DNA of 64,000 bases, taken from BD2-11 clade cluster bacterium bin43 (GTDB lineage Bacteria > Gemmatimonadota > Gemmatimonadetes > Longimicrobiales > Gaopeijiaceae). Below, piece after piece: positions 1 through 64,000 of this stretch (within the stretch, counting starts at the first letter, position 1; each line of letters opens with the position of its first letter). The stretch is from NCBI GenBank assembly GCA_002238605.1, contig MPMR01000016.1, positions 1 to 64,000 of the forward strand, read 5' to 3'. The notes under the pieces were generated by a model that saw only the letters and a list, made by a program, of their open reading frames with translations, made no database searches and was not told where the DNA came from. The translations under genes were made by a program, and so were the position numbers.

Positions 1-1
1 T

Positions 2-76
2 CGGGTGCGCCGTCACTCCTCTCTCGGAGACCGGCCACCCTTGGCTATCATTCAGGAACTCTACCGCGAGGGCTGA
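2..76 (+). pseudogene. C-terminal fragment of an IS3/IS481-type transposase
   Basis: The frame from position 2 reads RVRRHSSLGDRPP and stops at 74-76. The RRHSSLG.RPP signature is typical of the last residues of DDE transposases of the IS3/IS481 type (known family feature). The gene runs off the left edge, so it cannot be told from this window whether it is intact. The end-like sequence at 100-125 just downstream supports the reading that this is the 3' end of an insertion sequence. Confidence 0.6.
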
Positions 77-99
77 ACAGCACAATCAACCCAGAGGTC

Positions 100-125
100 A
101 GGTGTCCAACTTTTGGGGGTCACTT
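100..125 (+). repeat. Right-end-like terminal sequence of an IS3-type element
   Basis: The sequence aggtgtccaacttttggggg, read on the opposite strand, resembles ccccgatttggtggacactt at 3602-3621, so the two look like the right and left ends of related insertion sequences. It lies 24 bases after the transposase stop, as expected for an IS end. From here to position 343 I see no gene. Confidence 0.45.
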
Positions 126-343
126 CAGCACGAATACGAAATCGCCCGGTTCAGATTCCCGTCGTTCCGTACCGTATTCCGGCCATTTTGGGTCGGTTCA
201 TTGGGATACCATGCCAACGGCAAGAGCGGCAGATCGAGCAGTCTTGATTGAACTTAGGTGGTCTCTTGCCGTGATCCGCTCCTGAGGTACTCTGCCTGAG
301 GAAGGGAAGCGCGTAGGCTCTGGTCATCGCGGCTCCGACCCCA

Positions 344-410
344 CTGCACAGTGTTGCATTATCGCAGGCGTGCCACGTTGTTGCATCTGCAATTATGCAA
401 CACCCTGCAG
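344..410. repeat. Imperfect inverted repeat downstream of the M14 peptidase gene
   Basis: ctgcacagtgttgcat (344-359) and atgcaacaccctgcag (395-410) are complementary at 14 of 16 positions with a 35-base spacer. It lies just after the stop of the minus-strand peptidase gene. It could be a hairpin at the end of that transcript, a protein-binding site, or an end of a small mobile element. There is no T-run that would make it a classical terminator. Confidence 0.4.
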
Positions 411-432
411 AGTACCCCGTGTATGTTGAACG

Positions 433-1641
433 CTAACGGTCCCGGCCGATCCTCCTCACCACCACCTCCCCGGTCGGGTCCCGCGCCACGACCAGGTCCG
501 CGGGTACGCCCGGCCCGATCCGCGCGCTCCCGTCCGCGGCGCGATGCTCCTCGCCGGCGATCACGAAGAGTCCGTCGGCCGCGACCGTTTCATGGGCCTC
601 CCCGTCCGCCAGATCGCCCACCTCCACGATGGTCGGACCCGACCGCGTTAGGGGGTCGTCGTACTCGATGAGCACGTCGGCCACCATCGGCGGAAGACGC
701 GGCGCGATCAGCGTGCCCCCGGCCAGCAGGAGGTCGCTCACCATGCGCCCGTTCGGAGGCAGCCCGTCGTAAAGGGCGAGGTCGACCTCCGCGAAGCTGC
801 CGTCGGCGATCGACCCGAGCGCGGACAAGATGCCGACGAAATTCACCATGCGCAGACGCTGCTTCTGCGGATCGTCCGGCCATCCTCCGGACTCGATCAG
901 AATCGTGCTCGCGCCCCAGGCTCCCATAAGGTCGCCGAAGGCCCGTCGGTTGAAGGCGTCGTCGTAGCGGGTGACGTGCTCGCCCACCAGCGGCTCGACC
1001 GCCGTGCGCACCACCCCGCACACGCGCATCGCCGCGCGCCGCCGCTCGCTGACCTCAGCTTCGTTGTTGTGGGCCGGCGCCAGGAGCGCGATGGCCGCCA
1101 TGCGGTCGGAGTTCCCGACGCGAAAACGCGGGCTCTGGTCGTGCAGGTTGAAGCCGAAGGCGGGCCGTATCCGGTCGTGGGCCGACTTCAGCGCGCGCCC
1201 TTCGGGGGTGGCGAGGCGTCGGGCATCCCGGTTCACGTCGATCCCGGCCGCGGTGTGGCGCTGAAAGCGGGACGCGCCGTCCGGGTTGAGCATGGGAACG
1301 AAATGGAGGCTCAGGCGGCGGGACAGCGCTCGAACCAGAGCGTGTTCCGGGTGCCGGGCCAAGAATGAGAGGATGTCCGCCAGCGCCATGGTCGCCGTGC
1401 TCTCGTCCCCGTGCATCTGGGACCAGGCCAGCACCCCTGCTTCACCCTCGCCGAACGACACCATGCGGATGGGCCGACCCTCGGCGCTCTCGCCCACCCT
1501 CTCGCACGCCAGCGCCGCGCTGCCGTTCAGGATGGGGTCGAGGATGGTCCAGTAGGCGTCGGGCGCAAAGCGTCGCTGGTCGAGCCCGCTTACGCGCGCG
1601 ACATCATGGAGTGCGCGCAGCTCCGTGGTGAGTTTCGGCAC
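433..1641 (-). CDS. M14-family zinc carboxypeptidase-like protein
   Basis: 402 residues. A zinc-binding HxxE motif is seen as HGDE (H77, E80), the third zinc ligand is likely H167 in FNLHDQ, and a catalytic Glu is likely E250 in ILIESGGW. These fit the M14 peptidase fold, including the LNPDG and GIDVNRD segments typical of the family. I see no signal peptide, so it probably acts in the cytoplasm on short peptides or related amide substrates. The C-terminal 130 residues form an extra domain that I cannot name. It stands alone, flanked by non-coding sequence and mobile-element traces. The exact substrate is unknown; an aspartoacylase/succinylglutamate-desuccinylase-like role is possible. Confidence 0.8.
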   Translation of the reverse strand: MPKLTTELRALHDVARVSGLDQRRFAPDAYWTILDPILNGSAALACERVGESAEGRPIRMVSFGEGEAGVLAWSQMHGDESTATMALADILSFLARHPEHALVRALSRRLSLHFVPMLNPDGASRFQRHTAAGIDVNRDARRLATPEGRALKSAHDRIRPAFGFNLHDQSPRFRVGNSDRMAAIALLAPAHNNEAEVSERRRAAMRVCGVVRTAVEPLVGEHVTRYDDAFNRRAFGDLMGAWGASTILIESGGWPDDPQKQRLRMVNFVGILSALGSIADGSFAEVDLALYDGLPPNGRMVSDLLLAGGTLIAPRLPPMVADVLIEYDDPLTRSGPTIVEVGDLADGEAHETVAADGLFVIAGEEHRAADGSARIGPGVPADLVVARDPTGEVVVRRIGRDR

Positions 1642-1871
1642 CGGCTGGGCTCTTCGGAATCGGTTCTCGATAAGGGGATGCCGGGGCTGACGTTTAGGCT
1701 GTCGAACCGCGGGGGCTGAATAATGGCGGCGCCTTCGCCGCGCTGTCCAGACGCGGGCGGGGTGGCGGCCCGCGCCCTGCTCTCGGTCCTATCCAACCAA
1801 CCGGCTCGATCGCTACCCCGAGGTCCATTAACCCGGGGACTCGCCGACCGGCACCATTCGCGGCCCTGCGG

Positions 1872-1901
1872 CTGTCGGGATTCGAGGTGCTCAAACGTTG
1901 T
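1872..1901 (+). promoter_or_regulatory. 30-base element shared with the thioredoxin/Cys-peptide locus
   Basis: This 30-mer, containing ctcaaacgttgt, matches 11983-12012 at 25 of 30 positions. One copy lies 165 bases before the HTH regulator gene that precedes Cys-rich peptide 1. The other lies 53 bases before the thioredoxin-like gene that precedes Cys-rich peptide 3. A promoter or operator role is inference. Otherwise the 1642-2065 gap shows no convincing gene. Confidence 0.45.
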
Positions 1902-2065
1902 TGTGAATGGAGATGCGCGTTGGACGCGAATGCGAGCGGGAGGATGACTGGGATGTCATGGACGACTGGTCCGCCGGGAGATGGTCAAGAACGAGCGCTC
2001 GGTACCTGTGCGCCTGCAGGTGTTCGACGACAGGTCCCAGGAACGCTCAGCCCCGGTGGCGGCGG

Positions 2066-2830
2066 ATGATCGCGGTGCTCGCCTCCGCGAATACGTGGGC
2101 GGAGATACAGGCTGTCGCCGGTGACCGCCGGTGTATCCTGGCGCGGGATCAGGACGAGCTCTTGCGGCTAGCCGGTGGCGCCGACGCAGCCGTACTCGAA
2201 GCCGAGGAGCTGTTACCTGTTCTTCGCGTCGTTCGACACATCAATCGAGATCATCCACTCCTGCCCGTCATTCTCATCACCGAGCAGGGCTCAGCTGACC
2301 TTTGGCACCTCGCTTCTGTTTCTGTCGAGGCTGTTCTCTTCGAACACCAGATCATCGCGCGCCTCCCGGTCGCGTTGAAAAGGTCTGTCGGAATGGCCTT
2401 CGAGCTTCGGGCGCTGGCGGAGGACTGCATGAGGAATGAAGTGATCCCGCCGTCAGCCCGCCGTATCTTGACTTCTGCCCTGTCCACCGCCCCACCACCG
2501 CGCACGGTCATGCATCTGGCTCGTCTCGTGAACTCCGACCCATCCACGATCCGTCGGCACTGGCGCCGCGGTGCCAATTCTCACGGGATCCAGCGGCTAA
2601 AGGATCTGTTGGATTGGATCGTTCTGCTACACGCGGTCTCGGCGAAACGCCCAGGTCTTAGCTGGCGGTTCGTCGCCAGGAGCATCGGAACGCATGAGAG
2701 TACCCTGAGACGCCTATCCCACCGTTGCGCGGGCGAAACGCTTGGTTCTCTGAGCTCTGACGGAGCCGAACGACTGATTGAGCGCTTCGCTAAGGCTCTT
2801 GGAGACTCATTCTGCGCGAAATTGCGTTGA
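2066..2830 (+). CDS. HTH (AraC-like) transcriptional regulator with receiver-like N-terminus
   Basis: About 254 residues from ATG 2066. The frame stays open upstream but that part looks non-coding. The N-terminal half alternates short hydrophobic strands (LPVILITEQG) in a way that resembles a response-regulator receiver fold, though I see no clear phosphoacceptor triad. The C-terminal third has two helix-turn-helix-like segments (PSTIRRHWRR and WRFVARSIGTHESTLRRLS), the second with the VA..IG.s.stLrR pattern of AraC-type regulators. It lies 101 bases upstream of Cys-rich peptide 1. Its last seven codons (SFCAKLR) recur at 3931-3951 just before Cys-rich peptide 2, so regulator and peptide probably once formed a duplicated unit. 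A role in controlling the peptide gene is inference. Confidence 0.6.
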   Translation: MIAVLASANTWAEIQAVAGDRRCILARDQDELLRLAGGADAAVLEAEELLPVLRVVRHINRDHPLLPVILITEQGSADLWHLASVSVEAVLFEHQIIARLPVALKRSVGMAFELRALAEDCMRNEVIPPSARRILTSALSTAPPPRTVMHLARLVNSDPSTIRRHWRRGANSHGIQRLKDLLDWIVLLHAVSAKRPGLSWRFVARSIGTHESTLRRLSHRCAGETLGSLSSDGAERLIERFAKALGDSFCAKLR

Positions 2831-2880
2831 GATGCGCGTTCTTGATACTTGTCCGCCCGCGCCCGACTTGGCTAAGCTGA
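2807..2880 (+). repeat. Copy A of a duplicated segment (regulator tail to peptide leader)
   Basis: The end of the HTH gene and the following leader match 3928-4002 at roughly 85 percent over the gap-free part. Weaker similarity continues into the two Cys-rich peptide genes. This shows an old duplication of a regulator-peptide unit. Confidence 0.6.
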
Positions 2881-2931
2881 TGGCGGAAAACGGAATTGGC
2901 AGATTCGACCGGATCTACAAACGAGGGGTCC

Positions 2932-3120
2932 GTGACAAGCCACAGGAGGAAGGTTCGGAAGGGACGGTTGGTCACGACGGTCAGTGCCCTATTCGTAGCG
3001 GTCCTTGCTCTCGCAAGCGAACCGGGCAAGGCGACTCTCCGGCCTCCGACGGGCTCTTGTCCAACAATCCGCTGTGTCCCGAACTGTGACGAGAGCTGTT
3101 GCAGCGGCTCGAACTGCTAG
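2932..3120 (+). CDS. Cys-rich exported small peptide 1
   Basis: 62 residues from GTG 2932. A basic N-region (HRRKVRKGR) is followed by a hydrophobic stretch (VSALFVAVLALA) and then a short mature part with six Cys, ending CDESCCSGSNC. The layout is that of a secreted or periplasmic disulfide-rich peptide. The start was chosen because the basic N-region then aligns residue for residue with that of peptide 2 (13 codons before VTTVSALF / MTSVGALF); TTG 2968 is an alternative. Bacteroidota NVEALA-type peptides have a comparable architecture and often neighbour propeller and redoxin genes, but I see no NVEALA motif here. Function unknown. Confidence 0.5.
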   Translation: MTSHRRKVRKGRLVTTVSALFVAVLALASEPGKATLRPPTGSCPTIRCVPNCDESCCSGSNC

Positions 3121-3225
3121 GCCGTTTGTCTGAAGGAAGCATGTGCGGATGACCAAGATGCCGTGACTCGATTATAACCGTTTATAGGACCGTACCCTGC
3201 CCAACCCTGCAAGGAGACCCCCCTG

Positions 3226-3534
3226 ATGAGCCTTCCAGCCATCCGCCATGCGATAACGCACAAGCAACCCATTTCCGCGACGTATCGCGGAAAGCACCGG
3301 ATACTGTGCCCTCACGTCGTCGGAAGGAAGAACGGTGTTCTGAACGTCCTCAGCTACCAGTCCGGGGGAGAAAGCGCCAGCGGACTCAGCCCCAATCCAG
3401 CGGACAACTGGAGGTGCATGCGCGTCTCAGAGTTGCGGACCGTGGTCTCGTCGTACACCGAGTGGAAGACTGCACCCAACCACACACGGCCGCAGACATG
3501 CGTCGATGATGTGGATACAGAAGTAGACTACTAG
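3226..3534 (+). CDS. Small WYL-like domain protein
   Basis: 102 residues from an ATG preceded by aaggaga. The core (AITHKQPISATYRGKHR, then CPHVVGRKNG and VLSYQSGG) resembles the beta-strand core of WYL domains, which bind ligands and regulate transcription in many bacteria. No DNA-binding domain is attached, and the C-terminus is an acidic tail (DDVDTEVDY). It sits between Cys-rich peptide 1 and IS fossils, so it may be cargo of the mobile region. The family call is tentative; a ligand-sensing or hypothetical protein is the safest description. Confidence 0.5.
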   Translation: MSLPAIRHAITHKQPISATYRGKHRILCPHVVGRKNGVLNVLSYQSGGESASGLSPNPADNWRCMRVSELRTVVSSYTEWKTAPNHTRPQTCVDDVDTEVDY

Positions 3535-3600
3535 GTCACGGAGTTCCTCCACGCAGCGTACTCGCGGGCTGTTTCTCGGCAATCAGGCCATCTTGGAGTT

Positions 3601-3744
3601 ACCCCGATTTGGTGGACACTTTCAAGCGTTGGTTTTCAACGAGGAGGTGTTACCATGGCAGGAAGTGGAAGGAGGTACGCGCCTGAGTTCAAGGCACGGA
3701 TGGTGGAACTGGTTCAGGTGAGCCGAAGTCTGGACCGCCTGGCG
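3601..3744 (+). mobile_element. IS3-type element fragment (left end plus start of orfA)
   Basis: The left-end-like sequence at 3601-3621 is followed by an ATG at 3655 with a good upstream aggagg. The first 30 codons (GSGRRYAPEFKARMVELV) match the N-terminus of IS3-group OrfA. The similarity ends near 3744 and the frame runs into unrelated sequence, so only a stub remains. The orientation is the same as that of the fragment at the left edge. Confidence 0.6.
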
Positions 3745-3793
3745 CATGTCACCCCTCAAGCTTTGTCCCCTGTCCAGGCGCTATTTCTAATTT

Positions 3794-3880
3794 GTAGAGC
3801 GAGAAGGGATCTCCATTCTTCGAGCCCGTGGTCGTGGCGTGCGCGAGATCGCCCGGCAGCTGGGCCGCGCAAGGATGGAT
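3794..3880 (+). pseudogene. IS30-type transposase N-terminal HTH fragment
   Basis: In this frame the sequence reads EREGISILRARGRGVREIA followed by RQLGRARMDP. The EREEI..LRA.G.GVREIAR.LGR pattern is typical of the N-terminal helix-turn-helix of IS30 transposases. Neither a start nor the catalytic domain is present. It abuts the IS3 fragment, so this spot has been hit by mobile elements more than once. Confidence 0.6.
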
Positions 3881-3927
3881 CCAGATTCCTGATAGTCCTT
3901 TTAGGAGTGGGCCGGGGTTCGCGGCAG

Positions 3928-4002
3928 TCATTCTGCGCGAAACTGCGGTGAAGTGCGCGGTCTTGTTACTTGTCTCCTCCGCCCGACTCAGGTACGTCTG
4001 AC
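3928..4002 (+). repeat. Copy B of the duplicated segment (regulator tail to peptide leader)
   Basis: It contains a second copy of the HTH gene's last codons (SFCAKLR then stop, 3931-3954) and the leader that follows, matching 2807-2880. Upstream of 3928 the similarity ends at the IS30 fragment, so the second regulator gene was apparently lost to mobile elements. Confidence 0.6.
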
Positions 4003-4017
4003 TCAGGTAGATCTATC

Positions 4018-4275
4018 TTGATTAACGATTGGCAGATCCGCTTGGAGAAGCGTTTGATGACGTCAGTGGGCGCCCTCTTTGTCGCGCTCATTGCTCTCGC
4101 AGGTGCGCCGGCTGAGCCTGTGGTTCCATCCTCTGGGAGTTCTTGTAGGAACGCAGGCGGCTGCTCCACCACTTGTGGGGGCGACGAGTGCGAGGAAGTT
4201 GGCGAGTGCAGCACCTCTTGTACAGCAATCTGTAGTGGTGGGCTGTATTGGGTCGGATGCGAGCCTGACGATTAG
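4018..4275 (+). CDS. Cys-rich exported small peptide 2
   Basis: About 85 residues from TTG 4018 (aggtag lies 8 bases upstream). ATG 4056 is an alternative but would remove the basic residues RLEKR before the hydrophobic core (VGALFVALIALAGAPA). The mature region holds eight Cys, most separated by two to five residues (GGCSTTCGGDECEEVGEC). It is a paralogue of peptide 1 by leader and signal-region similarity. The next gene on the same strand is a beta-propeller protein starting about 140 bases later, so the two may be co-transcribed. The function is not known; a disulfide-stabilised secreted peptide is inferred. Confidence 0.5.
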   Translation: MINDWQIRLEKRLMTSVGALFVALIALAGAPAEPVVPSSGSSCRNAGGCSTTCGGDECEEVGECSTSCTAICSGGLYWVGCEPDD

Positions 4276-4417
4276 TCTTGGCAATACCGCAGGTGGCGAC
4301 GCAGTGAAACCCGGTGGCATGATGGCGGGAAGAAGGTTGCGAATGTTATCTAGACGCCCCCAGTTCTCTGTCCGGTTTTGGGACGCTGAATTCGAGAAGG
4401 AGCGATCGAAGGCGGGC

Positions 4418-5668
4418 GTGCGTCTATTGACCTTGCTCTTTGTCTTGCTCCTTTGCGCCCCGCCGCCGATACATTCACAGGACGCATGCCCGACGCCATG
4501 GCGGCTAGATGAGGTCCTGCGGATCGGCTCCGTGGAAAGCACGGACCTCGTTGCCAGCGTCCTGGATCTTGCGCTCGGGCCCGACAGCGTGCTCTATGTC
4601 GCTCAGGCAATGGTGCCTGCGGTTACGGTTTTCTCTCTTGATGGTCAGGTGCTTCGTCGGATCGGTCGTGCGGGCAACGGGCCGGGTGATATCCAGCTTT
4701 CGGTGACAGGCGTAGGCTGGATCGGAGACACACTCTGGGTAGCCGACCTCAATCGGATCCAGTTGTTTCGCACTAACGAGCGAGTGCCGGAGCAAGTCAT
4801 CCAGTTCTCCAGGGGCGTGCCCGAGGAAGGGTCGCGCCTAGCCCCAGGCCGCATGCTCGCGGACGGTACTCTCGTTGGTAGGCGTCGCATCACCGACGGA
4901 CGGGTCTTCTCATCGCGAGGCGCCAACCCCGGGCTTGCGCTGCGGCGCCTCTCGCGATCCGGCGAAGTCCTGGACACGATCGCCATGATGGGTTGGTCGG
5001 GCAACGCCGTAGAGAATGAGAGAGACCCTCGGCTGTTTCCTGGCCGACACCCGCTCCGGGACCTGCCCGTTATCGGATTTAGGGGACCCCTGACGGCGCT
5101 CAAGCCGGACGGCTCCGCAGTCGTACAAATCGGGAAAGTGCATGAAGACGCAACTCCACCGACCTTCGACCTTCTGGCGATTTCGATCCATGGGGACACG
5201 CTCCTGAATCGGTCCGTAGAGTACGAACCGCGCGAAGTCACCTCCGCGATGGAACGCCGCTTGGCGGACGAGTATGCAGGGTGGCGAGCCGGAGACTACG
5301 CATCCTCGACCCGAAGCCCTCAGCTAACGGAGTCAACACTTGAGCGTAGGCGCCGCGCGGCTCGCAGAGTTTTCTGGGTTCCGGAATACCATCCCCCGGT
5401 CAGGCAGGTAGTGGCAGGAACGGACGGGACGATCTGGTTGCTTCGAGAGATGCGTGAAGACCGCGTTGACCTGTGGGAGATCTACGACTCGGATGGAACG
5501 CGAGAGGGTACAATAGAGGTTGGGCACGGTCGGAGTTCCCTGAGACCTTGGCATCCTCGTCTCGCTGTTGCCCTCGTGAGCCGCAACGAAGTCTGGGGAA
5601 CCACGTTCGACGAATACGAAGTCCCATACATTCACCGGTACTTGGTTGATCGGACATGCACACCCTAG
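4418..5668 (+). CDS. Exported 6-bladed beta-propeller protein
   Basis: 416 residues from GTG 4418, chosen because it gives a clean signal peptide (RLLTLLFVLLLCAPPPIHS then Q-D-A-C). ATG 4319 is in frame upstream but would put a long charged stretch before it. Repeats such as DSVLYVAQ, GQVLRRIGRAGNGPGDIQ and DTLWVADLNRIQLF are typical of the NHL-like 6-bladed propellers common in Bacteroidota and Gemmatimonadota. These are cell-envelope proteins of mostly unknown ligand. It follows Cys-rich peptide 2 and faces the minus-strand barrel gene end to end (22-base gap). A functional link to the peptide is inference. Confidence 0.7.
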   Translation: MRLLTLLFVLLLCAPPPIHSQDACPTPWRLDEVLRIGSVESTDLVASVLDLALGPDSVLYVAQAMVPAVTVFSLDGQVLRRIGRAGNGPGDIQLSVTGVGWIGDTLWVADLNRIQLFRTNERVPEQVIQFSRGVPEEGSRLAPGRMLADGTLVGRRRITDGRVFSSRGANPGLALRRLSRSGEVLDTIAMMGWSGNAVENERDPRLFPGRHPLRDLPVIGFRGPLTALKPDGSAVVQIGKVHEDATPPTFDLLAISIHGDTLLNRSVEYEPREVTSAMERRLADEYAGWRAGDYASSTRSPQLTESTLERRRRAARRVFWVPEYHPPVRQVVAGTDGTIWLLREMREDRVDLWEIYDSDGTREGTIEVGHGRSSLRPWHPRLAVALVSRNEVWGTTFDEYEVPYIHRYLVDRTCTP

Positions 5669-5690
5669 GAAACTGTCGAGATCCCGTGGT

Positions 5691-7454
5691 TCATTTGGGA
5701 GAAAGCGATGTTGCACCGCTGACAGGCCCGGGCTTGGAGCGGGGATGGCGGGGGGGGGCGCCCCCCGCCCCCCCCCGCCCCCCCCCCCCCCAGCCCACGC
5801 CCGCCGATATGCTCCAGAGCGACCGCTCCGCGCCCACGCCCGGAATTGAGTCCACCGGCCCCGAGCGGTCAAACCTGCCGCGCACCACGAGCGTCGCGTC
5901 CCGCCCCAGGTGTGCGAGCACCGTCGCGGATGCCGCATATGCGCGGGCCGCCGTGGCGTGGAGGGCCAACTCCGGGGCCACGAGCTCCGGCTGGATCCGA
6001 CCGAAAACCCCGGAGTCCGGAATCGTGCCCGACGGGTCGTAACGCGAGAAGCTGCCTCCCACCGAGAGGGCCACGCGCTCCGACAGCCACCGGGCAGCCT
6101 CCAGGCTCACGCCGGGGCTCGCGTCGGCGATGTCCTCCGTGACCTGCACGAGGAAATCCCGGCGCAGGCGCGTCTTTCGGCCGATCGAGACCCGGAGTCC
6201 CGCGATCCAGACGGAGTCGGCGGCGGCCGCCCGCAGATCCACGGATCCAGTGAACGTTCGCTGCCGCGCCCGGAATATCGCGCCCTGACCCTCCAGGTCC
6301 CGGCGGAACGCGTCGCCGTCCAGCGCGGCATAGCGGGCCGACACCACCGCCCTGAGGGGTCCCGCGCGGCCGAGGGCATCGAGTCCTACTCTCCAACCCT
6401 TCGCCTCCCATCGGTTCGGCACCTCGTCGGTCAGGCGTGAGCCTACATGGACGTTGTCGAGGTGCTCCCGCTCGCCGTGCATCACCCAGTGCCACTGGCC
6501 CAGGCGCCCCGCGAGCCCCCCGCCCACGGCATAGTTGTTTCGCCCGACATTGCGCGCGACGATGCTGGGGCCGGCCGCGCGGCGCGGCTCCGGATCCCCG
6601 AGGCCATCGAGCTCCACGACCTCCGTTACGATCCCGCCCGGCAAGGCGATTCGGCTGTTTTCGTTCGCTTCGGACCAGCGCCCGAAGGCCGAGACCGAGA
6701 GGCCCGCGTCGGACAGGACGCGCAGCAAACCGAAGTTCAGCGCCGGTGCCGATGCCCGTCCCAGCCGTGCCGCGCGAGCCTTGCGCGTGCGGTCGTCGCT
6801 CATCTCGAGGCCGAGCCCGGCTCCGATCGCCCAGGGCCCCGCGCGCCATCCATAGGCGCTCTCCAGTCGTACCCGCACGTGCCGCATCGGCGGGGTTGTG
6901 GTGTCGGTGAACACGAAGGGATCGGGCGAGTGGCGCACCAGGTAGGTGGCGAGCGAGCCCACGTCCGAAATCGTTTCGTCGGCGACGACTCGTCCCGCGA
7001 CCCCCGAACGCTCACCCAGCGGTTGCCAGCGGAGCGCCGACAACTGGACGGCACGATGGTCGCGCGCGTCGAGGGGTCTACGGTACTCTCCCACGTCGCC
7101 GCCGCCCCGGAACCGGATCTCGCCCCAGGCGTCCTCCGCCTCACGAGCCAGCGCCGCGGGCGTCCCCGTGCTGCAAAGCTGCCCGACGCGCGGAGCGGGG
7201 GCGTCGAGCAGCCGGAGCGACGGGGGCGCGGACGGTACTTCGCGCTCCCATGTGCCCAATCGCGCAAGCGGGCTCCACGCCGTCATCCAGGCGGGAGTCT
7301 CCGGCGACCGGACGGGCGTGAGCGGGTCGGCCGACTGCGCGGCGGCAGGCTGCGGCGCGGCGAGAACCATCACGACCACGGCGGTTGCGAAGCGACCTCC
7401 GTCGACCCGCCAGCAATTCGGTCTCGATGAGCGCACCCTGCACTTCGAGGTCAC
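5691..7454 (-). CDS. Outer-membrane beta-barrel protein (DUF6850-like)
   Basis: 587 residues from GTG 7454, whose GTGA overlaps the stop of the TonB receptor gene, so the two are translationally coupled. An N-terminal export signal is visible (FATAVVVMVLAAPQPAAAQ). The rest alternates short amphipathic strands ending in aromatic residues, as in outer-membrane barrels. The segment with HSPDPFVFTDT and the following strands resembles DUF6850 proteins, which accompany TonB receptors in Bacteroidota. The C-terminus is unusual: after AGVGW, where a barrel would normally end, the frame runs through the G-rich tract and adds about 30 low-complexity residues. A frameshift or length variation in the tract is likely. 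Confidence 0.65.
   Translation of the reverse strand: MTSKCRVRSSRPNCWRVDGGRFATAVVVMVLAAPQPAAAQSADPLTPVRSPETPAWMTAWSPLARLGTWEREVPSAPPSLRLLDAPAPRVGQLCSTGTPAALAREAEDAWGEIRFRGGGDVGEYRRPLDARDHRAVQLSALRWQPLGERSGVAGRVVADETISDVGSLATYLVRHSPDPFVFTDTTTPPMRHVRVRLESAYGWRAGPWAIGAGLGLEMSDDRTRKARAARLGRASAPALNFGLLRVLSDAGLSVSAFGRWSEANENSRIALPGGIVTEVVELDGLGDPEPRRAAGPSIVARNVGRNNYAVGGGLAGRLGQWHWVMHGEREHLDNVHVGSRLTDEVPNRWEAKGWRVGLDALGRAGPLRAVVSARYAALDGDAFRRDLEGQGAIFRARQRTFTGSVDLRAAAADSVWIAGLRVSIGRKTRLRRDFLVQVTEDIADASPGVSLEAARWLSERVALSVGGSFSRYDPSGTIPDSGVFGRIQPELVAPELALHATAARAYAASATVLAHLGRDATLVVRGRFDRSGPVDSIPGVGAERSLWSISAGVGWGGGGRGGAGGAPPRHPRSKPGPVSGATSLSPK
5747..5791. repeat. G/C homopolymer tract with a 14-C run
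   Basis: Nine G (5750-5758), then runs of 6, 9 and 14 C (the last 5778-5791), interrupted by single G. The G-run can pair with the first C-run to form a stem (5747-5755 with 5761-5769). It lies inside the last codons of the minus-strand barrel gene as called, so a change in tract length would shift the C-terminus. It could be slippage-prone in vivo or a sequencing/assembly error. Confidence 0.7.
7411..7449 (-). repeat. 39-base repeat, copy at the barrel gene start
   Basis: It matches 8021-8059 at 36 of 39 positions. Read in the frame that encodes LEVQGALIETELL in the TonB receptor, all three differences are at third codon positions. In the barrel gene this copy is read in another frame (TSKCRVRSSRPNC), so that gene's first codons appear to be built on a captured piece of receptor coding sequence. 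Confidence 0.75.
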
Positions 7455-10321
7455 GGGTTCGCCCCGCCGCCGGCAGGATCCCGCGCTGGTCCCAGGAGCC
7501 AGCCCAGCCTGAACGCGCCCTCCAGGCCGAAGCGAAGTCCCCTGTTGAAGCGTGGGCTCTGGTCTTCGTTCCCGCGCGTCCCCGGCCGGTCCAGGGCGTT
7601 GAAGGCCCAGAGCGATAGCCGGCCATCGAAGGGGAGATCCAGGGTGACCTGGAGGTTCAGGAACCAGTCCGGTGCGATCTCGTCGGGACGCGTGAAGACG
7701 TTGGTGCGCGGCTCGCGGAGGTCCGCGAACCCGGGTCGGCCCCGGTCTGCCGCCGGCACCCGGACCATGTCGCCGCCGCGGGTGATGTATCCCACCCACG
7801 CCAGCGTGTCCGTCTGAGCGACATTCTCGACCTTCTCGTACACGAAGTGCTGCACGGTCCCCGTAATCACGAGCCCGAGATCCGGCTGGTGGTGCACGAG
7901 CCGGTAGGTCAGCAGCGCGCGCACGCCGGTCTGTTTCACGCTCTCCCAGAACGGCGCCCGTCCGACGCGCTCGTCCATCTGGAACGAACCGAAGCGCGTG
8001 CCGAAGTCGAGGCCGTCCTTCAGCAACTCGGTCTCGATGAGCGCGCCCTGTACTTCGAGAGCCGTGCGCAGGGGACGCAGCTGTGGGAGCCGCGCCGTCA
8101 GCTCGAGGCCCCTCGCCGCCAGCGTGAGGTTGTTGTCCGGGATATCCAGTATGACCGGAGTGGAGTCGCTCGCCATCGGGGGGTCGCGAATCTCCGGACG
8201 AGCGCCGGTGCCGATCGTCGAATCCGACAACTCGTACCGGTCCCGATAGATGACGGCCGGAGTGGACCGGATCCCCACCCCGCCCTCGGTCCGGTCCCGA
8301 AACGCGGTCACGCTCACGGACAGATCGGGCGCGGGAGCCACCTCGATCCCGGCTTCCGCCTTCGTCGTGCGGGAGAATCCCAGGGCCGGGTTGTCCGGGT
8401 TCTGAATGAAGGTGGTCAGGACGGCCAGCCGCTCCGCGGGATCGGGCGCGAACCAGTTCACGTTCACAACGTCGTAGAACTGCCGCGCGGGGCTGAGTTG
8501 TCCGAGAGACGGCTGCTTGGCGGTCCGGCCGACTCCGGCCCGCAGGCGCAGCCACGGCCGCGGGGAGAGCTGCGCGTTCAGCCGCGGCTGGAGCACGCCG
8601 TCCCGCACGCCGGAGGCCCAGTGCCCCGCGTCGTGCAGCAGGTCCAGCCGGAGGCCCGCCTGCACGTCGTAGCTCCACCGTCCACCGAGCGCGTCCACGA
8701 CACGATCGTCCAGGTAGACGGCGCTTGCCGCTGCCGCGCCGAGGTCGTCGAAGCGCCGGGGTCGGTCGAAGCCCTGGACGCCGTTGAAGCTCATCTGCGG
8801 GGGAAACTCGATGTCGAACTGGTAGCCGGGCCCGGCGTTCCACTCGCGCCGCAGGACGGTCCCGGCGCGGACACGGTGATCGAGACCGAGCCAGCTCGTC
8901 CGGCGGTCGGCTTCGAGGCGCGTGAAGACCTGGCGGACATCGCCGTCGATGGCCACGCGGCTCTGGTAGGTTCCGCCGATGAACCGTCCGATGGAGCGGC
9001 CCGCGGTCACCCGGTCGGTAAAGGGCATCGCGCCGCGCGCGCGAGGAGCCTCCACGAACGAACGCTGCCGCGTGAGATCCAGCGCGCCCGTGAACTCGAG
9101 CAGGAACCCGGGTGAGAGGCTGAGTCTGGCGCGTTCGGAGATGCGCAGGCCCCGGTCGCGGCTCCAGGACGAAGCCCCCGGCGACACCACGGAGTCCTCC
9201 GGGTTGTCGTGGACGACCTGAAAGAGGTCCAGGCGCGTGTCGAGGCGAAGCCTGGGGATGGGCTCGCTCCCCGCGCCCGTAGCGAACGCCTCGCCCACGT
9301 CCGCCCTGTGAGAGAACTGGCTCGAGAACCGCACCGACTCGTTGTCGTTGAAGCCGGGGCTCGGGCGCGTACCGGTGACGTCCAGCGTGCCCGACATCGC
9401 GCCGTCGGCCGCGAGGCTCCACCCGCCGACGAAGCTCCCGCCAGCGGTGAAGGGGTCGAAGATGCTCTCCAGACGTGGCTCGAAGGCTCCCGCGCGCGTG
9501 TCCACTACGATGACGCCGTGGCTCAGGTCGCCGAAGCGCACCGACGGCACGCCGCGGATCACCTCGACCCGCTCGAGCGTCGTCGCGGGGATGCGCCTCA
9601 GGTCGATCCCTCCCCCCGCGCTCGTGGGGATGCGCAGCTCTCCGCGAGGGCCCAGGCTCTGCAGGTTCGCATTGTTCGAGATGGGAACGCCGTCCATCAC
9701 GATGAGCGTGCCGAACGACGCGAGCTCGGCGGGCGACGGGCCGCTTCCCACGAGGCTCAGCACGGAGCTGGTCGGTACGGTGCGGAGCGAGATCTGTTCG
9801 ACATTGTCCAGCCCCGGCGGCCTCAATACGGCCCCGGGTACCAGCTCCAGGAGCCCGGACAGCGAGGTGGCGGTTTGAACGTCGATGGCGTTCTGTCCGA
9901 TCACGCTCGCGGTGCCCAGCTCACCGCGGGCCCTGGACACGGGATCGGCCGTGACCGTGACACCCTCGAGCCGAAGCGGAGACGTGGCGAGCGCCACATC
10001 GAGCTCCATGACCCCGGCCGTGGGCATGGCGAGCCGGACGCGGGCCGCGGCGTATCCGATCATCTCGACGGAGAGGACCTGGGGACCCGGCGGGACGTCC
10101 CGCAGCCGATAGCGCCCGGCCGAGTCCGTGACCACGCCCAGGTTGAGCCCCTCGATCGACACCACCGCGCCCGCGATCGCCCGGTTGGTGCCCTGGTCGG
10201 TCACGACGCCTTCCAGGCCGGTTTCCGTCTGTGCCGGGACCGGAGCGGGCGGGAGACCTCCGCCGAGTAGCAGGAGGAGGCCGAGGCGGAGGGAGCGCGG
10301 CCGCAAGGACCGGTAGCTCAT
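7451..10321 (-). CDS. TonB-dependent outer-membrane receptor
   Basis: 956 residues. A signal peptide (LGLLLLLGGGLPPAPVPAQ) is followed by a carboxypeptidase-regulatory-like domain (GVVTDQGTNRAIAGAVVSIE, to about residue 115). Next come a plug domain (VTVTADP to about 290, with IVMDGVPISNN and RVEVIRGVPSVRFGDLSHGV) and a C-terminal barrel. The family moves large substrates across the outer membrane using TonB energy. Its ATG overlaps the anti-sigma stop (10318-10321), and the downstream barrel gene overlaps its own stop, giving a tight sigma/anti-sigma/receptor/barrel operon. The receptor may therefore be expressed through an ECF cascade. The ligand is unknown. Confidence 0.85.
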   Translation of the reverse strand: MSYRSLRPRSLRLGLLLLLGGGLPPAPVPAQTETGLEGVVTDQGTNRAIAGAVVSIEGLNLGVVTDSAGRYRLRDVPPGPQVLSVEMIGYAAARVRLAMPTAGVMELDVALATSPLRLEGVTVTADPVSRARGELGTASVIGQNAIDVQTATSLSGLLELVPGAVLRPPGLDNVEQISLRTVPTSSVLSLVGSGPSPAELASFGTLIVMDGVPISNNANLQSLGPRGELRIPTSAGGGIDLRRIPATTLERVEVIRGVPSVRFGDLSHGVIVVDTRAGAFEPRLESIFDPFTAGGSFVGGWSLAADGAMSGTLDVTGTRPSPGFNDNESVRFSSQFSHRADVGEAFATGAGSEPIPRLRLDTRLDLFQVVHDNPEDSVVSPGASSWSRDRGLRISERARLSLSPGFLLEFTGALDLTRQRSFVEAPRARGAMPFTDRVTAGRSIGRFIGGTYQSRVAIDGDVRQVFTRLEADRRTSWLGLDHRVRAGTVLRREWNAGPGYQFDIEFPPQMSFNGVQGFDRPRRFDDLGAAAASAVYLDDRVVDALGGRWSYDVQAGLRLDLLHDAGHWASGVRDGVLQPRLNAQLSPRPWLRLRAGVGRTAKQPSLGQLSPARQFYDVVNVNWFAPDPAERLAVLTTFIQNPDNPALGFSRTTKAEAGIEVAPAPDLSVSVTAFRDRTEGGVGIRSTPAVIYRDRYELSDSTIGTGARPEIRDPPMASDSTPVILDIPDNNLTLAARGLELTARLPQLRPLRTALEVQGALIETELLKDGLDFGTRFGSFQMDERVGRAPFWESVKQTGVRALLTYRLVHHQPDLGLVITGTVQHFVYEKVENVAQTDTLAWVGYITRGGDMVRVPAADRGRPGFADLREPRTNVFTRPDEIAPDWFLNLQVTLDLPFDGRLSLWAFNALDRPGTRGNEDQSPRFNRGLRFGLEGAFRLGWLLGPARDPAGGGANP
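8021..8059 (-). repeat. 39-base repeat, copy inside the TonB receptor gene
   Basis: This is the partner of 7411-7449. Here the sequence lies in the receptor's own frame and encodes LEVQGALIETELL within a barrel strand, so it is probably the ancestral context. Confidence 0.75.
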
Positions 10322-11136
10322 CCGCCCGGAACCAGGAAACGAATCTCCTCGGGGCTGCGGCTGGTGACGGGGCCGCGCACGTCGAGCGACGCTCCGTCCT
10401 TGACCAAGAGAGCCTCCTCCCCCACGAGCAGCGCCACTCGCTCCGCTCTCTTGGGGATTTCCACCCGGATGCTGGCCCCCAGAACCGTAACGTCCAGCCG
10501 GCCGGGCTCACTCCGGAACCGCGAGGCAGCGGAGCCGAAGACACCCGCGTCGGTCCCGTCAACGAACACCACGCGGATCTCGGTCCCGGGGAGCACTTCG
10601 TGGAGCGCGATCCGGACCGGCTCGCGCGTAGCTTCCAGGAAGATTCCGGCTTCGGCCGGAGGGGTCGGAAGGGCGGCGGTCGACTCGTCGGGCTCTGCGC
10701 GGGAGGGTGCCACAGCCTCGCTCTCCATGCCCGGCATGACCTCAACGGGCGCATCGCCCGGCTCGTCGGCGAGAAGCGCCACGATCCGTTCCCACGCGCG
10801 TCCGGCCCAGCCGTACAATGGAGATGCGGGGGCGAAGGCGGAAACACCCGCGAGGACTGCAACGAGCAGACACGCCGCCAGGCCGCGTAGGCGCCCGGTG
10901 CGTCGCCGCCTCGTCCGCACACGCCGCACCACCTCCCCCCAGGCCGCCTCGACATCCGGAGCGGGATGCAACTCGCCGATGGCTCCCCGAGCCAGATGGC
11001 GAAGTGTCGCGAGCTCCTCGTGCACCGCCGAACAGGCGGGACACCCCTCCAGATGGCGCTCCACCTCACACCGATCCTCGGGAGAGAGCCAGGCCTCGAC
11101 GTAGGCCTGGAGCCGGCCTTCAGGAATATGATTCAT
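10318..11136 (-). CDS. Membrane anti-sigma factor with zinc-binding domain
   Basis: 272 residues from ATG 11136, 17 bases inside the end of the sigma-factor gene. The N-terminal HxxxCxxC motif (H28, C32, C35 in RHLEGCPAC) marks a zinc anti-sigma domain that binds and holds an ECF sigma factor. One transmembrane helix follows (GLAACLLVAVLAGVSAF). The extracytoplasmic part of about 170 residues has a strand-rich stretch that may sense a signal or contact the TonB receptor, as FecR proteins do. The FecR comparison rests on context, not on clear sequence similarity. An ATG further upstream (11166) is possible but less likely. Confidence 0.8.
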   Translation of the reverse strand: MNHIPEGRLQAYVEAWLSPEDRCEVERHLEGCPACSAVHEELATLRHLARGAIGELHPAPDVEAAWGEVVRRVRTRRRRTGRLRGLAACLLVAVLAGVSAFAPASPLYGWAGRAWERIVALLADEPGDAPVEVMPGMESEAVAPSRAEPDESTAALPTPPAEAGIFLEATREPVRIALHEVLPGTEIRVVFVDGTDAGVFGSAASRFRSEPGRLDVTVLGASIRVEIPKRAERVALLVGEEALLVKDGASLDVRGPVTSRSPEEIRFLVPGG

Positions 11137-11662
11137 GACAGTACCCCTGTTCCCGCAGTTTGGCACTCAGGCTTCGTCTGGCGCGGGCCAGCAGAGTCGA
11201 CACCGAAGTCGTCGAGACTCGCAGATGCTGAGCGATCTCGCGTTGGGAAAACCCCGCTACGCTCATCTCAAGCAGCTTCCGCGCCCGGTCGTCCAGTGTA
11301 TCCAGCGCCGTCCGCACGGCGCGAATGCGCTCGCCCCGTTCCACCTCCTCGTCGGGCAGCGGAGTTGGCTTGACCCACTCCAGTCGCCAAAGCCGGAGAC
11401 GTCGTCGCGTTCCTTCTCGCCGCAAACTGTCGCGAAGCGCGTTTCCCGCCGTCCGGAAAAGCCAGCGCCTGAGTTCCTCGCGAGATCCCCGGACGTTCTT
11501 CACAACCATACGCGCGAACGCTTCCTGGGCCGCGTCCGCAGCGAGGTCCGGATCGCTCGTCATGGCGCGGCAACGCCCCAGAAGCGCGGGATAGACCTCT
11601 TCGAAAAGTTCTCTAGGGTCCACCCGCTCGCTCCGGGACGGTGGGCGAGGGTCCGAGGTCAC
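11120..11662 (-). CDS. ECF-family RNA polymerase sigma factor
   Basis: 180 residues. Region 2 is seen at about 15-85 (DPRELFEEVYPALLGRCRAM, then DAAQEAFARM). Region 4 is at about 115-170 with a helix-turn-helix (GFSQREIAQHLRVSTTSVST). The length and the absence of region 3 fit the ECF group. It heads the four-gene minus-strand operon and is paired with the overlapping anti-sigma gene. It probably directs transcription of its own operon, and perhaps of the divergent thioredoxin/peptide genes. The operator has not been identified. Confidence 0.9.
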   Translation of the reverse strand: MTSDPRPPSRSERVDPRELFEEVYPALLGRCRAMTSDPDLAADAAQEAFARMVVKNVRGSREELRRWLFRTAGNALRDSLRREGTRRRLRLWRLEWVKPTPLPDEEVERGERIRAVRTALDTLDDRARKLLEMSVAGFSQREIAQHLRVSTTSVSTLLARARRSLSAKLREQGYCHESYS

Positions 11663-11982
11663 AGCCTCGGATCCAGACGCGTCCCTCCCTAGAGAAGGAA
11701 CGTTTCAGGAGGGCGTTTCGTGACAAGCGGGCGGGTCGGAGAAGGCAATGAGCGCGACGAGGGTCGGGCTTGCTGTGCGCAAGCGTTCGCTTGGAAACCT
11801 TGATTCGCGGATCTCGGAGCGGACGACCGAGAACCCAAGCGACGGAAGGTGCAAAAGTATGCGCACCGCCCGGAGCGTCGGCAAGGGACCAGGAAGGATC
11901 TCGGAGACGATGAACCACAGGGAAGCTGGTGATTGTGCCAGGCCGGTTACGACATGGGCAGGCCAACAGGGCACCGCTCGCG

Positions 11983-12012
11983 CTGTCGTATTTCGTGGTA
12001 CTCAAACGTTGT
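11983..12012 (+). promoter_or_regulatory. Second copy of the shared 30-base element
   Basis: It matches 1872-1901 at 25 of 30 positions, including an identical ctcaaacgttgt core, and lies 53 bases before the thioredoxin-like gene. The 11663-12064 gap separates the divergent sigma operon from this gene and should hold both promoters. No other gene is convincing in it. Confidence 0.45.
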
Positions 12013-12064
12013 CTTGCGTGGTGATCATGTGCATCGAGGCGTTGGGCGACATGGAGGTGGGCGC

Positions 12065-12706
12065 GTGACTGGAATCAGCCGGAGGGGTCGAGGCAAGGTC
12101 GAGCCTGCGTCGCAGGGCGGACTTGCGATCGGTCGTTGGCGCACATTGACGGTATTGACCGTGGTTCTTGCTGGTCTGTCGGCTCTGCTTGCGACTCAGA
12201 AGCGGCAGCTCCGTGCGGAGGCGGAGGCGCTGCGGGAGACGGTCCGGCGGCAGGTAGATTTTCCGCACACGGGCATGGTGGTCCCCGCATTCGACGGTGT
12301 AACGCTGGAGGGTGACGAGGTGAGGATCGGTGTGGCGGCGCCGGGAACCCGACAGATCCTCTTCATGCTGGACACCCGGTGCGGGAACTGCCTCGTCACG
12401 CTCCCGGCATGGAACCGGATGGCGGAGGCAGTCGCGCACGACGATGCATCCGTCGAGGTGTACGGGCTGTCCCTGGATCCGGCACCGGAAACCCGGGCCT
12501 ACGTGGAGGAGCACGGACTCGGCTTCTCGGTGGTTCTCTTCGACGACGAGCGCTACCGCGAGTTGTACCGGGTGCGGGGCATTCCAATCACGCTGGTGGT
12601 CAATGAGATCGGGGCAGTCGAGTACGTGAGGCTCGGCTCGATCTTCGGTGAGTGGGCCGATCCCGTCGTGGACTCGGTCGTGACTGCGGCGGTGGCGGGA
12701 CGATGA
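12065..12706 (+). CDS. Membrane-anchored thioredoxin-like protein (TlpA/ResA type)
   Basis: 213 residues from GTG 12065, preceded by ggaggtggg. An N-terminal membrane helix (TLTVLTVVLAGLSALLA) and a linker helix precede a thioredoxin fold with the active-site motif CGNC (in DTRCGNCLVTLP) and a cis-Pro region (VRGIPITLVV). It should act outside the cytoplasmic membrane as a disulfide reductase or oxidase. The next gene is a Cys-rich exported peptide, so that peptide is a plausible substrate; this is inference from context. A terminator-like hairpin separates the two. Confidence 0.8.
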   Translation: MTGISRRGRGKVEPASQGGLAIGRWRTLTVLTVVLAGLSALLATQKRQLRAEAEALRETVRRQVDFPHTGMVVPAFDGVTLEGDEVRIGVAAPGTRQILFMLDTRCGNCLVTLPAWNRMAEAVAHDDASVEVYGLSLDPAPETRAYVEEHGLGFSVVLFDDERYRELYRVRGIPITLVVNEIGAVEYVRLGSIFGEWADPVVDSVVTAAVAGR

Positions 12707-12752
12707 TCCCTTGAGCGCCGACGTGGCGGAAGCTTGGCGGTTGGAGGTCGCG

Positions 12753-12778
12753 CCGGAGCACGAGGCTCCGGTTTTTTT
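12753..12778 (+). terminator. Intrinsic terminator or attenuator before Cys-rich peptide 3
   Basis: A perfect 7-bp stem ccggagc/gctccgg with a 5-base loop is followed by seven T (12772-12778). It lies 47 bases after the thioredoxin-like gene and only 21 bases before the peptide's ATG. There is too little room for a promoter between, so it may act as a regulated attenuator for the peptide. Confidence 0.8.
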
Positions 12779-12799
12779 CACCTTTGGTTGGAGGTACTC

Positions 12800-13012
12800 A
12801 TGAAGAAGAGGGTTGCGGTGGTTCGCCAAGTGCTGTTGGGGCTATTGGTTGCCTCGGTCATCACGTTCGGGAGCGTCGAGGTGGCGCGCGGACTTGGAGG
12901 GACGGCCCGAGCTGAGTGCACCGGCTGCCCTGACGACGATTGGTGCACCCAATGCTGCAAGGGTGAGCCTAGCCTCTGTCTGGAACCGGACCGGCAATGC
13001 ATGTGTGGGTGA
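12800..13012 (+). CDS. Cys-rich exported small peptide 3
   Basis: 70 residues from ATG 12800 with a strong ggaggt seven bases upstream. The N-terminus is a signal-like sequence (MKKRVAVVRQVLLGLLVASV), and the C-terminal 32 residues carry eight Cys (ECTGCPDDDWCTQCCKG, then CLEPDRQCMCG). The overall design is like peptides 1 and 2 and like NVEALA-type peptides of Bacteroidota, though sequence similarity outside the design is low. It lies between a thioredoxin-like gene and a DUF4876-type lipoprotein gene. A role as a secreted, disulfide-folded peptide is inferred; no function is known. Confidence 0.7.
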   Translation: MKKRVAVVRQVLLGLLVASVITFGSVEVARGLGGTARAECTGCPDDDWCTQCCKGEPSLCLEPDRQCMCG

Positions 13013-13030
13013 AGTTGTAGGGAAGCCTTG

Positions 13031-13060
13031 TCTCTGGGGCGGCGATCGCCGCCCCAGAGA
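13031..13060. repeat. 30-base perfect palindrome after Cys-rich peptide 3
   Basis: tctctggggcggcga is followed directly by its exact reverse complement. It lies 18 bases after the peptide stop and 70 before the next gene. It could be an mRNA 3' hairpin that protects or ends the peptide transcript, or a dimeric protein-binding site. No T-run follows. Confidence 0.8.
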
Positions 13061-13130
13061 TCCGGTACGGATCGAGGTAGAGACGGCCTTGAACAGACGG
13101 CCGTGTGAATCCCGTAGGAAGGGGCGGACC

Positions 13131-14453
13131 ATGGCACGCCGGCAGACCGGTCTCTTCCCGATCTTCGCTCTCGGCTGCTTCCTTGCGAGTTGTTCGCCTG
13201 GCGACGATCCCGTCGAACTTCGGCCTCCGCCTCCGGACACTACCTCTCGCAGCGTCGGAGACACGGTCCAGCGAGGGAGCCTGACCGTCACGGTTACGGC
13301 GGCTGGCGAAGCGAGTCGGGCTCTCGAGGCTCTCGGGCGTCCAGCCGACCGCGTGCCGGAGGCGCACGTCAGAATCCGCCGCGTCGGCGAGTCGCCGGTC
13401 GAGGTGGGCACTACGGACTCCCTCGGGGAAGTTACCTTCGCGGGGCTTCTGCCCGGGCGATATGACATCACCTCCCTTCGCCTCCTGAATGCAGACGAGA
13501 CGGCCCGGATCAACGAGGCGGACTCGGCCCTGAGCGGCGTCAACGCTTTCGGGGGCGGCAACCGCGTCCAGGTCCAGCCGCCGTCCAGCACCGCGGACGT
13601 CGAAGCGGTGGCCGGTCGCCGAGGCTCCCTCGTAATCAGCGAGGTCCATGACTGGTCGCCGCGCGAGATCGGTGGACCCACTGTCCAGTATTCGCTGGCC
13701 AAGTATGTCGAGGTCTACAACAACGCGGACACGACCGTGTACCTGGATGGCAAGATCATCGCCCAGGCGTTCGATTTCGTGTGGGAAAGCGACGCTTCGC
13801 CAGACCGCTGCGTCGACTATGAACGCTGGCGGCTCGATTCCGAAGGCATCTGGGCGCAGCGCGTACTCCGATTCCCCGGCTCGGGACGGGAATACCCTGT
13901 CCTGCCGGGTCAGGCCCGCGTAGTGGCGCAACAGGCGATCAATCATGAGGAACTCTATCCCGGATCCGGACTCCCGGACCTCTCGCGGGCCGATTTCGAG
14001 GTGTTCGGCATGGGTCAGGACATCGACAATCCGGCCGTGCCCAACATGGAGCACGTCGGGTTCAGGCCTTCCGTCGACCCACTGGGAAGGGGGTTGCTGC
14101 TGAGTTCCATCCCCATCCTCGTGGTGGTTGACAACGTCGACCTTGAGTCTTTGCCCACAGACAAGCTGCCCCTGCAATATCCGGACTACCACCGGTTCCC
14201 CGGTGAGGCGATCCTGGATCTGGTCACGACCCAGCCGGTTCCTCGAGCCCACCTGACCTGGCGCTTTTGCGAGCGCCTGGTTAGCGGAGTGTTCGATCGT
14301 CAGGTAGCCATCATCAAGGATGAGTTCGCCGGCAACTCGATGCATCGGCGCGTGCTCGGCACGACCCGCACCGGATACCCCATCCTGCAACGCACGAAGA
14401 CGAGCGCCGTGGACCTCGTGCGGGGTGCAAGAAGCCCGGGGCGGGTGCCTTAA
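13131..14453 (+). CDS. DUF4876-like surface lipoprotein
   Basis: 440 residues from ATG 13131, preceded by aggaagg. A lipoprotein signal ends in LASC (Cys 21). Next comes a carboxypeptidase-regulatory-like module at about 40-125 (VTVTAAGEA, EVTFAGLLPGRYDI). A domain starting SLVISEVHDWSP, with EVYNNADTTVYLDGKII, resembles the lamin-tail-like DUF4876 of Bacteroidota. Such lipoproteins occur next to TonB receptors and DUF6850-type barrels, and both of those are encoded divergently here, so the genes probably work as one outer-membrane system. The substrate is unknown. Confidence 0.7.
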   Translation: MARRQTGLFPIFALGCFLASCSPGDDPVELRPPPPDTTSRSVGDTVQRGSLTVTVTAAGEASRALEALGRPADRVPEAHVRIRRVGESPVEVGTTDSLGEVTFAGLLPGRYDITSLRLLNADETARINEADSALSGVNAFGGGNRVQVQPPSSTADVEAVAGRRGSLVISEVHDWSPREIGGPTVQYSLAKYVEVYNNADTTVYLDGKIIAQAFDFVWESDASPDRCVDYERWRLDSEGIWAQRVLRFPGSGREYPVLPGQARVVAQQAINHEELYPGSGLPDLSRADFEVFGMGQDIDNPAVPNMEHVGFRPSVDPLGRGLLLSSIPILVVVDNVDLESLPTDKLPLQYPDYHRFPGEAILDLVTTQPVPRAHLTWRFCERLVSGVFDRQVAIIKDEFAGNSMHRRVLGTTRTGYPILQRTKTSAVDLVRGARSPGRVP

Positions 14454-14477
14454 GGCTCTGTCCGAGATGTCCGCCGG

Positions 14478-15767
14478 TCAGTACAGGAGATACCGTTCCC
14501 GCACCCGCCGGAATTCGATCAGGTCGGGCTGCCATGCGGCGCGCACCTCCTCCAGGGACGCGCCCGCCTCAACCGCCAACCGCAGGCGATCGGTGCCCGC
14601 GAGCCGGTCGAAGGCGGCTTCGCGCCATTCCCACCGGTCGCCGGAGAGCGCGGCAGCTTCGATGAGCGCGGCCACCGCGGCCTCGGTGGGGTCGTAGCCC
14701 GGATCGGTGGCGACCAGCCGCACGCCTCCCACCTCGACTCCGCCGTGCTTGCCGTCGCCGGGGTTTTCCGGCACGAAGCGAACCGCCTCGAAGCGCACAC
14801 CCGGGAGGCCGTTCGCCATCAGGTTCGCGGCCAGCGCCTCTCCGTCCAGCCAGGGGGCCCCGATCTGCTGAAAGGCGATGGGCGTGCCCCGGCCCACGGA
14901 TAGGTTGGTCCCTTCGAACAGGCAGGTGCCCGGATAGTGACGGGCGCTCTCCACCGAAGGCATGTTCGGCGAAGGCGCCACCCAGGGCAGCCCGGTGTCG
15001 GTGAACCAGTCGCTCCGGCTCCATCCCGACAGCGGAGCCACGCCGAGCTCCACGTCCACCCCGAACTCGCCCTGGAAGAGCCGCGCCAGTTCGCCCGGCG
15101 TCATCCCGTGGCGCATGGGGATGGGGTACATGCCCACAAAGGAAGCGAACGCGGGATCCAGCACGTTCCCCTGCACCTCGGCGCCCCCGATCGGGTTGGG
15201 CCGGTCCAGCACCACAAAGGGGATCCCGGCTTCTCCGGCTGCCTCCATCGCCAGCGCCATGGTGTAGACGTAGGTGTAGTAGCGCGCGCCGATGTCCTGG
15301 ATGTCGAAGAGGAGCACCTCGACGCCTTCCAGCATCTCCGGCGTCGGCTTGCGGGTCGCTCCGTAGAGCGAATGGATCGGCAGCCCGGTGCTCGGGTCCA
15401 TCCCGCTGTCGACGAGTTCGCCGGCTTCGGCCTCGCCCCGGATGCCATGCTCGGGAGAATAGAGCGCGACCAGCTCCAGGCGCGCGTCCCGGTGCAGGAG
15501 GTCGATGGTGGAGACGCCCCGGCGGTCGATGCCCGTGTGGTTGGTGACCAGCCCGGCGCGGCGGCCCCCGACCAGGTGGATGGAGTCCGCGAGCAGAACC
15601 TCGATGCCGGGGCGGGCTTCGCCGGCCGCCTGCGCGCCGGCGCCGCCCGACGCGTCCACGGCCGATTCGCGCCCGCCGCGCGCGACCAGATTCACGGCGA
15701 GGAGGACCGCGCCCGCGGCAACCAGGCCGGCGCCGACCCGCGATTTTCGGAAACCTGCGGAAACCAT
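14478..15767 (-). CDS. namZ: Exo-beta-N-acetylmuramidase (NamZ-type, DUF1343)
   Basis: 429 residues. An N-terminal membrane or signal segment (VGAGLVAAGAVLLAVNLV) is followed by the DUF1343 core. Recognisable features are RRAGLVTNHTG, LYSPEHGIRG, LFDIQDIGARYYTY, PNPIGG and WVAPSPNMP. Members of this family release terminal MurNAc from peptidoglycan fragments (known for NamZ of Bacillus). It is divergent from two GH3 hexosaminidase genes, followed by a transporter and a sugar kinase, which fits peptidoglycan turnover and salvage. The symbol is assigned by family; activity is inferred. Confidence 0.8.
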   Translation of the reverse strand: MVSAGFRKSRVGAGLVAAGAVLLAVNLVARGGRESAVDASGGAGAQAAGEARPGIEVLLADSIHLVGGRRAGLVTNHTGIDRRGVSTIDLLHRDARLELVALYSPEHGIRGEAEAGELVDSGMDPSTGLPIHSLYGATRKPTPEMLEGVEVLLFDIQDIGARYYTYVYTMALAMEAAGEAGIPFVVLDRPNPIGGAEVQGNVLDPAFASFVGMYPIPMRHGMTPGELARLFQGEFGVDVELGVAPLSGWSRSDWFTDTGLPWVAPSPNMPSVESARHYPGTCLFEGTNLSVGRGTPIAFQQIGAPWLDGEALAANLMANGLPGVRFEAVRFVPENPGDGKHGGVEVGGVRLVATDPGYDPTEAAVAALIEAAALSGDRWEWREAAFDRLAGTDRLRLAVEAGASLEEVRAAWQPDLIEFRRVRERYLLY

Positions 15768-15852
15768 TACCTTGCGCCAGTCCTCGATTTCAGCAGTCCA
15801 TGGATGGCCAGCGGGCTGTCAACTTCGTCCGGGGGGAAGAAGTCGTCAACCG

Positions 15853-17910
15853 GTGCTTGCGCTGAATAGTCGGGCGACGTCCGGTTCGCGCCGCGCGACG
15901 CCCCTTCGCACGGCGGGTCTCGCCTCCCTCCTGGCGCTCGTTCCGATCGTTGTCTCCTGTAACACCGCGCGGTCCGGTCGCGCCACGCCCGAGCCCTCCC
16001 CGTCGACGGAAGCCCCGGCCCGGGAAGCGCCCCCTCCGGCTCGCGGGACGGTGCCCCCTCCAGGTCGCGGCACGGCTCCCCCTCCCACCGATCGGGCGGC
16101 TCCGGCTTCCTCGCCCGCGGGTTCCGCCGCGGAGACGCCCACCGTGGCCGTCTCGCCTGCGCGACCCGCCCGCGTCGCCGACGAAACATCGACTCCGGGT
16201 TCTCCGGCCTCCGCAGGACCACCAGGCGCCTGGGCATCCTCCGTGCTCGAGTCGATGACCCTGGAGGAGAAGGCAGGCCAGCTGCTGATGCCGTGGATGC
16301 TCGGCGACTTTGCGCCCGCGGGCTCCGAGGACTTCGAGCGCATTGCCGAGGCCGTGCGCGACGACGGGGTCGGCGGCGTGATCGTGTCGGTGGGCTCTCC
16401 ATCGGAGGTGGCCGCCAAGATCAACAACCTGCAGTCGTTGGCGAAATACCCGCTGCTGGTGGGGGCGGACCTGGAGAGCGGGGCCGGCTACCGCATGCGC
16501 GGGGCGGTCTTCCTGCCCAACAACATCGAGCTGGGCGGCGCCACCCTGTTCCCGTCGCTGATGGCGGTGGGCGCGACGGGCGACGACAGCCTGGCCTGGG
16601 AGATGGGCCGCGTCACCGCCGTGGAAGCGCGTGCTGTGGGCGTCCACCTCCCCTTCGCGCCGGTGCTGGACGTCAACAACAACCCGGACAACCCGGTCAT
16701 CGCCACCCGCTCCTTCGGCGAGGACCCCGCAGACGTCGCCCGCCTCGGCGCCGCCTTCGTGCGCGGGCTTCAGGAGCACGGCGCGATCGCGACCGGCAAG
16801 CACTTCCCGGGCCACGGCGACACCGGAGTGGATTCCCATGTGGACCTGCCGGTGATCCGCGTGGACCGCGAGCGCCTGGACCGGGTCGAACTGCGTCCCT
16901 TCCGCGCGGCGGTAGATGCCGGCATGGGCGCCGTCATGAGCGCGCACGTGTCGATCCCTTCCGTCACCGGTTCCGCGTCGATGCCCGCCACCCTCTCTCC
17001 GGCGGTTCTCTCGGACCTGCTGCGCGGAGAGATGGGGTTCGAGGGCCTCATCGTGACCGATGCCATGAACATGGCCGCGATCACGCGCCGATTCGGGGCC
17101 CGCGACGCGGTCGTGCGCGCGCTCGAGGCCGGCGCCGACATCATCCTCATGCCCGACAACCCGCGCGGAGCCCGCGAGAGCCTGGTCGCCGCGGTCCGCT
17201 CGGGCCGCGTGACCGAGGCGCGCCTGGACCGGTCGGTCGCCCGCATCCTCGATCTGAAGGAGCGCATGGGGCTGGATCGCGAGCGCTACACGGACATCTT
17301 CCGGATCCATCGCAGAGTCGGGATCCCGGATCATCTGGAGCAGGCGACGGAGATCGCCGAGGCATCCATTACCCTTCTGCGCAACCGCCGCAACCTGCTC
17401 TCGCTGCGCGGCACTCGCACCGCGAACGTTCTTTCCGTCACCTACCGCGGCCGCAACGACCTGCTTGCCGGACGCTACTTCAACCCTCGCGTGCGCGCGA
17501 CCTACCGGCGGCTGCGCACGGCGGACCTGCACTCGGGCTCCGGCGACACCGAGTACGAGCGCCTGCTCGCGCGCGCCTCCCGCTCGGACCTGGTCATCGT
17601 CTCAGCGTACGTGGTCGCGGCCCGCACCGACGGCCAGCCGAACCTGCCCGAGCCCCTTTCCGACTTCGTCGCGGCGCTGGCGGACCGTCGCGTGCCGCAC
17701 ATCGTCATCTCCTTCGGCAACCCCTATCTGCTTTCCGACGTCCCCGAAGCCCAGGCCTACATGCTGGCCTGGAGCGGCTCGGAAGTCAGCCAGGTCGCCG
17801 CCGCCCGGGCACTCTTCGGGGAGATTCCCATCCGCGGGCGCACGCCCACCCGCCTCCCGTCCCTCTTCGATATCGGAGACGGGATCCAGTTGCCCCTCCG
17901 GGGCCGGTAG
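15853..17910 (+). CDS. GH3 beta-N-acetylglucosaminidase-like lipoprotein (NagZ-type)
   Basis: 685 residues from GTG 15853. The signal ends in VPIVVSC, a lipoprotein-like Cys, and is followed by a roughly 90-residue Pro/Ala-rich linker. The GH3 N-terminal barrel then starts at MTLEEKAGQLLMPWM. The NagZ-type loop KHFPGHGDTGVDSH and the nucleophile region VTDAMNMAAI are both present. A GH3 C-terminal domain follows. NagZ-type enzymes cleave GlcNAc-MurNAc bonds. The lipoprotein signal suggests an envelope location, unlike cytoplasmic NagZ. It lies 6 bases before the second GH3 gene. Confidence 0.8.
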   Translation: MLALNSRATSGSRRATPLRTAGLASLLALVPIVVSCNTARSGRATPEPSPSTEAPAREAPPPARGTVPPPGRGTAPPPTDRAAPASSPAGSAAETPTVAVSPARPARVADETSTPGSPASAGPPGAWASSVLESMTLEEKAGQLLMPWMLGDFAPAGSEDFERIAEAVRDDGVGGVIVSVGSPSEVAAKINNLQSLAKYPLLVGADLESGAGYRMRGAVFLPNNIELGGATLFPSLMAVGATGDDSLAWEMGRVTAVEARAVGVHLPFAPVLDVNNNPDNPVIATRSFGEDPADVARLGAAFVRGLQEHGAIATGKHFPGHGDTGVDSHVDLPVIRVDRERLDRVELRPFRAAVDAGMGAVMSAHVSIPSVTGSASMPATLSPAVLSDLLRGEMGFEGLIVTDAMNMAAITRRFGARDAVVRALEAGADIILMPDNPRGARESLVAAVRSGRVTEARLDRSVARILDLKERMGLDRERYTDIFRIHRRVGIPDHLEQATEIAEASITLLRNRRNLLSLRGTRTANVLSVTYRGRNDLLAGRYFNPRVRATYRRLRTADLHSGSGDTEYERLLARASRSDLVIVSAYVVAARTDGQPNLPEPLSDFVAALADRRVPHIVISFGNPYLLSDVPEAQAYMLAWSGSEVSQVAAARALFGEIPIRGRTPTRLPSLFDIGDGIQLPLRGR

Positions 17911-17916
17911 GGCGAC

Positions 17917-20900
17917 GTGAGACACGCCGGGCGGGTTCGTCCCGCAGGGCCGCTTCCAGGGCGGTTCGGGATCGCCGTCCGATGGCCGGGGATGGTGTTG
18001 CTCCTCCTGCTTGCCGTCCCGGCAGCCTGCGACGGCCCGGCTCAGGGTTCCGGCGGAGCGGAGGGATCGCCTGCGGTCCTCTATTACGATGAACTCGATG
18101 GCCGGGCGAGTACATGGGTGGATGGGACACTCGCTTCGCTCTCCCTGCGCGAGCGCATCGCGCAGTTGGTCGTCCCCTGGGTCCCCGGTGCGTACGCGTC
18201 GTCGAGCGACGCCAGCTTCCGCACGCTGGAACGATGGGTGGCGGAGGAGGGCATCGGAGGCGTCGTCATCTCGATCGGCTCGCCCCACTCCTACGCCTCG
18301 CTCCTGAACCGCCTCCAGGCCGCGGCCCGGGTCCCGCTGCTGGTCACTGCGGACTTCGAGAACGGGGGGCCCGGAATGCGCGTCAACCACTCCTACGCCC
18401 TTCCCACGCTGCTCCCGCAGGGGGGAGGCACCAGCTTCCCGCCCACGATGGCCTTTGGCGCCATCGGCGACCCGGCGTTCGCCCACGAGTACGGGCGCAT
18501 CACGGCGGTGGAGGCGCGGGCGCTCGGCGTCCACCTGAACTTCGCCCCGGTTCTCGACGTCAACTCCAATCCCGAGAACCCCATCATCAACACCCGTGCC
18601 TTCGGCGAGGACCCGGAGGCGGTGGCGCAGCTCGGGGCGGCGTACATCGAGGGTGCCCGCGCGGGGGGCGTGCTCACCACGGCGAAGCACTTTCCGGGTC
18701 ACGGCGACACCCGCACCGACTCGCACATCGAGCTTCCGGTCGTGACCGCGGACGTGGAGCGCCTTGAGTCGATGGAGCTGGTGCCCTTCCGGCGGGCCGT
18801 ATCCGCCGGCGTGGACGCGGTGATGACCGCCCACGTCGCGGTGCCCGCCATCCTGGGCGACGACGTGCCGGCGACGCTCTCCCCCTACTTCCTCACCGGG
18901 CTCCTGCGCGAGGACATGGAGTTCGACGGCCTGGTTTTCACGGATGCCCTGCGGATGGGCGCCATCTCGCGGGGATACGGTGCGGGAGAGGCGGCGGTGC
19001 TGGCGCTGGAAGCGGGCTCGGACGTGCTCCTCGCACCCGAGGACGTGGTCGGGGCCATCGACGCGGTGGAGGTCGCGGTGCGCACGGGCCGGGTGTCGCG
19101 CGAACGCATCGACCGGTCGGTGCGGCTGCTGCTGGCCGCCAAGGCGCGCGTCGGACTCCACGAGCGCCGCGCCGTCGACCTGGCGGCCGTCGCCGACATC
19201 GCGGGTTCGGCCCGGCACCTGACCTTCGCCGACCTCGCCGCCGAGCGCTCGGTCACCCTGGTGCGCGACCGCGACGGCCTGGTGCCGCTGCCCGCCGCAG
19301 CCCGCGGCCGGGTGGTGAGCGTCACCTACGCCCGCGACCAGGACCTGATCGCCGGACGCGAGTTCGACCGGGTGGCGGCGCGCTTCGTGGACAGCTTCGG
19401 CAGCCTGCGCCTCGACGAGGGATCGGATGCGGCGGCGTACCAGGGGGTTCAGGCGGCCGCGCGCGATGCGGACGTAGTGCTCCTGAACGTGTACGTGCCC
19501 CCATTCGCCGGGGCGGGCTCGGTGGCCGTCCCGGAGGCGCTGCGCGAGATGGTGCGCGAGCTGTCCGCGCGCGGCGCGGTGGTGGTCTCCTCCTTCGGCA
19601 ATCCCTACTCGCTGAGCGCCTTCGAGGACCTGGGCAGCTACCTCATCGCCTGGGGCAGCCACGAAGTCTCGCAGCGCGCCGGCGCCTTCGCGCTTATGGG
19701 GGCGGCGGAGATCTCCGGGACGCTCCCCATCAGCATCCCGCCCGACCACGCGGCGGGTGACGGGCTCCGGAGGGAAGCGCTCCCCGAACCGGCGGCGATC
19801 CGGGAGGCCCTGATGGCCGTGCCGTCCTGGGTCGTACAGCCGCTGGAGTTCGTGACCGCCGCGCGCGCCGCGGATGACGAACAGGAGGTCCAGGGGCAGA
19901 TCTCCCCGCTCGAGGGCGATCCCGCGGCCGCGGGCATGTCGGAAGCCGTTCTGGAGGCGCTCGACCGCCGCATCCTGCGTGCCATCGCCGACTCGGCCAG
20001 CCCGGGCGCGGCGCTCGCCGTCGTGCGCCATGGCCAACTGGTGCGCCTGCGCGGCTACGGCCGCCTGGACTGGGATCCCGTGTCCGCCCCCGCCACACCC
20101 TCCTCCATCTACGACATGGCCTCGGTCACCAAGGTGATGGGCACCACCAGCGCCGCCATGATCCTGGTGGACGAGGGCCGCCTCGACCTGGACGCCCCCG
20201 TGGTGCGCTACCTCCCCTGGTGGTCGGCGGGCGACCCGCGCAAGGAGGCGGTCACCGTGCGCCAGCTCCTGCTGCACCGGGGCGGGCTGCCTCCCTTTCG
20301 CCGCTTCTTCCTGGAGATGGAAGGCGTGGATGCCTACCAGCAGGCAATCGCCGAACTGCCGCTCGACTACGCGCCCGGCGACAGCACGGTGTACTCGGAC
20401 ATCGGCATGATGACGGTCGCGTGGGCGATCGAGGAGATCACCGGCCAGCCGCTGGACCGCTTCCTGGACGAGCGCGTGTGGGGACCGCTCGGGATGCAGG
20501 ACACCGGCTTCAGCCCCGACTCCGCGCTGCACGGGCGCGTGGCCCCCACCGAGATCGACGCCGACTACCGGGGCGTCCACGTGCGCGGGGTGGTCCACGA
20601 CGAGAACGCCTGGGCGGTGGGGGGCGTGGCCGGCCACGCCGGTCTCTTCTCCTCCGCGCGCGACATCGCCGTCTACGCGGCCATGATGCTCGGCGGAGGC
20701 CGCGCCGGCCCCTGCGACGCCACGCCGGGCACACCCTGCAGCGCGCCCCGGGCGGAGGCGGCCCGCATCGTGGAGTCCGCAACGCTGGACGGCTTCACCG
20801 GCCGCCACGACTCCAGTGCGAGCCGCGCTACCGGCTGGGACACCCCCTCCGGCAACTCCTCGGCGGGACGGTTCTTCACCGGGCGCGCCTTCGGCCACAC

Positions 20901-21081
20901 CGGCTTCACCGGCCCCTCCGTGTGGATCGACCCAGAGCTCGACCTGGCCGTGGTGCTGCTCCTGAACCGAGTCAACCCCACCCGCGAGAACACCCGGCAC
21001 GTGCCGCTGCGGCGGGAGGTGCACGACCTGGCCGCCCAGGCCGTGACAGACCTCGAGATCGAGCCGCGGCCGCCGTCGTGA
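17917..21081 (+). CDS. GH3 hexosaminidase fused to a serine beta-lactamase-like domain
   Basis: 1054 residues from GTG 17917. A signal or lipoprotein start (GMVLLLLLAVPAAC) is followed by a GH3 domain at about 60-640 with KHFPGHGDTRTDSH and FTDALRMGAI. The C-terminal domain from about 680 has the class C/S12 motifs SVTK (near 736), YSD (near 825) and HTG (near 992). Such fusions are known in peptidoglycan recycling loci of Bacteroidota. The second domain may act on peptide stems or muropeptides rather than antibiotics; that is inference. It is the paralogous neighbour of the preceding GH3 gene and in the same operon. Confidence 0.85.
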   Translation: MRHAGRVRPAGPLPGRFGIAVRWPGMVLLLLLAVPAACDGPAQGSGGAEGSPAVLYYDELDGRASTWVDGTLASLSLRERIAQLVVPWVPGAYASSSDASFRTLERWVAEEGIGGVVISIGSPHSYASLLNRLQAAARVPLLVTADFENGGPGMRVNHSYALPTLLPQGGGTSFPPTMAFGAIGDPAFAHEYGRITAVEARALGVHLNFAPVLDVNSNPENPIINTRAFGEDPEAVAQLGAAYIEGARAGGVLTTAKHFPGHGDTRTDSHIELPVVTADVERLESMELVPFRRAVSAGVDAVMTAHVAVPAILGDDVPATLSPYFLTGLLREDMEFDGLVFTDALRMGAISRGYGAGEAAVLALEAGSDVLLAPEDVVGAIDAVEVAVRTGRVSRERIDRSVRLLLAAKARVGLHERRAVDLAAVADIAGSARHLTFADLAAERSVTLVRDRDGLVPLPAAARGRVVSVTYARDQDLIAGREFDRVAARFVDSFGSLRLDEGSDAAAYQGVQAAARDADVVLLNVYVPPFAGAGSVAVPEALREMVRELSARGAVVVSSFGNPYSLSAFEDLGSYLIAWGSHEVSQRAGAFALMGAAEISGTLPISIPPDHAAGDGLRREALPEPAAIREALMAVPSWVVQPLEFVTAARAADDEQEVQGQISPLEGDPAAAGMSEAVLEALDRRILRAIADSASPGAALAVVRHGQLVRLRGYGRLDWDPVSAPATPSSIYDMASVTKVMGTTSAAMILVDEGRLDLDAPVVRYLPWWSAGDPRKEAVTVRQLLLHRGGLPPFRRFFLEMEGVDAYQQAIAELPLDYAPGDSTVYSDIGMMTVAWAIEEITGQPLDRFLDERVWGPLGMQDTGFSPDSALHGRVAPTEIDADYRGVHVRGVVHDENAWAVGGVAGHAGLFSSARDIAVYAAMMLGGGRAGPCDATPGTPCSAPRAEAARIVESATLDGFTGRHDSSASRATGWDTPSGNSSAGRFFTGRAFGHTGFTGPSVWIDPELDLAVVLLLNRVNPTRENTRHVPLRREVHDLAAQAVTDLEIEPRPPS

Positions 21082-21187
21082 TCGTTCGCGACCGGCTCAC
21101 CATCGGCCGCCGCGTGGTCTGCGTGGCGGCCTCGCCAGCCCGGATCGAGCACCCGCGCGCGGTCGGCAACCGGGCGACAGCGCTCCC

Positions 21188-22633
21188 TTGAACGGCTTCG
21201 GAGGCGTCGACTTCGCCGTACTGGTGGCCTACCTGGCCGCCACCACCGCCTGGGGCGCCTGGCTGGGCCGCCGCCAGAGGGGCGGGGCGGACTACTTCCT
21301 GGGGAACCGCAGGCTGCCCTGGGGGGCCGTGCTGCTGTCGGTGGTGGCCACCGAGACCAGCACGCTGACGTTCCTCTCCATTCCCGGGGTCGCGTACCTG
21401 GGCACCCTGGGCTTCCTGCAGCTGACCTTCGGATACCTGGCCGGCCGGCTGGTGGTCGCGTCCCTGCTGCTGCCCGCCTACTACCGCGGCGAGCTCAAGA
21501 CCGCCTACGCCCTCCTGGGCGCCCGTTTCGGCAGCGGGGTTCGGCGCCTCACATCGGCGATCTTCATGGTCACCCGCCTCCTCGCCGACTCCGTACGCCT
21601 CTTCGCCACCGCCATCCCGCTCGCGCTGGTCACCGGCTGGCCCTACCCGCTCTCCATCCTGGTGATCGGCGCGCTCACGGTGGTCTACACCTACTTCGGC
21701 GGCATCAAGGCGGTCGTCTGGGTGGATGCGGTGCAGATGGCCCTCTACCTGCTGGGTGCGGCCATCGCCGTCTTCGTGCTGCAGGGTCTTGTCGATGGGG
21801 GATGGCCGGCGATCCTGGCGCAGGCGGGCGCGGCGGGCAAGCTCCGCATCGTGGACCTCTCCTTCGACCTCTCGGTGCCCTACACGCTGTGGGCGGGGCT
21901 GCTGGGCGGCGGCTTCCTGGCGATGGCCTCCCACGGCACCGACCAGCTCATCGTGCAGCGCCTGCTCACCTGCAAGGACCTGGCGGCCAGCCGCAGGGCG
22001 CTCATCGGCAGCGGCGTGGCGGTCGTGGGCCAGTTCGCCGTCTTCCTGCTGGTGGGGCTCGGCCTGTGGGCCTTCTACGAGAACCGCGCCTTCGACGCCT
22101 CCGACGAGATCTTCGCGCGCTTCATCGTCGAGGAGCTGCCTGCCGGCATCACCGGGCTTCTGATCGCGGGCGTGTTCGCGGCGGCGATGTCGTCGCTTTC
22201 CTCCTCCATCAACTCGCTCGCGTCCTCCTCCGCCTACGACTTCTGGGCTCCCGCGCGCGGCATCGAGGACGACGCGCGCATCCTGCGGGCCGGCAAGCTC
22301 TTCACCCTGATCTGGGCCGGGCTGCTGGTCGGGGGCGCGATCCTGTTCATCCCGCTGAGCGCCGGCACCAGCGCTGTCGAAGTCGCCCTCGCAGTCGCCT
22401 CGCTGGTCTACGGCGGCCTGCTGGGCGCCTTCGCCCTGGGCGTGCTGTCGCGGCGCGCCAGCGCGCGCGCGACGGGAGTGGGCATGGTGGCCGGGATCGG
22501 CGTGGTCACCTGCATCTGGATCTTCTTCCCCGACCTGGTGGCGTGGCCCTGGTTCGTGCTCATCGGGACGGCGATTACGGTGGTGGTTGGGATGGCGCTG
22601 GGTGGGGCGCGGCCGACGGCCGACAGAGCCTGA
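21188..22633 (+). CDS. Sodium:solute symporter, probably for a cell-wall sugar
   Basis: 481 residues from TTG 21188, the only good start near the first membrane helix. About twelve hydrophobic segments and the family signatures DYFLGNRRLPW, ATETSTLTFLSIPG and AAMSSLSSSINSLASS identify the SSS family. It sits between the hexosaminidase genes and an amino-sugar kinase gene, which suggests uptake of MurNAc, GlcNAc or anhydro-muropeptide sugars. A comparable symporter (MurT) has been described in Tannerella; direct equivalence is not shown. Confidence 0.8.
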   Translation: MNGFGGVDFAVLVAYLAATTAWGAWLGRRQRGGADYFLGNRRLPWGAVLLSVVATETSTLTFLSIPGVAYLGTLGFLQLTFGYLAGRLVVASLLLPAYYRGELKTAYALLGARFGSGVRRLTSAIFMVTRLLADSVRLFATAIPLALVTGWPYPLSILVIGALTVVYTYFGGIKAVVWVDAVQMALYLLGAAIAVFVLQGLVDGGWPAILAQAGAAGKLRIVDLSFDLSVPYTLWAGLLGGGFLAMASHGTDQLIVQRLLTCKDLAASRRALIGSGVAVVGQFAVFLLVGLGLWAFYENRAFDASDEIFARFIVEELPAGITGLLIAGVFAAAMSSLSSSINSLASSSAYDFWAPARGIEDDARILRAGKLFTLIWAGLLVGGAILFIPLSAGTSAVEVALAVASLVYGGLLGAFALGVLSRRASARATGVGMVAGIGVVTCIWIFFPDLVAWPWFVLIGTAITVVVGMALGGARPTADRA

Positions 22634-22766
22634 TGCGCATTCCGGTCGCGGTCCCCGGGTGGCCGCCGCGAGGTGGCGGGGGATTGGTGGGTATTCCGGG
22701 CGCACCTGATGCGATGGGCGTGAGAGGACTCGGGCTGCCCGCCGCCGCCGCCCCACCCTCACCCCC

Positions 22767-22862
22767 GTGACGGGGCCGTACGTCGCGGGCGTTGACGACG
22801 GCAGGACCCCGCCCGTGACCGGAGCCTTCGTCGCGGGCGTCGACGGGGGCGGGACCCGCACC
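22767..22862 (+). repeat. Two 48-base tandem copies at the kinase start
   Basis: 22767-22814 and 22815-22862 encode the parallel segments TGPYVAGVDDGRTPP and TGAFVAGVDGGGTRT, each beginning with a GTG codon. Only the second copy carries the intact DGGGT phosphate-binding loop. The first looks like a decayed duplicate and offers an alternative start. Confidence 0.8.
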
Positions 22863-23726
22863 CGCGTGCTGCTCCTCGCCCGCGACGGCGCGACCGGCGG
22901 CCGGGCGGAAGGCCCCGCCGCGCTGGTGCGTCCCGACCGCCCCGCCCCCGCGGCCCGGGTGGTCGCGGACACCGTCCGCCGCGCCGCCGAAGAAGCCGGG
23001 GTCGCCCTTCCGCTCCCGGCGCTGTGGGCCGGCCTGGCCGGTGCCGGCCGACGCGAGGTGCGCCGCGCGCTGGAAGCGGCCCTGCGCGACGAGCAGGTCG
23101 CGCGCACGGTGCGGGTCGGCACGGACGTGGAGGCGGCGTTCCACGACGCTTTCGGCGGCGCCCCGGGCATCGTGGTGGTGGCCGGCACCGGCTCGGTGTT
23201 GCTGGGGGTGGGGGAAGACGGCCGCCGCCTGCAGGTCGGTGGGTGGGGCGCGGTGATGGGCGACGAAGGGAGCGGCTACCAAATCGGCGTGTCGGCCCTG
23301 CGGACCATCGCGGCCGCGGCCGACGGGCGCGGCCCCTCGACCGCCCTCACCGCCGCCGTTCTCGACCACCTCAGCCTCGACCGCCCCCGCAGCTTGCCCG
23401 TCTGGGCCGAGTCCGCCACCAAGGCCGAAATCGCCGCCCTCGCGCCCTTGGTGATCCGCACCGCCCGCTCCGGCGACGCCGCCGCAAGCACCGTGGTCCG
23501 GAGCGCCCTGGACGCACTCGGCGATCAGTTGTCCGCCGCCATCCACAACCTCTTCTCCTCCGGCGCCCCCCCTCCAGTGGCCCTCGCTGGCGGCCTCATC
23601 GCCCCGGACGGCCCCTTGCGCTCGGACCTGGAGCGCCTCGCCTCGTCGGCTGGCGGCCGTCTGCTCCCCCGCGCCGTCGTCCCCCAACGTGGCGCGGCCC
23701 GTCTCGCCCTCACCCTTCCGGACTGA
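22767..23726 (+). CDS. BadF/BadG-family N-acetyl amino-sugar kinase
   Basis: 319 residues from GTG 22767, or 303 from GTG 22815. The ATPase fold signatures of the BadF/BcrA group are visible: VDGGGTRTRVLLL (phosphate-1), VVAGTGSVLLGV and GDEGSGYQIG (phosphate-2), and VALAGGLI (adenosine). Members with this pattern phosphorylate GlcNAc or MurNAc. As the last gene of the salvage locus it should convert imported cell-wall sugars to the 6-phosphates. The 48-base tandem duplication leaves the true start uncertain. The gap to the next gene (23727-23949) holds nothing convincing. Confidence 0.75.
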   Translation: MTGPYVAGVDDGRTPPVTGAFVAGVDGGGTRTRVLLLARDGATGGRAEGPAALVRPDRPAPAARVVADTVRRAAEEAGVALPLPALWAGLAGAGRREVRRALEAALRDEQVARTVRVGTDVEAAFHDAFGGAPGIVVVAGTGSVLLGVGEDGRRLQVGGWGAVMGDEGSGYQIGVSALRTIAAAADGRGPSTALTAAVLDHLSLDRPRSLPVWAESATKAEIAALAPLVIRTARSGDAAASTVVRSALDALGDQLSAAIHNLFSSGAPPPVALAGGLIAPDGPLRSDLERLASSAGGRLLPRAVVPQRGAARLALTLPD

Positions 23727-23949
23727 CCGCTGCCCGTCACCACCTGTCCGCACCTCGGCGAACTGGTCGAAGAGTTCCCCGATCGGAAGCGGCCCGCCTG
23801 GAAGGTCGTCCGGTGGCGCGCCGGCGACTTGACCATGTCGCCGGAAAGCGGCTTATTCCCGCCATGATCAAACCGGATTACCGGCCCTCCGCGACTTCCC
23901 GCGCCGGGCGGGATTCGCAGTCGAAGCGGCCCGCAGCTTCTCCGAACCC

Positions 23950-26508
23950 GTGACGTCCGCTCCAACACCTGTCCGCGAGGTACGCCGTCCGGTTGCGCCT
24001 CCGATCCGGATCATGAAGTTCGGCGGAACCTCGGTCGGAAGCGCCTCGCGCATCCGGCACGTCGTCGGCCTCGTCGCAGATGCCCGGGCCGACTCCACCC
24101 CTGTCGTGGTCGTCTCCGCGGTGGGCGGCATCACGAACCGGCTGGTCGAGGTCGCCGACCTTGCGGGGCGCGGAGACGAGGGCCACGCGGCGGTGACGCG
24201 GGAGATCGAAGCCGCGCACCGAGAGCTGCTCCACGCCCTTGCTCCGGCCGACGAGACGCCGAGCCTCTCCCTGCGCCTCGACGCGGCGATGGACGAACTC
24301 CGGCGCCTCGCGAGCGGAGCCCAGTTGCTCGGCGAGTGCACCCTCCGCACGCGCGACCGGATCCTTGCCTTCGGCGAACTTCTCTCCTCCGTGCTGGTCG
24401 CCGCGTGCATGCGCTCCCACGGGATCGCGGCCGTCGACGTGGACGCAAGGGAGCTCTTCCGGACCGACAATCGGTTCGGTTCGGCAAGGGTGGATCAGCG
24501 GGGCTCGCGGCAGCTGGTGCGCGCGCGGCTTCCCGGAGACGCCGGGATCCCGGTCGTCACAGGGTTCATCGGCTCGACGGCGGAGGGGGAGACGACCACG
24601 CTGGGCCGGGGCGCGTCCGACTACACCGCCACCCTTCTCGCCTCGATGCTCGGCGCGGCGGAGGTCGAGATCTGGACGGACGTGGACGGCGTCCTCACCG
24701 CGGATCCGCAGGCCGTGCCCGAAGCGGCCCCGATACGCGAGATCAGCTACGAGGAGCTCCTCGAGCTCGCCCACTTCGGGGCGAAGGTGATCTGCCCCCC
24801 GGCGGTGGAGCCCGCCCGGCGCGCCGGAACCGTGCTGCGGATCCGGAGCACCCTCGATCCGTCCCTCCCGGGGACGCTGGTCGTGGCCTCGCTTCCCGCG
24901 GATCCTCTTCGGCCGGTCCGCGGCATTTCAGCGACCAGGGACGTGGCGGTGATCCGGCTCGCCGGGGTCGAGACGGTCGGTGTCACGGAGGCCTCGCAGC
25001 GGATCTTCCGTGCGCTTCGTCTTGCCGACGTGGACTCGCTTCTCTTCACGCAGGACTCGGGCGCGCACGCCGTGTCCCTCGCGGTCAGGGGTGCCGACGC
25101 GGAACGCGCCCGGGTCGCGCTGGGGGCCGAGTTCCGGAGGGAGCGGGAGTTGCGGCTGGTGCGTGAACTGGCCGTCGAGCAGGGCTTTTCGATCCTCGCG
25201 GTGGTGGGAGAGGGGATGCGCGACACGCCCGGTGTCTCCGGGAAACTCTTCTCCGCGCTGGGCGCCGCGAAGGTGAATCTGCACGCCATCGCCCAGGGAT
25301 CCTCCGAGCGCAACATCTCATGGGTCGTGAGCACGGGGCAGGAGGGTGTCGCGCTCCGCACCGTTCACCGGGCCTTCTTCACTCCGCCGGGCGAACTCGA
25401 GCCCGTCCGCATCCTGGTACTCGGGGCGGGCGGCGTCGGCGCAGCCTTCCTGGACCAGCTCGCCGCAAATGGGGACGATGCCATGCGGCCCCACGGGATC
25501 CAGCCTGTCCTGGTCGGAATCTCGAACAGCCGGAGCGCCGTAACCGACCTCGAAGGCCTGGTGTCCGGCCGGTGGCGATCGCACCTCGAGGGCGGCTCGG
25601 ACGACCCCGAGCGAGCCTTCGAGGCGGTCTGGACGGGCGACCCGCTCGTCGTCGTCGACTGCACCGCGAGCGCGGCCATCTCGGCGAGGTACGCGGACTA
25701 CCTCCGCGCCGGGGCCGCCGTGGTCACGGCGAACAAGATCGCTCTCTCCGGACCCATCGAGGAGTACACGACGCTCATGCGCCTTGCCGCGCGCGGGAGC
25801 GGCCTCCACCACGGGACGACCGTGGGGGCCGGCCTTCCGATGGTTCAGATGATCGCCGAGCTTGGGCGGAGCGGCGACACCGTCACCTCTCTGGAGGGAA
25901 CGCTGTCGGGGACGCTCAGCTTCCTGATGGACGAGCTGCACCGCGGGCGCCGGTTCAGCTCGGCGGTCGAGGAGGCCCGGCGGAAGGGGATCTCCGAGCC
26001 GGATCCGAGGGAGGACCTGGGCCTTCGCGACGTGGTCCGCAAGCTCGTCATCCTGGCGCGGACGGCGGGGATCCGGATCGAATCCTCCGATGTCGACGTC
26101 GAACCGATCCTCCCGGAGCGCCTCCTCCAGCCCGGCTCGGTCCGGGAGTTCATCGAGCGGCTCTCCGGGCTCGACGCCGAGATGGCGGAGAGGGCCCGCG
26201 CGGCGGCGGCGCAAGGGCGGCGGCTCGTCTGCTTGGCGCGGGTGGCGCCCGGCGCGGCCTCCGTCCGCCTCGAGGCGATGCCCGCGCAGCAACCCGCCGA
26301 GCGAACCCGCGGGACCGAGAACCTCCTCGTCATCCGCTCTCGATGGTACGCCGATCATCCTATGGTGATTCAGGGCCCCGGAGCGGGACCCGAGGTCACC
26401 GCCGCCGGGCTCATGACCGACCTGGTGGCGGCTGCCGGGCGGGTTGCCAACCGAGCGGGGCAGGATCGGCGGCGAACTTCCTGGCCCCGGTCAGGTCTTT
26501 CGACGTAG
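23950..26508 (+). CDS. thrA: Bifunctional aspartokinase / homoserine dehydrogenase
   Basis: 852 residues from GTG 23950; ATG 24013 at MKFGGTSVG is an alternative start. The aspartokinase domain (about 22-300) has KFGGTSVGSASRI and TLGRGASDYTATLLAS. Two ACT-like regulatory segments (about 310-470) include VSGKLFSALGAAKVNLHAI. The homoserine dehydrogenase part (from about 485) has a Rossmann motif LVLGAGGVGAAF, VVTANK and GTLSGTLSFL. It catalyses steps one and three of threonine/methionine synthesis. No thrB or thrC follows, so it is separated from the rest of the pathway. Feedback inhibition by threonine is known for the family. Confidence 0.95.
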   Translation: MTSAPTPVREVRRPVAPPIRIMKFGGTSVGSASRIRHVVGLVADARADSTPVVVVSAVGGITNRLVEVADLAGRGDEGHAAVTREIEAAHRELLHALAPADETPSLSLRLDAAMDELRRLASGAQLLGECTLRTRDRILAFGELLSSVLVAACMRSHGIAAVDVDARELFRTDNRFGSARVDQRGSRQLVRARLPGDAGIPVVTGFIGSTAEGETTTLGRGASDYTATLLASMLGAAEVEIWTDVDGVLTADPQAVPEAAPIREISYEELLELAHFGAKVICPPAVEPARRAGTVLRIRSTLDPSLPGTLVVASLPADPLRPVRGISATRDVAVIRLAGVETVGVTEASQRIFRALRLADVDSLLFTQDSGAHAVSLAVRGADAERARVALGAEFRRERELRLVRELAVEQGFSILAVVGEGMRDTPGVSGKLFSALGAAKVNLHAIAQGSSERNISWVVSTGQEGVALRTVHRAFFTPPGELEPVRILVLGAGGVGAAFLDQLAANGDDAMRPHGIQPVLVGISNSRSAVTDLEGLVSGRWRSHLEGGSDDPERAFEAVWTGDPLVVVDCTASAAISARYADYLRAGAAVVTANKIALSGPIEEYTTLMRLAARGSGLHHGTTVGAGLPMVQMIAELGRSGDTVTSLEGTLSGTLSFLMDELHRGRRFSSAVEEARRKGISEPDPREDLGLRDVVRKLVILARTAGIRIESSDVDVEPILPERLLQPGSVREFIERLSGLDAEMAERARAAAAQGRRLVCLARVAPGAASVRLEAMPAQQPAERTRGTENLLVIRSRWYADHPMVIQGPGAGPEVTAAGLMTDLVAAAGRVANRAGQDRRRTSWPRSGLST

Positions 26509-26511
26509 GCC

Positions 26512-26689
26512 GTCTGCCATTTTGGCAGACTCTCGCCCTTCTCCCGCCTGGAACGCAACCCCGCCCCATCGAGCGTCTCCATCACCTGACAAAATGGCAG
26601 ACTTGTCCGCTTGCCTCCCTGGGCCGGACAGACATCTTGTCATGCCAATGTCCCGCAACTCGTTGTCGTCAGACATTTTGGCAGACTCT
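26512..26689 (+). repeat. Three copies of a ggcagac motif upstream of hsp20
   Basis: gtctgccattttggcagac (26512-26530, itself palindromic), gacaaaatggcagactt (26589-26605) and agacattttggcagactct (26671-26689) are spaced about 75-83 bases apart. They fill most of the 26509-26792 gap, which has no gene. A repressor or activator site for hsp20 is possible; this is inference. Confidence 0.55.
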
Positions 26690-26693
26690 TCAC

Positions 26694-26709
26694 TGGCACG
26701 CTCCCTGCC
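26694..26709 (+). promoter_or_regulatory. Possible sigma-54-type promoter for hsp20
   Basis: tggcacgctccctgcc has GG and GC separated by ten bases, one mismatch from the tggcacg-N4-ttgc consensus, 83 bases before hsp20. In GC-rich DNA a chance match cannot be excluded. Confidence 0.3.
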
Positions 26710-26792
26710 GCTGACAGAGCCGACGCGTGCAGGATCAGGCATCGGAAGCCTGACGACGCGGATTCGGTTACAAGAGACTCAATGGAGGAAAC

Positions 26793-27242
26793 ATGACGAC
26801 CATCGCCAAGTACCGTTCGCTCTCGCCCACGCAGGTGCTCAGGGCCTTCAATTCCGCCTTTCCTACCAGCCCGTCCTTCCCCTTCGGGGCCTTCATCAAC
26901 ACGGACTGGGTTCCGCCCGTCAACGTCGAGGAGACCGCGGACTCGATCCTCGTGACCACGGAACTCCCGGGCGTATCGCCCGACGACGTCGAGATCGAGG
27001 TTGAGGAGAACGTGCTGACGATTCGCGGGGAGAAGCACGAGGAGCGCGAGGAGGAGGACGCCGAGCGCCACATGCACATCTCCGAGCGGATCACGGGAAG
27101 CTTCAACCGCTCCTTCACCCTGCCGCGCAAGGTGGACGTCGAGGGCATCGACGCCGACTTCGGCGACGGGGTGCTCAGGGTCAGCGTCCCCAAGGCGCCC
27201 GAGACCCGCGCCCGCAGGATCGAGGTGAAGGCGCGCGCCTAG
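26793..27242 (+). CDS. Small heat-shock protein Hsp20 / alpha-crystallin family
   Basis: 149 residues from an ATG preceded by ggagga. The alpha-crystallin domain runs from about 45 to 140: PPVNVEETADSILVTTELPG, DVEIEVEENVLTIRGEK, GSFNRSFTLPRKVD, and DFGDGVLRVSVPK near the end. It is an ATP-independent holdase that binds unfolding proteins. It stands alone with its own upstream repeats and a strong downstream terminator. Regulation through the upstream ggcagac repeats is likely but unproven. Confidence 0.95.
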   Translation: MTTIAKYRSLSPTQVLRAFNSAFPTSPSFPFGAFINTDWVPPVNVEETADSILVTTELPGVSPDDVEIEVEENVLTIRGEKHEEREEEDAERHMHISERITGSFNRSFTLPRKVDVEGIDADFGDGVLRVSVPKAPETRARRIEVKARA

Positions 27243-27336
27243 CGGCCGACCCCCGGGGAAGACCCGCGCCTGGCCAGCCAGCCCTGCGGTGAGCGCTGCG
27301 CCTGGCCGCGGCCCCCTTGACGCCGCCGGACCGAAT

Positions 27337-27366
27337 CGGACCCGGTTTCCGCCGGGTCCGTTTTTT
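27337..27366 (+). terminator. Intrinsic terminator after hsp20
   Basis: cggacccgg and ccgggtccg form a 9-bp perfect stem with a 6-base loop, followed by six T (27361-27366). It lies 95 bases after the hsp20 stop. Confidence 0.9.
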
Positions 27367-27471
27367 CGTGCGCTCGATTCCGCCCTCGCGGCCGGCCGGG
27401 CTCGGGAACGAAACGCTGGCGGAGCGGGACGCGTCTCCGGGCGCCGAAAAAGCCCCGGTCCGATATCATGT

Positions 27472-27499
27472 TTGATGGCATCCCGGGGGATGCTAACTT
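27472..27499 (+). promoter_or_regulatory. Possible sigma-70 promoter for trpS
   Basis: ttgatg, 16 bases, then taact(t) about 90 bases before trpS and after the hsp20 terminator. The match is partial. Confidence 0.35.
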
Positions 27500-27589
27500 G
27501 GTGGCGACCTGTTCCGTTCCCCAGGCGCGCAGGAACGCGTCCTCGATTCCCGGTCCCGCCGGCGCCCGTCACCTGAAACGAACTCGCGC

Positions 27590-28633
27590 ATGACCCACGC
27601 CACCACCCGGCCCCCGCCGGGATCGCGCGTCTTCAGCGGAATGCAGCCCAGCGGCGAAGCCCACCTCGGCAACTACCTGGGTGCGTTGCGCCAGTGGGCC
27701 GCCATGCAGGAAGACTACGACTGCATCTACTGCATCGTGGATCAGCACGCCATCACGGGTCCCTACGAACCCGGGGCGCTCCCCGGCGCCGTCTTCGATC
27801 TCGCGATCGGCTTTCTGGCCTCGGGCCTCGATCCCGAGCGCTCCATCATCTTCGTGCAGTCCGATGTCCCGGAGCACACCGAGCTGAGCTGGCTCTTCAA
27901 CTCGGTGGCGCCCATCGGCGACCTCGAGCGCATGATCCAGTTCAAGGAGAAGTCCGAGCGCATGGAGTCGGTGCCGGTAGGGCTCCTAAACTACCCGGTG
28001 CTGCAGGCCGCCGACATCCTCCTCTACCGCGCCGACGTGGTGCCCGTGGGAGAGGACCAGCGCCAGCACCTTGAGCTGACCCGGGACATCGCGCGCAAGT
28101 GGAACGCCCGCTTCGGCAAGTACCTGCCGGAGCCCCGGCCCTACATTCCGCGCGCGGGCCGGATCGTGGGGCTGGACGGCCGCTCCAAGATGAGCAAGTC
28201 GCTCGGCAACACGGTGGGCATCCTCGACGAGCCCGACGAGATCCGCAGGCGCGTGCGCACCGCGGTGACCGATCCGGCGCGCATCCGCAGGACCGACCCC
28301 GGGCGCCCGGAGGTCTGCAACGTCTATTCGCTGCACGAACATTTCGCGGACGGCGAGCGGCTCGAGGATATCGCCCGCCAGTGCCGCACGGCGCAGCGCG
28401 GGTGCGTCCAGTGCAAGGGCATGCTGGCCGAGGAGATCGACGAGGCCTTCGCCCCCATGCGGGAGGTTGCCGCGCACTACCGCGCACACCCGGAGGAAGT
28501 GCTCCGGATTCTGGATGACGGAGCGAGGAAGGCCGCAGCCATCGCCGGCGAGACCATGGCGGAGGTGCGGTCGCGCATGGGACTCGACTGGAAGCGCACC
28601 GCGCGAGCATCGACGGAGGAAACGGAGTCATGA
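27590..28633 (+). CDS. trpS: Tryptophan--tRNA ligase
   Basis: 347 residues, the usual length for bacterial TrpRS. The class I motifs are MQPSGEAHLGNYLGALRQW (HIGH-equivalent GEAHLGN) and SKMSKS (near 197). GEDQRQHLELTRDIA is also typical. It charges tRNA-Trp in the cytoplasm. Its stop overlaps the next gene's ATG by four bases (ATGA), so the two are translationally coupled. Confidence 0.97.
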   Translation: MTHATTRPPPGSRVFSGMQPSGEAHLGNYLGALRQWAAMQEDYDCIYCIVDQHAITGPYEPGALPGAVFDLAIGFLASGLDPERSIIFVQSDVPEHTELSWLFNSVAPIGDLERMIQFKEKSERMESVPVGLLNYPVLQAADILLYRADVVPVGEDQRQHLELTRDIARKWNARFGKYLPEPRPYIPRAGRIVGLDGRSKMSKSLGNTVGILDEPDEIRRRVRTAVTDPARIRRTDPGRPEVCNVYSLHEHFADGERLEDIARQCRTAQRGCVQCKGMLAEEIDEAFAPMREVAAHYRAHPEEVLRILDDGARKAAAIAGETMAEVRSRMGLDWKRTARASTEETES

Positions 28634-29556
28634 ACCTGGCCGGAGTCTTCATCCCCGCAGTTACGCCCTTCGATCCCGTGACCGGAGACGTGGACATCGT
28701 CGCGATGCGCGCCAATCTGAGGGGCTGGCTGGCGCATCCCGTGCACGGCATCGTCATCGCGGGATCCACCGGAGAGGCGGTGCTGCTCAGCCGCGGGGAG
28801 CGCAGGCGCCTCCTCGAGGCGACCGCCGACGTCATGACCGACGACCGCCTGCTCATCGCAGGCACCGGGGTGGAATCCACGCGCGGCACCATCAGGCTCG
28901 GGCGGGAGGCCGCCGATGCCGGCGCCGATGCCGTGCTGGTGCAGCCGCCGGCGTACTACCTGGGGGCGATGACCCCGGAAGCCGTGCGCGACCATTACAC
29001 CGCGGTGGCCGACGCCTCGCCGGTTCCGGTCCTCATTTACCAGGCGCCGCTGCGCTTCAGCACCCTCGACTTCCCCTCCGGTCTGGTGGCCCAGCTCTCC
29101 CGGCATCCCAACATCGTCGGGATCAAGGATTCCAGGGGCAGCCTCGAGAAGGTCGCCGAATTGCTTGACTGCACCCGCCGCGACTTCGCGGTGATCGTGG
29201 GCAACGGCGCGGGGCTGTATGCCGCGCTCGAGCTGGGCGCGGCGGGCGGAATCCTGGGTGTCGCCAACCTGGCTCCCGCCGAAAGCGCCGGGATCTTCCA
29301 GCGTTTCGCGGAGGGACGCACCAGCGAGGCGGGCCGCCTCCAGGAGCGGATCGCACCCGTCCACAAGAAGCTGGTGGCGGGGTTCGGCGTGCCGGGCGTG
29401 AAGGCCGCAATGGATCTGCTGGGAGGCCACGGCGGCGCGCCCCGTCCGCCGCTCCGGCCGTTCCCGGCCGGGAAGGTCGGTGAGGTGAAGGCGGTCCTGC
29501 GCCGGGCAAGGCTGCTGCGGCCGGAAGCCGCACTCCCCGCGTCCGCCTCCGCATGA
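28630..29556 (+). CDS. DapA-family aldolase/lyase (dihydrodipicolinate synthase-like)
   Basis: 308 residues. GSTGEAVLLSRGERRRLLEA and the Schiff-base lysine in IVGIKDS place it in the DapA/NAL superfamily, with the supporting Tyr in VLIYQAP. The family makes dihydrodipicolinate for lysine and peptidoglycan, but many members act on other keto acids. The usual DapA segment (Y-N-x-P-x-R) is here YQAPLR, so a true DapA role is probable but not certain. It is coupled to trpS by ATGA overlap. Confidence 0.85.
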   Translation: MNLAGVFIPAVTPFDPVTGDVDIVAMRANLRGWLAHPVHGIVIAGSTGEAVLLSRGERRRLLEATADVMTDDRLLIAGTGVESTRGTIRLGREAADAGADAVLVQPPAYYLGAMTPEAVRDHYTAVADASPVPVLIYQAPLRFSTLDFPSGLVAQLSRHPNIVGIKDSRGSLEKVAELLDCTRRDFAVIVGNGAGLYAALELGAAGGILGVANLAPAESAGIFQRFAEGRTSEAGRLQERIAPVHKKLVAGFGVPGVKAAMDLLGGHGGAPRPPLRPFPAGKVGEVKAVLRRARLLRPEAALPASASA

Positions 29557-29680
29557 CGCGCACGCGCCGCCTGATCCTGCACCCACCGGTTCGGATGCTC
29601 GAGAGCACCCGCCTGCGCATGAGTGGTCGCGCCGGCGGTGCACCGCGCTTCGACGCCCGGGACTCCAGGGGAGATTGACC

Positions 29681-30970
29681 GTGTCGACGAAGGCCCCCGT
29701 GGGCCGCTGCACGGTCGTGGTGGGCTGCCAGTGGGGGGACGAGGGCAAGGGCAAGATCGTCGACGTGCTGGCGGAGCCGGCCGACATCGTCGCCCGCTAT
29801 CAGGGCGGCGCCAACGCCGGCCATACCGTCCATGTGCACGGGGACGAGTTCATCCTGCACCAGATTCCCTCCGGCATCCTCCATCCCGGCAAGCGCTGTC
29901 TGCTCGGCAACGGCGTGGTCCTCGACCTGCCGAAGTTCTTCGCGGAATACGATGCCCTCGCGGCGCGCGGCATCGAGCTGGAGGGACGGATCGGCATCAG
30001 TCAGCGCGCCCACCTGCTGCTTCCCTACCACCGGGCGCTCGACCATGCCTCCGAGGTGCGCGCCCGGGAGAAGATCGGCACCACCGGGCAGGGCATCGGG
30101 CCGGCGTACGTGTCCAAGTCCGGGCGGCGCGGGGTCCGCGTCACCGACCTGGGCAATGCGTCACGCCTGGAGCGCCTGGTGGAGCGGGCCATGCGGGATG
30201 CCCTGGCGGAGCTGGAGGTGGGCCGGTTCGAGGCCACGGAGCTCGAGGCCCGGGTGTGGGCCGCGCTGGCGCTGGCGGGCCGCACCCTCCCGCTGGCCAC
30301 CGACACCGGCCTGGAGGTCGTGCAGGCGCTCGCGGCGGGCCGCTCGGTGCTGATGGAGGGGGCGCAGGGCACGGCTCTCGACCTCGACCACGGCACCTAC
30401 CCCTTCGTGACCTCCTCCAACACCACCGCGGCCGCGGCCGCTACCGGGCTGGGGGTCGGCCCGACCGCCATCAGCGCGGTTCTGGGGGTGGTCAAGGCGT
30501 ACACGACGCGGGTGGGCAACGGCCCCCTGCCGACCGAGTTCGACGAGGAGATGGGCGAGCGCGTGCGCGAGCTGGGCGGCGAATTCGGCGCGACCACGGG
30601 GCGCCCGCGGCGCTGCGGCTGGTTCGACGCGGTGCAGGCGCGCTACGCCGCGCGCGTGAACGGCCTCACCAGCCTGGCGGTAACCAAGCTCGACGTGCTG
30701 GACTCCCTCGACGAGATCCGCATCGCGACCGGCTACCGCGTCGACGGCGACATCTCGACCGAGTTTCCCGCGGACACGTGGTCGCTCTCCCGGGTCGAGC
30801 CCGTGCTGGAGCGACACCCGGGTTGGCGGGCGCCCACCACGGAGGCCCGCGACATCGCCGACCTGCCGATGGAAGCGCGCAGCTACCTCGACCGGCTGCA
30901 GGAGCTGACCGGCGTGCCCATCGAGATCGTCTCGGTCGGCTCCCGGCGCGAGCAGATCATCCACATCTGA
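29681..30970 (+). CDS. purA: Adenylosuccinate synthetase
   Basis: 429 residues from GTG 29681 with aggggag seven bases upstream; a TTG at 29675 would sit too close to that ribosome site. GCQWGDEGKGKIVD is the GTP-binding start. QGGANAGHTV, GTTGQGIGPAY, EGAQGTALDLDHGTYPFVTSS and GVVKAYTTRVG are all diagnostic. It joins IMP and aspartate in AMP synthesis. It lies 3 bases before ffh. Confidence 0.97.
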   Translation: MSTKAPVGRCTVVVGCQWGDEGKGKIVDVLAEPADIVARYQGGANAGHTVHVHGDEFILHQIPSGILHPGKRCLLGNGVVLDLPKFFAEYDALAARGIELEGRIGISQRAHLLLPYHRALDHASEVRAREKIGTTGQGIGPAYVSKSGRRGVRVTDLGNASRLERLVERAMRDALAELEVGRFEATELEARVWAALALAGRTLPLATDTGLEVVQALAAGRSVLMEGAQGTALDLDHGTYPFVTSSNTTAAAAATGLGVGPTAISAVLGVVKAYTTRVGNGPLPTEFDEEMGERVRELGGEFGATTGRPRRCGWFDAVQARYAARVNGLTSLAVTKLDVLDSLDEIRIATGYRVDGDISTEFPADTWSLSRVEPVLERHPGWRAPTTEARDIADLPMEARSYLDRLQELTGVPIEIVSVGSRREQIIHI

Positions 30971-30972
30971 TC

Positions 30973-32289
30973 ATGTTCGATCGCCTGGGCAGGAGGCTGG
31001 ACAAGGCCCTCGGACGCTTCCGCCAGCGGGGCATCCTCACCGAGCCCATGATCCGCAAGGGGCTGCGCGAAGTGCGCCGAGCGCTGCTCGAGGCGGACGT
31101 CAACTTCAAGGTCACCCGCGAGTTCCTGAAGCGGGTGGAGAAGCGGGCGGTGGGCAAGGGGGTCATCCGCTCCATCTCCCCCGGACGGCAGGTCGTCAAG
31201 ATCGTGCACGACGAGCTGGCGGGGCTGCTGGGAGAGGACGTGGCCGAGCTGACCTGGGCGCGCAAGCCGCCCACGGTGATCCTCATGGCCGGCCTGCAGG
31301 GCTCGGGAAAGACCACCACCGCCGTGAAGCTGGCACGGCTGGTCGCTCGCGAGGGGCGCCGTCCCCTGCTGGCGGGCTGTGACGTGTACCGGCCGGCGGC
31401 GGCGGAGCAGCTCGCCACCCTGTGCGAGCGCGCGGGCTTGCCGGTGCACGCGGGCGGGCGCGGGGACGACCCCGTGGCGGTCGCGGGGGCCGCGCTCGAC
31501 GATGCGCGCGGGCGCGGCTGCGACGTGGTCGTGGTCGACACCGCGGGGCGCCTCCAGATCGACGAGCCGATGATGGCCGAAATCGGGCGCCTGCAGAAGA
31601 AGCTGGCACCCCCCGAGGTGCTGCTGGTGGCCGACGCGATGACCGGCCAGGAGGCCGTCAACATCGCCCGGGGTTTCGACCGGGCGCTGGGCCTCACCGG
31701 CGTGGTGCTCACCAAGCTCGACGGCGACGCGCGCGGCGGAGCGGCGCTTTCGATCCGCGGGGTCACGGGCAGGCCCATCAAGTTCGTGGGCGTGGGCGAG
31801 GGGCTGGACGACCTGGAGCGGGTCGATCCCGGCCGGCTGGCGGGGCGCATCCTGCAGATGGGCGACGTGGTGGGGCTGGTGGAGCGGGCCCAGCGCTCCA
31901 TCGACGCCGAAGCCCAGGCGAAGATCGAGGAAAACGTGCTGCGCAAGGGGCGCTTCACCCTCGAGGACTTCCAGACGGCGCTCCGCCAGGTACAGGCGAT
32001 GGGCCCGCTGGAACAGATCGTGAAGATGATCCCCGGCATGAAGCGCAAGCTGCCCCTGGGCAACGTCGATCCGAAGAAGATCAGGCACGTGGAGGCTATC
32101 ATCCTTTCGATGACCCCCGCTGAGCGGAGCGAGCCGCGCCTCCTCAACCGATCGCGCCGGATCCGCATCGCCAGGGGGAGCGGCCGACCGGTGTCGGAGG
32201 TCAACCGCCTGTTGAAGCAGTTCAGGGAAATGCAGAAGTTGATGAAGCAGATGCGGGGGATGGCGCCCCCGCTGAACCAGTTGCGCTGA
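30973..32289 (+). CDS. ffh: Signal recognition particle protein Ffh (SRP54)
   Basis: 438 residues from ATG 30973. The N domain leads into the G domain with [33 protein letters not shown] and [13 protein letters not shown]. The C-terminal M domain is Met-rich ([14 protein letters not shown]). It binds signal sequences and 4.5S RNA and targets ribosomes to the membrane. It heads the rpsP-rimM-trmD cluster, the usual arrangement. Confidence 0.97.
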
Positions 32290-32333
32290 CCGGCCGGGAG
32301 ACGCGGCGCGCAGGCACGAACCCGAGGAGACAT

Positions 32334-32780
32334 ATGTCGGTACGAATTCGACTTCGCAGAATGGGCCGGAAGAAGGCGCCCCACTACCGCGTGGTGGTGG
32401 CGGACGGCGACTCGCCGCGGGACGGGCGCTTCGTCGAGACCATCGGCTACTACAAGCCACTTTCCACGCCTGCTCGCGTGGTCGTCGACATGGAGCGCGC
32501 CGACTACTGGCTGGGCAAGGGGGCGCAGCCATCGGCCACGGTCAGGTCGCTGCTGAACAAGGCCCGCAAGGGAGGAGACGCGAGCGTGGCCGTGGGCGAC
32601 GTGGATGCGGCTGCCGAGAAGGCCCGCCGCTCGGAACAGCTGACGCAGCGGCGCCAGGCGGAAGCGGACGCGCAGGCGAACCTGGAGGCGGAAGCCAGGG
32701 CGGAGGCGGCGGCCAGGGCCGCGGCTCGAGCGAAAGCCCGGGCCGAAGCCGAAGCGGGCGAAAGCAGCGAATCCGAGTAG
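32334..32780 (+). CDS. rpsP: 30S ribosomal protein S16 with long charged C-terminal tail
   Basis: 148 residues; most S16 proteins are 80-100. The first 80 residues are standard S16 ([20 protein letters not shown] and [19 protein letters not shown]). The last 60 or so are an Ala/Arg/Glu-rich, probably helical tail ([20 protein letters not shown]). gaggag precedes the ATG. The tail may be a lineage-specific extension. It is followed by rimM 14 bases downstream. Confidence 0.97.
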
Positions 32781-32794
32781 TCCCGGGGTCCCGA

Positions 32795-33337
32795 ATGGAC
32801 TCCGCCCATCCTTCGTACCTCGTCGTCGGGCACCTCAACAAGGCCCACGGCACCAAGGGCGAACTTTTCCTCTGGCCGCTGACGGCCAATCCGGACGAAG
32901 CCTTCGCCGCCGGAGCGGAGCTGTACCTGGCGGACGAAGCCGGGGAGAACCCGGATCCCTCGTTCGCCGAGGTCCGCGTACAGGCCATCCGCCCGTTCAA
33001 GCGTGGCTTTCTGATCAGGCTGGAAGGCATCGACTCCCGCAACCAGGCCGAGTGGCTGGCGGGTCGTTACGTCCTGCGGCCTTTTGCCGAGGTGAGCCCG
33101 CTCGAGGAAGGCGAGATCTTCTACCACGAACTGCTGGGCACGCGCGTGGAGTCGCGGGACGGAGAGGCGATCGGAGAGGTCGTCGAGGTCTACGAACTCA
33201 CCCCGGTGCATCTGCTCCAGGTGGCGCGTGAATCCGGCACCGTGCTGATCCCCTTCGCGCGCGACATGGTGCGCCGACTGGACCGCGAAGGGAAGCGGCT
33301 GGTCGTGGATCTGCCGGACGGGCTGCTGGATCTCTGA
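32795..33337 (+). CDS. rimM: Ribosome maturation factor RimM
   Basis: 180 residues. The N-terminal part has VGHLNKAHGTKGELFLWPLT, and the C-terminal PRC-like barrel has YHELLGTRVESRDGEAIGEV and VLIPFARDMV. It helps assemble the 30S head together with S19. The position between rpsP and trmD matches the conserved order. Confidence 0.95.
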   Translation: MDSAHPSYLVVGHLNKAHGTKGELFLWPLTANPDEAFAAGAELYLADEAGENPDPSFAEVRVQAIRPFKRGFLIRLEGIDSRNQAEWLAGRYVLRPFAEVSPLEEGEIFYHELLGTRVESRDGEAIGEVVEVYELTPVHLLQVARESGTVLIPFARDMVRRLDREGKRLVVDLPDGLLDL

Positions 33338-33351
33338 GGAGGAGCGGGGCG

Positions 33352-34068
33352 ATGACGACGGATGGCGTGTCGCGCGCGCAGGACGGCACGCGTGTGCGTG
33401 TGAATATCGTCACCATCTTCCCGGAGTTCTTCGAGGTTCCGCTGGCCACCAGCATCCCCGGGCGGGCCGCCCGTCACGGACTGGTCGAGTACCACGTCGT
33501 CGACCTGCGGGACTTCACCCGCGACCGCCATCGCACGGTGGACGACGCGCCCTACGGCGGCGGCGGCGGGATGGTGATGAAGCCGGAGCCGTTCTTCGAG
33601 GCGGTGGAGTCGCTCGATGAGGCCGGCCGGGTGATTCTGCTGTCGCCCCGCGGCCGGCTCTTCACGCACGACGACGCCGTGCGACTCTCACTGGAGCCGT
33701 CTCTGACCCTCCTGTGCGGGCACTACAAGGATGTCGACCAGCGCGTCGCCGACCACCTCGCCGACGAGGAGATCTCCATCGGCGACTTCGTGTTGTCCGG
33801 GGGCGAGGCCGCCGCGCTGGTGGTCGCGGACGCGGTCGTCCGGCTGCTGCCCGGCGCACTCGGGGACCACGATTCGGCGGCCTCGGACTCGTTCTACGAC
33901 GGCCGCCGGCTGAGCGCGCCCTCCTATACCCGGCCGGCCGAGTATCGGGGGCACGAGGTGCCGGAGGTGCTGCGCAGCGGCGACCACGCCCGCATCCAGG
34001 CCTGGCGGGCAGCCGAAGCTGAACGCCTGACCGCATCGCGCCGGCCCGAACAGGATCCGGTGCGTTAG
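33352..34068 (+). CDS. trmD: tRNA (guanine-N1)-methyltransferase
   Basis: 238 residues. The SPOUT knot is seen as RVNIVTIFPEFFE, DDAPYGGGGGMVMKPEP, LLCGHYKDVDQRV and SIGDFVLSGGEAAALV. It makes m1G37 in tRNAs with G36. CGHYKDVDQR differs from the enterobacterial CGRYEGIDER but is common outside that group. In most bacteria rplS follows directly; here a SusC/SusD cassette intervenes and rplS is almost 6 kb away. Confidence 0.97.
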   Translation: MTTDGVSRAQDGTRVRVNIVTIFPEFFEVPLATSIPGRAARHGLVEYHVVDLRDFTRDRHRTVDDAPYGGGGGMVMKPEPFFEAVESLDEAGRVILLSPRGRLFTHDDAVRLSLEPSLTLLCGHYKDVDQRVADHLADEEISIGDFVLSGGEAAALVVADAVVRLLPGALGDHDSAASDSFYDGRRLSAPSYTRPAEYRGHEVPEVLRSGDHARIQAWRAAEAERLTASRRPEQDPVR

Positions 34069-34232
34069 CCCGCCCGCCTCCCTCCGGCCGCACGCGCCAG
34101 GGGGTGGGCGGCGAGGCCGGACTGGTAATTCCGATCGAAACCTGACAAAATTACTGCCCGCGCATTGCGCGCGCGGATTGGGGTGGATGTTGGGTGAGGG
34201 GCAACGATACACTTCCCAACAAGGAGTAGCGC

Positions 34233-37200
34233 ATGACACGCAAACAACGTCCAGCAAGCAGGGTGTGGGGCGCCTTCGTGCTCTCCCTGCTGGCCGTCAG
34301 CCTGGCCGTCGCGCCCGGACTGAGCGCCCAGCAGAGTGGAGTCATCACGGGCCGCGTCACGGAGGAAGGCTCCGGTCGCGCCCTCGCCTCCGCCCAGGTG
34401 TACGTGGAGGGCTCCGGAATCGGGACCCTCACCAACAGCAACGGGCAGTTTCTGCTCCTGAACGCCCCTCCGGGCGAGCACACGGTCACCGTCGAGCTGG
34501 TCGGGTACCGCTCCGCCTCGCAGACGGTGACGGTGGCCGTGGGCGAGACAGCCAACGTCGACTTCGCCATCGCCGTGACCGCGCTCGCACTCGACGAGAT
34601 CGTGGTAACCGGAACCGGTGTCGCCACCGAGAAGCGCAGGCTCGGCCACACCATCGCGACGCTCGATGCCGCCGAACTCGAGAACGCGCCCATCGCCGAC
34701 TTCAGTCAGCTCATCGCCGGCCGCGAGCCCGGCGTGGTGGCGCTGCCTTCCTCGGGCTACACCGGCGAAGGCGCCCGCATCCGCATCCGCGGGTCGGCGT
34801 CGCTCTCGCAGCTCAACGAGCCCATCGTCTACGTTGACGGGATCCGCGTCGACCGCTCCGCCGTGCAGAACTTCAACGGCCAGGGCAACCCGTCCCGCCT
34901 GGACGACATTCCTCCCGAGTCCATCGAGCGCGTCGAGATCCTGAAGGGCGCCGCGGCCGCGACCCTCTACGGGACCGAGGCGTCGAACGGCGTGATCCAG
35001 ATCTTCACCAAGCGGGGCAACGTGGGCGCGCCGCGCTTCACCTTCCAGTCGGACCTGACCGGGATCTCCGTACCGACCAACCGCATTCTGCCGGTCGCCG
35101 ACTTCGCCGGGCGGGTGTGCTCCAGCCCCGGATGCACCGGAGACGGTGACGCTCAACGGCTGAGCGATGCCGTGACCCGGATGTCCGCGCGCTGGGGACA
35201 GACCGTGTCGCCCTGGGAACCCGTGGAGCGCAACACCATTCCCGAGCTCCTCACCACCGGTTTCGGCCAGACCTACTCCGGGTCGGTGCAGGGCGGTTCC
35301 AGCGTGTTCCAGTACTTCGCCTCGGCGCGCTTGGCCAGAGAGGACGGTCCTTACGACGCGGCGAAAAACTTCGAGCCGGTGGAGGGAGCCGAGCCCGAGA
35401 ACGACACCAACCGGCGGGCTTCGATCCACTCGAACTTCACGGTGGTGCCGAACGACAATCTGCGCATCGGCGTGACCACGCTCTATTCGGACATGGAGCA
35501 CCACACGCCCGACAACTCGAACAACATCTACGGCGTGTTCTCGTCAGCTCTGATGTCGCAGCTGCGGCTCGCCAACGACGACTCGAACCTCGGGCAGGTC
35601 AACTACTACGGTCAGCCGGCCTTCGCCACCCTGCGCGAGAACGCCTACCAGTTGAACTTCGTGAACTCGCAGCACTTCGCGGGCGCCACCAACATCAACT
35701 TCACGCCCACCGAGTACTTCCGCCTCGACGGCACCTTCGGCATCGACTTCACCTCCGACGACGCGGTCTCCTTCCGGCCCTACCGCTGGAACGTGGACGG
35801 CTACTCGGGCTCGACGCCCGACGGCAGCAGGAACGTCAACGAGGACCGCAGCCGGGAGGTCACGGCGGACGTCAAGGGATCCTACATCTTCAGCACCGAC
35901 CGGATCGAGAACACGTTCCTGTTCGGTGGCCAGGGCTTCCTGCGGCAGCGGCAGTCGGCGGGCGGCAGCGGGCGCGACTTCCCCGGCCCGGGCCTTGAAA
36001 CCCTTTCGGCGCTCGGTTCCGAGTCCTCCTACGAGAACTGGCTCCGGGTGACGCAGATCGGCGGATACCTGCAGGACCAGATCGGCTGGGACAACTGGCT
36101 CTTCCTGACCGTCGGCGCCCGCTGGGACGCCAACTCGGCATTCGGTGAGGCGTTCAACACGGCGTTCTATCCGAAGGCCAACTTCGCGGTCGTGCCCAGC
36201 GAGATGTGGGAAAGCGAGACCTTCTCCTCCCTGCGCGTCAAGGGGGCCTTCGGCACCTCCGGGCTGCAGCCGGGCGCCTTCGACAAGTTCACGACCTTCT
36301 CGTCGCTGGGCACCGAGGTAGGTCCGGGGGTCCAGCCCTCCAACCTGGGCAACGACCAGCTGAAGCCCGAAGTGTCCACCGAGTGGGAGTTCGGCGCGGA
36401 CCTGGGGCTCTTCAACGACCTCTGGTCCCTGGAAGCGACGTATTGGGATCGGACGGTCACCGACGCCATGGTGGCGCGCCAGTTCCCGGTGACGGGCGGA
36501 TTCACGCAGACCCAGCTCGACAACATCGGCGAGGTGAAGGCTTCCGGCCTGGAGCTTGCCATTCGCGGCGCCCTGGTCCAGCGGCCGGGTCTCTCGCTGA
36601 ACGTCTTCGCCAACACCGCCTACCTCAAGGAAGAGATCACCGACATGGGCGGTGCTCCTCCCCTCAAGACCGGCGGCAGCTACCCGCGCTACCGCAACTT
36701 CCTCACCGAGGGCTACACGCCCGGGGCCTTCTTCGGGGCCAGGGTCGCGGACCTGGACATTCCGCTGAACATTCTCTCTCCGGTCAGCGGCGAGTGCGTG
36801 GCTCCGACGCGTGAGCAGGCGCTCGCATACTTCAGCCAGCCACGCAACCCGAACAGTTTCAAGCCGCTGGCGATCGGCAACGAGACCTTCGGCACGCCGA
36901 ACGGCGGGCTGGCGTCGCACAACTGCGGCACGGGGCTGCTCGACACTTATCTCGGCAAGCCCACCCCCGATTTTGCCGGTTCGTTCGGGTTCAACCTGGC
37001 GTTCCTGGGCAATTTCGAGCTCAACTCGCTCATGGAGTACAAGTTCGGTCACCAGGTGCAGGATCTCTCGGGGATGTTCCGGCGGGCCAACAACTTCATC
37101 GGCCGCAACACGCCGCGCTCGGCGGAGCTCTACGCCGCCATGCTGAACCCGGGATCATCCGCGGAACAGCGACTGGAGGCCGCGATCGCGTGGGCCCACG

Positions 37201-37517
37201 AAGTCGAGGGCCTCTCGCCGATGAGCGGGATGAACGGGGTCTACGACGCCGACTGGATCCAGGTGCGCGAGCTGTCGCTCACCTACCGGGTGCCGGCGAC
37301 GATCGTGGAGGGCTGGGGCATGTCCACCGCCACGGTGAACCTGGGCGTGCGCAACCTGAGGCTCTTCATGCTGGGCGACTACCCGGGCATGGATCCCGAG
37401 GGCAATGTGCTCGGTCGCTGCAACGAAGGCCTGAGCTGCAACTTCCTGGACTCGACGGAAGGCTGGGGCATTCCGGTGCCGCGGCGCTTCACGCTGTCCA
37501 CGCGCTTCACGTTCTGA
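34233..37517 (+). CDS. SusC/RagA-family TonB-linked outer-membrane receptor
   Basis: 1094 residues from an ATG with aaggag ten bases upstream. A signal peptide ends near SAQ (residue 32). A carboxypeptidase-like domain follows (GRVTEEGSGRALASAQVYVE, to about 115). The plug is at about 130-260 (LDEIVVTGTG, VYVDGIRVDRS, ERVEILKGAAAATLYGTEAS), and the barrel ends RRFTLSTRFTF. These receptors form a lidded pore with the partner SusD lipoprotein encoded next. The substrate is probably a glycan or peptide but cannot be told from sequence. It sits within the ribosomal/tRNA-modification cluster. Confidence 0.95.
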   Translation: MTRKQRPASRVWGAFVLSLLAVSLAVAPGLSAQQSGVITGRVTEEGSGRALASAQVYVEGSGIGTLTNSNGQFLLLNAPPGEHTVTVELVGYRSASQTVTVAVGETANVDFAIAVTALALDEIVVTGTGVATEKRRLGHTIATLDAAELENAPIADFSQLIAGREPGVVALPSSGYTGEGARIRIRGSASLSQLNEPIVYVDGIRVDRSAVQNFNGQGNPSRLDDIPPESIERVEILKGAAAATLYGTEASNGVIQIFTKRGNVGAPRFTFQSDLTGISVPTNRILPVADFAGRVCSSPGCTGDGDAQRLSDAVTRMSARWGQTVSPWEPVERNTIPELLTTGFGQTYSGSVQGGSSVFQYFASARLAREDGPYDAAKNFEPVEGAEPENDTNRRASIHSNFTVVPNDNLRIGVTTLYSDMEHHTPDNSNNIYGVFSSALMSQLRLANDDSNLGQVNYYGQPAFATLRENAYQLNFVNSQHFAGATNINFTPTEYFRLDGTFGIDFTSDDAVSFRPYRWNVDGYSGSTPDGSRNVNEDRSREVTADVKGSYIFSTDRIENTFLFGGQGFLRQRQSAGGSGRDFPGPGLETLSALGSESSYENWLRVTQIGGYLQDQIGWDNWLFLTVGARWDANSAFGEAFNTAFYPKANFAVVPSEMWESETFSSLRVKGAFGTSGLQPGAFDKFTTFSSLGTEVGPGVQPSNLGNDQLKPEVSTEWEFGADLGLFNDLWSLEATYWDRTVTDAMVARQFPVTGGFTQTQLDNIGEVKASGLELAIRGALVQRPGLSLNVFANTAYLKEEITDMGGAPPLKTGGSYPRYRNFLTEGYTPGAFFGARVADLDIPLNILSPVSGECVAPTREQALAYFSQPRNPNSFKPLAIGNETFGTPNGGLASHNCGTGLLDTYLGKPTPDFAGSFGFNLAFLGNFELNSLMEYKFGHQVQDLSGMFRRANNFIGRNTPRSAELYAAMLNPGSSAEQRLEAAIAWAHEVEGLSPMSGMNGVYDADWIQVRELSLTYRVPATIVEGWGMSTATVNLGVRNLRLFMLGDYPGMDPEGNVLGRCNEGLSCNFLDSTEGWGIPVPRRFTLSTRFTF

Positions 37518-37533
37518 TCCAGGAGAGAGACTC

Positions 37534-38862
37534 ATGAAGAACCGAAACATCAAGGCCTGGGTCGCACCCCTTCTGGCCGCGTTCGCGCTCGGAGGCTGCG
37601 ACATCCTGGACGTCAACAATCCCAACAGCCTGGTGGAGGAGGACATCCGCTCCGAAGCCGCCGCCGCCGCCGTCGTCAACGGCGCGCTCACCCTCGTTTC
37701 GTCGTCTGTATCCCAGTCGTGGCAGCCGTATCTGGTCGCTTCCGACGAGATGCGCTGGATCGGATCCAGGGACGCCTGGCTCTCGCTTGATCTGGGCTTC
37801 GTGTCCGATCCGCTGAACGAGTTCATCGACGGCCCGTTCCCGGCAATGGGACAGGGGCGGTGGATGAGCGACGAAGCCATCGAAATCCTTACCGAACACC
37901 ATTCGAACAACCCCTCCACCGCGATCAAGACCGATCTGGCCCGGGCCTACCTGTACTCGGGCATCATGTACATGGTGATCGGCGAGATTCAGGAGGACTT
38001 CGCGTTCTCGGACAAGACCGAGAGCGGAGCGCCTATCGGTGCCGAGAATATGTATCAGGTCCTGGACGGGGCGATCGAGAGGTTTTCGACCGCCATTTCC
38101 GGCTTCAACGAAGTCGGAGCCACCGACATGGCCATCCAGGCCAAGGCCCTGCGCGCCCGCGCCCGGCAATCCCGGGCGATCTGGGACGTGATCAACCCGT
38201 CGCCCTCGGGGGACGGGCTGGCGTCTTCGGCCGAGGCGGGGGCGGACGCGAACGACGTGCTTGCGAACGTCGCCGCGGACTGGACCTACAACCTGACGTT
38301 CTCGAGCGCCAGCCGGTCCAACTCCATGGCCTCCTGGGTCAACGACCGCAAGGAGAACCAGATCGACCTGTCGATCGCGACGGTGGATGACCAGAACGAC
38401 ATCAACGGCATCGCGCTGCAGGATCCCATCGACGGCGTCGATGATCCGGCGGTCATCAAGTGGCTGAACCAGTGGAAGGGCGGCAGCTACCTGAACAAGG
38501 GCGGCATCTATCCGCCCCTCACGCTGGCCTCGGCCCGGATGATGCACCTGATTCTGGCGGAGAACGCGCTCAAGAGCATGGATTCGAGTGCGTTCACCAC
38601 TCACATCAACCACATCCGCGCGCTGGACGGCCTGACGCCCTACAGCGGTCAGATCTCCGAGATGGAGATGCTCCAGCACACGCGCCGCGTCAACGTGATG
38701 CTGCAGGGCCTGCGCCTTGCGGACATGTACCGCTGGGGACTCAAGGACCCGAAGTGGCAGGGCGCCTCCGCCGCCTCGTCGGCACCCGGCACCATGCTCC
38801 CGATCTCGATCATCGAAATCAGGGCCAACTGCCACCTGAACGGACTGGGTTGCGGCGGCTGA
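37534..38862 (+). CDS. SusD/RagB-like surface lipoprotein
   Basis: 442 residues, ATG with aggagag upstream. A lipoprotein signal ends in ALGGC (Cys 22). The SusD-like start DILDVNNPNSLVEEDI and helical TPR-like repeats with DLARAYLYSGIMYMVIGEI match RagB/SusD proteins. It binds substrate and closes over the SusC pore. The spacing to susC is 16 bases, so it is co-expressed. Confidence 0.9.
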   Translation: MKNRNIKAWVAPLLAAFALGGCDILDVNNPNSLVEEDIRSEAAAAAVVNGALTLVSSSVSQSWQPYLVASDEMRWIGSRDAWLSLDLGFVSDPLNEFIDGPFPAMGQGRWMSDEAIEILTEHHSNNPSTAIKTDLARAYLYSGIMYMVIGEIQEDFAFSDKTESGAPIGAENMYQVLDGAIERFSTAISGFNEVGATDMAIQAKALRARARQSRAIWDVINPSPSGDGLASSAEAGADANDVLANVAADWTYNLTFSSASRSNSMASWVNDRKENQIDLSIATVDDQNDINGIALQDPIDGVDDPAVIKWLNQWKGGSYLNKGGIYPPLTLASARMMHLILAENALKSMDSSAFTTHINHIRALDGLTPYSGQISEMEMLQHTRRVNVMLQGLRLADMYRWGLKDPKWQGASAASSAPGTMLPISIIEIRANCHLNGLGCGG

Positions 38863-38871
38863 GACAAGGTT

Positions 38872-38900
38872 GGGGGTACCCTCGCTTTGAGGGTGCCCCC
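38872..38900 (+). terminator. Strong hairpin after the SusD-like gene
   Basis: gggggtaccctc pairs with gagggtgccccc (12 bp, one G-U) around a 5-base loop, ten bases after the susD stop. Only a short T-run follows, so it may be a processing or partial termination site between susCD and the lipoprotein genes. Confidence 0.65.
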
Positions 38901-38920
38901 GCCGTTTCGGCCTTTCGCCT

Positions 38921-39379
38921 GTGTCACAAGTGGCCGTGAATCGCGCATCCGCCGTGAAGGGGCTGCTGGTCGCCGTCGCCCTGCTCGCGACGTCCGGTTG
39001 CGAAATCTTCGACGACCCGACCCCTCGCAACATCTTTTTCGAGATGAACGGCGAGGCGGGCCAGCAGGTACGCGTCATCTACTCGACGCAGTTCGTGGCC
39101 GGCGTCAACGAGTTTGGAGTCACCAGGGTCCAGGTCGTCAGGTCGGACACGATCCTTCACGAAGTCCCGTTCACCCGGGCGATCGACATCTCGATCGACC
39201 GGCGCTGGTTCGTGCAGGCGGAGTCTCTGGGCTCCGACACGCTCGAAGTGCACGTGGTCGTCGACGTGGACGACCGCAACCTGGTAAACGAGGCCGGTGG
39301 AATATTCCCCGGTGATCCCTGGCATTTCGTCTATGCCTTCAACCAGCTTCTGACACGTGATCTCGATGTGGCGTTCTGA
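38921..39379 (+). CDS. Hypothetical lipoprotein downstream of SusD
   Basis: 152 residues from GTG 38921; GTG 38936 is an alternative. The signal ends in LLATSGC, a lipobox-like Cys. The rest is strand-rich (VRVIYSTQFVAGVNEFGVTRV, LEVHVVVDVDD), which suggests a small beta-sandwich. I do not recognise the family. It overlaps the next lipoprotein gene and follows susCD, so it may be an accessory surface protein of that system. Confidence 0.6.
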   Translation: MSQVAVNRASAVKGLLVAVALLATSGCEIFDDPTPRNIFFEMNGEAGQQVRVIYSTQFVAGVNEFGVTRVQVVRSDTILHEVPFTRAIDISIDRRWFVQAESLGSDTLEVHVVVDVDDRNLVNEAGGIFPGDPWHFVYAFNQLLTRDLDVAF

Positions 39380-39887
39380 TCCGTTGGGCGCGCTGCGCCG
39401 CATGCTGTTCGCGGCTCTGCTTTGTGTTTTGCCGCTCGCCTCCGGCTGCTACACCTACCGTCTGGTGGAGGAGGCGCCGGTCGGCTCCGTGGCCCGGCTG
39501 CGTGTGCCGATCCAGTCCGCGATCGTGGATCCCAACTCGCCGCCGGAGACGGTGGCCATAGAGGGGCTGATCATCAGCTTCGGGGACACGGTCTTTTTTG
39601 AAGCCAGCAGCCGGCAGGTCATCGGTGCGTTCCGCGAAGTCGTGCAGTATGACACCCTGCAGGTGGCCCGCGACGGTCTCGCGAGCATCGAGGTGCGCGA
39701 GTTCTCGAGGACGCGGAGCGTTGTGCTCGGTGTCGCCGTGGCTGCGGGAACCGCGGGCCTGGCCCTTGCCGCGCTCGGCGTCGAGGGCGGGGAGGCCGGC
39801 GAGCGACCCGGCGAGGGAGGAACGCAGAGCTTCACCGCGGGCCTCGCCGTCGGAGTGGCTGCGATCGGGAGGTTATTCGGACGCTAG
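39366..39887 (+). CDS. Hypothetical lipoprotein with hydrophobic C-terminus
   Basis: 173 residues from ATG 39366, overlapping the previous gene by 14 bases. A signal ends in LASGC with a lipobox-like Cys. A middle region with strands (IQSAIVDPNSPPETVAIEGL) and a C-terminal Gly/Ala-rich hydrophobic stretch (VVLGVAVAAGTAGLALAALG) follow. I do not recognise it. Overlap implies co-expression with the preceding lipoprotein. The gap to rplS (39888-40018) shows a short gggga/tcccc hairpin and no gene. Confidence 0.6.
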   Translation: MWRSDPLGALRRMLFAALLCVLPLASGCYTYRLVEEAPVGSVARLRVPIQSAIVDPNSPPETVAIEGLIISFGDTVFFEASSRQVIGAFREVVQYDTLQVARDGLASIEVREFSRTRSVVLGVAVAAGTAGLALAALGVEGGEAGERPGEGGTQSFTAGLAVGVAAIGRLFGR

Positions 39888-40018
39888 CGGACCCCCGGCC
39901 TTCACGGATGAATCGGGTCGCGTTAGCTTTTCATGCTGCACGGGGGATGCCTCCCCTGTGGCGCAACCGATACGCATCGATAACACTTCTCGGCTGAACA
40001 GCGCCTGAGGGGGTGGAC

Positions 40019-40369
40019 ATGGCCGATCTGCTGCAGGAACTCGACAGGGAGCATGCGCGCACTGATCTTCCGGCCTTCGCGGCGGGCGACACGGTACGCG
40101 TGCGCTACCGGGTTCGCGAGGGCCGCAAGGAGCGCATTCAGGTCTTCGAAGGCGTGTGCATCGCCCGGCGTGGCGGAGGCATGGGCGAGACCTTCATGGT
40201 GCGCAAGATCTCCGGGGGGATCGGCGTGGAGCGCATCTTCCCCTACCTGTCGCCGTGGATCGAGGGTGTCGACGTGGTGCGGCGCGGGCGGGTGAGACGG
40301 GCGAAGCTCTACTACCTGCGCGGCTTGCGCGGGAAAGCGGCGCGCATCCCGGAGAAGCGGACCCGTTGA
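40019..40369 (+). CDS. rplS: 50S ribosomal protein L19
   Basis: 116 residues from ATG 40019 with gaggggg upstream (GTG 40013 is in frame). [26 protein letters not shown], read in two halves, and [18 protein letters not shown] are L19 signatures. L19 sits at the subunit interface. It is separated from trmD by the SusC/SusD insertion, so it probably needs its own promoter, which I cannot fix. It is followed by rnhB. Confidence 0.96.
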
Positions 40370-40382
40370 CCCCATACCGGCG

Positions 40383-41030
40383 ATGACGCCGGGACAGAAC
40401 GTTGATTCGCGGCTCCGGATCCCGCTCGACTACGAGCGCGGGTTCTGGAGCCGCGGTCTTGTCGGGGTCGCCGGCGTGGACGAAGCGGGTCGCGGGCCGC
40501 TGGCAGGTCCGGTGGTGGCCGCCGCCGTGGTGTTGTCCCGGGGGGTCGGCGTGGAGGGCGCGGACGACTCCAAGCGGGTTTCGCGCGAGGAACGGGAAGA
40601 GGTGGCGCGGCGGATCCGGGAGCAGGCCGTCGCCGTCGCCGTGGGGGCCGCCTCGGCGCGCGAGATCGACGAGATCAACATCCTGCGGGCGACGGGGCGC
40701 GCCATGGAACGGGCGATCCGCCGGCTCCCCCGGGAGCCCGACCACGTCGTGGTGGACGGTCTGCGGATGCGGGACCTCGCCTGCGAGCACGAGGCGGTGG
40801 TCGGCGGGGACGCGCTGGTGCACTCGATCGCCTGCGCCTCGATCGTTGCCAAGGTGTGCCGCGATCGCCTCATGACCCGCCTCGCGCCCCGCTATCCGGA
40901 GTACGGCTGGGAACGAAACATGGGGTACGGCACGGAGGAGCACCGCGCCGCCCTGCGGCGCCTCGGCCCCACGCCCCATCATCGCCTGACCTTCGGGCTC
41001 GAGCAGCTGGAGCTGGCGGTCCGTGGATGA
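40383..41030 (+). CDS. rnhB: Ribonuclease HII
   Basis: 215 residues. [20 protein letters not shown] is the HII catalytic signature with the first Asp-Glu pair. [20 protein letters not shown], and [15 protein letters not shown] complete the active site. It removes ribonucleotides from DNA duplexes. The start ATG lies 13 bases after rplS, a common pairing. Confidence 0.96.
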
Positions 41031-41164
41031 ATCCGCGCGAGCACGGAGCGCCGGCTCGAATGTTGGCGGGAGTTCGCTCCCGGGCTGCTCGGGATGGCGG
41101 GAGAGGCGAGAGGACGCGGAGCCGGGCGTTCCGGCGTAGATGGCTCGGAAGAGGGGCTGCCCTG

Positions 41165-41170
41165 TATAAT
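41165..41170 (+). promoter_or_regulatory. tRNA-Lys promoter -10 box
   Basis: A perfect tataat eight bases upstream of the tRNA. No clear -35 box is visible 17 bases upstream. Confidence 0.6.
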
Positions 41171-41177
41171 TGCGGTC

Positions 41178-41250
<73 letters not shown>

Positions 41251-41315
41251 TCGGAAAACGGGCCGCGCGGACGCTGGCGCGGTCGGACTGACAGGCAAGA
41301 AAGGGGGAACGACGG

Positions 41316-42326
41316 ATGGCGATGGCCGCGCCCAACCGGAGAAGGAGGCCGCACGGCGGCGTGTGGACCGGGCTCGCGGGTCTGGCGCTGACCGGGGTGG
41401 CGGGATTGCTGTTTCTCAGCTTCCGGGAACCCCCGCTGCCGGAGCTGGCGCCCATCGAGGTTGGCTGGGAGCCGGTGCTCCCGGTTCAGGGCCATCTCTT
41501 CCTCATCCGCGTGGCGGCGCCGGGGGTGGACGGGTTGGTGTCGGCCACGGGCGAGGCCGGGGGCGAGGAGCTGCACTTCCAGTCGGCCGGCCCTGTGCCT
41601 GCGACCAACGGAGCGGCATCCGCAGAGGAGCCAACATCCGCAGACGAGGCAACACCCGCCCACACGGTGCTGGCGAGCCTGGCGCCGGTGCCCATCGGGG
41701 CCACGGATTCCATCGACGCGTGGGTGACGGCGAGCTACGCGGACGGCCGCACCCAGACCGATTCGGTGCGCATCGCGATCGTGGAGGGCGAGTACGAGCA
41801 CGAGCGCTTGACGGTGGCGCCGCGCTTCGGGTCGCCGCTCAACGAGGAGGACCAGGCGCGGCTGCGGCAAGATCAGGCCAAGGCCAACCAGGTGGCGCGG
41901 GAGGCACACGCCGCGCCCAGACTCTGGAGCCCCGAGGTGGTGTTGCCGCGCGACTCCCGCGTGACCAGTGGCTTCGGCAACGGCCGCGAGTTCAACGGGC
42001 AGATCTCCAGCCGGCACATGGGGCTCGACCTGGCCGGGCTGCCCGGGGACACCGTGCGGGCCGCCGCCGACGGGGTGGTGGCGCTGGTGGACGGCTTTCT
42101 GCTCGCCGGCAACATCGTTTACCTGAACCACGGCGGCGGGCTGCTGAGCGGCTACTTCCACCTGAGCGAGCAACTGGTGGCAACCGGCGATACCGTCAAG
42201 GCCGGAACCCCCATCGGACGGGTGGGCGCCACCGGCCGGGTCACCGGCCCGCACCTGCACTGGGTGGTGCGCTACGGCACGACCAGCGTCGATCCCCGAA
42301 GCCTGCTGGCGTTGTCCGGGAATTGA
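41316..42326 (+). CDS. M23-family peptidoglycan endopeptidase
   Basis: 336 residues. One N-terminal membrane helix (LAGLALTGVAGLLFLSF) anchors a periplasmic part. The C-terminal LytM domain has the zinc ligands in SSRHMGLDLAG and the GPHLHW motif. The family cuts peptide cross-links in peptidoglycan. The middle 150 residues show strand-rich segments that may be a regulatory domain. Its stop overlaps the next gene's TTG start. Confidence 0.85.
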   Translation: MAMAAPNRRRRPHGGVWTGLAGLALTGVAGLLFLSFREPPLPELAPIEVGWEPVLPVQGHLFLIRVAAPGVDGLVSATGEAGGEELHFQSAGPVPATNGAASAEEPTSADEATPAHTVLASLAPVPIGATDSIDAWVTASYADGRTQTDSVRIAIVEGEYEHERLTVAPRFGSPLNEEDQARLRQDQAKANQVAREAHAAPRLWSPEVVLPRDSRVTSGFGNGREFNGQISSRHMGLDLAGLPGDTVRAAADGVVALVDGFLLAGNIVYLNHGGGLLSGYFHLSEQLVATGDTVKAGTPIGRVGATGRVTGPHLHWVVRYGTTSVDPRSLLALSGN

Positions 42327-43459
42327 AGAACCCCGACGTGGTCGTCGCCGGCGCCGGCATCATGGGTGCCTCCTGCGCCTGGCACCTGGCCCGCCGCGGC
42401 CTGCGCGTGCTGGTGGCCGAGATGGACGTGGCGCCCGCGATGGGCTCCACCGGCAGGAGCGCTGCGGGCGTGCGGGTACAGTTCACAACCGCCGCGAACA
42501 TCGAGCTTTCCATGTACTCCCTCCCCGTGTATCGGGAGTTTCCGGAGCGTCATGGACACGAGGTCGGCTACCGGGACATCGGTTACCTGCTTCTGGTCCC
42601 GCACGACAAGTGGGAGCGGCACCTGGAGTCGGTCGCGCTGCAGGAGAGGCTGGGCGCCCCCGTGGAGGTGGTCGATCCGATCGAGGCCCAGCGCTACGTG
42701 GACTTCGAGACGGACGGGCTGGCGGGAACGACCTACGGGCCGTGGGACGGGGTGATCGACCCGCACATGGCCACGCACGCCTGGGTGGCGATGGGCCGCG
42801 AGCTGGGGGTGCGCTACCGGTTCTCCTCCCCCGTGACCGGGGTGAGGGCGGAAGGAACAGGGTGGAGGGTCGGGTGCGGCGGGGAGACCTTGTCGTGCGC
42901 GCACTTCGTGAACGCCGCGGGCGCCTGGTCGGGCGCCGTCGCCGAGCTGGCCGGGCTGAATGTGCCGGTGGGCCCCAAGCGCATCAACATCTTTCTCAGC
43001 GCGCCCGTGCGCGACACCCGCACCTATCCCCTCACCATCGACCTCGCCACCGGCGTATATCTGCGCAGCGAAGGCGACCGCGTTCTTTTCGGCCTGGACG
43101 ACCTCACCCAGGCATACGGCTTCACCGAGGGGGTGAACTGGGACTGGCTCGAGCATGTCTTCCTCACGGGCGTCGAGCGCTTCCCCTGGTGGGAGGACCT
43201 CGGCGTCGACCGCCGGGGGAGCTGGTGGGGGTACTACGGGGTCACTCCGGACAACAGCCCCATCATCGGCTTCAACCCGGGGGCCCGCGGCTGGATCGAC
43301 GCGTGCGGCTTCTCCGGGCACGGGATCATGCACGCCCCGGCCACCGGATGCGCGGTGTCGGAGCTCATCGCGGACGGCGAAGCGCATACCGTCGACGTGA
43401 GCGCCTTCCGCCACGATCGCTTCGGCGAGGACATCCCCGTCGAGGCCAACATCTTTTGA
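42323..43459 (+). CDS. DAO-family FAD-dependent oxidoreductase
   Basis: 378 residues from TTG 42323, overlapping the M23 stop. VVVAGAGIMGASCAWHLARR is the FAD-binding start. GSTGRSAAGVRVQF, VNAAGAWSG and a C-terminal GFSGHGIMHAPATG are typical of sarcosine/glycine/amino-acid oxidases and related dehydrogenases. It likely oxidises an amino acid or N-methyl amine; the substrate is unknown. Confidence 0.85.
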   Translation: MKNPDVVVAGAGIMGASCAWHLARRGLRVLVAEMDVAPAMGSTGRSAAGVRVQFTTAANIELSMYSLPVYREFPERHGHEVGYRDIGYLLLVPHDKWERHLESVALQERLGAPVEVVDPIEAQRYVDFETDGLAGTTYGPWDGVIDPHMATHAWVAMGRELGVRYRFSSPVTGVRAEGTGWRVGCGGETLSCAHFVNAAGAWSGAVAELAGLNVPVGPKRINIFLSAPVRDTRTYPLTIDLATGVYLRSEGDRVLFGLDDLTQAYGFTEGVNWDWLEHVFLTGVERFPWWEDLGVDRRGSWWGYYGVTPDNSPIIGFNPGARGWIDACGFSGHGIMHAPATGCAVSELIADGEAHTVDVSAFRHDRFGEDIPVEANIF

Positions 43460-43524
43460 GGGCAGGGAAGGGGCCGTACATTTCCCGGCGGCGGATTCCC
43501 CCGCCACAATCAACGGGAGAGGAA

Positions 43525-44781
43525 GTGAAACCAACGGTTCGGTGGCTCCAGAGCGCGCTCGCGATCCTCCCGTTGCTGCTGACCGCACCGGCCAGCGCCC
43601 AGGATGCCGAAGCGGCGCCGGGCACGGGCAGCGTCTTCGGCCGCATCGTCGACCAGGACACCTTCCAGCCGGTTGCGGGGGTGATGGTCCGCATCAGGGT
43701 TCCGGACGGAGTGCTGCAGGAGATCTCCGGCGAGAACGGCACCTTTCTCGTGGAAGACGTCCCCGTGGGCGAGCGCGTGGTGGTGCTGGAGCACATCGCC
43801 TACGGAGAGTACGCCCAGCATGTGGGCGTCGAGCAGGGAAGGGACCTGAGGATCGAGGCGTTCATGTCGCCGCGCGCCATCCAGTTCCAGCCCGTCGTGG
43901 TCGAGGCGCTCAGCGAAGTCGAGCGCCGCCGCCTCACGTCCGGATTCAGCGTCAACGAGATTCCCGCGGAGGAAATCGAGCAGGCAGCCCGGACCGGCCA
44001 GCACCTGGGGGATTTGCTGCGCGGCGGCATGTCCGGCATACGCGTCCGCGGCGCCTCCAGGGGCGGTGACCGGCTGTGCGTGGAGTACCGGCGCAGCGGA
44101 GCCGGCGAGTGCGACGAGATCGCCGTGTATCTGGACGGGGTGGCGGTGGCGGATCCCGGGCAGATCTATTCGAGTCTCTCCCTGGACGATCTCGAACGTG
44201 TCGAGGTCCTCTCGCCTCTGGAGGCCGTGATCCGCTACGGCGACCGAGGCGCGCGCGGAGCCCTCCTGATCGAGTCCCGGTTGGCGCGGCTTCCGGAGCG
44301 GCAAAACCCGTTCCGCAGCTCGTCCAGGCGAGCCTACGACTGGTCGCTGGAGGAGGAGTCGCACCCGTCGGCGAAGGTCTTCGGGAGCACGGTTCTCGCC
44401 AACGCGCTGGGCGTGGGACTCGGGTACCTGACCCTGAAGCAATGCGTGGGGATGGCATCCTCCGAGCACGGCACGCAGTTTGACACTCAGTGCGGAGCGC
44501 TGACGACGATGGCGACGGGCGTGTTCGCGCTGAGCCTGCCCGGCGCCGCCGGCAGCCTGGCCGCGACGCGCTCCGGGAGCACGCAGCGATCGCGCGGGCG
44601 CTTCTTTCACGTCGCGATGGCCGGACTGATCTCGACGACCGCGGGATACGTGATGCTGATGCACGGCGAGGATCCGGAGTATGACAGCCACGCCCTCCGG
44701 ATCGGCGGCGTCGTCACGATGACGGTGGGCACGCCGTTGCTGCTGACCCTTTCCGACCGCTTCTTCCGATCCAGCCGCTGA
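43525..44781 (+). CDS. Plug-only TonB-like protein with C-terminal membrane segments
   Basis: 418 residues from GTG 43525 (gggagaggaa upstream). A signal peptide (LAILPLLLTAPASAQ) precedes a carboxypeptidase-regulatory-like domain (GSVFGRIVDQDTFQPVAGVM). A plug-like region follows (IAVYLDGVAVADPGQIYSSL, ERVEVLSPLEAVIRYGDRGA). Instead of a barrel of several hundred residues, about 150 residues remain with about four hydrophobic stretches (LANALGVGLGYLTL, AMAGLISTTAGYVMLM). It may be an adaptor or a truncated receptor. Function unknown. Confidence 0.6.
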   Translation: MKPTVRWLQSALAILPLLLTAPASAQDAEAAPGTGSVFGRIVDQDTFQPVAGVMVRIRVPDGVLQEISGENGTFLVEDVPVGERVVVLEHIAYGEYAQHVGVEQGRDLRIEAFMSPRAIQFQPVVVEALSEVERRRLTSGFSVNEIPAEEIEQAARTGQHLGDLLRGGMSGIRVRGASRGGDRLCVEYRRSGAGECDEIAVYLDGVAVADPGQIYSSLSLDDLERVEVLSPLEAVIRYGDRGARGALLIESRLARLPERQNPFRSSSRRAYDWSLEEESHPSAKVFGSTVLANALGVGLGYLTLKQCVGMASSEHGTQFDTQCGALTTMATGVFALSLPGAAGSLAATRSGSTQRSRGRFFHVAMAGLISTTAGYVMLMHGEDPEYDSHALRIGGVVTMTVGTPLLLTLSDRFFRSSR

Positions 44782-44786
44782 GGCCC

Positions 44787-46385
44787 ATGAATCGCTTCTC
44801 GATCCGCCGCGCGCTCGTCTGGCTGGCTGCGGCCGTCCTGCCTGCGGGCGCTGAGGCCCAGTCCATAGCCCTGTCCGAGGCCACCATCGCCGACATCAAC
44901 GCGGCCTTCGACGCGGGCTCGCTCACCTCGGAGGGGCTGGTCGAACTCTACCTGGCGCGCATCGAGGCGTACGACGCCCGGGGGCCGAGGCTCAACGCCA
45001 TCCTGACGCTCAACCCGCGGGCGCTCGAGACGGCGCGGGCGCTGGACGAAGAGCGACGGAGCCAGGGGCCTCGCTCCCTCCTGCACGGCATCCCGGTGCT
45101 GCTCAAGGACAACGTTGACACCGACGACATGCCGACCACCGCGGGCTCGCTCCTGCTGAAGGGCTCCGTCCCGCCCGACGACGCCTTCATCGTGCAGAAG
45201 CTGCGCGACGCTGGCGCCATCATCCTGGCGAAGGTCAACATGAGCGAGTTCGCCTCCGGGGTGCAGCTCAGTTCCGTCGGCGGCCCGATGCGGAATCCGC
45301 ACGACCTGACCCGCAACCCGTCCGGCTCCTCCGGCGGGACCGGCGTGGCTGTCGCCGCGTCGTACGGGCAGCTCGGGATCGGCACCGACACCGGAGGCTC
45401 CGTGCGTGGCCCCTCCACCGCCAACGGCATCGCCGGGCTCAAGCCCACCCACGGGCTGCTCAGCCGCGACGGCATCGTGCCCCTCGCGCTCTCCTTCGAC
45501 ACGGCCGGTCCGATGGCGCGCCACGTCTACGACGTCGCGGCGATGATGAACGTGATGGTCGGCGTGGACCCCGCCGACGAGGCGACGGCGGCCAGCGAAG
45601 GCCGCTCCGAGACCGACTACACCGCCTTCCTGGACGCGGACGCGCTGGACGGAGCCCGCATCGGCGTCGCGCGCGACTTTCTCGGCTACGACGACGAGGT
45701 CGACTGGATCATCGAAGCGGGGCTGGAGGCCATGCGCGCCGCCGGGGCGACGGTGGTGGACGTACGCTACCCGCCATGGCTGCTCCAGGCCAAGGCGCAG
45801 TACTACCAGACCATCCGCTGGCGCGAGTTCAAGCCGCAGATCGAGGCGTACCTCGCCGACTTGGCGCCCGGGTATCCGCGCACGCTCGAGGAGATGATCG
45901 AGCGCGCCACGAAGATTCTCGCGGCGCCGCCGGAGGGCGGCGTGCCCAATCCCACACGCTGGCGCCTCTTCGAGCAGGAGCTGAACACCGGCACGCCCGA
46001 CGACTACCTGTACAGGGCGATGCGCGACCACGGTCTGCCGCTGGTGCGCGCGAACCTGGAGGGGCTGCTGGACGCCAACGACCTCGACGCCATCGTCTAC
46101 CCCACCTCCCCGACGCGGCCAGGCCAGGCAGGGGTGTACCGGGGTTCGTCGTCACCCAACCCTTCACCGTCCGCCACCAACCTCGCCAACCTGAGCGGGC
46201 TGCCCGACCTGATCGTGCCGGCCGGCTATACGAGCAACCGGCTGCCGGTCGGGATCTCGTTCTTCGGCCGGCCCTTCAGCGAAGCCCGTCTTTTTGCGCT
46301 GGGCTACGCCTTCGAGCAGGCGACCCGGGTGCGCCGCGATCCGGTGCACGCTCCGCCTCTGCCCGGGGAGATGATCCGGCGCTGA
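44787..46385 (+). CDS. Exported amidase-signature-family hydrolase
   Basis: 532 residues from an ATG six bases after the previous stop. A signal peptide (LVWLAAAVLPAGAEAQS) is followed by the amidase-signature core with PVLLKDNVDT (catalytic Lys), NPSGSSGGTGVAVA and GTDTGGSVRGPSTANG, which holds the cis-Ser/Ser pair. It hydrolyses a carboxamide; the substrate may be a small peptide or aryl amide. Cytoplasmic GatA is excluded by the signal peptide and lack of gatB/C nearby. Confidence 0.9.
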   Translation: MNRFSIRRALVWLAAAVLPAGAEAQSIALSEATIADINAAFDAGSLTSEGLVELYLARIEAYDARGPRLNAILTLNPRALETARALDEERRSQGPRSLLHGIPVLLKDNVDTDDMPTTAGSLLLKGSVPPDDAFIVQKLRDAGAIILAKVNMSEFASGVQLSSVGGPMRNPHDLTRNPSGSSGGTGVAVAASYGQLGIGTDTGGSVRGPSTANGIAGLKPTHGLLSRDGIVPLALSFDTAGPMARHVYDVAAMMNVMVGVDPADEATAASEGRSETDYTAFLDADALDGARIGVARDFLGYDDEVDWIIEAGLEAMRAAGATVVDVRYPPWLLQAKAQYYQTIRWREFKPQIEAYLADLAPGYPRTLEEMIERATKILAAPPEGGVPNPTRWRLFEQELNTGTPDDYLYRAMRDHGLPLVRANLEGLLDANDLDAIVYPTSPTRPGQAGVYRGSSSPNPSPSATNLANLSGLPDLIVPAGYTSNRLPVGISFFGRPFSEARLFALGYAFEQATRVRRDPVHAPPLPGEMIRR

Positions 46386-46448
46386 GCGCCGCGTCACTGC
46401 CCCGGGGTCAACACCCACCCCACCCGGTTCCCCTTACCGTACCAGACC

Positions 46449-47468
46449 ATGCCGATTGCGCCCGACCGCGACAAGGTCGCCCGCTGGAACGCCATCCTCA
46501 AGCCGTACTGGGGCCCTGACACCCGCGCCAGCGTTCGACAGCTGCTCACCTCCGCCATCCCTTTCGTGGGGCTCTGGTATGCCACCCTGCGCAGTCTCGA
46601 GGTAGGATACTGGCTCACCATCCTGCTGGCACTTCCCACGGCCGCCTTCATGATGCGGCTCTTCATGATCCAGCACGATTGCGGGCACGGATCCTTCTTC
46701 CGCTCGCACACGGCGCGCCAGTGGTTGGGGCGCTGCATCGGCGTTCTGCTCCTGACGCCGTACGACTACTGGAAGCGCGCCCACGCCTACCACCACGCCC
46801 ACTCGGGCGACCTGGATTTTCGCGGCTTCGGCGACATCGACACCTTCACCGTGCGAGAATACCTGTCCTGGCCCTGGTATCGCCGGCTGCGCTACAGGCT
46901 GTACCGGCATCCGTTCGTGCTCTTCGTGCTGGGGCCCCTGTTCATCTTCCTGATGAAGCACAGGTTTCCCTGGGATGCCCCGGCGAAGTGGAAGAAGGCC
47001 TGGCAGAGCGTGTTCTGGACGAACGTGGCGCTGGTGGCGGTGGTGTTGCTGCTGGGCGAGACGATTGGATACGGGCGTCTCCTGCTGACTCACGCACCCG
47101 TGCAGCTGATCGCTTCCATGGCCGGCGTCTGGATGTTCTACGTGCAGCACCAGTTCGAGCGGACCTACTGGGACAGGCACGAAGACTGGGACTACTACGA
47201 CGCTTCACTTTACGGAAGCTCGTATCTCAACCTTCCCGCTCCGTTCAGATGGCTTTCGGCGAACATCGGCTTCCACCACGTGCACCACATGAGCATGCGC
47301 ATCCCCAACTACAAGCTCCGGCGGGCGCACGAGGAGAACGAGGAGTTCCATGCGGTGCGCGAAGTCCGCGTTCGGGACACGCTGAGGCTCATCAACCTGG
47401 CGCTGTGGGACGAGGACCGGCGCCGGCTGATCCGGTTCAGGGACCTGAGGGAGCTGCAGCCCGCCTGA
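46449..47468 (+). CDS. Membrane fatty-acid desaturase
   Basis: 339 residues. Three histidine boxes HDCGH, HAYHHAH and HHVHH are present, which bind the di-iron centre. Hydrophobic segments lie before and after them (VLFVLGPLFIFLM, NVALVAVVLLLG). It introduces a double bond in acyl chains and so tunes membrane fluidity. It ends one base before the convergent GPP34 gene. Confidence 0.9.
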   Translation: MPIAPDRDKVARWNAILKPYWGPDTRASVRQLLTSAIPFVGLWYATLRSLEVGYWLTILLALPTAAFMMRLFMIQHDCGHGSFFRSHTARQWLGRCIGVLLLTPYDYWKRAHAYHHAHSGDLDFRGFGDIDTFTVREYLSWPWYRRLRYRLYRHPFVLFVLGPLFIFLMKHRFPWDAPAKWKKAWQSVFWTNVALVAVVLLLGETIGYGRLLLTHAPVQLIASMAGVWMFYVQHQFERTYWDRHEDWDYYDASLYGSSYLNLPAPFRWLSANIGFHHVHHMSMRIPNYKLRRAHEENEEFHAVREVRVRDTLRLINLALWDEDRRRLIRFRDLRELQPA

Positions 47469-48257
47469 TCAGCTCGACGAGGACGCGGCGATGCTGGCCA
47501 CGACAGCGGCCTGGGCGGCGGCCACCGCGGCCTGGGCAGCCGCAACCGAGGCCCTGACCGCCTTCCGGGCCGCAATGGCGGGGTGACCGGTGCCGACCGT
47601 GAAGGGCTCTCCGGCGGTGATGGCCTTCAGGCGCGCCTTGCGCACCTTAAGTTCCTTGCGCTCGAAGTGGATCCGGAGAGAGCCGGTGGCGTGGGCCAGG
47701 GAGAGCACGACGCCCAGCCCGGCCTCGATCTCGCCATCGTCCATGACGGCGTCCCGCAGGCTTGCGATCAGCTTGCGCTCGGGCCCCGGATCGAGGGTGG
47801 GATAGAGCTTGCGCCTGAAGACGAGCAGGATCTGAGACTCCTTCGTGCGCAGGATGCCCCGCCGGCAGAGTCCGAGTGCGGTCCGGTGCCGGAGGCGCTT
47901 GAGGTTGCCGAAGGTCGATACCCAGGCGGATGCGCGACGACGCCTCTTCGAATCGCGCACCCGGTCGAGGGCCTCGGCCATGATCTCGTCCCGCGGACGG
48001 CCCGTCACCGGCGCGGCTTCGACGAACGCCTTCTTGCTCTCCTCGATGCGAATGACCCCCGCAAGCGCGAGTTCGGCGAGGATGGCTCCGCCCATGGCGA
48101 GATTGTAGAAGCCGGCGCGGTAGTCCACGGTACCCTTGCGGTCGCGCAGCACCAGGAGCAGAAGCTGTTCGTGAAGATGGAGGTCGTGGCGGGAGGATGG
48201 CATTCGCGGGGTGTCCGGGTTGGTGGGTTGGATGCGCCGCACCTGATTACTTGACAC
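47469..48257 (-). CDS. GPP34/GOLPH3-family phosphoprotein
   Basis: About 262 residues from GTG 48257, chosen for its aggag six bases upstream; ATG 48203 has no such site. HLHEQLLLLVLRDRKGTV, YNLAMGGAILAELALAGVI and the following helices match the GPP34 family, whose eukaryotic members bind phosphoinositides on Golgi membranes. Bacterial members occur mainly in actinobacteria and a few other groups. The last 35 residues are an Ala-rich repeat (VAAAQAAVAAAQAAV). The bacterial role is not known. Confidence 0.8.
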   Translation of the reverse strand: MSSNQVRRIQPTNPDTPRMPSSRHDLHLHEQLLLLVLRDRKGTVDYRAGFYNLAMGGAILAELALAGVIRIEESKKAFVEAAPVTGRPRDEIMAEALDRVRDSKRRRRASAWVSTFGNLKRLRHRTALGLCRRGILRTKESQILLVFRRKLYPTLDPGPERKLIASLRDAVMDDGEIEAGLGVVLSLAHATGSLRIHFERKELKVRKARLKAITAGEPFTVGTGHPAIAARKAVRASVAAAQAAVAAAQAAVVASIAASSSS

Positions 48258-48334
48258 TATGAACTCCTGTTTCACAAGCGGCCGGCGGCAGGGGCGGGAT
48301 TGACCGCGCGGCCAGGTCGGCGGAGGTACGATAC

Positions 48335-50074
48335 TTGATGACGGATCATTTCCGAGGCCGGCCACCTGGATCCCCCGTCGTCGCCGCATGCAGGGTTGTC
48401 GCGGTGGCGGCCGCGATCGTGGCGGCGCCGGGATGCCGGGAGACAGGCCCGTCCGGCGAGACGCGGGGGCCATTCCGAATCGGCGCCACGATCGAGGTGG
48501 GCGCGGCCCCCCACGGCGTCCGGTTCAGCGGCGACGGCGACACGGCGTACGTCGCGCTCAGCGGAGACGGACGGATCGCGGTCGTGGATCTTGCGGCGGG
48601 CGCCGTGATGGCTCGCTGGGACGCGGGTTCGACCCCGCTCGACCTGGTACGGGTGGGCGATGGCTGGCTCGTGAGCCAGTTCCGCGACTCGACCCTCATC
48701 AGGCTCGACGCCGAGGGACGAATCGTGGACGGCGCCGTATGGAACGTCGGCTCGGGCCCATCGCTGTTCTCACCCGGGACGGTGCGGGGACGTACCTGGG
48801 TCACCTCCGAGTTCGCGGACCTGCTGTGGGTCGTGGACGCGGAGTCCGGCGTGCCCATCGCGTCTCACCAGACCGGCGAACGGCCCTACCCGGCCGACGT
48901 CATGTGGGACGGCTCGCACGCCTTCGTCCCCAACCTGGATGCGGGCACGGTGTCGGTGATCGACCTGCTGAACATGGAGACCGACGCCACGGTTGAGGTG
49001 TGTCCCGGCCCGCCCGGGGGCGCGCTCACGCCCGACCAGGTCACCTACGTCGTGGCCTGCGGCGAATCTAACGAGCTGGTGTTCGTGAACACGGCATCCT
49101 TCGCGGTCACCGGCCGTGTGTCCGAGGGACTCGGTCCGCGGCCCTTTTCCGTGGTCGTCCCCGGCGACGGCCGCCACGCCGTGGTCAACAACGCGGGCGG
49201 GAGCACCGTTTCGGTGGTGGATCTGGCATCGCGGGCGGTCGTGCAGACCCTCGAGGTGGGGGAGCAGCCTATCGTGGTGCGGGCGCACCCGGACGGCGAG
49301 CGGGTGTTCGTCGCCAACGAGATCTCGGGCACCCTGGTGGAGTTGATTCCGGCCCCGGGCGATGTCCCTTCCCTTGCCAGCGAAGTCGTCGTCCTGGGCA
49401 TGATCCACGGCGGGCACGTCACCAGCGAAGCCTTCAGCCTCGAGGTCGTCCGGGACCTGGTCCGCGAAATCGATCCCGACTACTGGCTCACCGAGATCCC
49501 GCCGAACCGCTGGGACCGGGCCTGGTCCGAATACCGGGCTTCGGGGACCGTCGAGGAGCCCCGCACGCGCCTCTTTCCGGAATACATGGATGGGCTCTTT
49601 CCGCTGACGCGCGAGCTGGACTTCCAGGTCATCCCCACGGCGGGATGGACGGAGCCGATGTCCGACTTCCGGGCGGCGTATCTCGATGCGTACTCGCGCG
49701 ACCCGGAGCGGGCTGAATCGTGGGCCGAATACCAGGCCGCGGCCGCGGCTTCGGCCGAGGCGCTGGCCGCCGGCGCAGGGGACGATCCCCGCTGGATCCA
49801 CACCGATGCCTACGACGAGGCCTACGACATCCGCATGCAGGCGTACGCGCGTCTTTTCGACGCCGACCTGGGTCCGGGAGGCTGGGACGCCATCAACGCC
49901 TCGCACTGGGCGAACATCGAGCGCGCGCTCGACCGGCACCGGGGCGAGGGGGCTCGCTTTCTGCTGACCTACGGCGCGGGCCACAAGGGCCCTTTCCTGC
50001 GCGAACTGCGGAGGCGCGACGACATCGTGCTGCTGGAGGTGGCGCCATTCCTGGATCGCGTGGAGAGCAGATGA
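48335..50074 (+). CDS. YncE-like beta-propeller lipoprotein with extra C-terminal domain
   Basis: 579 residues from TTG or GTG-type start at 48335 (ATG-like M). A signal ends in AAPGC with a lipobox-like Cys. Repeats such as DGRIAVVDLAAGAVMA, LDAGTVSVIDLLNM and GGSTVSVVDLASRAV give a seven-bladed YncE-type propeller at about 55-340. From about 350 a second domain starts VVVLGMIHGGHVTSEAF. It may be related to TraB/GumN-like or EreA-like proteins, but I cannot confirm this. Such fusions are uncommon. Promoters for it and the divergent GPP34 gene must share 48258-48334. Confidence 0.65.
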   Translation: MMTDHFRGRPPGSPVVAACRVVAVAAAIVAAPGCRETGPSGETRGPFRIGATIEVGAAPHGVRFSGDGDTAYVALSGDGRIAVVDLAAGAVMARWDAGSTPLDLVRVGDGWLVSQFRDSTLIRLDAEGRIVDGAVWNVGSGPSLFSPGTVRGRTWVTSEFADLLWVVDAESGVPIASHQTGERPYPADVMWDGSHAFVPNLDAGTVSVIDLLNMETDATVEVCPGPPGGALTPDQVTYVVACGESNELVFVNTASFAVTGRVSEGLGPRPFSVVVPGDGRHAVVNNAGGSTVSVVDLASRAVVQTLEVGEQPIVVRAHPDGERVFVANEISGTLVELIPAPGDVPSLASEVVVLGMIHGGHVTSEAFSLEVVRDLVREIDPDYWLTEIPPNRWDRAWSEYRASGTVEEPRTRLFPEYMDGLFPLTRELDFQVIPTAGWTEPMSDFRAAYLDAYSRDPERAESWAEYQAAAAASAEALAAGAGDDPRWIHTDAYDEAYDIRMQAYARLFDADLGPGGWDAINASHWANIERALDRHRGEGARFLLTYGAGHKGPFLRELRRRDDIVLLEVAPFLDRVESR

Positions 50075-50129
50075 ATCTGCCGGAGTCGGGGCATGACTCC
50101 AGCGTCCGTTTGATGAAGGAGAACGACCA

Positions 50130-52589
50130 ATGACTCGGAACGGCATGCGCAGCCTGTCCATCCTGACGCTGGCCACGGGTATGGTGGCGGTTTCCCCCGG
50201 CGGAGCGTCGGCACAGTCCGGGCCCGTCGTCATCCGCGCGGGAACGATTCACACCGTCACCAGCGGCACGATTCAGGACGGCGAGATCCTGATCCGGGAC
50301 GGGGTCATCGAGGCGGTGGGCGCGTCGGTGAACGCTCCCGCGGACGCCCGCGTGTACGAGGCCGAGGTCGTGATTCCGGGGATGATCGACGCGCACGCGC
50401 ACCTGGCCCTGGACCGCTCCAGCCGCACGCGGATCCCGGGCCCTGTGACCGCCGAGTGGAAGGCCGTGGAGCACCTGGACCTGGAGGATCCCATGATCCA
50501 GGTGGCGCTGTCGGGCGGCATCACGTCGCTCATCACGCGCTCGGGGAGCGGCATCATCTCGAGCGGCCAGTCGGTGGCGCTCAAGATGAAGAGCACCCCG
50601 GGGCCGGAGATGATCTTCAAGCCCTACGTGGATCTGAAGATGGCCGTCCGGCCGCTCATCAACCTGCGTCCCGGGGAGACCCCGCAGACGGTGATGGGGT
50701 GGTACGCAACTGCGGACGACTACTTCCGGCGCGCGCAGATCTACGTCGAGCAACAGGATGCGCACGCGGGCGGGGAGGGTCCGGCGCCCGAGCGGGACGA
50801 GCGCCTGGAGGCGTTCGCGGCCGTGATCCGGGGCGAGGTCATGGTGCACGCGCACTCGCACTATCCCAGCGAGGTCATGATGGTGTTCCGCCTGGCGCGC
50901 AAGTACGGCTTCTTCGACCGGCTGGCGCTGGCGCACGCGGAGGAGATCTTCCCGCTGACGGAGATGCTCGCGGGGACGGAGATCGTGCCGGTGATCGGGC
51001 CCATGATGATCGTCCAGTACTACAACGACCCGGAGCCCCTCAACCTGCTGAAGGACCTGCTGGACGCCGGGGTGTACGCCAGCATCCAGACCGACATGTC
51101 GAACCAGCACTTCAAGGACTTCCGCGAATACGGGGCGTTCCTGGCGCGCCACGGCCTGACCGACCAGCAGGCGCTCGAGGTGATGACCATCAACGGGGCC
51201 CGGGCGATGATGCTCCAGGACCGGGTGGGAAGCATCGAGGCGGGGAAGGACGCCGACCTGGTCCTGCTCGACGGGCACTTCCTGGACCTGACCGCGGACC
51301 GGGTGGAGCGCGTGTTCGTGGACGGGCGGATGGAGTACGAGCGCGGCCCGGTGTTGCAGCCCGAGCGGCCGCGGACCGTTGGGCCGTTCACGCCGGTGAC
51401 CGGCGCGATCACCGCCGCCGACGAGACGTTCGCCATCACCGGGGCACATGTGTTCACCGTGAGCGGCCGGGCGATCGAGAACGCGACCCTGGTGGTCGAG
51501 GGTGGCCGGTTCACGCAAGTGGCGGGCGGTGCTGACCCGCCGGCCGGCGTCCCGGCCATGGATGTGGGGGGGCGGGTGGTCATGCCCGGCACCGTGATCG
51601 CGCGCGCCTTCGCCAACGACTGGATCGGCGACCTCAAGTGGCAGGTGCAGAACGACGAGATCACCGCGCCGATCGTTCCGGAAATGAACGCGCTGTACGC
51701 GGTCGACCCCTGGTTCCCGTCGTACCAGGTGAACACGGCCATCGGGGTGACCGCCATCCACGTTACGCCCGGGACGCGCAACCTGGCCGGGGGCAACGGG
51801 GTGGTGGTGAAGACGCCCGGCCTCGACTTCGAGAAGATGGTGCGCCGGGAGCCGGCCAGCATGGTGTTCGCTCTGACGGCTTCGGCGTTGCGGGAGTGGA
51901 CGGCCGAATCGGGGGCGGCGCTGACGCTCGAGAGCGCCGCTGTGATGATCCGCGAGACGCTCGACGCGGCGAGAGCCTACGCCGAAGCCGGCGCGGAGCG
52001 CGAATACGACGCACGCATGGAGGCACTCCTGCCGCTCCTCCGGGGGGAGGTGCCGGCGATGATCCACGCCGACCGGGTGGCGGAGATCGAGGAGGCGCTG
52101 AGCATCGCGGAGGACTTCGGCCTGCGGCTGGTGGTCACCGGCGGCGTGGAGGCGCACCGGCTGGCGGACCGGCTGGCGGCGGCCGATGTGGGCGTCATCC
52201 TGGGCAACTCCGGGAGCTATGCTTCGGACATCCGCGGCGGCGGCGAAGGCTGGAGCGTGGAGGGGCCCGCCATCCTCAATCGCGCGGGCGTGAAGGTCGC
52301 GTTCTACGGCCCGGGGGCGTCACGGCGCGCCTCGCCCATCGGTCGCCTGGGTGGCGAGCCCATCCTCAACTCGGCGTGGGCTTTCCGCAACGGCGTGCCC
52401 GAGGTGGACGCGCTTCGGATGGCGACGCTCAACGCCGCCGAACTCCTCGACATGGACGACCGCATCGGCAGCATCGAGACGGGCAAGGACGCCGACTTCG
52501 TCATCCTGGAGGGGCATCCCTTCGATTACCGCGTAGTGCCCGGGTGGGTGTTCGTGGATGGCAGGCTGGAGGCGGGCGGCGCGCGGTAG
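50130..52589 (+). CDS. Tandem amidohydrolase-superfamily protein with one degenerate domain
   Basis: 819 residues, ATG with aaggaga upstream; a signal peptide ends near ASAQ (residue 29). Domain one (about 30-420) has the metal site IPGMIDAHAHLAL, HAHSHYPSEV, ALAHAEEIF and a C-terminal GSIEAGKDADLVLLDG. Domain two (about 425-819) repeats the fold and ends GSIETGKDADFVILEG. Its expected HxH is replaced by VMPGTVIARAFAN, so domain two may be inactive or structural. Related exported enzymes act on cyclic amides or dipeptides. Confidence 0.85.
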   Translation: MTRNGMRSLSILTLATGMVAVSPGGASAQSGPVVIRAGTIHTVTSGTIQDGEILIRDGVIEAVGASVNAPADARVYEAEVVIPGMIDAHAHLALDRSSRTRIPGPVTAEWKAVEHLDLEDPMIQVALSGGITSLITRSGSGIISSGQSVALKMKSTPGPEMIFKPYVDLKMAVRPLINLRPGETPQTVMGWYATADDYFRRAQIYVEQQDAHAGGEGPAPERDERLEAFAAVIRGEVMVHAHSHYPSEVMMVFRLARKYGFFDRLALAHAEEIFPLTEMLAGTEIVPVIGPMMIVQYYNDPEPLNLLKDLLDAGVYASIQTDMSNQHFKDFREYGAFLARHGLTDQQALEVMTINGARAMMLQDRVGSIEAGKDADLVLLDGHFLDLTADRVERVFVDGRMEYERGPVLQPERPRTVGPFTPVTGAITAADETFAITGAHVFTVSGRAIENATLVVEGGRFTQVAGGADPPAGVPAMDVGGRVVMPGTVIARAFANDWIGDLKWQVQNDEITAPIVPEMNALYAVDPWFPSYQVNTAIGVTAIHVTPGTRNLAGGNGVVVKTPGLDFEKMVRREPASMVFALTASALREWTAESGAALTLESAAVMIRETLDAARAYAEAGAEREYDARMEALLPLLRGEVPAMIHADRVAEIEEALSIAEDFGLRLVVTGGVEAHRLADRLAAADVGVILGNSGSYASDIRGGGEGWSVEGPAILNRAGVKVAFYGPGASRRASPIGRLGGEPILNSAWAFRNGVPEVDALRMATLNAAELLDMDDRIGSIETGKDADFVILEGHPFDYRVVPGWVFVDGRLEAGGAR

Positions 52590-52706
52590 TCGTGTGCCGA
52601 GGCACGCGGCGACTCTGTCGCGCAAGTCGTGCTCCCGCGGAAAGCCAACTGAGGAGCTCCCCGCCCGCGGGCTCGGGAACCCTGTCTTGCCTGTGGGCCG
52701 AGGCAC

Positions 52707-52763
52707 TTGACGGCGACCGAATATTGTGCAATAGTGTGGCGCATGCACCATATCACGGTGCAT
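52707..52763 (+). promoter_or_regulatory. Promoter and operator of the toxin-antitoxin pair
   Basis: ttgacg, 17 bases, aatagt form a -35/-10 pair (52707-52735). atgcacc/ggtgcat (52743-52749 and 52757-52763) is an inverted repeat just after it, at the expected transcription start. Such a site suits autorepression by an antitoxin. The rest of 52590-52857 has no gene. Confidence 0.6.
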
Positions 52764-52857
52764 CTTACGTCGCCGCGACCCCCCGGATTTCGCTCGATGC
52801 GTCGCCCGGACGAGTCGCGAAGGCGTTTCAGCTGAAACCTCTGGTCCCGCGAATGCC

Positions 52858-53130
52858 ATGTCCCGAATTCACTTCGTCGTGAAGGAGGCCGCCAAGATGG
52901 CGTACCAGACCCAAGCCCGGCGGGAAGGCAAGTCCCTCGGGGAGTGGCTGCGTGAGGCCGCCGAGGAGAAGCTGGCGACGGCGCGCCCGCGCAAGTTCAC
53001 GGTTCAGGAGTTGCACGAGTTCGCGGCCAGGTGCGACGCGCGTCACCCGCCCGGCGCGCGGGAGCTGGACTGGCCGGAAATCAAGAAGACCCTCGTCGAG
53101 ACGCGTTATCCGGACTACGACATCACATGA
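52858..53130 (+). CDS. Antitoxin of a VapBC-like pair
   Basis: 90 residues from ATG 52858. The first part (IHFVVKEAAKMAYQTQARRE then GKSLGEWLREAAEEKL) resembles ribbon-helix-helix antitoxins with a strand and two helices. The C-terminal 40 residues are likely the toxin-binding tail. Its stop overlaps the toxin ATG (ATGA). It should bind the operator upstream together with the toxin. Confidence 0.7.
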   Translation: MSRIHFVVKEAAKMAYQTQARREGKSLGEWLREAAEEKLATARPRKFTVQELHEFAARCDARHPPGARELDWPEIKKTLVETRYPDYDIT

Positions 53131-53516
53131 TCTTCGTTGACGCCAACGTCTTCATGTATTTCGTGGGCGCCGACCATCCCCTGCGGAAGGAAGCCAGGGA
53201 CTTCTTCATTCGGTCACGGAAACGGGACAAACCCCTCGTAACTTCGGCGGAAGTGCTCCAGGAACTCCTCCATCACTACCTGCGCCGGGACAGGCGGCCG
53301 CTGCTCGACGCGGCCTTCGACCTGGTCGGTTCCACGGTGGACGAAATCTGGCCCGTCGAGGAGGCCGATGTCGAGTTGGCGCGCAACCTGTCGGCTCGGC
53401 ACCGCGGTCTCGAGGCCCGCGACTTGGTGCACCTGGCCTGCTGCATCCGGCGAAAGCCGCGCAAACTCATGACGTTCGACCGGGGGCTGGCGGCGGCGTG
53501 GCGGAGTGGGGGCTAG
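53127..53516 (+). CDS. PIN-domain toxin (VapC-like)
   Basis: 129 residues from ATG 53127. MIFVDANVFMYFVGADHPLR carries the first catalytic Asp, SAEVLQELLHHY the Glu, and GLEARDLVHLACC and LMTFDRGLA the further Asp residues of PIN nucleases. Such toxins cut tRNA or other RNA. The overlap with the antitoxin gene supports the pair. It ends 43 bases before the convergent STAND-nuclease gene. Confidence 0.85.
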   Translation: MIFVDANVFMYFVGADHPLRKEARDFFIRSRKRDKPLVTSAEVLQELLHHYLRRDRRPLLDAAFDLVGSTVDEIWPVEEADVELARNLSARHRGLEARDLVHLACCIRRKPRKLMTFDRGLAAAWRSGG

Positions 53517-53559
53517 CGGAAAGCGCCGGCGGTTGGCCAGGCAGACGGTGGATCCTGTC

Positions 53560-56500
53560 TCACTTCCGCGCCTCCGGCTTCGACACATCGATCACGCAGA
53601 CAGAGATCTTGCGGCGTTCGAGGTCGGACAGGGAGTCTAGCAGGGATTGCCGGAGTTCAGTGGCCGACTTGGGCTTTGGGCCTGATCGTGGGGTTGGCCC
53701 GCAGCCCTCGGCCTCGCCGAACCAGAACACGAGATAGATGCCGTAGCCATCGGCACCGGGGTCGCGGGCGTACTTGGCGATCAGTTGCGTGTGAATCGCG
53801 CTCCAGAGTTCGCGATGACAACTCCGCTTGATCTCGATGGGGACGTTGCAGCCGTCGCAAGCGACGCGAACGTCGGAACGCTTGTCGTCGGCGTATCGAC
53901 CCCCGATCTGGGCGTCGATTCCCACGGGGGTCAGCAACGGTCTCAGTGCGAGGAGCAGCGCGCGCCGACAAGCGTTTTCCGGGAGCGGGCTTGTCACGCG
54001 ATCATATTGATCGACGTGCCAGGACGTTTTCCATCCAGAGGGTGAGCCGCCACGGAGATCCTTGCCGACTTTTCGAAGCACATCTGTCGTGAAGGCTGCG
54101 AGATCGCCCGCATTGGTGGGCCGACCGTTGGCCAGGACCTCGGCGACATCTTCGAGGCCGGGATGCACGAACGTGGCTTCTCGACAAACGCTCCTCTGCT
54201 TCTGGAGGCGATCGAGAAGTTTGGATCGCCAGTGGGCGAGTCGATCGTCGGCGGCCAGCGCCTCGAGCGCATTTTTCGCTGCAGGTGAGGCATCTTCCGA
54301 GAGCCGGTCGATGAAGCTGTGGATATTGCTGTCGGCTTCCATGGGCAACGTCACCACGTAGACTTCGCCAGTCCTTGGCGGCGCGAGGGAGTAGGGTCCA
54401 ATCAGGCGGATCAACCTCTCGAGGGTGGTCGCATCCCACATGTCCTTCACGGCCGACGGCACGGCATGCGGCTCCACCGTCATCTCCATCAATCGGTGTA
54501 TCCGGCGGCCCCGTCCGGCCACCTGTGATTCCAACCGATCGCCATAGACTTCCGGCTCCACAAACAATCCAGCGGTCAGCCAATACACTGTCTGGCTGGC
54601 GTTCATGCTCGTGCGGGCGAGCTTTGCCTCGATCAGTTCTAAGAGTTGTGTCCTGTCTCCATAGAGTACGGCGGCCTGAAGTAGAGAACGTAAGGTCGTT
54701 AGCTGTCCTGCCTTACACCGGATCGGAAAGATTCTCAGGAGTGGAATGGCAACCGCGGATACCAAGGGGGCATACTCGGGTTGGCGGGCCAGGTAGTAGA
54801 TGTCCGGCAGTAACTCCGCGTCCTTCCGAAATTGATGGCGAGCGCAGTGGATCCAAACCTCGGCGACAACATCCGGCTGCCTCGCCACAGAAGCACGCAG
54901 CCAGCGTGGTGGACGCTCTATGCCGTACAAGTGACGCAGTTTCGGAACTGCAAGGTGGATGGAAAGCGCCAGGCGAATCTGAGCTTCAGTAAGCTGTGTG
55001 TCTTGGTTTTCCCCCCAGGAGAGTTCTTCCAGTCCAACCATGAACGGGTAGGCCGCGTAATGTATCTGCCCTTGGGCAGACACCTCCGAGACCTCGGTCC
55101 ACGTTGGGAGGTCCGCCCGCAGAATCGCTCCCCGCAAGCCGGCCAAGGCCGCCCTGAGGAGATCATTATCGGGACCGAGCAAGTAGCGCAGCCGCTCCTG
55201 CGGAGTCTCGCCGACGACATCCGAGAAGCCGTCGAGATAGGCCACTGCAAGGTGGTGAAGCAAGTTCAGCGGGCACTGGTTGGCGCGTAGCGATGTCAGG
55301 TTTGCTCGGACGGTCGCGCGCAGATCATCGAATCGCCCGTCGTCCGATGTTGCCGAGGTCTGTGGGGTTCCCTGGGGTCCGGCATCAATACGGCTCTCCT
55401 GTTCCCAGGCGGCGAGCGTTTTCTCGAATAGTCCAGCGAGGCGGACGTCGCTGCTAAGCGTTGCCGCGACCTCTTCACATCTTCCCTTCTCAGGCTCGTT
55501 GTAGACGAATGCCGCTGCCTCCCACGCGAACCAGTCAGCCACCTCGTGGTTGCTCGCCCGCAGCGCTTGATCGGCGCACCAGGCGCCGTAATCGTCCGGC
55601 AGCTTGGCGCCGAAGCGGCTTCGTCGCACGAAGGTCATGCAATAGTGGAAGTCACTGTCCGCCGTGCGGCATCGGCTCACACCCTGCTCGATCATGGCCT
55701 TCTGCATGTCGGGATGGTCCGTGAGCCAACTCCGGAAGAATTCGGCACCGCCGACTCCGCCCGGGCGAAAGATGCCTGGCTCTTGCCCGAGCCAACCTGC
55801 GAAGCCAAGCCAATGCACGAGTTGCTCTTGCGCGATGCTCTCGGGTGAGCGTTCCAGGAGGTGGCGTAACAGCACGACCGGCGGTCGCACCACAAAATCG
55901 ACGCCCCTTGGAGCAACCGCTGATTCTGCTCTCACCTGCTCCATCGGGCCCCTGAGCAAAGCGAGCAGCTGCACCATTTGCGGAATCGTGGACTGCTCTA
56001 CTAGGCGACTCGTCCAGAAGGTCTCATAGCGGCTCCACATACCTTGCCGGACAGGCTCTCTCAAGTAGCCGACCAAGTCGGCCGCGGAGAGCTCGGCGGG
56101 ATACAGTTCCTCCAGCAATGTCCCCAGCAGGCCGTCGTCCTGGGTCGGTACGACGCCGGTGTAGATGTCGTCGAGAAGGCTCTGGAGCGTTGCGGCGACC
56201 TGAGAGTCACCCCTGCGGACTTGCACGTATGCCGCCAGGGCAGTGCGCCGATGTATCATCGGCCACGAGTCGTCCCGGACAATGGCCATCAGGGGATCGG
56301 CAAGTTGGGGGATGGCTTGACCGGCCATGAGAGCTTGGAGGATGAGCCGGACAAAGGATTGATGCGCCTCATCCCGCGCGGGGTTGGAGAGAGCGCGACT
56401 GAACTCCTGCTCCAGACCGGGATCGGTGAGGCGTCCTAATGGAGAATCCAGCGTGGTTTGGCCTACCAACCACGGATTCCGCTCGGTCTCCTCTCTCAGC

Positions 56501-57696
56501 GTCTTGAGTACCAGTGTCTTCTCGCGAGCGCTGAAGTCTTCGACATCGCCGTAGAGAACCACTCCGAGAGGGTCGCGTCGGACAATCTCCTCGCGCGCAG
56601 GCTTGCTGTGGGCTGCCAGCCAGGCGGCGAGACCGCGGAACTCGGAGATGACTCCGCCGTCGAAGCCGGTCAGGAGCGAAAGGACTCGCCGAACCGGACA
56701 TCCTTCCGCAATCAGACCTGCAAGACGCCGCGCCGCAACAACCTCCGCAACCTGCCGGTGTACGGGAACCAGGCGGCCTTCGGCAGGCGACTCGAACAGA
56801 TTGGTGCCCACCGCGCGCCGAAGGAGCTGTTGGTCCCCATGGGGAACCTGATCCAAACGAGGGTGATTCGCGTCCGGTACGGTTCCGGGGAGGGTGACCC
56901 CCGCCTTTCCGGTCAACAGAAGGGTCGCGCAAAGATCACCAGCAGCATCCAGGAGGGCTGTGGGATCCGCAGTGCCTCTCCACCCTATCTGGTGCTCGGG
57001 ATTCTCCTCGGAGACGAGCCTTCGACACGCCATGTCGAACGTCTCGGTCCTGGTCGTGGGCCATTCGCCGGCCTCGGCCACCGCCTCCGTGAGCAATCGC
57101 AGATTCTGCGGATTGGGGAGCAGGTCCTCTACTCCGCGCTTCCGAGCCTCGGCCACGAATGCTGCCGGATCGTCGACGCCGTGGTTCTGCTCCAAGCTCT
57201 CGAGAACTCCCTGGTCCGACAGCGGATCGAGCCGCAAGACCAGCAGTTCACCGTTGGGGGTAACCGCCTTGAGTCGCTCCCTGTCATTGGCGCCGAACCA
57301 GTCCGCCTCCCGGCAGGACAGGCGGAATTGCGGACGCCCGGTGCTGTGGAGCTTCGCTCTGATCCCGTCGAAAGGCGTGCGTCCGTCAGAGGCGCCCGCC
57401 CGAGTCTCGTCCAGGCCGTCGATGTAGATCGTCCGGTCTTCCCATTCGGGGTCGGGATCGACGGTCAGGAAGTCTCGCGCCGTAATGTAGCATCCCCCAT
57501 TCCGTTGGGCCTCGCGCTCGAACGCCTTCGTCTTTCCGGACCCGGGGGACCCAAGCAGGACAAACGCAGGCTCCTCTCGAAAGGACTCTAGGGGGCGTGA
57601 CTGGACCTCGTGCGAGGGACTCGATTCGCTCTGCCGTCCGAGTTCCGCGTGGCGCTCACGAACCACGGTGCATGTCCGCTCAACGAAGTGCTTCAT
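53560..57696 (-). CDS. Large NACHT/STAND-like ATPase with C-terminal PD-(D/E)XK-like domain
   Basis: 1378 residues from ATG 57696, whose ATGA overlaps the DUF4143 stop. N-terminal NTPase: Walker A GSPGSGKT (about 49-56), Walker B IYIDGLDE (about 90-97) and FRLSCREADW, in the order seen in NACHT/STAND ATPases. The middle 900 residues are helical and repeat-like, perhaps a sensor scaffold. Near the C-terminus are SDVRV (D1275), VPIEIK (E1288, K1290) and HTQLIAKY, which fit the D...ExK...Q..Y pattern of PD-(D/E)XK nucleases. A defence role is inferred from this architecture and the neighbours. GC content is lower than in the core genes, as in the rest of this island. Confidence 0.7.
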   Translation of the reverse strand: MKHFVERTCTVVRERHAELGRQSESSPSHEVQSRPLESFREEPAFVLLGSPGSGKTKAFEREAQRNGGCYITARDFLTVDPDPEWEDRTIYIDGLDETRAGASDGRTPFDGIRAKLHSTGRPQFRLSCREADWFGANDRERLKAVTPNGELLVLRLDPLSDQGVLESLEQNHGVDDPAAFVAEARKRGVEDLLPNPQNLRLLTEAVAEAGEWPTTRTETFDMACRRLVSEENPEHQIGWRGTADPTALLDAAGDLCATLLLTGKAGVTLPGTVPDANHPRLDQVPHGDQQLLRRAVGTNLFESPAEGRLVPVHRQVAEVVAARRLAGLIAEGCPVRRVLSLLTGFDGGVISEFRGLAAWLAAHSKPAREEIVRRDPLGVVLYGDVEDFSAREKTLVLKTLREETERNPWLVGQTTLDSPLGRLTDPGLEQEFSRALSNPARDEAHQSFVRLILQALMAGQAIPQLADPLMAIVRDDSWPMIHRRTALAAYVQVRRGDSQVAATLQSLLDDIYTGVVPTQDDGLLGTLLEELYPAELSAADLVGYLREPVRQGMWSRYETFWTSRLVEQSTIPQMVQLLALLRGPMEQVRAESAVAPRGVDFVVRPPVVLLRHLLERSPESIAQEQLVHWLGFAGWLGQEPGIFRPGGVGGAEFFRSWLTDHPDMQKAMIEQGVSRCRTADSDFHYCMTFVRRSRFGAKLPDDYGAWCADQALRASNHEVADWFAWEAAAFVYNEPEKGRCEEVAATLSSDVRLAGLFEKTLAAWEQESRIDAGPQGTPQTSATSDDGRFDDLRATVRANLTSLRANQCPLNLLHHLAVAYLDGFSDVVGETPQERLRYLLGPDNDLLRAALAGLRGAILRADLPTWTEVSEVSAQGQIHYAAYPFMVGLEELSWGENQDTQLTEAQIRLALSIHLAVPKLRHLYGIERPPRWLRASVARQPDVVAEVWIHCARHQFRKDAELLPDIYYLARQPEYAPLVSAVAIPLLRIFPIRCKAGQLTTLRSLLQAAVLYGDRTQLLELIEAKLARTSMNASQTVYWLTAGLFVEPEVYGDRLESQVAGRGRRIHRLMEMTVEPHAVPSAVKDMWDATTLERLIRLIGPYSLAPPRTGEVYVVTLPMEADSNIHSFIDRLSEDASPAAKNALEALAADDRLAHWRSKLLDRLQKQRSVCREATFVHPGLEDVAEVLANGRPTNAGDLAAFTTDVLRKVGKDLRGGSPSGWKTSWHVDQYDRVTSPLPENACRRALLLALRPLLTPVGIDAQIGGRYADDKRSDVRVACDGCNVPIEIKRSCHRELWSAIHTQLIAKYARDPGADGYGIYLVFWFGEAEGCGPTPRSGPKPKSATELRQSLLDSLSDLERRKISVCVIDVSKPEARK

Positions 57697-58970
57697 GATC
57701 CCTCGAACCACTCCCGAGCCGGCGTCAACAGGAATTCCGACACCGGAATCCCGTCCCGTCCGACGATGTGGGATGCCTTGACGGGGAAGCTCCTGCCGAA
57801 CGCCTCAAGCCCGCTCACGTTCCCCCGCCGCCTGCCGCTCTTGACCTCGAAGATGACCAGCTTTCGCCCGTGTTCCAGGATGAAATCCACCTCTCGTCCC
57901 CGGTCCCGCCAGTAGTAGACGCGGTACTCGGAACTCCCCGTGTTGACCAGATGCGCGCCGACTGCACTCTCCACCAGGTGTCCCCAGTAGGTCCGATCGG
58001 CCCGGGCCTGCGCGAAGGTGTAGCCGGAGTGGACCGACATGAGCGCGGTGTTGAGCACGTTGAGCTTGGGACTTGAGGCCCGGCGCCGGTGTGTGCGGCT
58101 GGCGTATTTCGAAAGGCCTGTGATCAGTCCGGCGCTGGACAGCAGATCAAGGTACCGGGCCAGGGTGGTTGTATTGCCCGCCTCGTGCAGCTGGCCGAGC
58201 ATCTTGTTGTAGGAGAGGATGTGGCCGGAATACTCGGCGCCGAGTCCGAAGAGCTGCTTGAGGAGTATGGGCTTGTCCACGCGCTGGAGCGCGAGGATGT
58301 CACGCTCGATATTGGGCTCGACCAAAGAGCGGTGGATGAAGCTGCGCCATCTGGCTTCGTCGCGGATGAGCGGGGTTGGCCCCGGATAGCCTCCGAAGTA
58401 GAGGTATCGGTCGAGATCGAAGTCGAATGCGGCGGCCATCTCCGCGAAGGACCAGTGCTCGACGTCGATGACCTCGTAGCGGCCTGCCAGGCTCTCGCTC
58501 ATTCCCTGCTGCATGAGGAGGGGCGCCGAGCCGAGCAACACGACGTGGAGCCGGAGGCGCTCCCTCCGATCCGCGTCCCACAGCCCCTTCACCGTCTCCG
58601 ACCAGTTCGGCACCTTCTGGATCTCGTCGAGCGCGAGCACGAATCCGCGGTCCGATGCCCGAGCTCCCAGCCGAGCCTCTTCCCAGGTGCGGACGAGCCA
58701 CCTTGTGTCTCTGCGGTCGACGGGAGGCAATGAGATGTCTGCGGCGAGTGATGTGGCACCAGCCTGGAATCCAGGCCTGACCGGGAATGTCGCGGGGTCG
58801 GGTGCATCCACGGCGATGTGGGCGGACGGCCGCTGGATCCGTCTCAGGACCTGCTGGACCAGTGTAGTCTTGCCGGTCTGGCGTGGTCCCGTGATGATGG
58901 TGAGCCACCGGGGCTCTTCACGCAGCCGGGCGAGAAGCGTCTTGCCGTGAGGGCGTTCGTAGGTTTCCAT
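57693..58970 (-). CDS. AAA ATPase with DUF4143 domain
   Basis: 425 residues. Walker A GPRQTGKT (about 28-35) and Walker B FVLALDEIQKV (about 112-122) belong to the AAA_14 group. The C-terminal DUF4143 part has REVDFILEHGRKLVIFEVKS, which resembles a PD-(D/E)XK-like fold. Such proteins are common in bacterial genomes and their function is poorly known. It begins at an apparently leaderless promoter and overlaps the STAND-nuclease gene by four bases, so the two products are made together. Confidence 0.85.
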   Translation of the reverse strand: METYERPHGKTLLARLREEPRWLTIITGPRQTGKTTLVQQVLRRIQRPSAHIAVDAPDPATFPVRPGFQAGATSLAADISLPPVDRRDTRWLVRTWEEARLGARASDRGFVLALDEIQKVPNWSETVKGLWDADRRERLRLHVVLLGSAPLLMQQGMSESLAGRYEVIDVEHWSFAEMAAAFDFDLDRYLYFGGYPGPTPLIRDEARWRSFIHRSLVEPNIERDILALQRVDKPILLKQLFGLGAEYSGHILSYNKMLGQLHEAGNTTTLARYLDLLSSAGLITGLSKYASRTHRRRASSPKLNVLNTALMSVHSGYTFAQARADRTYWGHLVESAVGAHLVNTGSSEYRVYYWRDRGREVDFILEHGRKLVIFEVKSGRRRGNVSGLEAFGRSFPVKASHIVGRDGIPVSEFLLTPAREWFEGS

Positions 58971-58976
58971 GCAGTC

Positions 58977-59009
58977 AAATTACGCTACTGAGTAATTTTA
59001 CTCAATAGC
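58977..59009 (-). promoter_or_regulatory. Leaderless, palindromic promoter of the DUF4143 operon
   Basis: On the minus strand ttgagt (59005-59000), 17 bases, then taattt (58982-58977) form a good -35/-10 pair. The -10 ends six bases before the ATG, so transcription should begin at or next to the start codon. gctactgagt and actcaatagc (58984-59009) form a near-perfect palindrome over the -35 and spacer, a likely operator. The stretch is AT-rich compared with its surroundings. Confidence 0.6.
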
Positions 59010-59179
59010 GATATGGACCGATCCGGGCGCCGTTGTCCCGGTGTCCTGACCGGGCGTACTTGTCGCCGGGCTCCGGGATGTCTACCGTCTCTTATCCATC
59101 GGCAGGACTCGGCGCGAGTTGTCTTCGTTCCGACCGCTGTCAGCGAGGCACCCACCGCACACACCCGGAGACCCGACAG

Positions 59180-60217
59180 ATGACTGGATGGACGCGCGCC
59201 ACGATCGCTTCTGGAATTTTCACCGTCGCGGCACTCGCCGTCGCGGTTTCGTCACTGCAGGCCCAGTCGGTGACCACGAACCCCTTCCGGCCGGTCTACG
59301 GATGGGGGGAGCTCCCTGACGGAAGGGAATGGGGTTCGACGAGCGCGGTGGAGATCGCGCTGGACGGAAACATCTGGGTCGCGGAACGATGCGGCGCGAA
59401 CACCTGCGTCGGCTCGGATGTCGATCCCATCCTCCTCTTCGACAAGGAGGGCAACCTGCTGCGCAGCTTCGGGGGCGGCATGATCGCGTGGCCGCACGGG
59501 ATCGACGTGGACCATGAGGGCAACGTCTGGGTGACCGATGCGTGGCGGACCGGCGCCACCACGACGGGGCACTCGGTGCTCAAGTTCTCCCCCGAGGGCG
59601 AGCTGCTGATGACGCTGGGGACGCCCGGAGAGGCCGGCGATCCGCCCACCCACTTCACCCAGCCGTCGGATGTGCTGGTCGCACCCAACGGCCAGATCTA
59701 CGTGGCGGACTCGCACGACCGCACCAGGGGCCGAGTGGTGCGCTTCGCGGCGGACGGCACCTACATGGAGACCTGGGGCGAGCTCGGCTACGGGCCCGGG
59801 CAGTTCCGCGACCCGCACGCCCTGGCGATGGACTCGCAGGGCCGCATCTTCGTCGGCGACCGCTACAACAACCGCATCCAGCTCTTCGACCAGGAGGGTA
59901 ACTTCCTCGCCATCTGGACCCAGTTCGGGCGGCCGAGCGGCATCTACATCGACGCCGACGACAACATCTACGTGGCCGATTCCGAGTCGAGCCCGGCGCC
60001 CAACGAGTTCACCGGGCAGCGCAACGCCGGCTGGGAGAAGGGCATCCGCATCGGCGACGCGAACCAGGGATGGGTACACTTCTTCCTGCCCGACGACCGC
60101 GCCAACGTAATGGGGTTCAGCGGGCCGGAGGGCGTTGCGGTGGACGACGAGGGCAACGTGTACGGCGCGGAGGTCAGCCAGCGGCGCATGACGAAGTGGG
60201 TGCGGTTCCGGCCGTAG
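59180..60217 (+). CDS. Exported NHL-repeat beta-propeller protein
   Basis: 345 residues from ATG 59180 (cggag upstream). A signal peptide (FTVAALAVAVSSLQAQS) is followed by six NHL-type repeats, for example DGNIWVAERC, EGNVWVTDAW, GQIYVADSHDR, QGRIFVGDRYNNRIQLF. The layout resembles the peptidylamidoglycolate-lyase-like propellers, but catalytic residues cannot be assigned. It lies inside the defence island yet looks like an ordinary envelope protein. Upstream 59010-59179 contains no other gene. Confidence 0.75.
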   Translation: MTGWTRATIASGIFTVAALAVAVSSLQAQSVTTNPFRPVYGWGELPDGREWGSTSAVEIALDGNIWVAERCGANTCVGSDVDPILLFDKEGNLLRSFGGGMIAWPHGIDVDHEGNVWVTDAWRTGATTTGHSVLKFSPEGELLMTLGTPGEAGDPPTHFTQPSDVLVAPNGQIYVADSHDRTRGRVVRFAADGTYMETWGELGYGPGQFRDPHALAMDSQGRIFVGDRYNNRIQLFDQEGNFLAIWTQFGRPSGIYIDADDNIYVADSESSPAPNEFTGQRNAGWEKGIRIGDANQGWVHFFLPDDRANVMGFSGPEGVAVDDEGNVYGAEVSQRRMTKWVRFRP

Positions 60218-60224
60218 CGCGGCG

Positions 60225-62144
60225 ATGAATAAGGGAGGCGAAGCCATCGGCACGCAAGTCACAGCTGTCCGGCAGGCATTTGCGTCGGCAAAGCAGTACG
60301 TCGTCCCCAGCTATCAGCGCAACTACGTGTGGACGCTGGAGGAGCAGTGGGAACCGCTGTGGGACGACTTGATGGCGCTCACCGAACGCATTCGCGCCGG
60401 GAGCTCGCAACACGCCCACTTTCTAGGCACGATCATCACCAGACAGCTGGATGCTCCCAGCGGCTACATCAACCCGTGGTCGGTCGTGGACGGCCAGCAG
60501 CGGCTCACCACGCTCTTGATACTCATTGCCGCTGCACGCGTCACCTTCGTGCAACACGGGCTCGTTCGGTACGCATCCATGCTCTCTCGGATCCTCGTTA
60601 ACGACGAGGATGAACGAGAATCGGAAGCCGACAAGTACAAGATCAAACATAAGAGCAGTGACTACGAAGGATTCCGTGCAATCATCGATGTCGGTCTGGA
60701 GTCGCCCTCCACCGACGTGGAAACCGACTCTCGTCTGGGTTCTTGTTACGCCTACTTCCGCACGGCGGTTGAAGTGTGGATCAAGGAACTGGACGAGGAC
60801 GAGATCGAATCCCATGTACGTGCCTTCAACAAGGCCGTTCTCGACAGGCTCGTGGTTGTCGACATCCGCCTGCTTGGCGACCAGAACAGCCACGCCATAT
60901 TCGAAGCACTGAACGCCCGAGGTGAACCGCTGGCCGAGTGGGAAAAGACGAAGAGCTATATCCTGTCATTGGCCGTGGGCGAGGACGATCCGGACGGCGA
61001 TCGGACCTACGAGGCGCATCTGGAGCGGTACGACAGAGATCCCTACTGGAACGAGAAGGTCTCGGCACCCCGTTTTTCGGGCAAGCGCATCGACCTATTC
61101 CTATTCTACTTCGCTCAACTCGAGATACCTTGGCAGAGGCAAAGGCTGTCCGGGAAGCCGGTCGTCCGTCCGCTACCGAGAAACCGCATTTACCGCGAGT
61201 TTCGCTACATCGGCGAACACCACTATCGGCACCATCCTGCTGAGCTCGATTCAATGCTCAAGCGTCTCGAGCGCTACGCCCAGATCTACAGGCGGATCGA
61301 CGGACCAAAGGCGGACAACTTCTCCGACCACGCTCGTGAAGTGATGGCTCACAGGCGAGTCCTCAACCTTGCTTCGCTCGTACCGGCATTCATGGTGCTG
61401 GTTTACAAGCTCGGGTATAGCGAGCGGCTCGACGACGCTCTGCGCATCGTCGACAGCTATCTGATGAGACGGGTGGCCCTCAAGCTCAGATACTCCGGCT
61501 TCGACGATGTAGCGTTCCGGCACGTGCAGGCGTTGCGGGACGCGCCCGCCCACGAAATGCACTCCGTACTGGTGAAACGGTTTGAAGGGTCTAGTTTGCC
61601 GAACCGGTGGCCTACGGACGTGGAGATCAAGCAGCGGTTGCCAAGTGCGAACATGTATCACGGTATTGCTAGCGCGCGCGTCCAGATGTTACTGGGGGGC
61701 ATTGCTCAGCACATGCATCGTGAACGTGAGCACCTGCTGTCCGTTCCGTTCTCGCTCAAGCCTCTAACGGTCGAACATGTTGCCCCTCGGAATTGGAAGG
61801 GGCACTGGCAGGATAGCTTGGGATTCCAGGACAGTGAAGAGGACAGGCACCGGCTGTATCAGTTGGTCCATCGAGTAGGTAATCTGACATTGGTAACTCG
61901 ATCTATGAACTCCAAGCTGGGCGACAAAGACTGGGGCTACAAGGCTAGGCTGCTAAAGGATGACAACCTAGAACTGAACAAGCGTTTGGTTGCCGACATG
62001 GACGGAACGATCTGGAACGAGGCGGGAATCGACCATCGCAGCAGGCAGTTGGCGGGCTATGTCACCAAGATCTGGCCTCACGCCGATGTCCTTCGGCGCG
62101 AACTCGGGATTTCGGCCCCGGGCGACCCGCCGGATCAGGGCTGA
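60225..62144 (+). CDS. GmrSD-type restriction protein (DUF262/DUF1524)
   Basis: 639 residues. The DUF262 half has YVVPSYQRNYVWTLEEQWEP, FLGTIITRQ, WSVVDGQQRLTTLLIL and FEALNARGEPLAEWEKTKSY, with the nucleotide-binding DGQQR motif. The DUF1524 half has the HNH-like site VEHVAPRNW and HRVGNLTLVTRSMNSKLGD. Single-chain GmrSD enzymes are type IV restriction systems that cut modified (for example glucosylated) phage DNA. A defence role is likely here. It starts 8 bases after the NHL gene and ends overlapping the convergent MNT gene. Confidence 0.85.
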   Translation: MNKGGEAIGTQVTAVRQAFASAKQYVVPSYQRNYVWTLEEQWEPLWDDLMALTERIRAGSSQHAHFLGTIITRQLDAPSGYINPWSVVDGQQRLTTLLILIAAARVTFVQHGLVRYASMLSRILVNDEDERESEADKYKIKHKSSDYEGFRAIIDVGLESPSTDVETDSRLGSCYAYFRTAVEVWIKELDEDEIESHVRAFNKAVLDRLVVVDIRLLGDQNSHAIFEALNARGEPLAEWEKTKSYILSLAVGEDDPDGDRTYEAHLERYDRDPYWNEKVSAPRFSGKRIDLFLFYFAQLEIPWQRQRLSGKPVVRPLPRNRIYREFRYIGEHHYRHHPAELDSMLKRLERYAQIYRRIDGPKADNFSDHAREVMAHRRVLNLASLVPAFMVLVYKLGYSERLDDALRIVDSYLMRRVALKLRYSGFDDVAFRHVQALRDAPAHEMHSVLVKRFEGSSLPNRWPTDVEIKQRLPSANMYHGIASARVQMLLGGIAQHMHREREHLLSVPFSLKPLTVEHVAPRNWKGHWQDSLGFQDSEEDRHRLYQLVHRVGNLTLVTRSMNSKLGDKDWGYKARLLKDDNLELNKRLVADMDGTIWNEAGIDHRSRQLAGYVTKIWPHADVLRRELGISAPGDPPDQG

Positions 62145-62491
62145 CCGGTGCCGGGGACACCCTTCACCGCGCGCCGGTAGATGTTCACGCCAACCGCTTC
62201 GACGTGTTTCCTGAGCGCAGGATAGCGTATCTCCTCGAAAGCCTTGACATCGCACCTCTGTGGGATGTCGAGATCCTCAAGATCAAGGATGAGCCGGCCC
62301 AGTCTGTAGCGATCGCGGATGCCCGTGGTGGCCAGATCGATGTCCGATCGGGAAGAGGCCGTCCCCATTGCGCGGGACCCGAAGAGGATCACCGATTCCA
62401 GATCGGGATAGGCTGAGAAAACACGTGTCAGCATGGCTAGGACATCGCCGTTCAAAACGGTAGACGCTGACGTAGGCGGTGACGCGCTCAC
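62135..62491 (-). CDS. MNT nucleotidyltransferase, antitoxin-like partner
   Basis: 118 residues. The minimal nucleotidyltransferase motif is FGSRAMGTASSRSDIDLA (GS...D-I-D), typical of MntA/HI0073 proteins. It overlaps the HEPN gene by four bases. In HEPN/MNT pairs MntA can AMPylate the HEPN toxin to silence it. It ends ten bases inside the convergent GmrSD gene. Confidence 0.85.
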   Translation of the reverse strand: MSASPPTSASTVLNGDVLAMLTRVFSAYPDLESVILFGSRAMGTASSRSDIDLATTGIRDRYRLGRLILDLEDLDIPQRCDVKAFEEIRYPALRKHVEAVGVNIYRRAVKGVPGTGQP

Positions 62492-62919
62492 GACTCCGCC
62501 TGACCATCTTCGCGTTCCAGCCGTTCCCGCAGTTCCGCGAAGAGATCCAGATAGCGACTGTGAACGTTGTCCGCGACCTCTTCCGACGCCGCGGAGTCGT
62601 ATTCGTGAGACATGGCGTTGCGATCGGTCAGCATGTCGATCCAGCCGGAACCGTCGTCAATCATCTTCGCCGCGAACGCGGCCTGAATCACGCTGCGCGG
62701 CGTGATGGTCCCGATACGGACGCCATCATACTCCAAGCGGTCCTTCAAGGTCTTCCAAGCCAGTTCGAAAGTGTACTCGAAACGCTGGATGAGTCCTTCG
62801 CGCTCGAGGTCGCTCAGGTGAATCGGATCTTCTTCAGCCGCCTCGCGCAGCAGAGCGAAGGCCTGGGAGAAGTTGCGAAACCGATACCGCCACCGAGCGG
62901 GCTGTTCATGGACCGTCAT
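62488..62919 (-). CDS. HEPN-domain protein (HI0074-like), toxin of HEPN/MNT pair
   Basis: 143 residues. The HI0074/nucleotidyltransferase-substrate-binding fold is seen in LIQRFEYTFELAWKTLKDRL and a late DRNAMSHEYD, which carries a RxxxxH motif typical of HEPN RNases. With the adjacent MNT gene it forms a toxin-antitoxin pair. Start ATG 62919. Confidence 0.85.
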   Translation of the reverse strand: MTVHEQPARWRYRFRNFSQAFALLREAAEEDPIHLSDLEREGLIQRFEYTFELAWKTLKDRLEYDGVRIGTITPRSVIQAAFAAKMIDDGSGWIDMLTDRNAMSHEYDSAASEEVADNVHSRYLDLFAELRERLEREDGQAES

Positions 62920-62965
62920 GGCTGAATCTAACCGATCAGCAACCGGTCTCGCTCACTCGGCCACC

Positions 62966-63955
62966 TCAGGCGCTCCGCACCGCGCGCGCCACCAGATTCT
63001 TCACCAGCGGGATCTTGAAGTGGTTGTAGTTGAGGGGCTTCGCGCCCTGCGCCGCGAGTTCGCCCGCCTCGGCCGCCGTGCTCTCGTTCGGCACACGGCC
63101 GCGGATCAGATCCTCCACGTCGGTGAGCCGGCGCGGGACGCACTCGACCGCACCCACGACGATACGTGAGTCTTCAACGCGGCCGTCCGCCACCCGGAAC
63201 GCCGCGGCCACGTTCACCAGCGGGAAGTCCCAGGTCTTGCGGTCCGCGACCTTCTCGAAGTAGAAGTGCGCGCCGGCCCACCGGGCGGGGATGCGCACGG
63301 CGGTGAGCAGGTCGTCGGGATCGAGCACGGTCATGCGGGTGATGTCCACGCCCGGTCCCATGAAGAACTCCCCGGCCGGGATCACCCGCTCCCCGCGGGT
63401 GTTGCGTGCCACCATCTCCGCGTCCAGCGCCACCAGCGCCGGGGCCGAGTCGGACGGGGTGACCGCCACGCAGCGGTCGGCGCCGAAGAGGGCGTGCTCG
63501 CGGTTCATCCCCTCCGGCGTGCCGGCGTAGCAGATGTTGCCGCCCGCCCGGTAGCAGGGCATGCCGTAGCGGTAGTACCAGCAGCGGGTGTCCTGGCAGA
63601 TGTTGCCGCCGAGCGTGCCCGCGTTCCGGATCTGCGGGCTGGCCACCACGCTCACCGCCTCCGCCAGCAGGCCGTAGCGCTCGCGCACCAGCAGGTCGCT
63701 CTCGACGTCGGTGAGGCTGGTCATGGCGCCGATCTCGATGCCGTCGCCGGCCTCGCGCACGCCCTTCAGTCCGTCCAGCCCCTCCAGGTCGACCACCACG
63801 GTGGGCTGCTTGCCCCGGTTCTTGAACCAGTCGAAGCTGTCGTAGCCGCCGGCGAGCGCCCAGGCGTCGCGGCCGTGTTCCCGCAGCAGATCCAGCGCCG
63901 ACTCCACATCGGTCGGCTGAACCAGATCGAAGTGGGGCATCATGTCCTTCATCAT
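62966..63955 (-). CDS. Xanthine-dehydrogenase-family FAD-binding subunit with Cys-rich insertion
   Basis: 329 residues. ALAGGYDSFDWFKNRGKQP and SVVASPQIRNAGTLGGNIC are FAD-binding motifs of the CoxM/XdhB group. Between about 122 and 170 an insertion carries five Cys (ICQDTRCWYYRYGMPC, GNIC, DRC). In 4-hydroxybenzoyl-CoA reductase a comparable insertion holds a [4Fe-4S] cluster. The partner molybdenum and [2Fe-2S] subunits are not in this window and may lie to the right, upstream on the minus strand. Confidence 0.85.
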   Translation of the reverse strand: MMKDMMPHFDLVQPTDVESALDLLREHGRDAWALAGGYDSFDWFKNRGKQPTVVVDLEGLDGLKGVREAGDGIEIGAMTSLTDVESDLLVRERYGLLAEAVSVVASPQIRNAGTLGGNICQDTRCWYYRYGMPCYRAGGNICYAGTPEGMNREHALFGADRCVAVTPSDSAPALVALDAEMVARNTRGERVIPAGEFFMGPGVDITRMTVLDPDDLLTAVRIPARWAGAHFYFEKVADRKTWDFPLVNVAAAFRVADGRVEDSRIVVGAVECVPRRLTDVEDLIRGRVPNESTAAEAGELAAQGAKPLNYNHFKIPLVKNLVARAVRSA

Positions 63956-64000
63956 GGCCGCCTCCTCACTGTGTGTTGACCTGAAGCGGCCGGTGCGATG

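What the first reader, a model, noticed from the sequence alone, without database searches (positions are those of the whole stretch)
2932..13012. Family of short Cys-rich exported peptides next to redox and propeller genes
Three small genes (2932-3120, 4018-4275, 12800-13012) share an N-terminal signal-like part and a Cys-rich end with 6-8 Cys, though similarity between the third and the first two is low. One precedes a 6-bladed propeller gene; another follows a membrane thioredoxin-like gene. Bacteroidota NVEALA peptides keep similar company. A disulfide-rich secreted peptide system in this phylum would be new to my knowledge.
Basis: partly seen in the sequence, partly recalled or inferred. 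Interest (0 to 1): 0.75.

Follow-up and report, generated by a model that had tools for sequence, protein, structure and literature searches.

The report
Defensin-fold exported peptides in Gemmatimonadota
A little-studied bacterial phylum exports small disulfide-rich peptides, one family of which is predicted to share the fold of insect and plant defensins and is encoded beside a redox protein and a nutrient-uptake receptor, an arrangement I could not find described.

Summary
P1 and P2 (2932-3120, 4018-4275) are tandem-duplicated relatives; P1 looks truncated by a stop. P2-type peptides recur in relatives beside a DsbA-like oxidoreductase and usually a propeller-like exported protein. P3 (12800-13012) is unrelated. 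It belongs to a large family with six invariant Cys in a CS-alpha-beta (defensin/K-channel-toxin) framework. Two overlapping family profiles hit almost only CS-alpha-beta chains in the PDB, and AlphaFold2 gives P3 a beta-alpha-beta-beta fold (pLDDT 76). In all 20 window-type loci examined (16 genomes, 7 families) the peptide gene lies near a TlpA-like thioredoxin and/or a DUF4876 gene; both in 12, with a TonB-dependent receptor in 13. A sister family carries up to 26 copies per genome, some in tandem arrays. Best reading: Sec-exported acidic miniproteins, oxidatively folded by a dedicated thioredoxin; P3-type peptides serve a TonB-dependent uptake module whose Bacteroidetes DUF4876 counterparts are iron-starvation-induced. 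Fold and gene linkage are well supported; transport function is inference. A 2024 survey of bacterial cis-defensins does not mention this phylum.

The parts
2066..2830 (+). HTH-like protein upstream of P1; conserved upstream of the P2-type peptide in G083, and in the G385 P2-like locus
   Evidence: 68% identity in L050, 64% in L164; weak Pfam HTH matches below cut-off
2932..3120 (+). P1, Cys-rich exported peptide (6 Cys), probably a stop-truncated tandem copy of P2
4018..4275 (+). P2, Cys-rich exported peptide (8 Cys, net charge about -8); the true start may lie further in (TTG 4042 or ATG 4057)
4418..5668 (+). Exported propeller-like protein following P2 (Pfam 6-bladed propeller DUF5128 match below cut-off)
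5691..7445 (-). DUF6850 outer-membrane protein of the P3 module
   Evidence: PF21012, 32.2 bits against cut-off 27; relatives beside P3-type peptides
7451..10321 (-). TonB-dependent receptor with carboxypeptidase-regulatory-like and plug domains, P3 module
   Evidence: 42-93% identical receptors in the other receptor-bearing loci, 13 of 20 P3-type loci in all
10318..11166 (-). Anti-sigma factor (zf-HC2)
   Evidence: relative in L163
11120..11662 (-). ECF sigma factor
12065..12706 (+). Membrane-anchored TlpA/ResA-like thioredoxin, active-site CGNC
   Evidence: PF00578, StoA/ResA-type NCBIfam matches below cut-off; relatives in 16 of 20 P3-type loci
12752..12772 (+). Terminator-like hairpin plus T-run between the TlpA-like gene and P3; a similar hairpin and T-run in G385
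12800..13012 (+). P3, exported acidic peptide with 8 Cys in a CS-alpha-beta framework
13131..14453 (+). DUF4876 protein with an LASC lipobox-like N-terminus, following P3
   Evidence: PF16215, 51.2 bits against cut-off 27.9; relatives in 16 of 20 P3-type loci

Best explanation
There are two separate exported-peptide cassettes. (1) P3 is a Sec-exported acidic miniprotein with a CS-alpha-beta fold held by probably four disulfides. The adjacent membrane-anchored TlpA-like thioredoxin forms or isomerises its disulfides in the periplasm. The mature peptide then works outside the cell or at the outer membrane with the DUF4876 lipoprotein, as the ligand-capturing or ligand-presenting part of a TonB-dependent receptor / DUF6850 uptake module under ECF sigma/anti-sigma control, most likely for iron or another scarce metal complex. 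(2) P2 (and its truncated copy P1) is a different Cys-rich exported peptide that in relatives is paired with a DsbA-like oxidoreductase and usually a propeller-like exported protein; the window has lost or lacks the DsbA gene. Shown: real conserved genes, the Cys framework, the predicted fold, the gene linkage, the acidic charge. Inferred: the disulfide-maturation role, the outer-membrane location of the peptide, the uptake role, the iron link.
For: P3 family: six invariant Cys across 55 mature peptides, GxC before C4 in 51 of 54 sister-family members. The family profile against the PDB gives 139 hits, and the best 60 are CS-alpha-beta peptides (insect defensin 1.6e-6, sapecin, plectasin, alpha-KTx). 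The window-type profile, which shares P3 with the first, gives 46 of 47 CS-alpha-beta hits, including xanthusin-1. Control: with non-Cys residues shuffled the best E falls to 0.006 and hits to 42. AlphaFold2 of P3 gives beta-alpha-beta-beta, pLDDT 75.7; a sister-family member reaches pLDDT 90.4. Eight of nine Foldseek hits are CS-alpha-beta. Linkage: TlpA and/or DUF4876 in 20 of 20 window-type loci, both in 12, TonB receptor in 13; three of the genomes (G231, G250, G273) were reached from the DUF4876 side. Mature peptides are acidic in 16 of 17. DUF4876/TonB-receptor loci rise 21-215-fold (P. gingivalis PG1019-22) and 37-128-fold (B. thetaiotaomicron BT3625-33) in iron depletion (PMC10434189). 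P2: DsbA-like neighbour in 6 of 7 loci, propeller in 6 of 7, and similar Cys-rich peptides beside distant DsbA-propeller pairs in L214 and L194.
Against: P3 itself lacks the GxC glycine. Foldseek E-values are weak (best 0.44). TlpA copies in G361 and G103 have lost a complete CxxC, so a redox role is not universal. A terminator-like hairpin separates the TlpA-like gene from P3. The sister family has many copies with no TlpA, DUF4876 or receptor nearby, so the family is not tied to uptake. The iron link is by analogy with Bacteroidetes only. No expression or protein evidence exists. P2 has no fold prediction and no PDB match.
Confidence: 0.5

Rival explanations
1. P3-type peptides are defensin-like bacteriocins or other antagonistic effectors against neighbouring microbes; the TonB receptor module is incidental or handles self-uptake or immunity.
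For: CS-alpha-beta fold; tandem arrays and up to 26 diverse copies per genome in the sister family; the bacterial cis-defensin actifensin is antimicrobial (PMC6989792, PMC12284004, abstracts).
Against: Window-type mature peptides are acidic (16 of 17 net negative), and sister-family ones are mostly between -3 and +1, unlike cationic antimicrobial defensins. Linkage to DUF4876, receptor and DUF6850 recurs across several families. Xanthusin-1, another bacterial cis-defensin, showed no antimicrobial activity (PMC11561630).
Confidence: 0.27
2. The peptides act as reduced thiol or metal-binding (metallothionein-like) or redox-sensing molecules cycled by TlpA or DsbA, without a stable disulfide fold.
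For: High Cys content, acidic charge, a thioredoxin-fold neighbour in both cassettes.
Against: Cys spacing matches CS-alpha-beta precisely, and non-Cys residues add about 11 bits to the best PDB match (20.0 to 31.3, against 87). The conserved G before C4 in the family fits a structural role. Some TlpA copies lack CxxC.
Confidence: 0.13
3. The peptides are RiPP precursors: the conserved N-terminal part is a leader recognised by a modifying enzyme and the Cys are modified rather than disulfide-bonded.
For: Unusually conserved FG and A-x-A region in the leader; a weak TIGR04117 radical-SAM-target match for P2 (E 0.014, 15.4 bits against cut-off 50).
Against: No recurrent neighbour shared widely among the sister-family loci; the oxidoreductase neighbours and the CS-alpha-beta framework explain the Cys better.
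Confidence: 0.05
4. Chance ORFs in GC-rich DNA.
For: None beyond the short lengths and, for P1 and P2, the non-ATG starts.
Against: Orthologues, third-position substitution excess and conserved neighbourhoods. P1 alone may be non-functional.
Confidence: 0.02

Closest known systems
Bacterial cis-defensins, classes I-V, including xanthusin-1 (PMC11561630) and actifensin (PMC6989792)
   Same: Signal peptide (classes I-V) and the CS-alpha-beta six-Cys framework with GxC in most family members; xanthusin-1 (7unx) is hit by the window-type profile.
   Different: The survey's 74 peptides come from Proteobacteria, with one each from Acidobacteria and Actinobacteria, and it does not mention Gemmatimonadota. 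P3 lacks GxC, has an extra Cys pair, is acidic, and sits in a TlpA/DUF4876/TonB-receptor module. Sister-family copy numbers reach 26 per genome.
Eukaryotic CS-alpha-beta peptides: insect defensins, plectasin, plant defensins, alpha-KTx toxins
   Same: Cys framework and predicted fold.
   Different: Bacterial, acidic, different gene setting; activity unknown.
DUF4876 / TonB-receptor loci of Bacteroidetes (PG1019-22, BT3625-33)
   Same: DUF4876 protein (PF16215) beside a TonB-dependent receptor; the DUF6850 protein (PF21012) is a further partner here.
   Different: TlpA-like gene and CS-alpha-beta peptide in the module here; iron regulation not tested here.
NVEALA peptides of Bacteroidota (PF14055)
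   Different: No PF14055 match for the peptides or in 59 related genomes.

Membership tests
CS-alpha-beta superfamily / bacterial cis-defensins (P3) | C1...C2-x3-C3...C4...C5-x-C6 framework | tested here: met
   All 55 aligned peptides including P3
CS-alpha-beta superfamily / bacterial cis-defensins (P3) | GxC (gamma-core) motif | tested here: not met
   Absent in P3 (PSLC); present in 51 of 54 sister-family members and in G361 (GGDC). P3 is therefore not filed as a canonical cis-defensin, only as a CS-alpha-beta-type peptide.
CS-alpha-beta superfamily / bacterial cis-defensins (P3) | beta-alpha-beta-beta fold | tested here: met
   AlphaFold2 prediction, pLDDT 75.7; 8 of 9 Foldseek hits CS-alpha-beta, E-values weak
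CS-alpha-beta superfamily / bacterial cis-defensins (P3) | Profile similarity to solved members | tested here: met
   with shuffled control; P3 alone has no Pfam match
CS-alpha-beta superfamily / bacterial cis-defensins (P3) | Disulfides C1-C4, C2-C5, C3-C6 | not testable with these tools
   Model coordinates not available; needs chemistry or NMR
CS-alpha-beta superfamily / bacterial cis-defensins (P3) | Signal peptide | tested here: inconclusive
   Hydrophobic N-terminus in all; AxA-like site in most, P3 less clear; judged by eye, no signal predictor run
Antimicrobial defensin (function) | Cationic, kills microbes | tested here: inconclusive
   Charge negative; activity not testable here
NVEALA (PF14055) | Match to the Pfam profile | tested here: not met
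   the control rang in Bacteroides ihuae
DUF4876 (neighbour 13131-14453) | PF16215 above gathering score | tested here: met
   51.2 bits against 27.9
DUF6850 (neighbour 5691-7445) | PF21012 above gathering score | tested here: met
   32.2 bits against 27
6-bladed beta-propeller DUF5128 (4418-5668) | PF17170 above gathering score | tested here: not met
Iron-responsive TonB module | Induction by iron limitation | not testable with these tools
   Only by analogy with PMC10434189

The most novel reading that the evidence does not exclude
A defensin-fold miniprotein serves as a secreted carrier or surface cofactor of a TonB-dependent uptake system (a peptide metallophore or receptor ligand), matured by its own TlpA-like enzyme; the same fold has radiated in a sister family into many stand-alone secreted peptides, making Gemmatimonadota a major bacterial reservoir of CS-alpha-beta peptides and relevant to the bacterial-origin question for defensins.
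Probability: 0.3. Interest if true: 0.9.

Novelty: new variant of a known kind. Interest (0 to 1): 0.72.

Why it matters
The 2024 survey found bacterial cis-defensins scattered over three phyla (74 peptides). Here one sister family alone carries up to 26 candidate copies in a genome, and a window-type branch is tied to a conserved redox plus TonB-uptake neighbourhood. That gives a concrete, testable non-antimicrobial role for the fold and new material on whether defensins arose in bacteria. It also pairs two unrelated exported Cys-rich peptides with two different oxidoreductases, a useful system for studying dedicated disulfide maturation.

Tried and rejected
NVEALA membership: rejected. One family for all three peptides: rejected; the P2 profile hits no CS-alpha-beta chain, and the P2-P3 profile match spans mainly the leader. 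Propeller as an obligate partner: rejected; many close propeller paralogues have no such peptide within about 1.6 kb. P3 relatives in viral contigs: none confirmed. One genome-contig scan with a sister-family alignment confirmed nothing (an earlier alignment was too variable to search with). A common neighbour for the sister-family arrays: none widely shared. Literature for NVEALA, and for defensin-like peptides in Longimicrobium: no paper held; Gemmatimonadota plus defensin: 11 papers, none on bacterial defensins by title and abstract. DsbA partner for P2 elsewhere in the window's genome: best 31% identity, not an obvious orthologue.
Full report
Observation. P1 (2932-3120) has 6 Cys, P2 (4018-4275) and P3 (12800-13012) have 8 each, all behind a hydrophobic N-terminus. 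P1 and P2 are relatives (46% over 53 aa, E 3e-4), and the DNA before them is duplicated (80% over 75 bp, E 2e-13), including the 3' end of the upstream HTH-like gene. The P2-family profile matches P1 through its TAG stop, so P1 is probably a truncated copy. P3 is not their relative: the profile comparison aligns mainly the leader.

Coding reality. P2 orthologues occur in G123, G010 and G083 and a weaker one in G421. A P3 orthologue lies at the same locus in G385 (58% identity). Substitutions are most frequent at third codon positions (P3 16/19/35; P2 window/G123 23/12/34).

P2 cassette. P2-type peptides were compared in seven loci: window, G010, G083, G123, G421, JAJEHF010000092 (L190) and G385. 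A DsbA-like gene (PF13462 and PF01323 above cut-off in G010) is present in all but the window, and the propeller-like gene in all but G385. The order is peptide-propeller-DsbA or peptide-DsbA-propeller. Distant DsbA-propeller pairs in G014 (L214) and JACDBX010000119 (L194) also have Cys-rich exported peptides beside or between them. Many propeller paralogues have none. The Pfam propeller match is below cut-off, so that label is provisional. No fold could be assigned to P2.

P3 family. A profile from P3 and two relatives found dozens of copies in the sister family labelled f3: 26 in G104, 21 in G113, 14 in G108, some in tandem arrays (sequences). Of 71 collected peptides 54 fit a strict CS-alpha-beta pattern, 51 of those with GxC. 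The 55-sequence mature alignment has six invariant Cys. Against the PDB its best 60 of 139 hits are CS-alpha-beta peptides; shuffling non-Cys residues keeps the class of hit but weakens it from 1.6e-6 to 0.006, so the framework gives most of the signal and the rest adds to it. A profile of the 17 window-type peptides gives 46 of 47 CS-alpha-beta hits; it overlaps the first alignment in P3 only. Single members match Defensin_2, Gamma-thionin and scorpion-toxin Pfam families weakly; P3 alone matches none. AlphaFold2 predicts beta-alpha-beta-beta for P3 (pLDDT 75.7) and reaches 90.4 for a sister-family member. Foldseek hits are CS-alpha-beta but weak, as expected for 35 residues. P3 lacks the GxC glycine and has an extra Cys pair, shared with G385 and G361.

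P3 module. In the window the order is DUF6850, TonB-dependent receptor, anti-sigma, ECF sigma (all minus strand), then TlpA-like, P3, DUF4876 (plus strand). I examined 20 window-type loci in 16 genomes of families f1, f2, f3, f4, f6, f7 and f10: window, G385, G361 (two), G103 (three), G366, G143, G336, G188, G172, G407, G014, G273, G231, G250 (two), G102, G100. My count from those tables: TlpA-like in 16, DUF4876 in 16, both in 12, at least one in all 20, TonB receptor in 13. Some contigs end inside the locus, so absences are soft. Most loci were found by the peptide profile and then inspected. G231, G250 and G273 were reached from PF16215, which rings in only 10 of 249 genomes, so the linkage is seen from both sides. 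Three DUF4876 genes of a more Bacteroidetes-like type (G036, G066, G254) have a receptor but no such peptide.

Mechanism. Shown by sequence: export signal by eye, framework, predicted fold, gene linkage, acidic charge (16 of 17 net negative). Inferred: TlpA matures the disulfides. Against universality, TlpA copies in G361 and G103 lack a full CxxC, and one has a TAG. Inferred: the peptide works with DUF4876 and the receptor. Inferred by analogy: iron, because DUF4876/TonB-receptor loci in P. gingivalis and B. thetaiotaomicron are strongly induced in iron depletion (PMC10434189). The acidic charge argues against a classical membrane-active defensin, but the sister-family arrays fit a diversified secreted arsenal equally well, so the antagonist rival stays open.

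Comparison. A 2024 survey lists 74 bacterial cis-defensins in three phyla and does not mention Gemmatimonadota (PMC11561630); I found no paper on this. NVEALA is excluded. Because P3 fails GxC, I file it as a CS-alpha-beta-type peptide, not a canonical cis-defensin.

Limits. The phylum rests on GenBank titles of matching records such as OX638356 'Longimicrobiales bacterium' and several 'Gemmatimonadetes bacterium' MAGs. No expression or proteomic evidence was available. Signal peptides were judged by eye. Literature coverage is open-licence only.

Noticed in passing
window 3655-3951: Short ORF that begins like a transposase OrfA (recalled resemblance, not tested) and ends with a duplicated 3' end of the HTH-like gene; an insertion may have separated P1 from P2.
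   Followed up: partly
window 13032-13059: Perfect 28-base palindrome just after P3 (CTCTGGGGCGGCGATCGCCGCCCCAGAG), no T-run.
   Followed up: no
L165:6523-7020 and L166:3808-4212, 10157-10624: TlpA-like copies beside peptides have lost part or all of CxxC; one in L165 carries an in-frame TAG.
   Followed up: partly
L187 (JAPPJO010000122.1), L175-L179, L190: GenBank titles call these MAGs Gammaproteobacteria or Bryobacterales, yet JAPPJO010000122 has the same length as G010:C114 in the window's genus; the labels look wrong.
   Followed up: partly
L227, L228, L230: Propeller-like genes in tandem pairs without a Cys-rich peptide in related genomes.
   Followed up: partly
L101, L107, L108: Tandem arrays of diverse CS-alpha-beta-like peptides in f3 genomes; paralogue evolution and selection not analysed.
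   Followed up: partly
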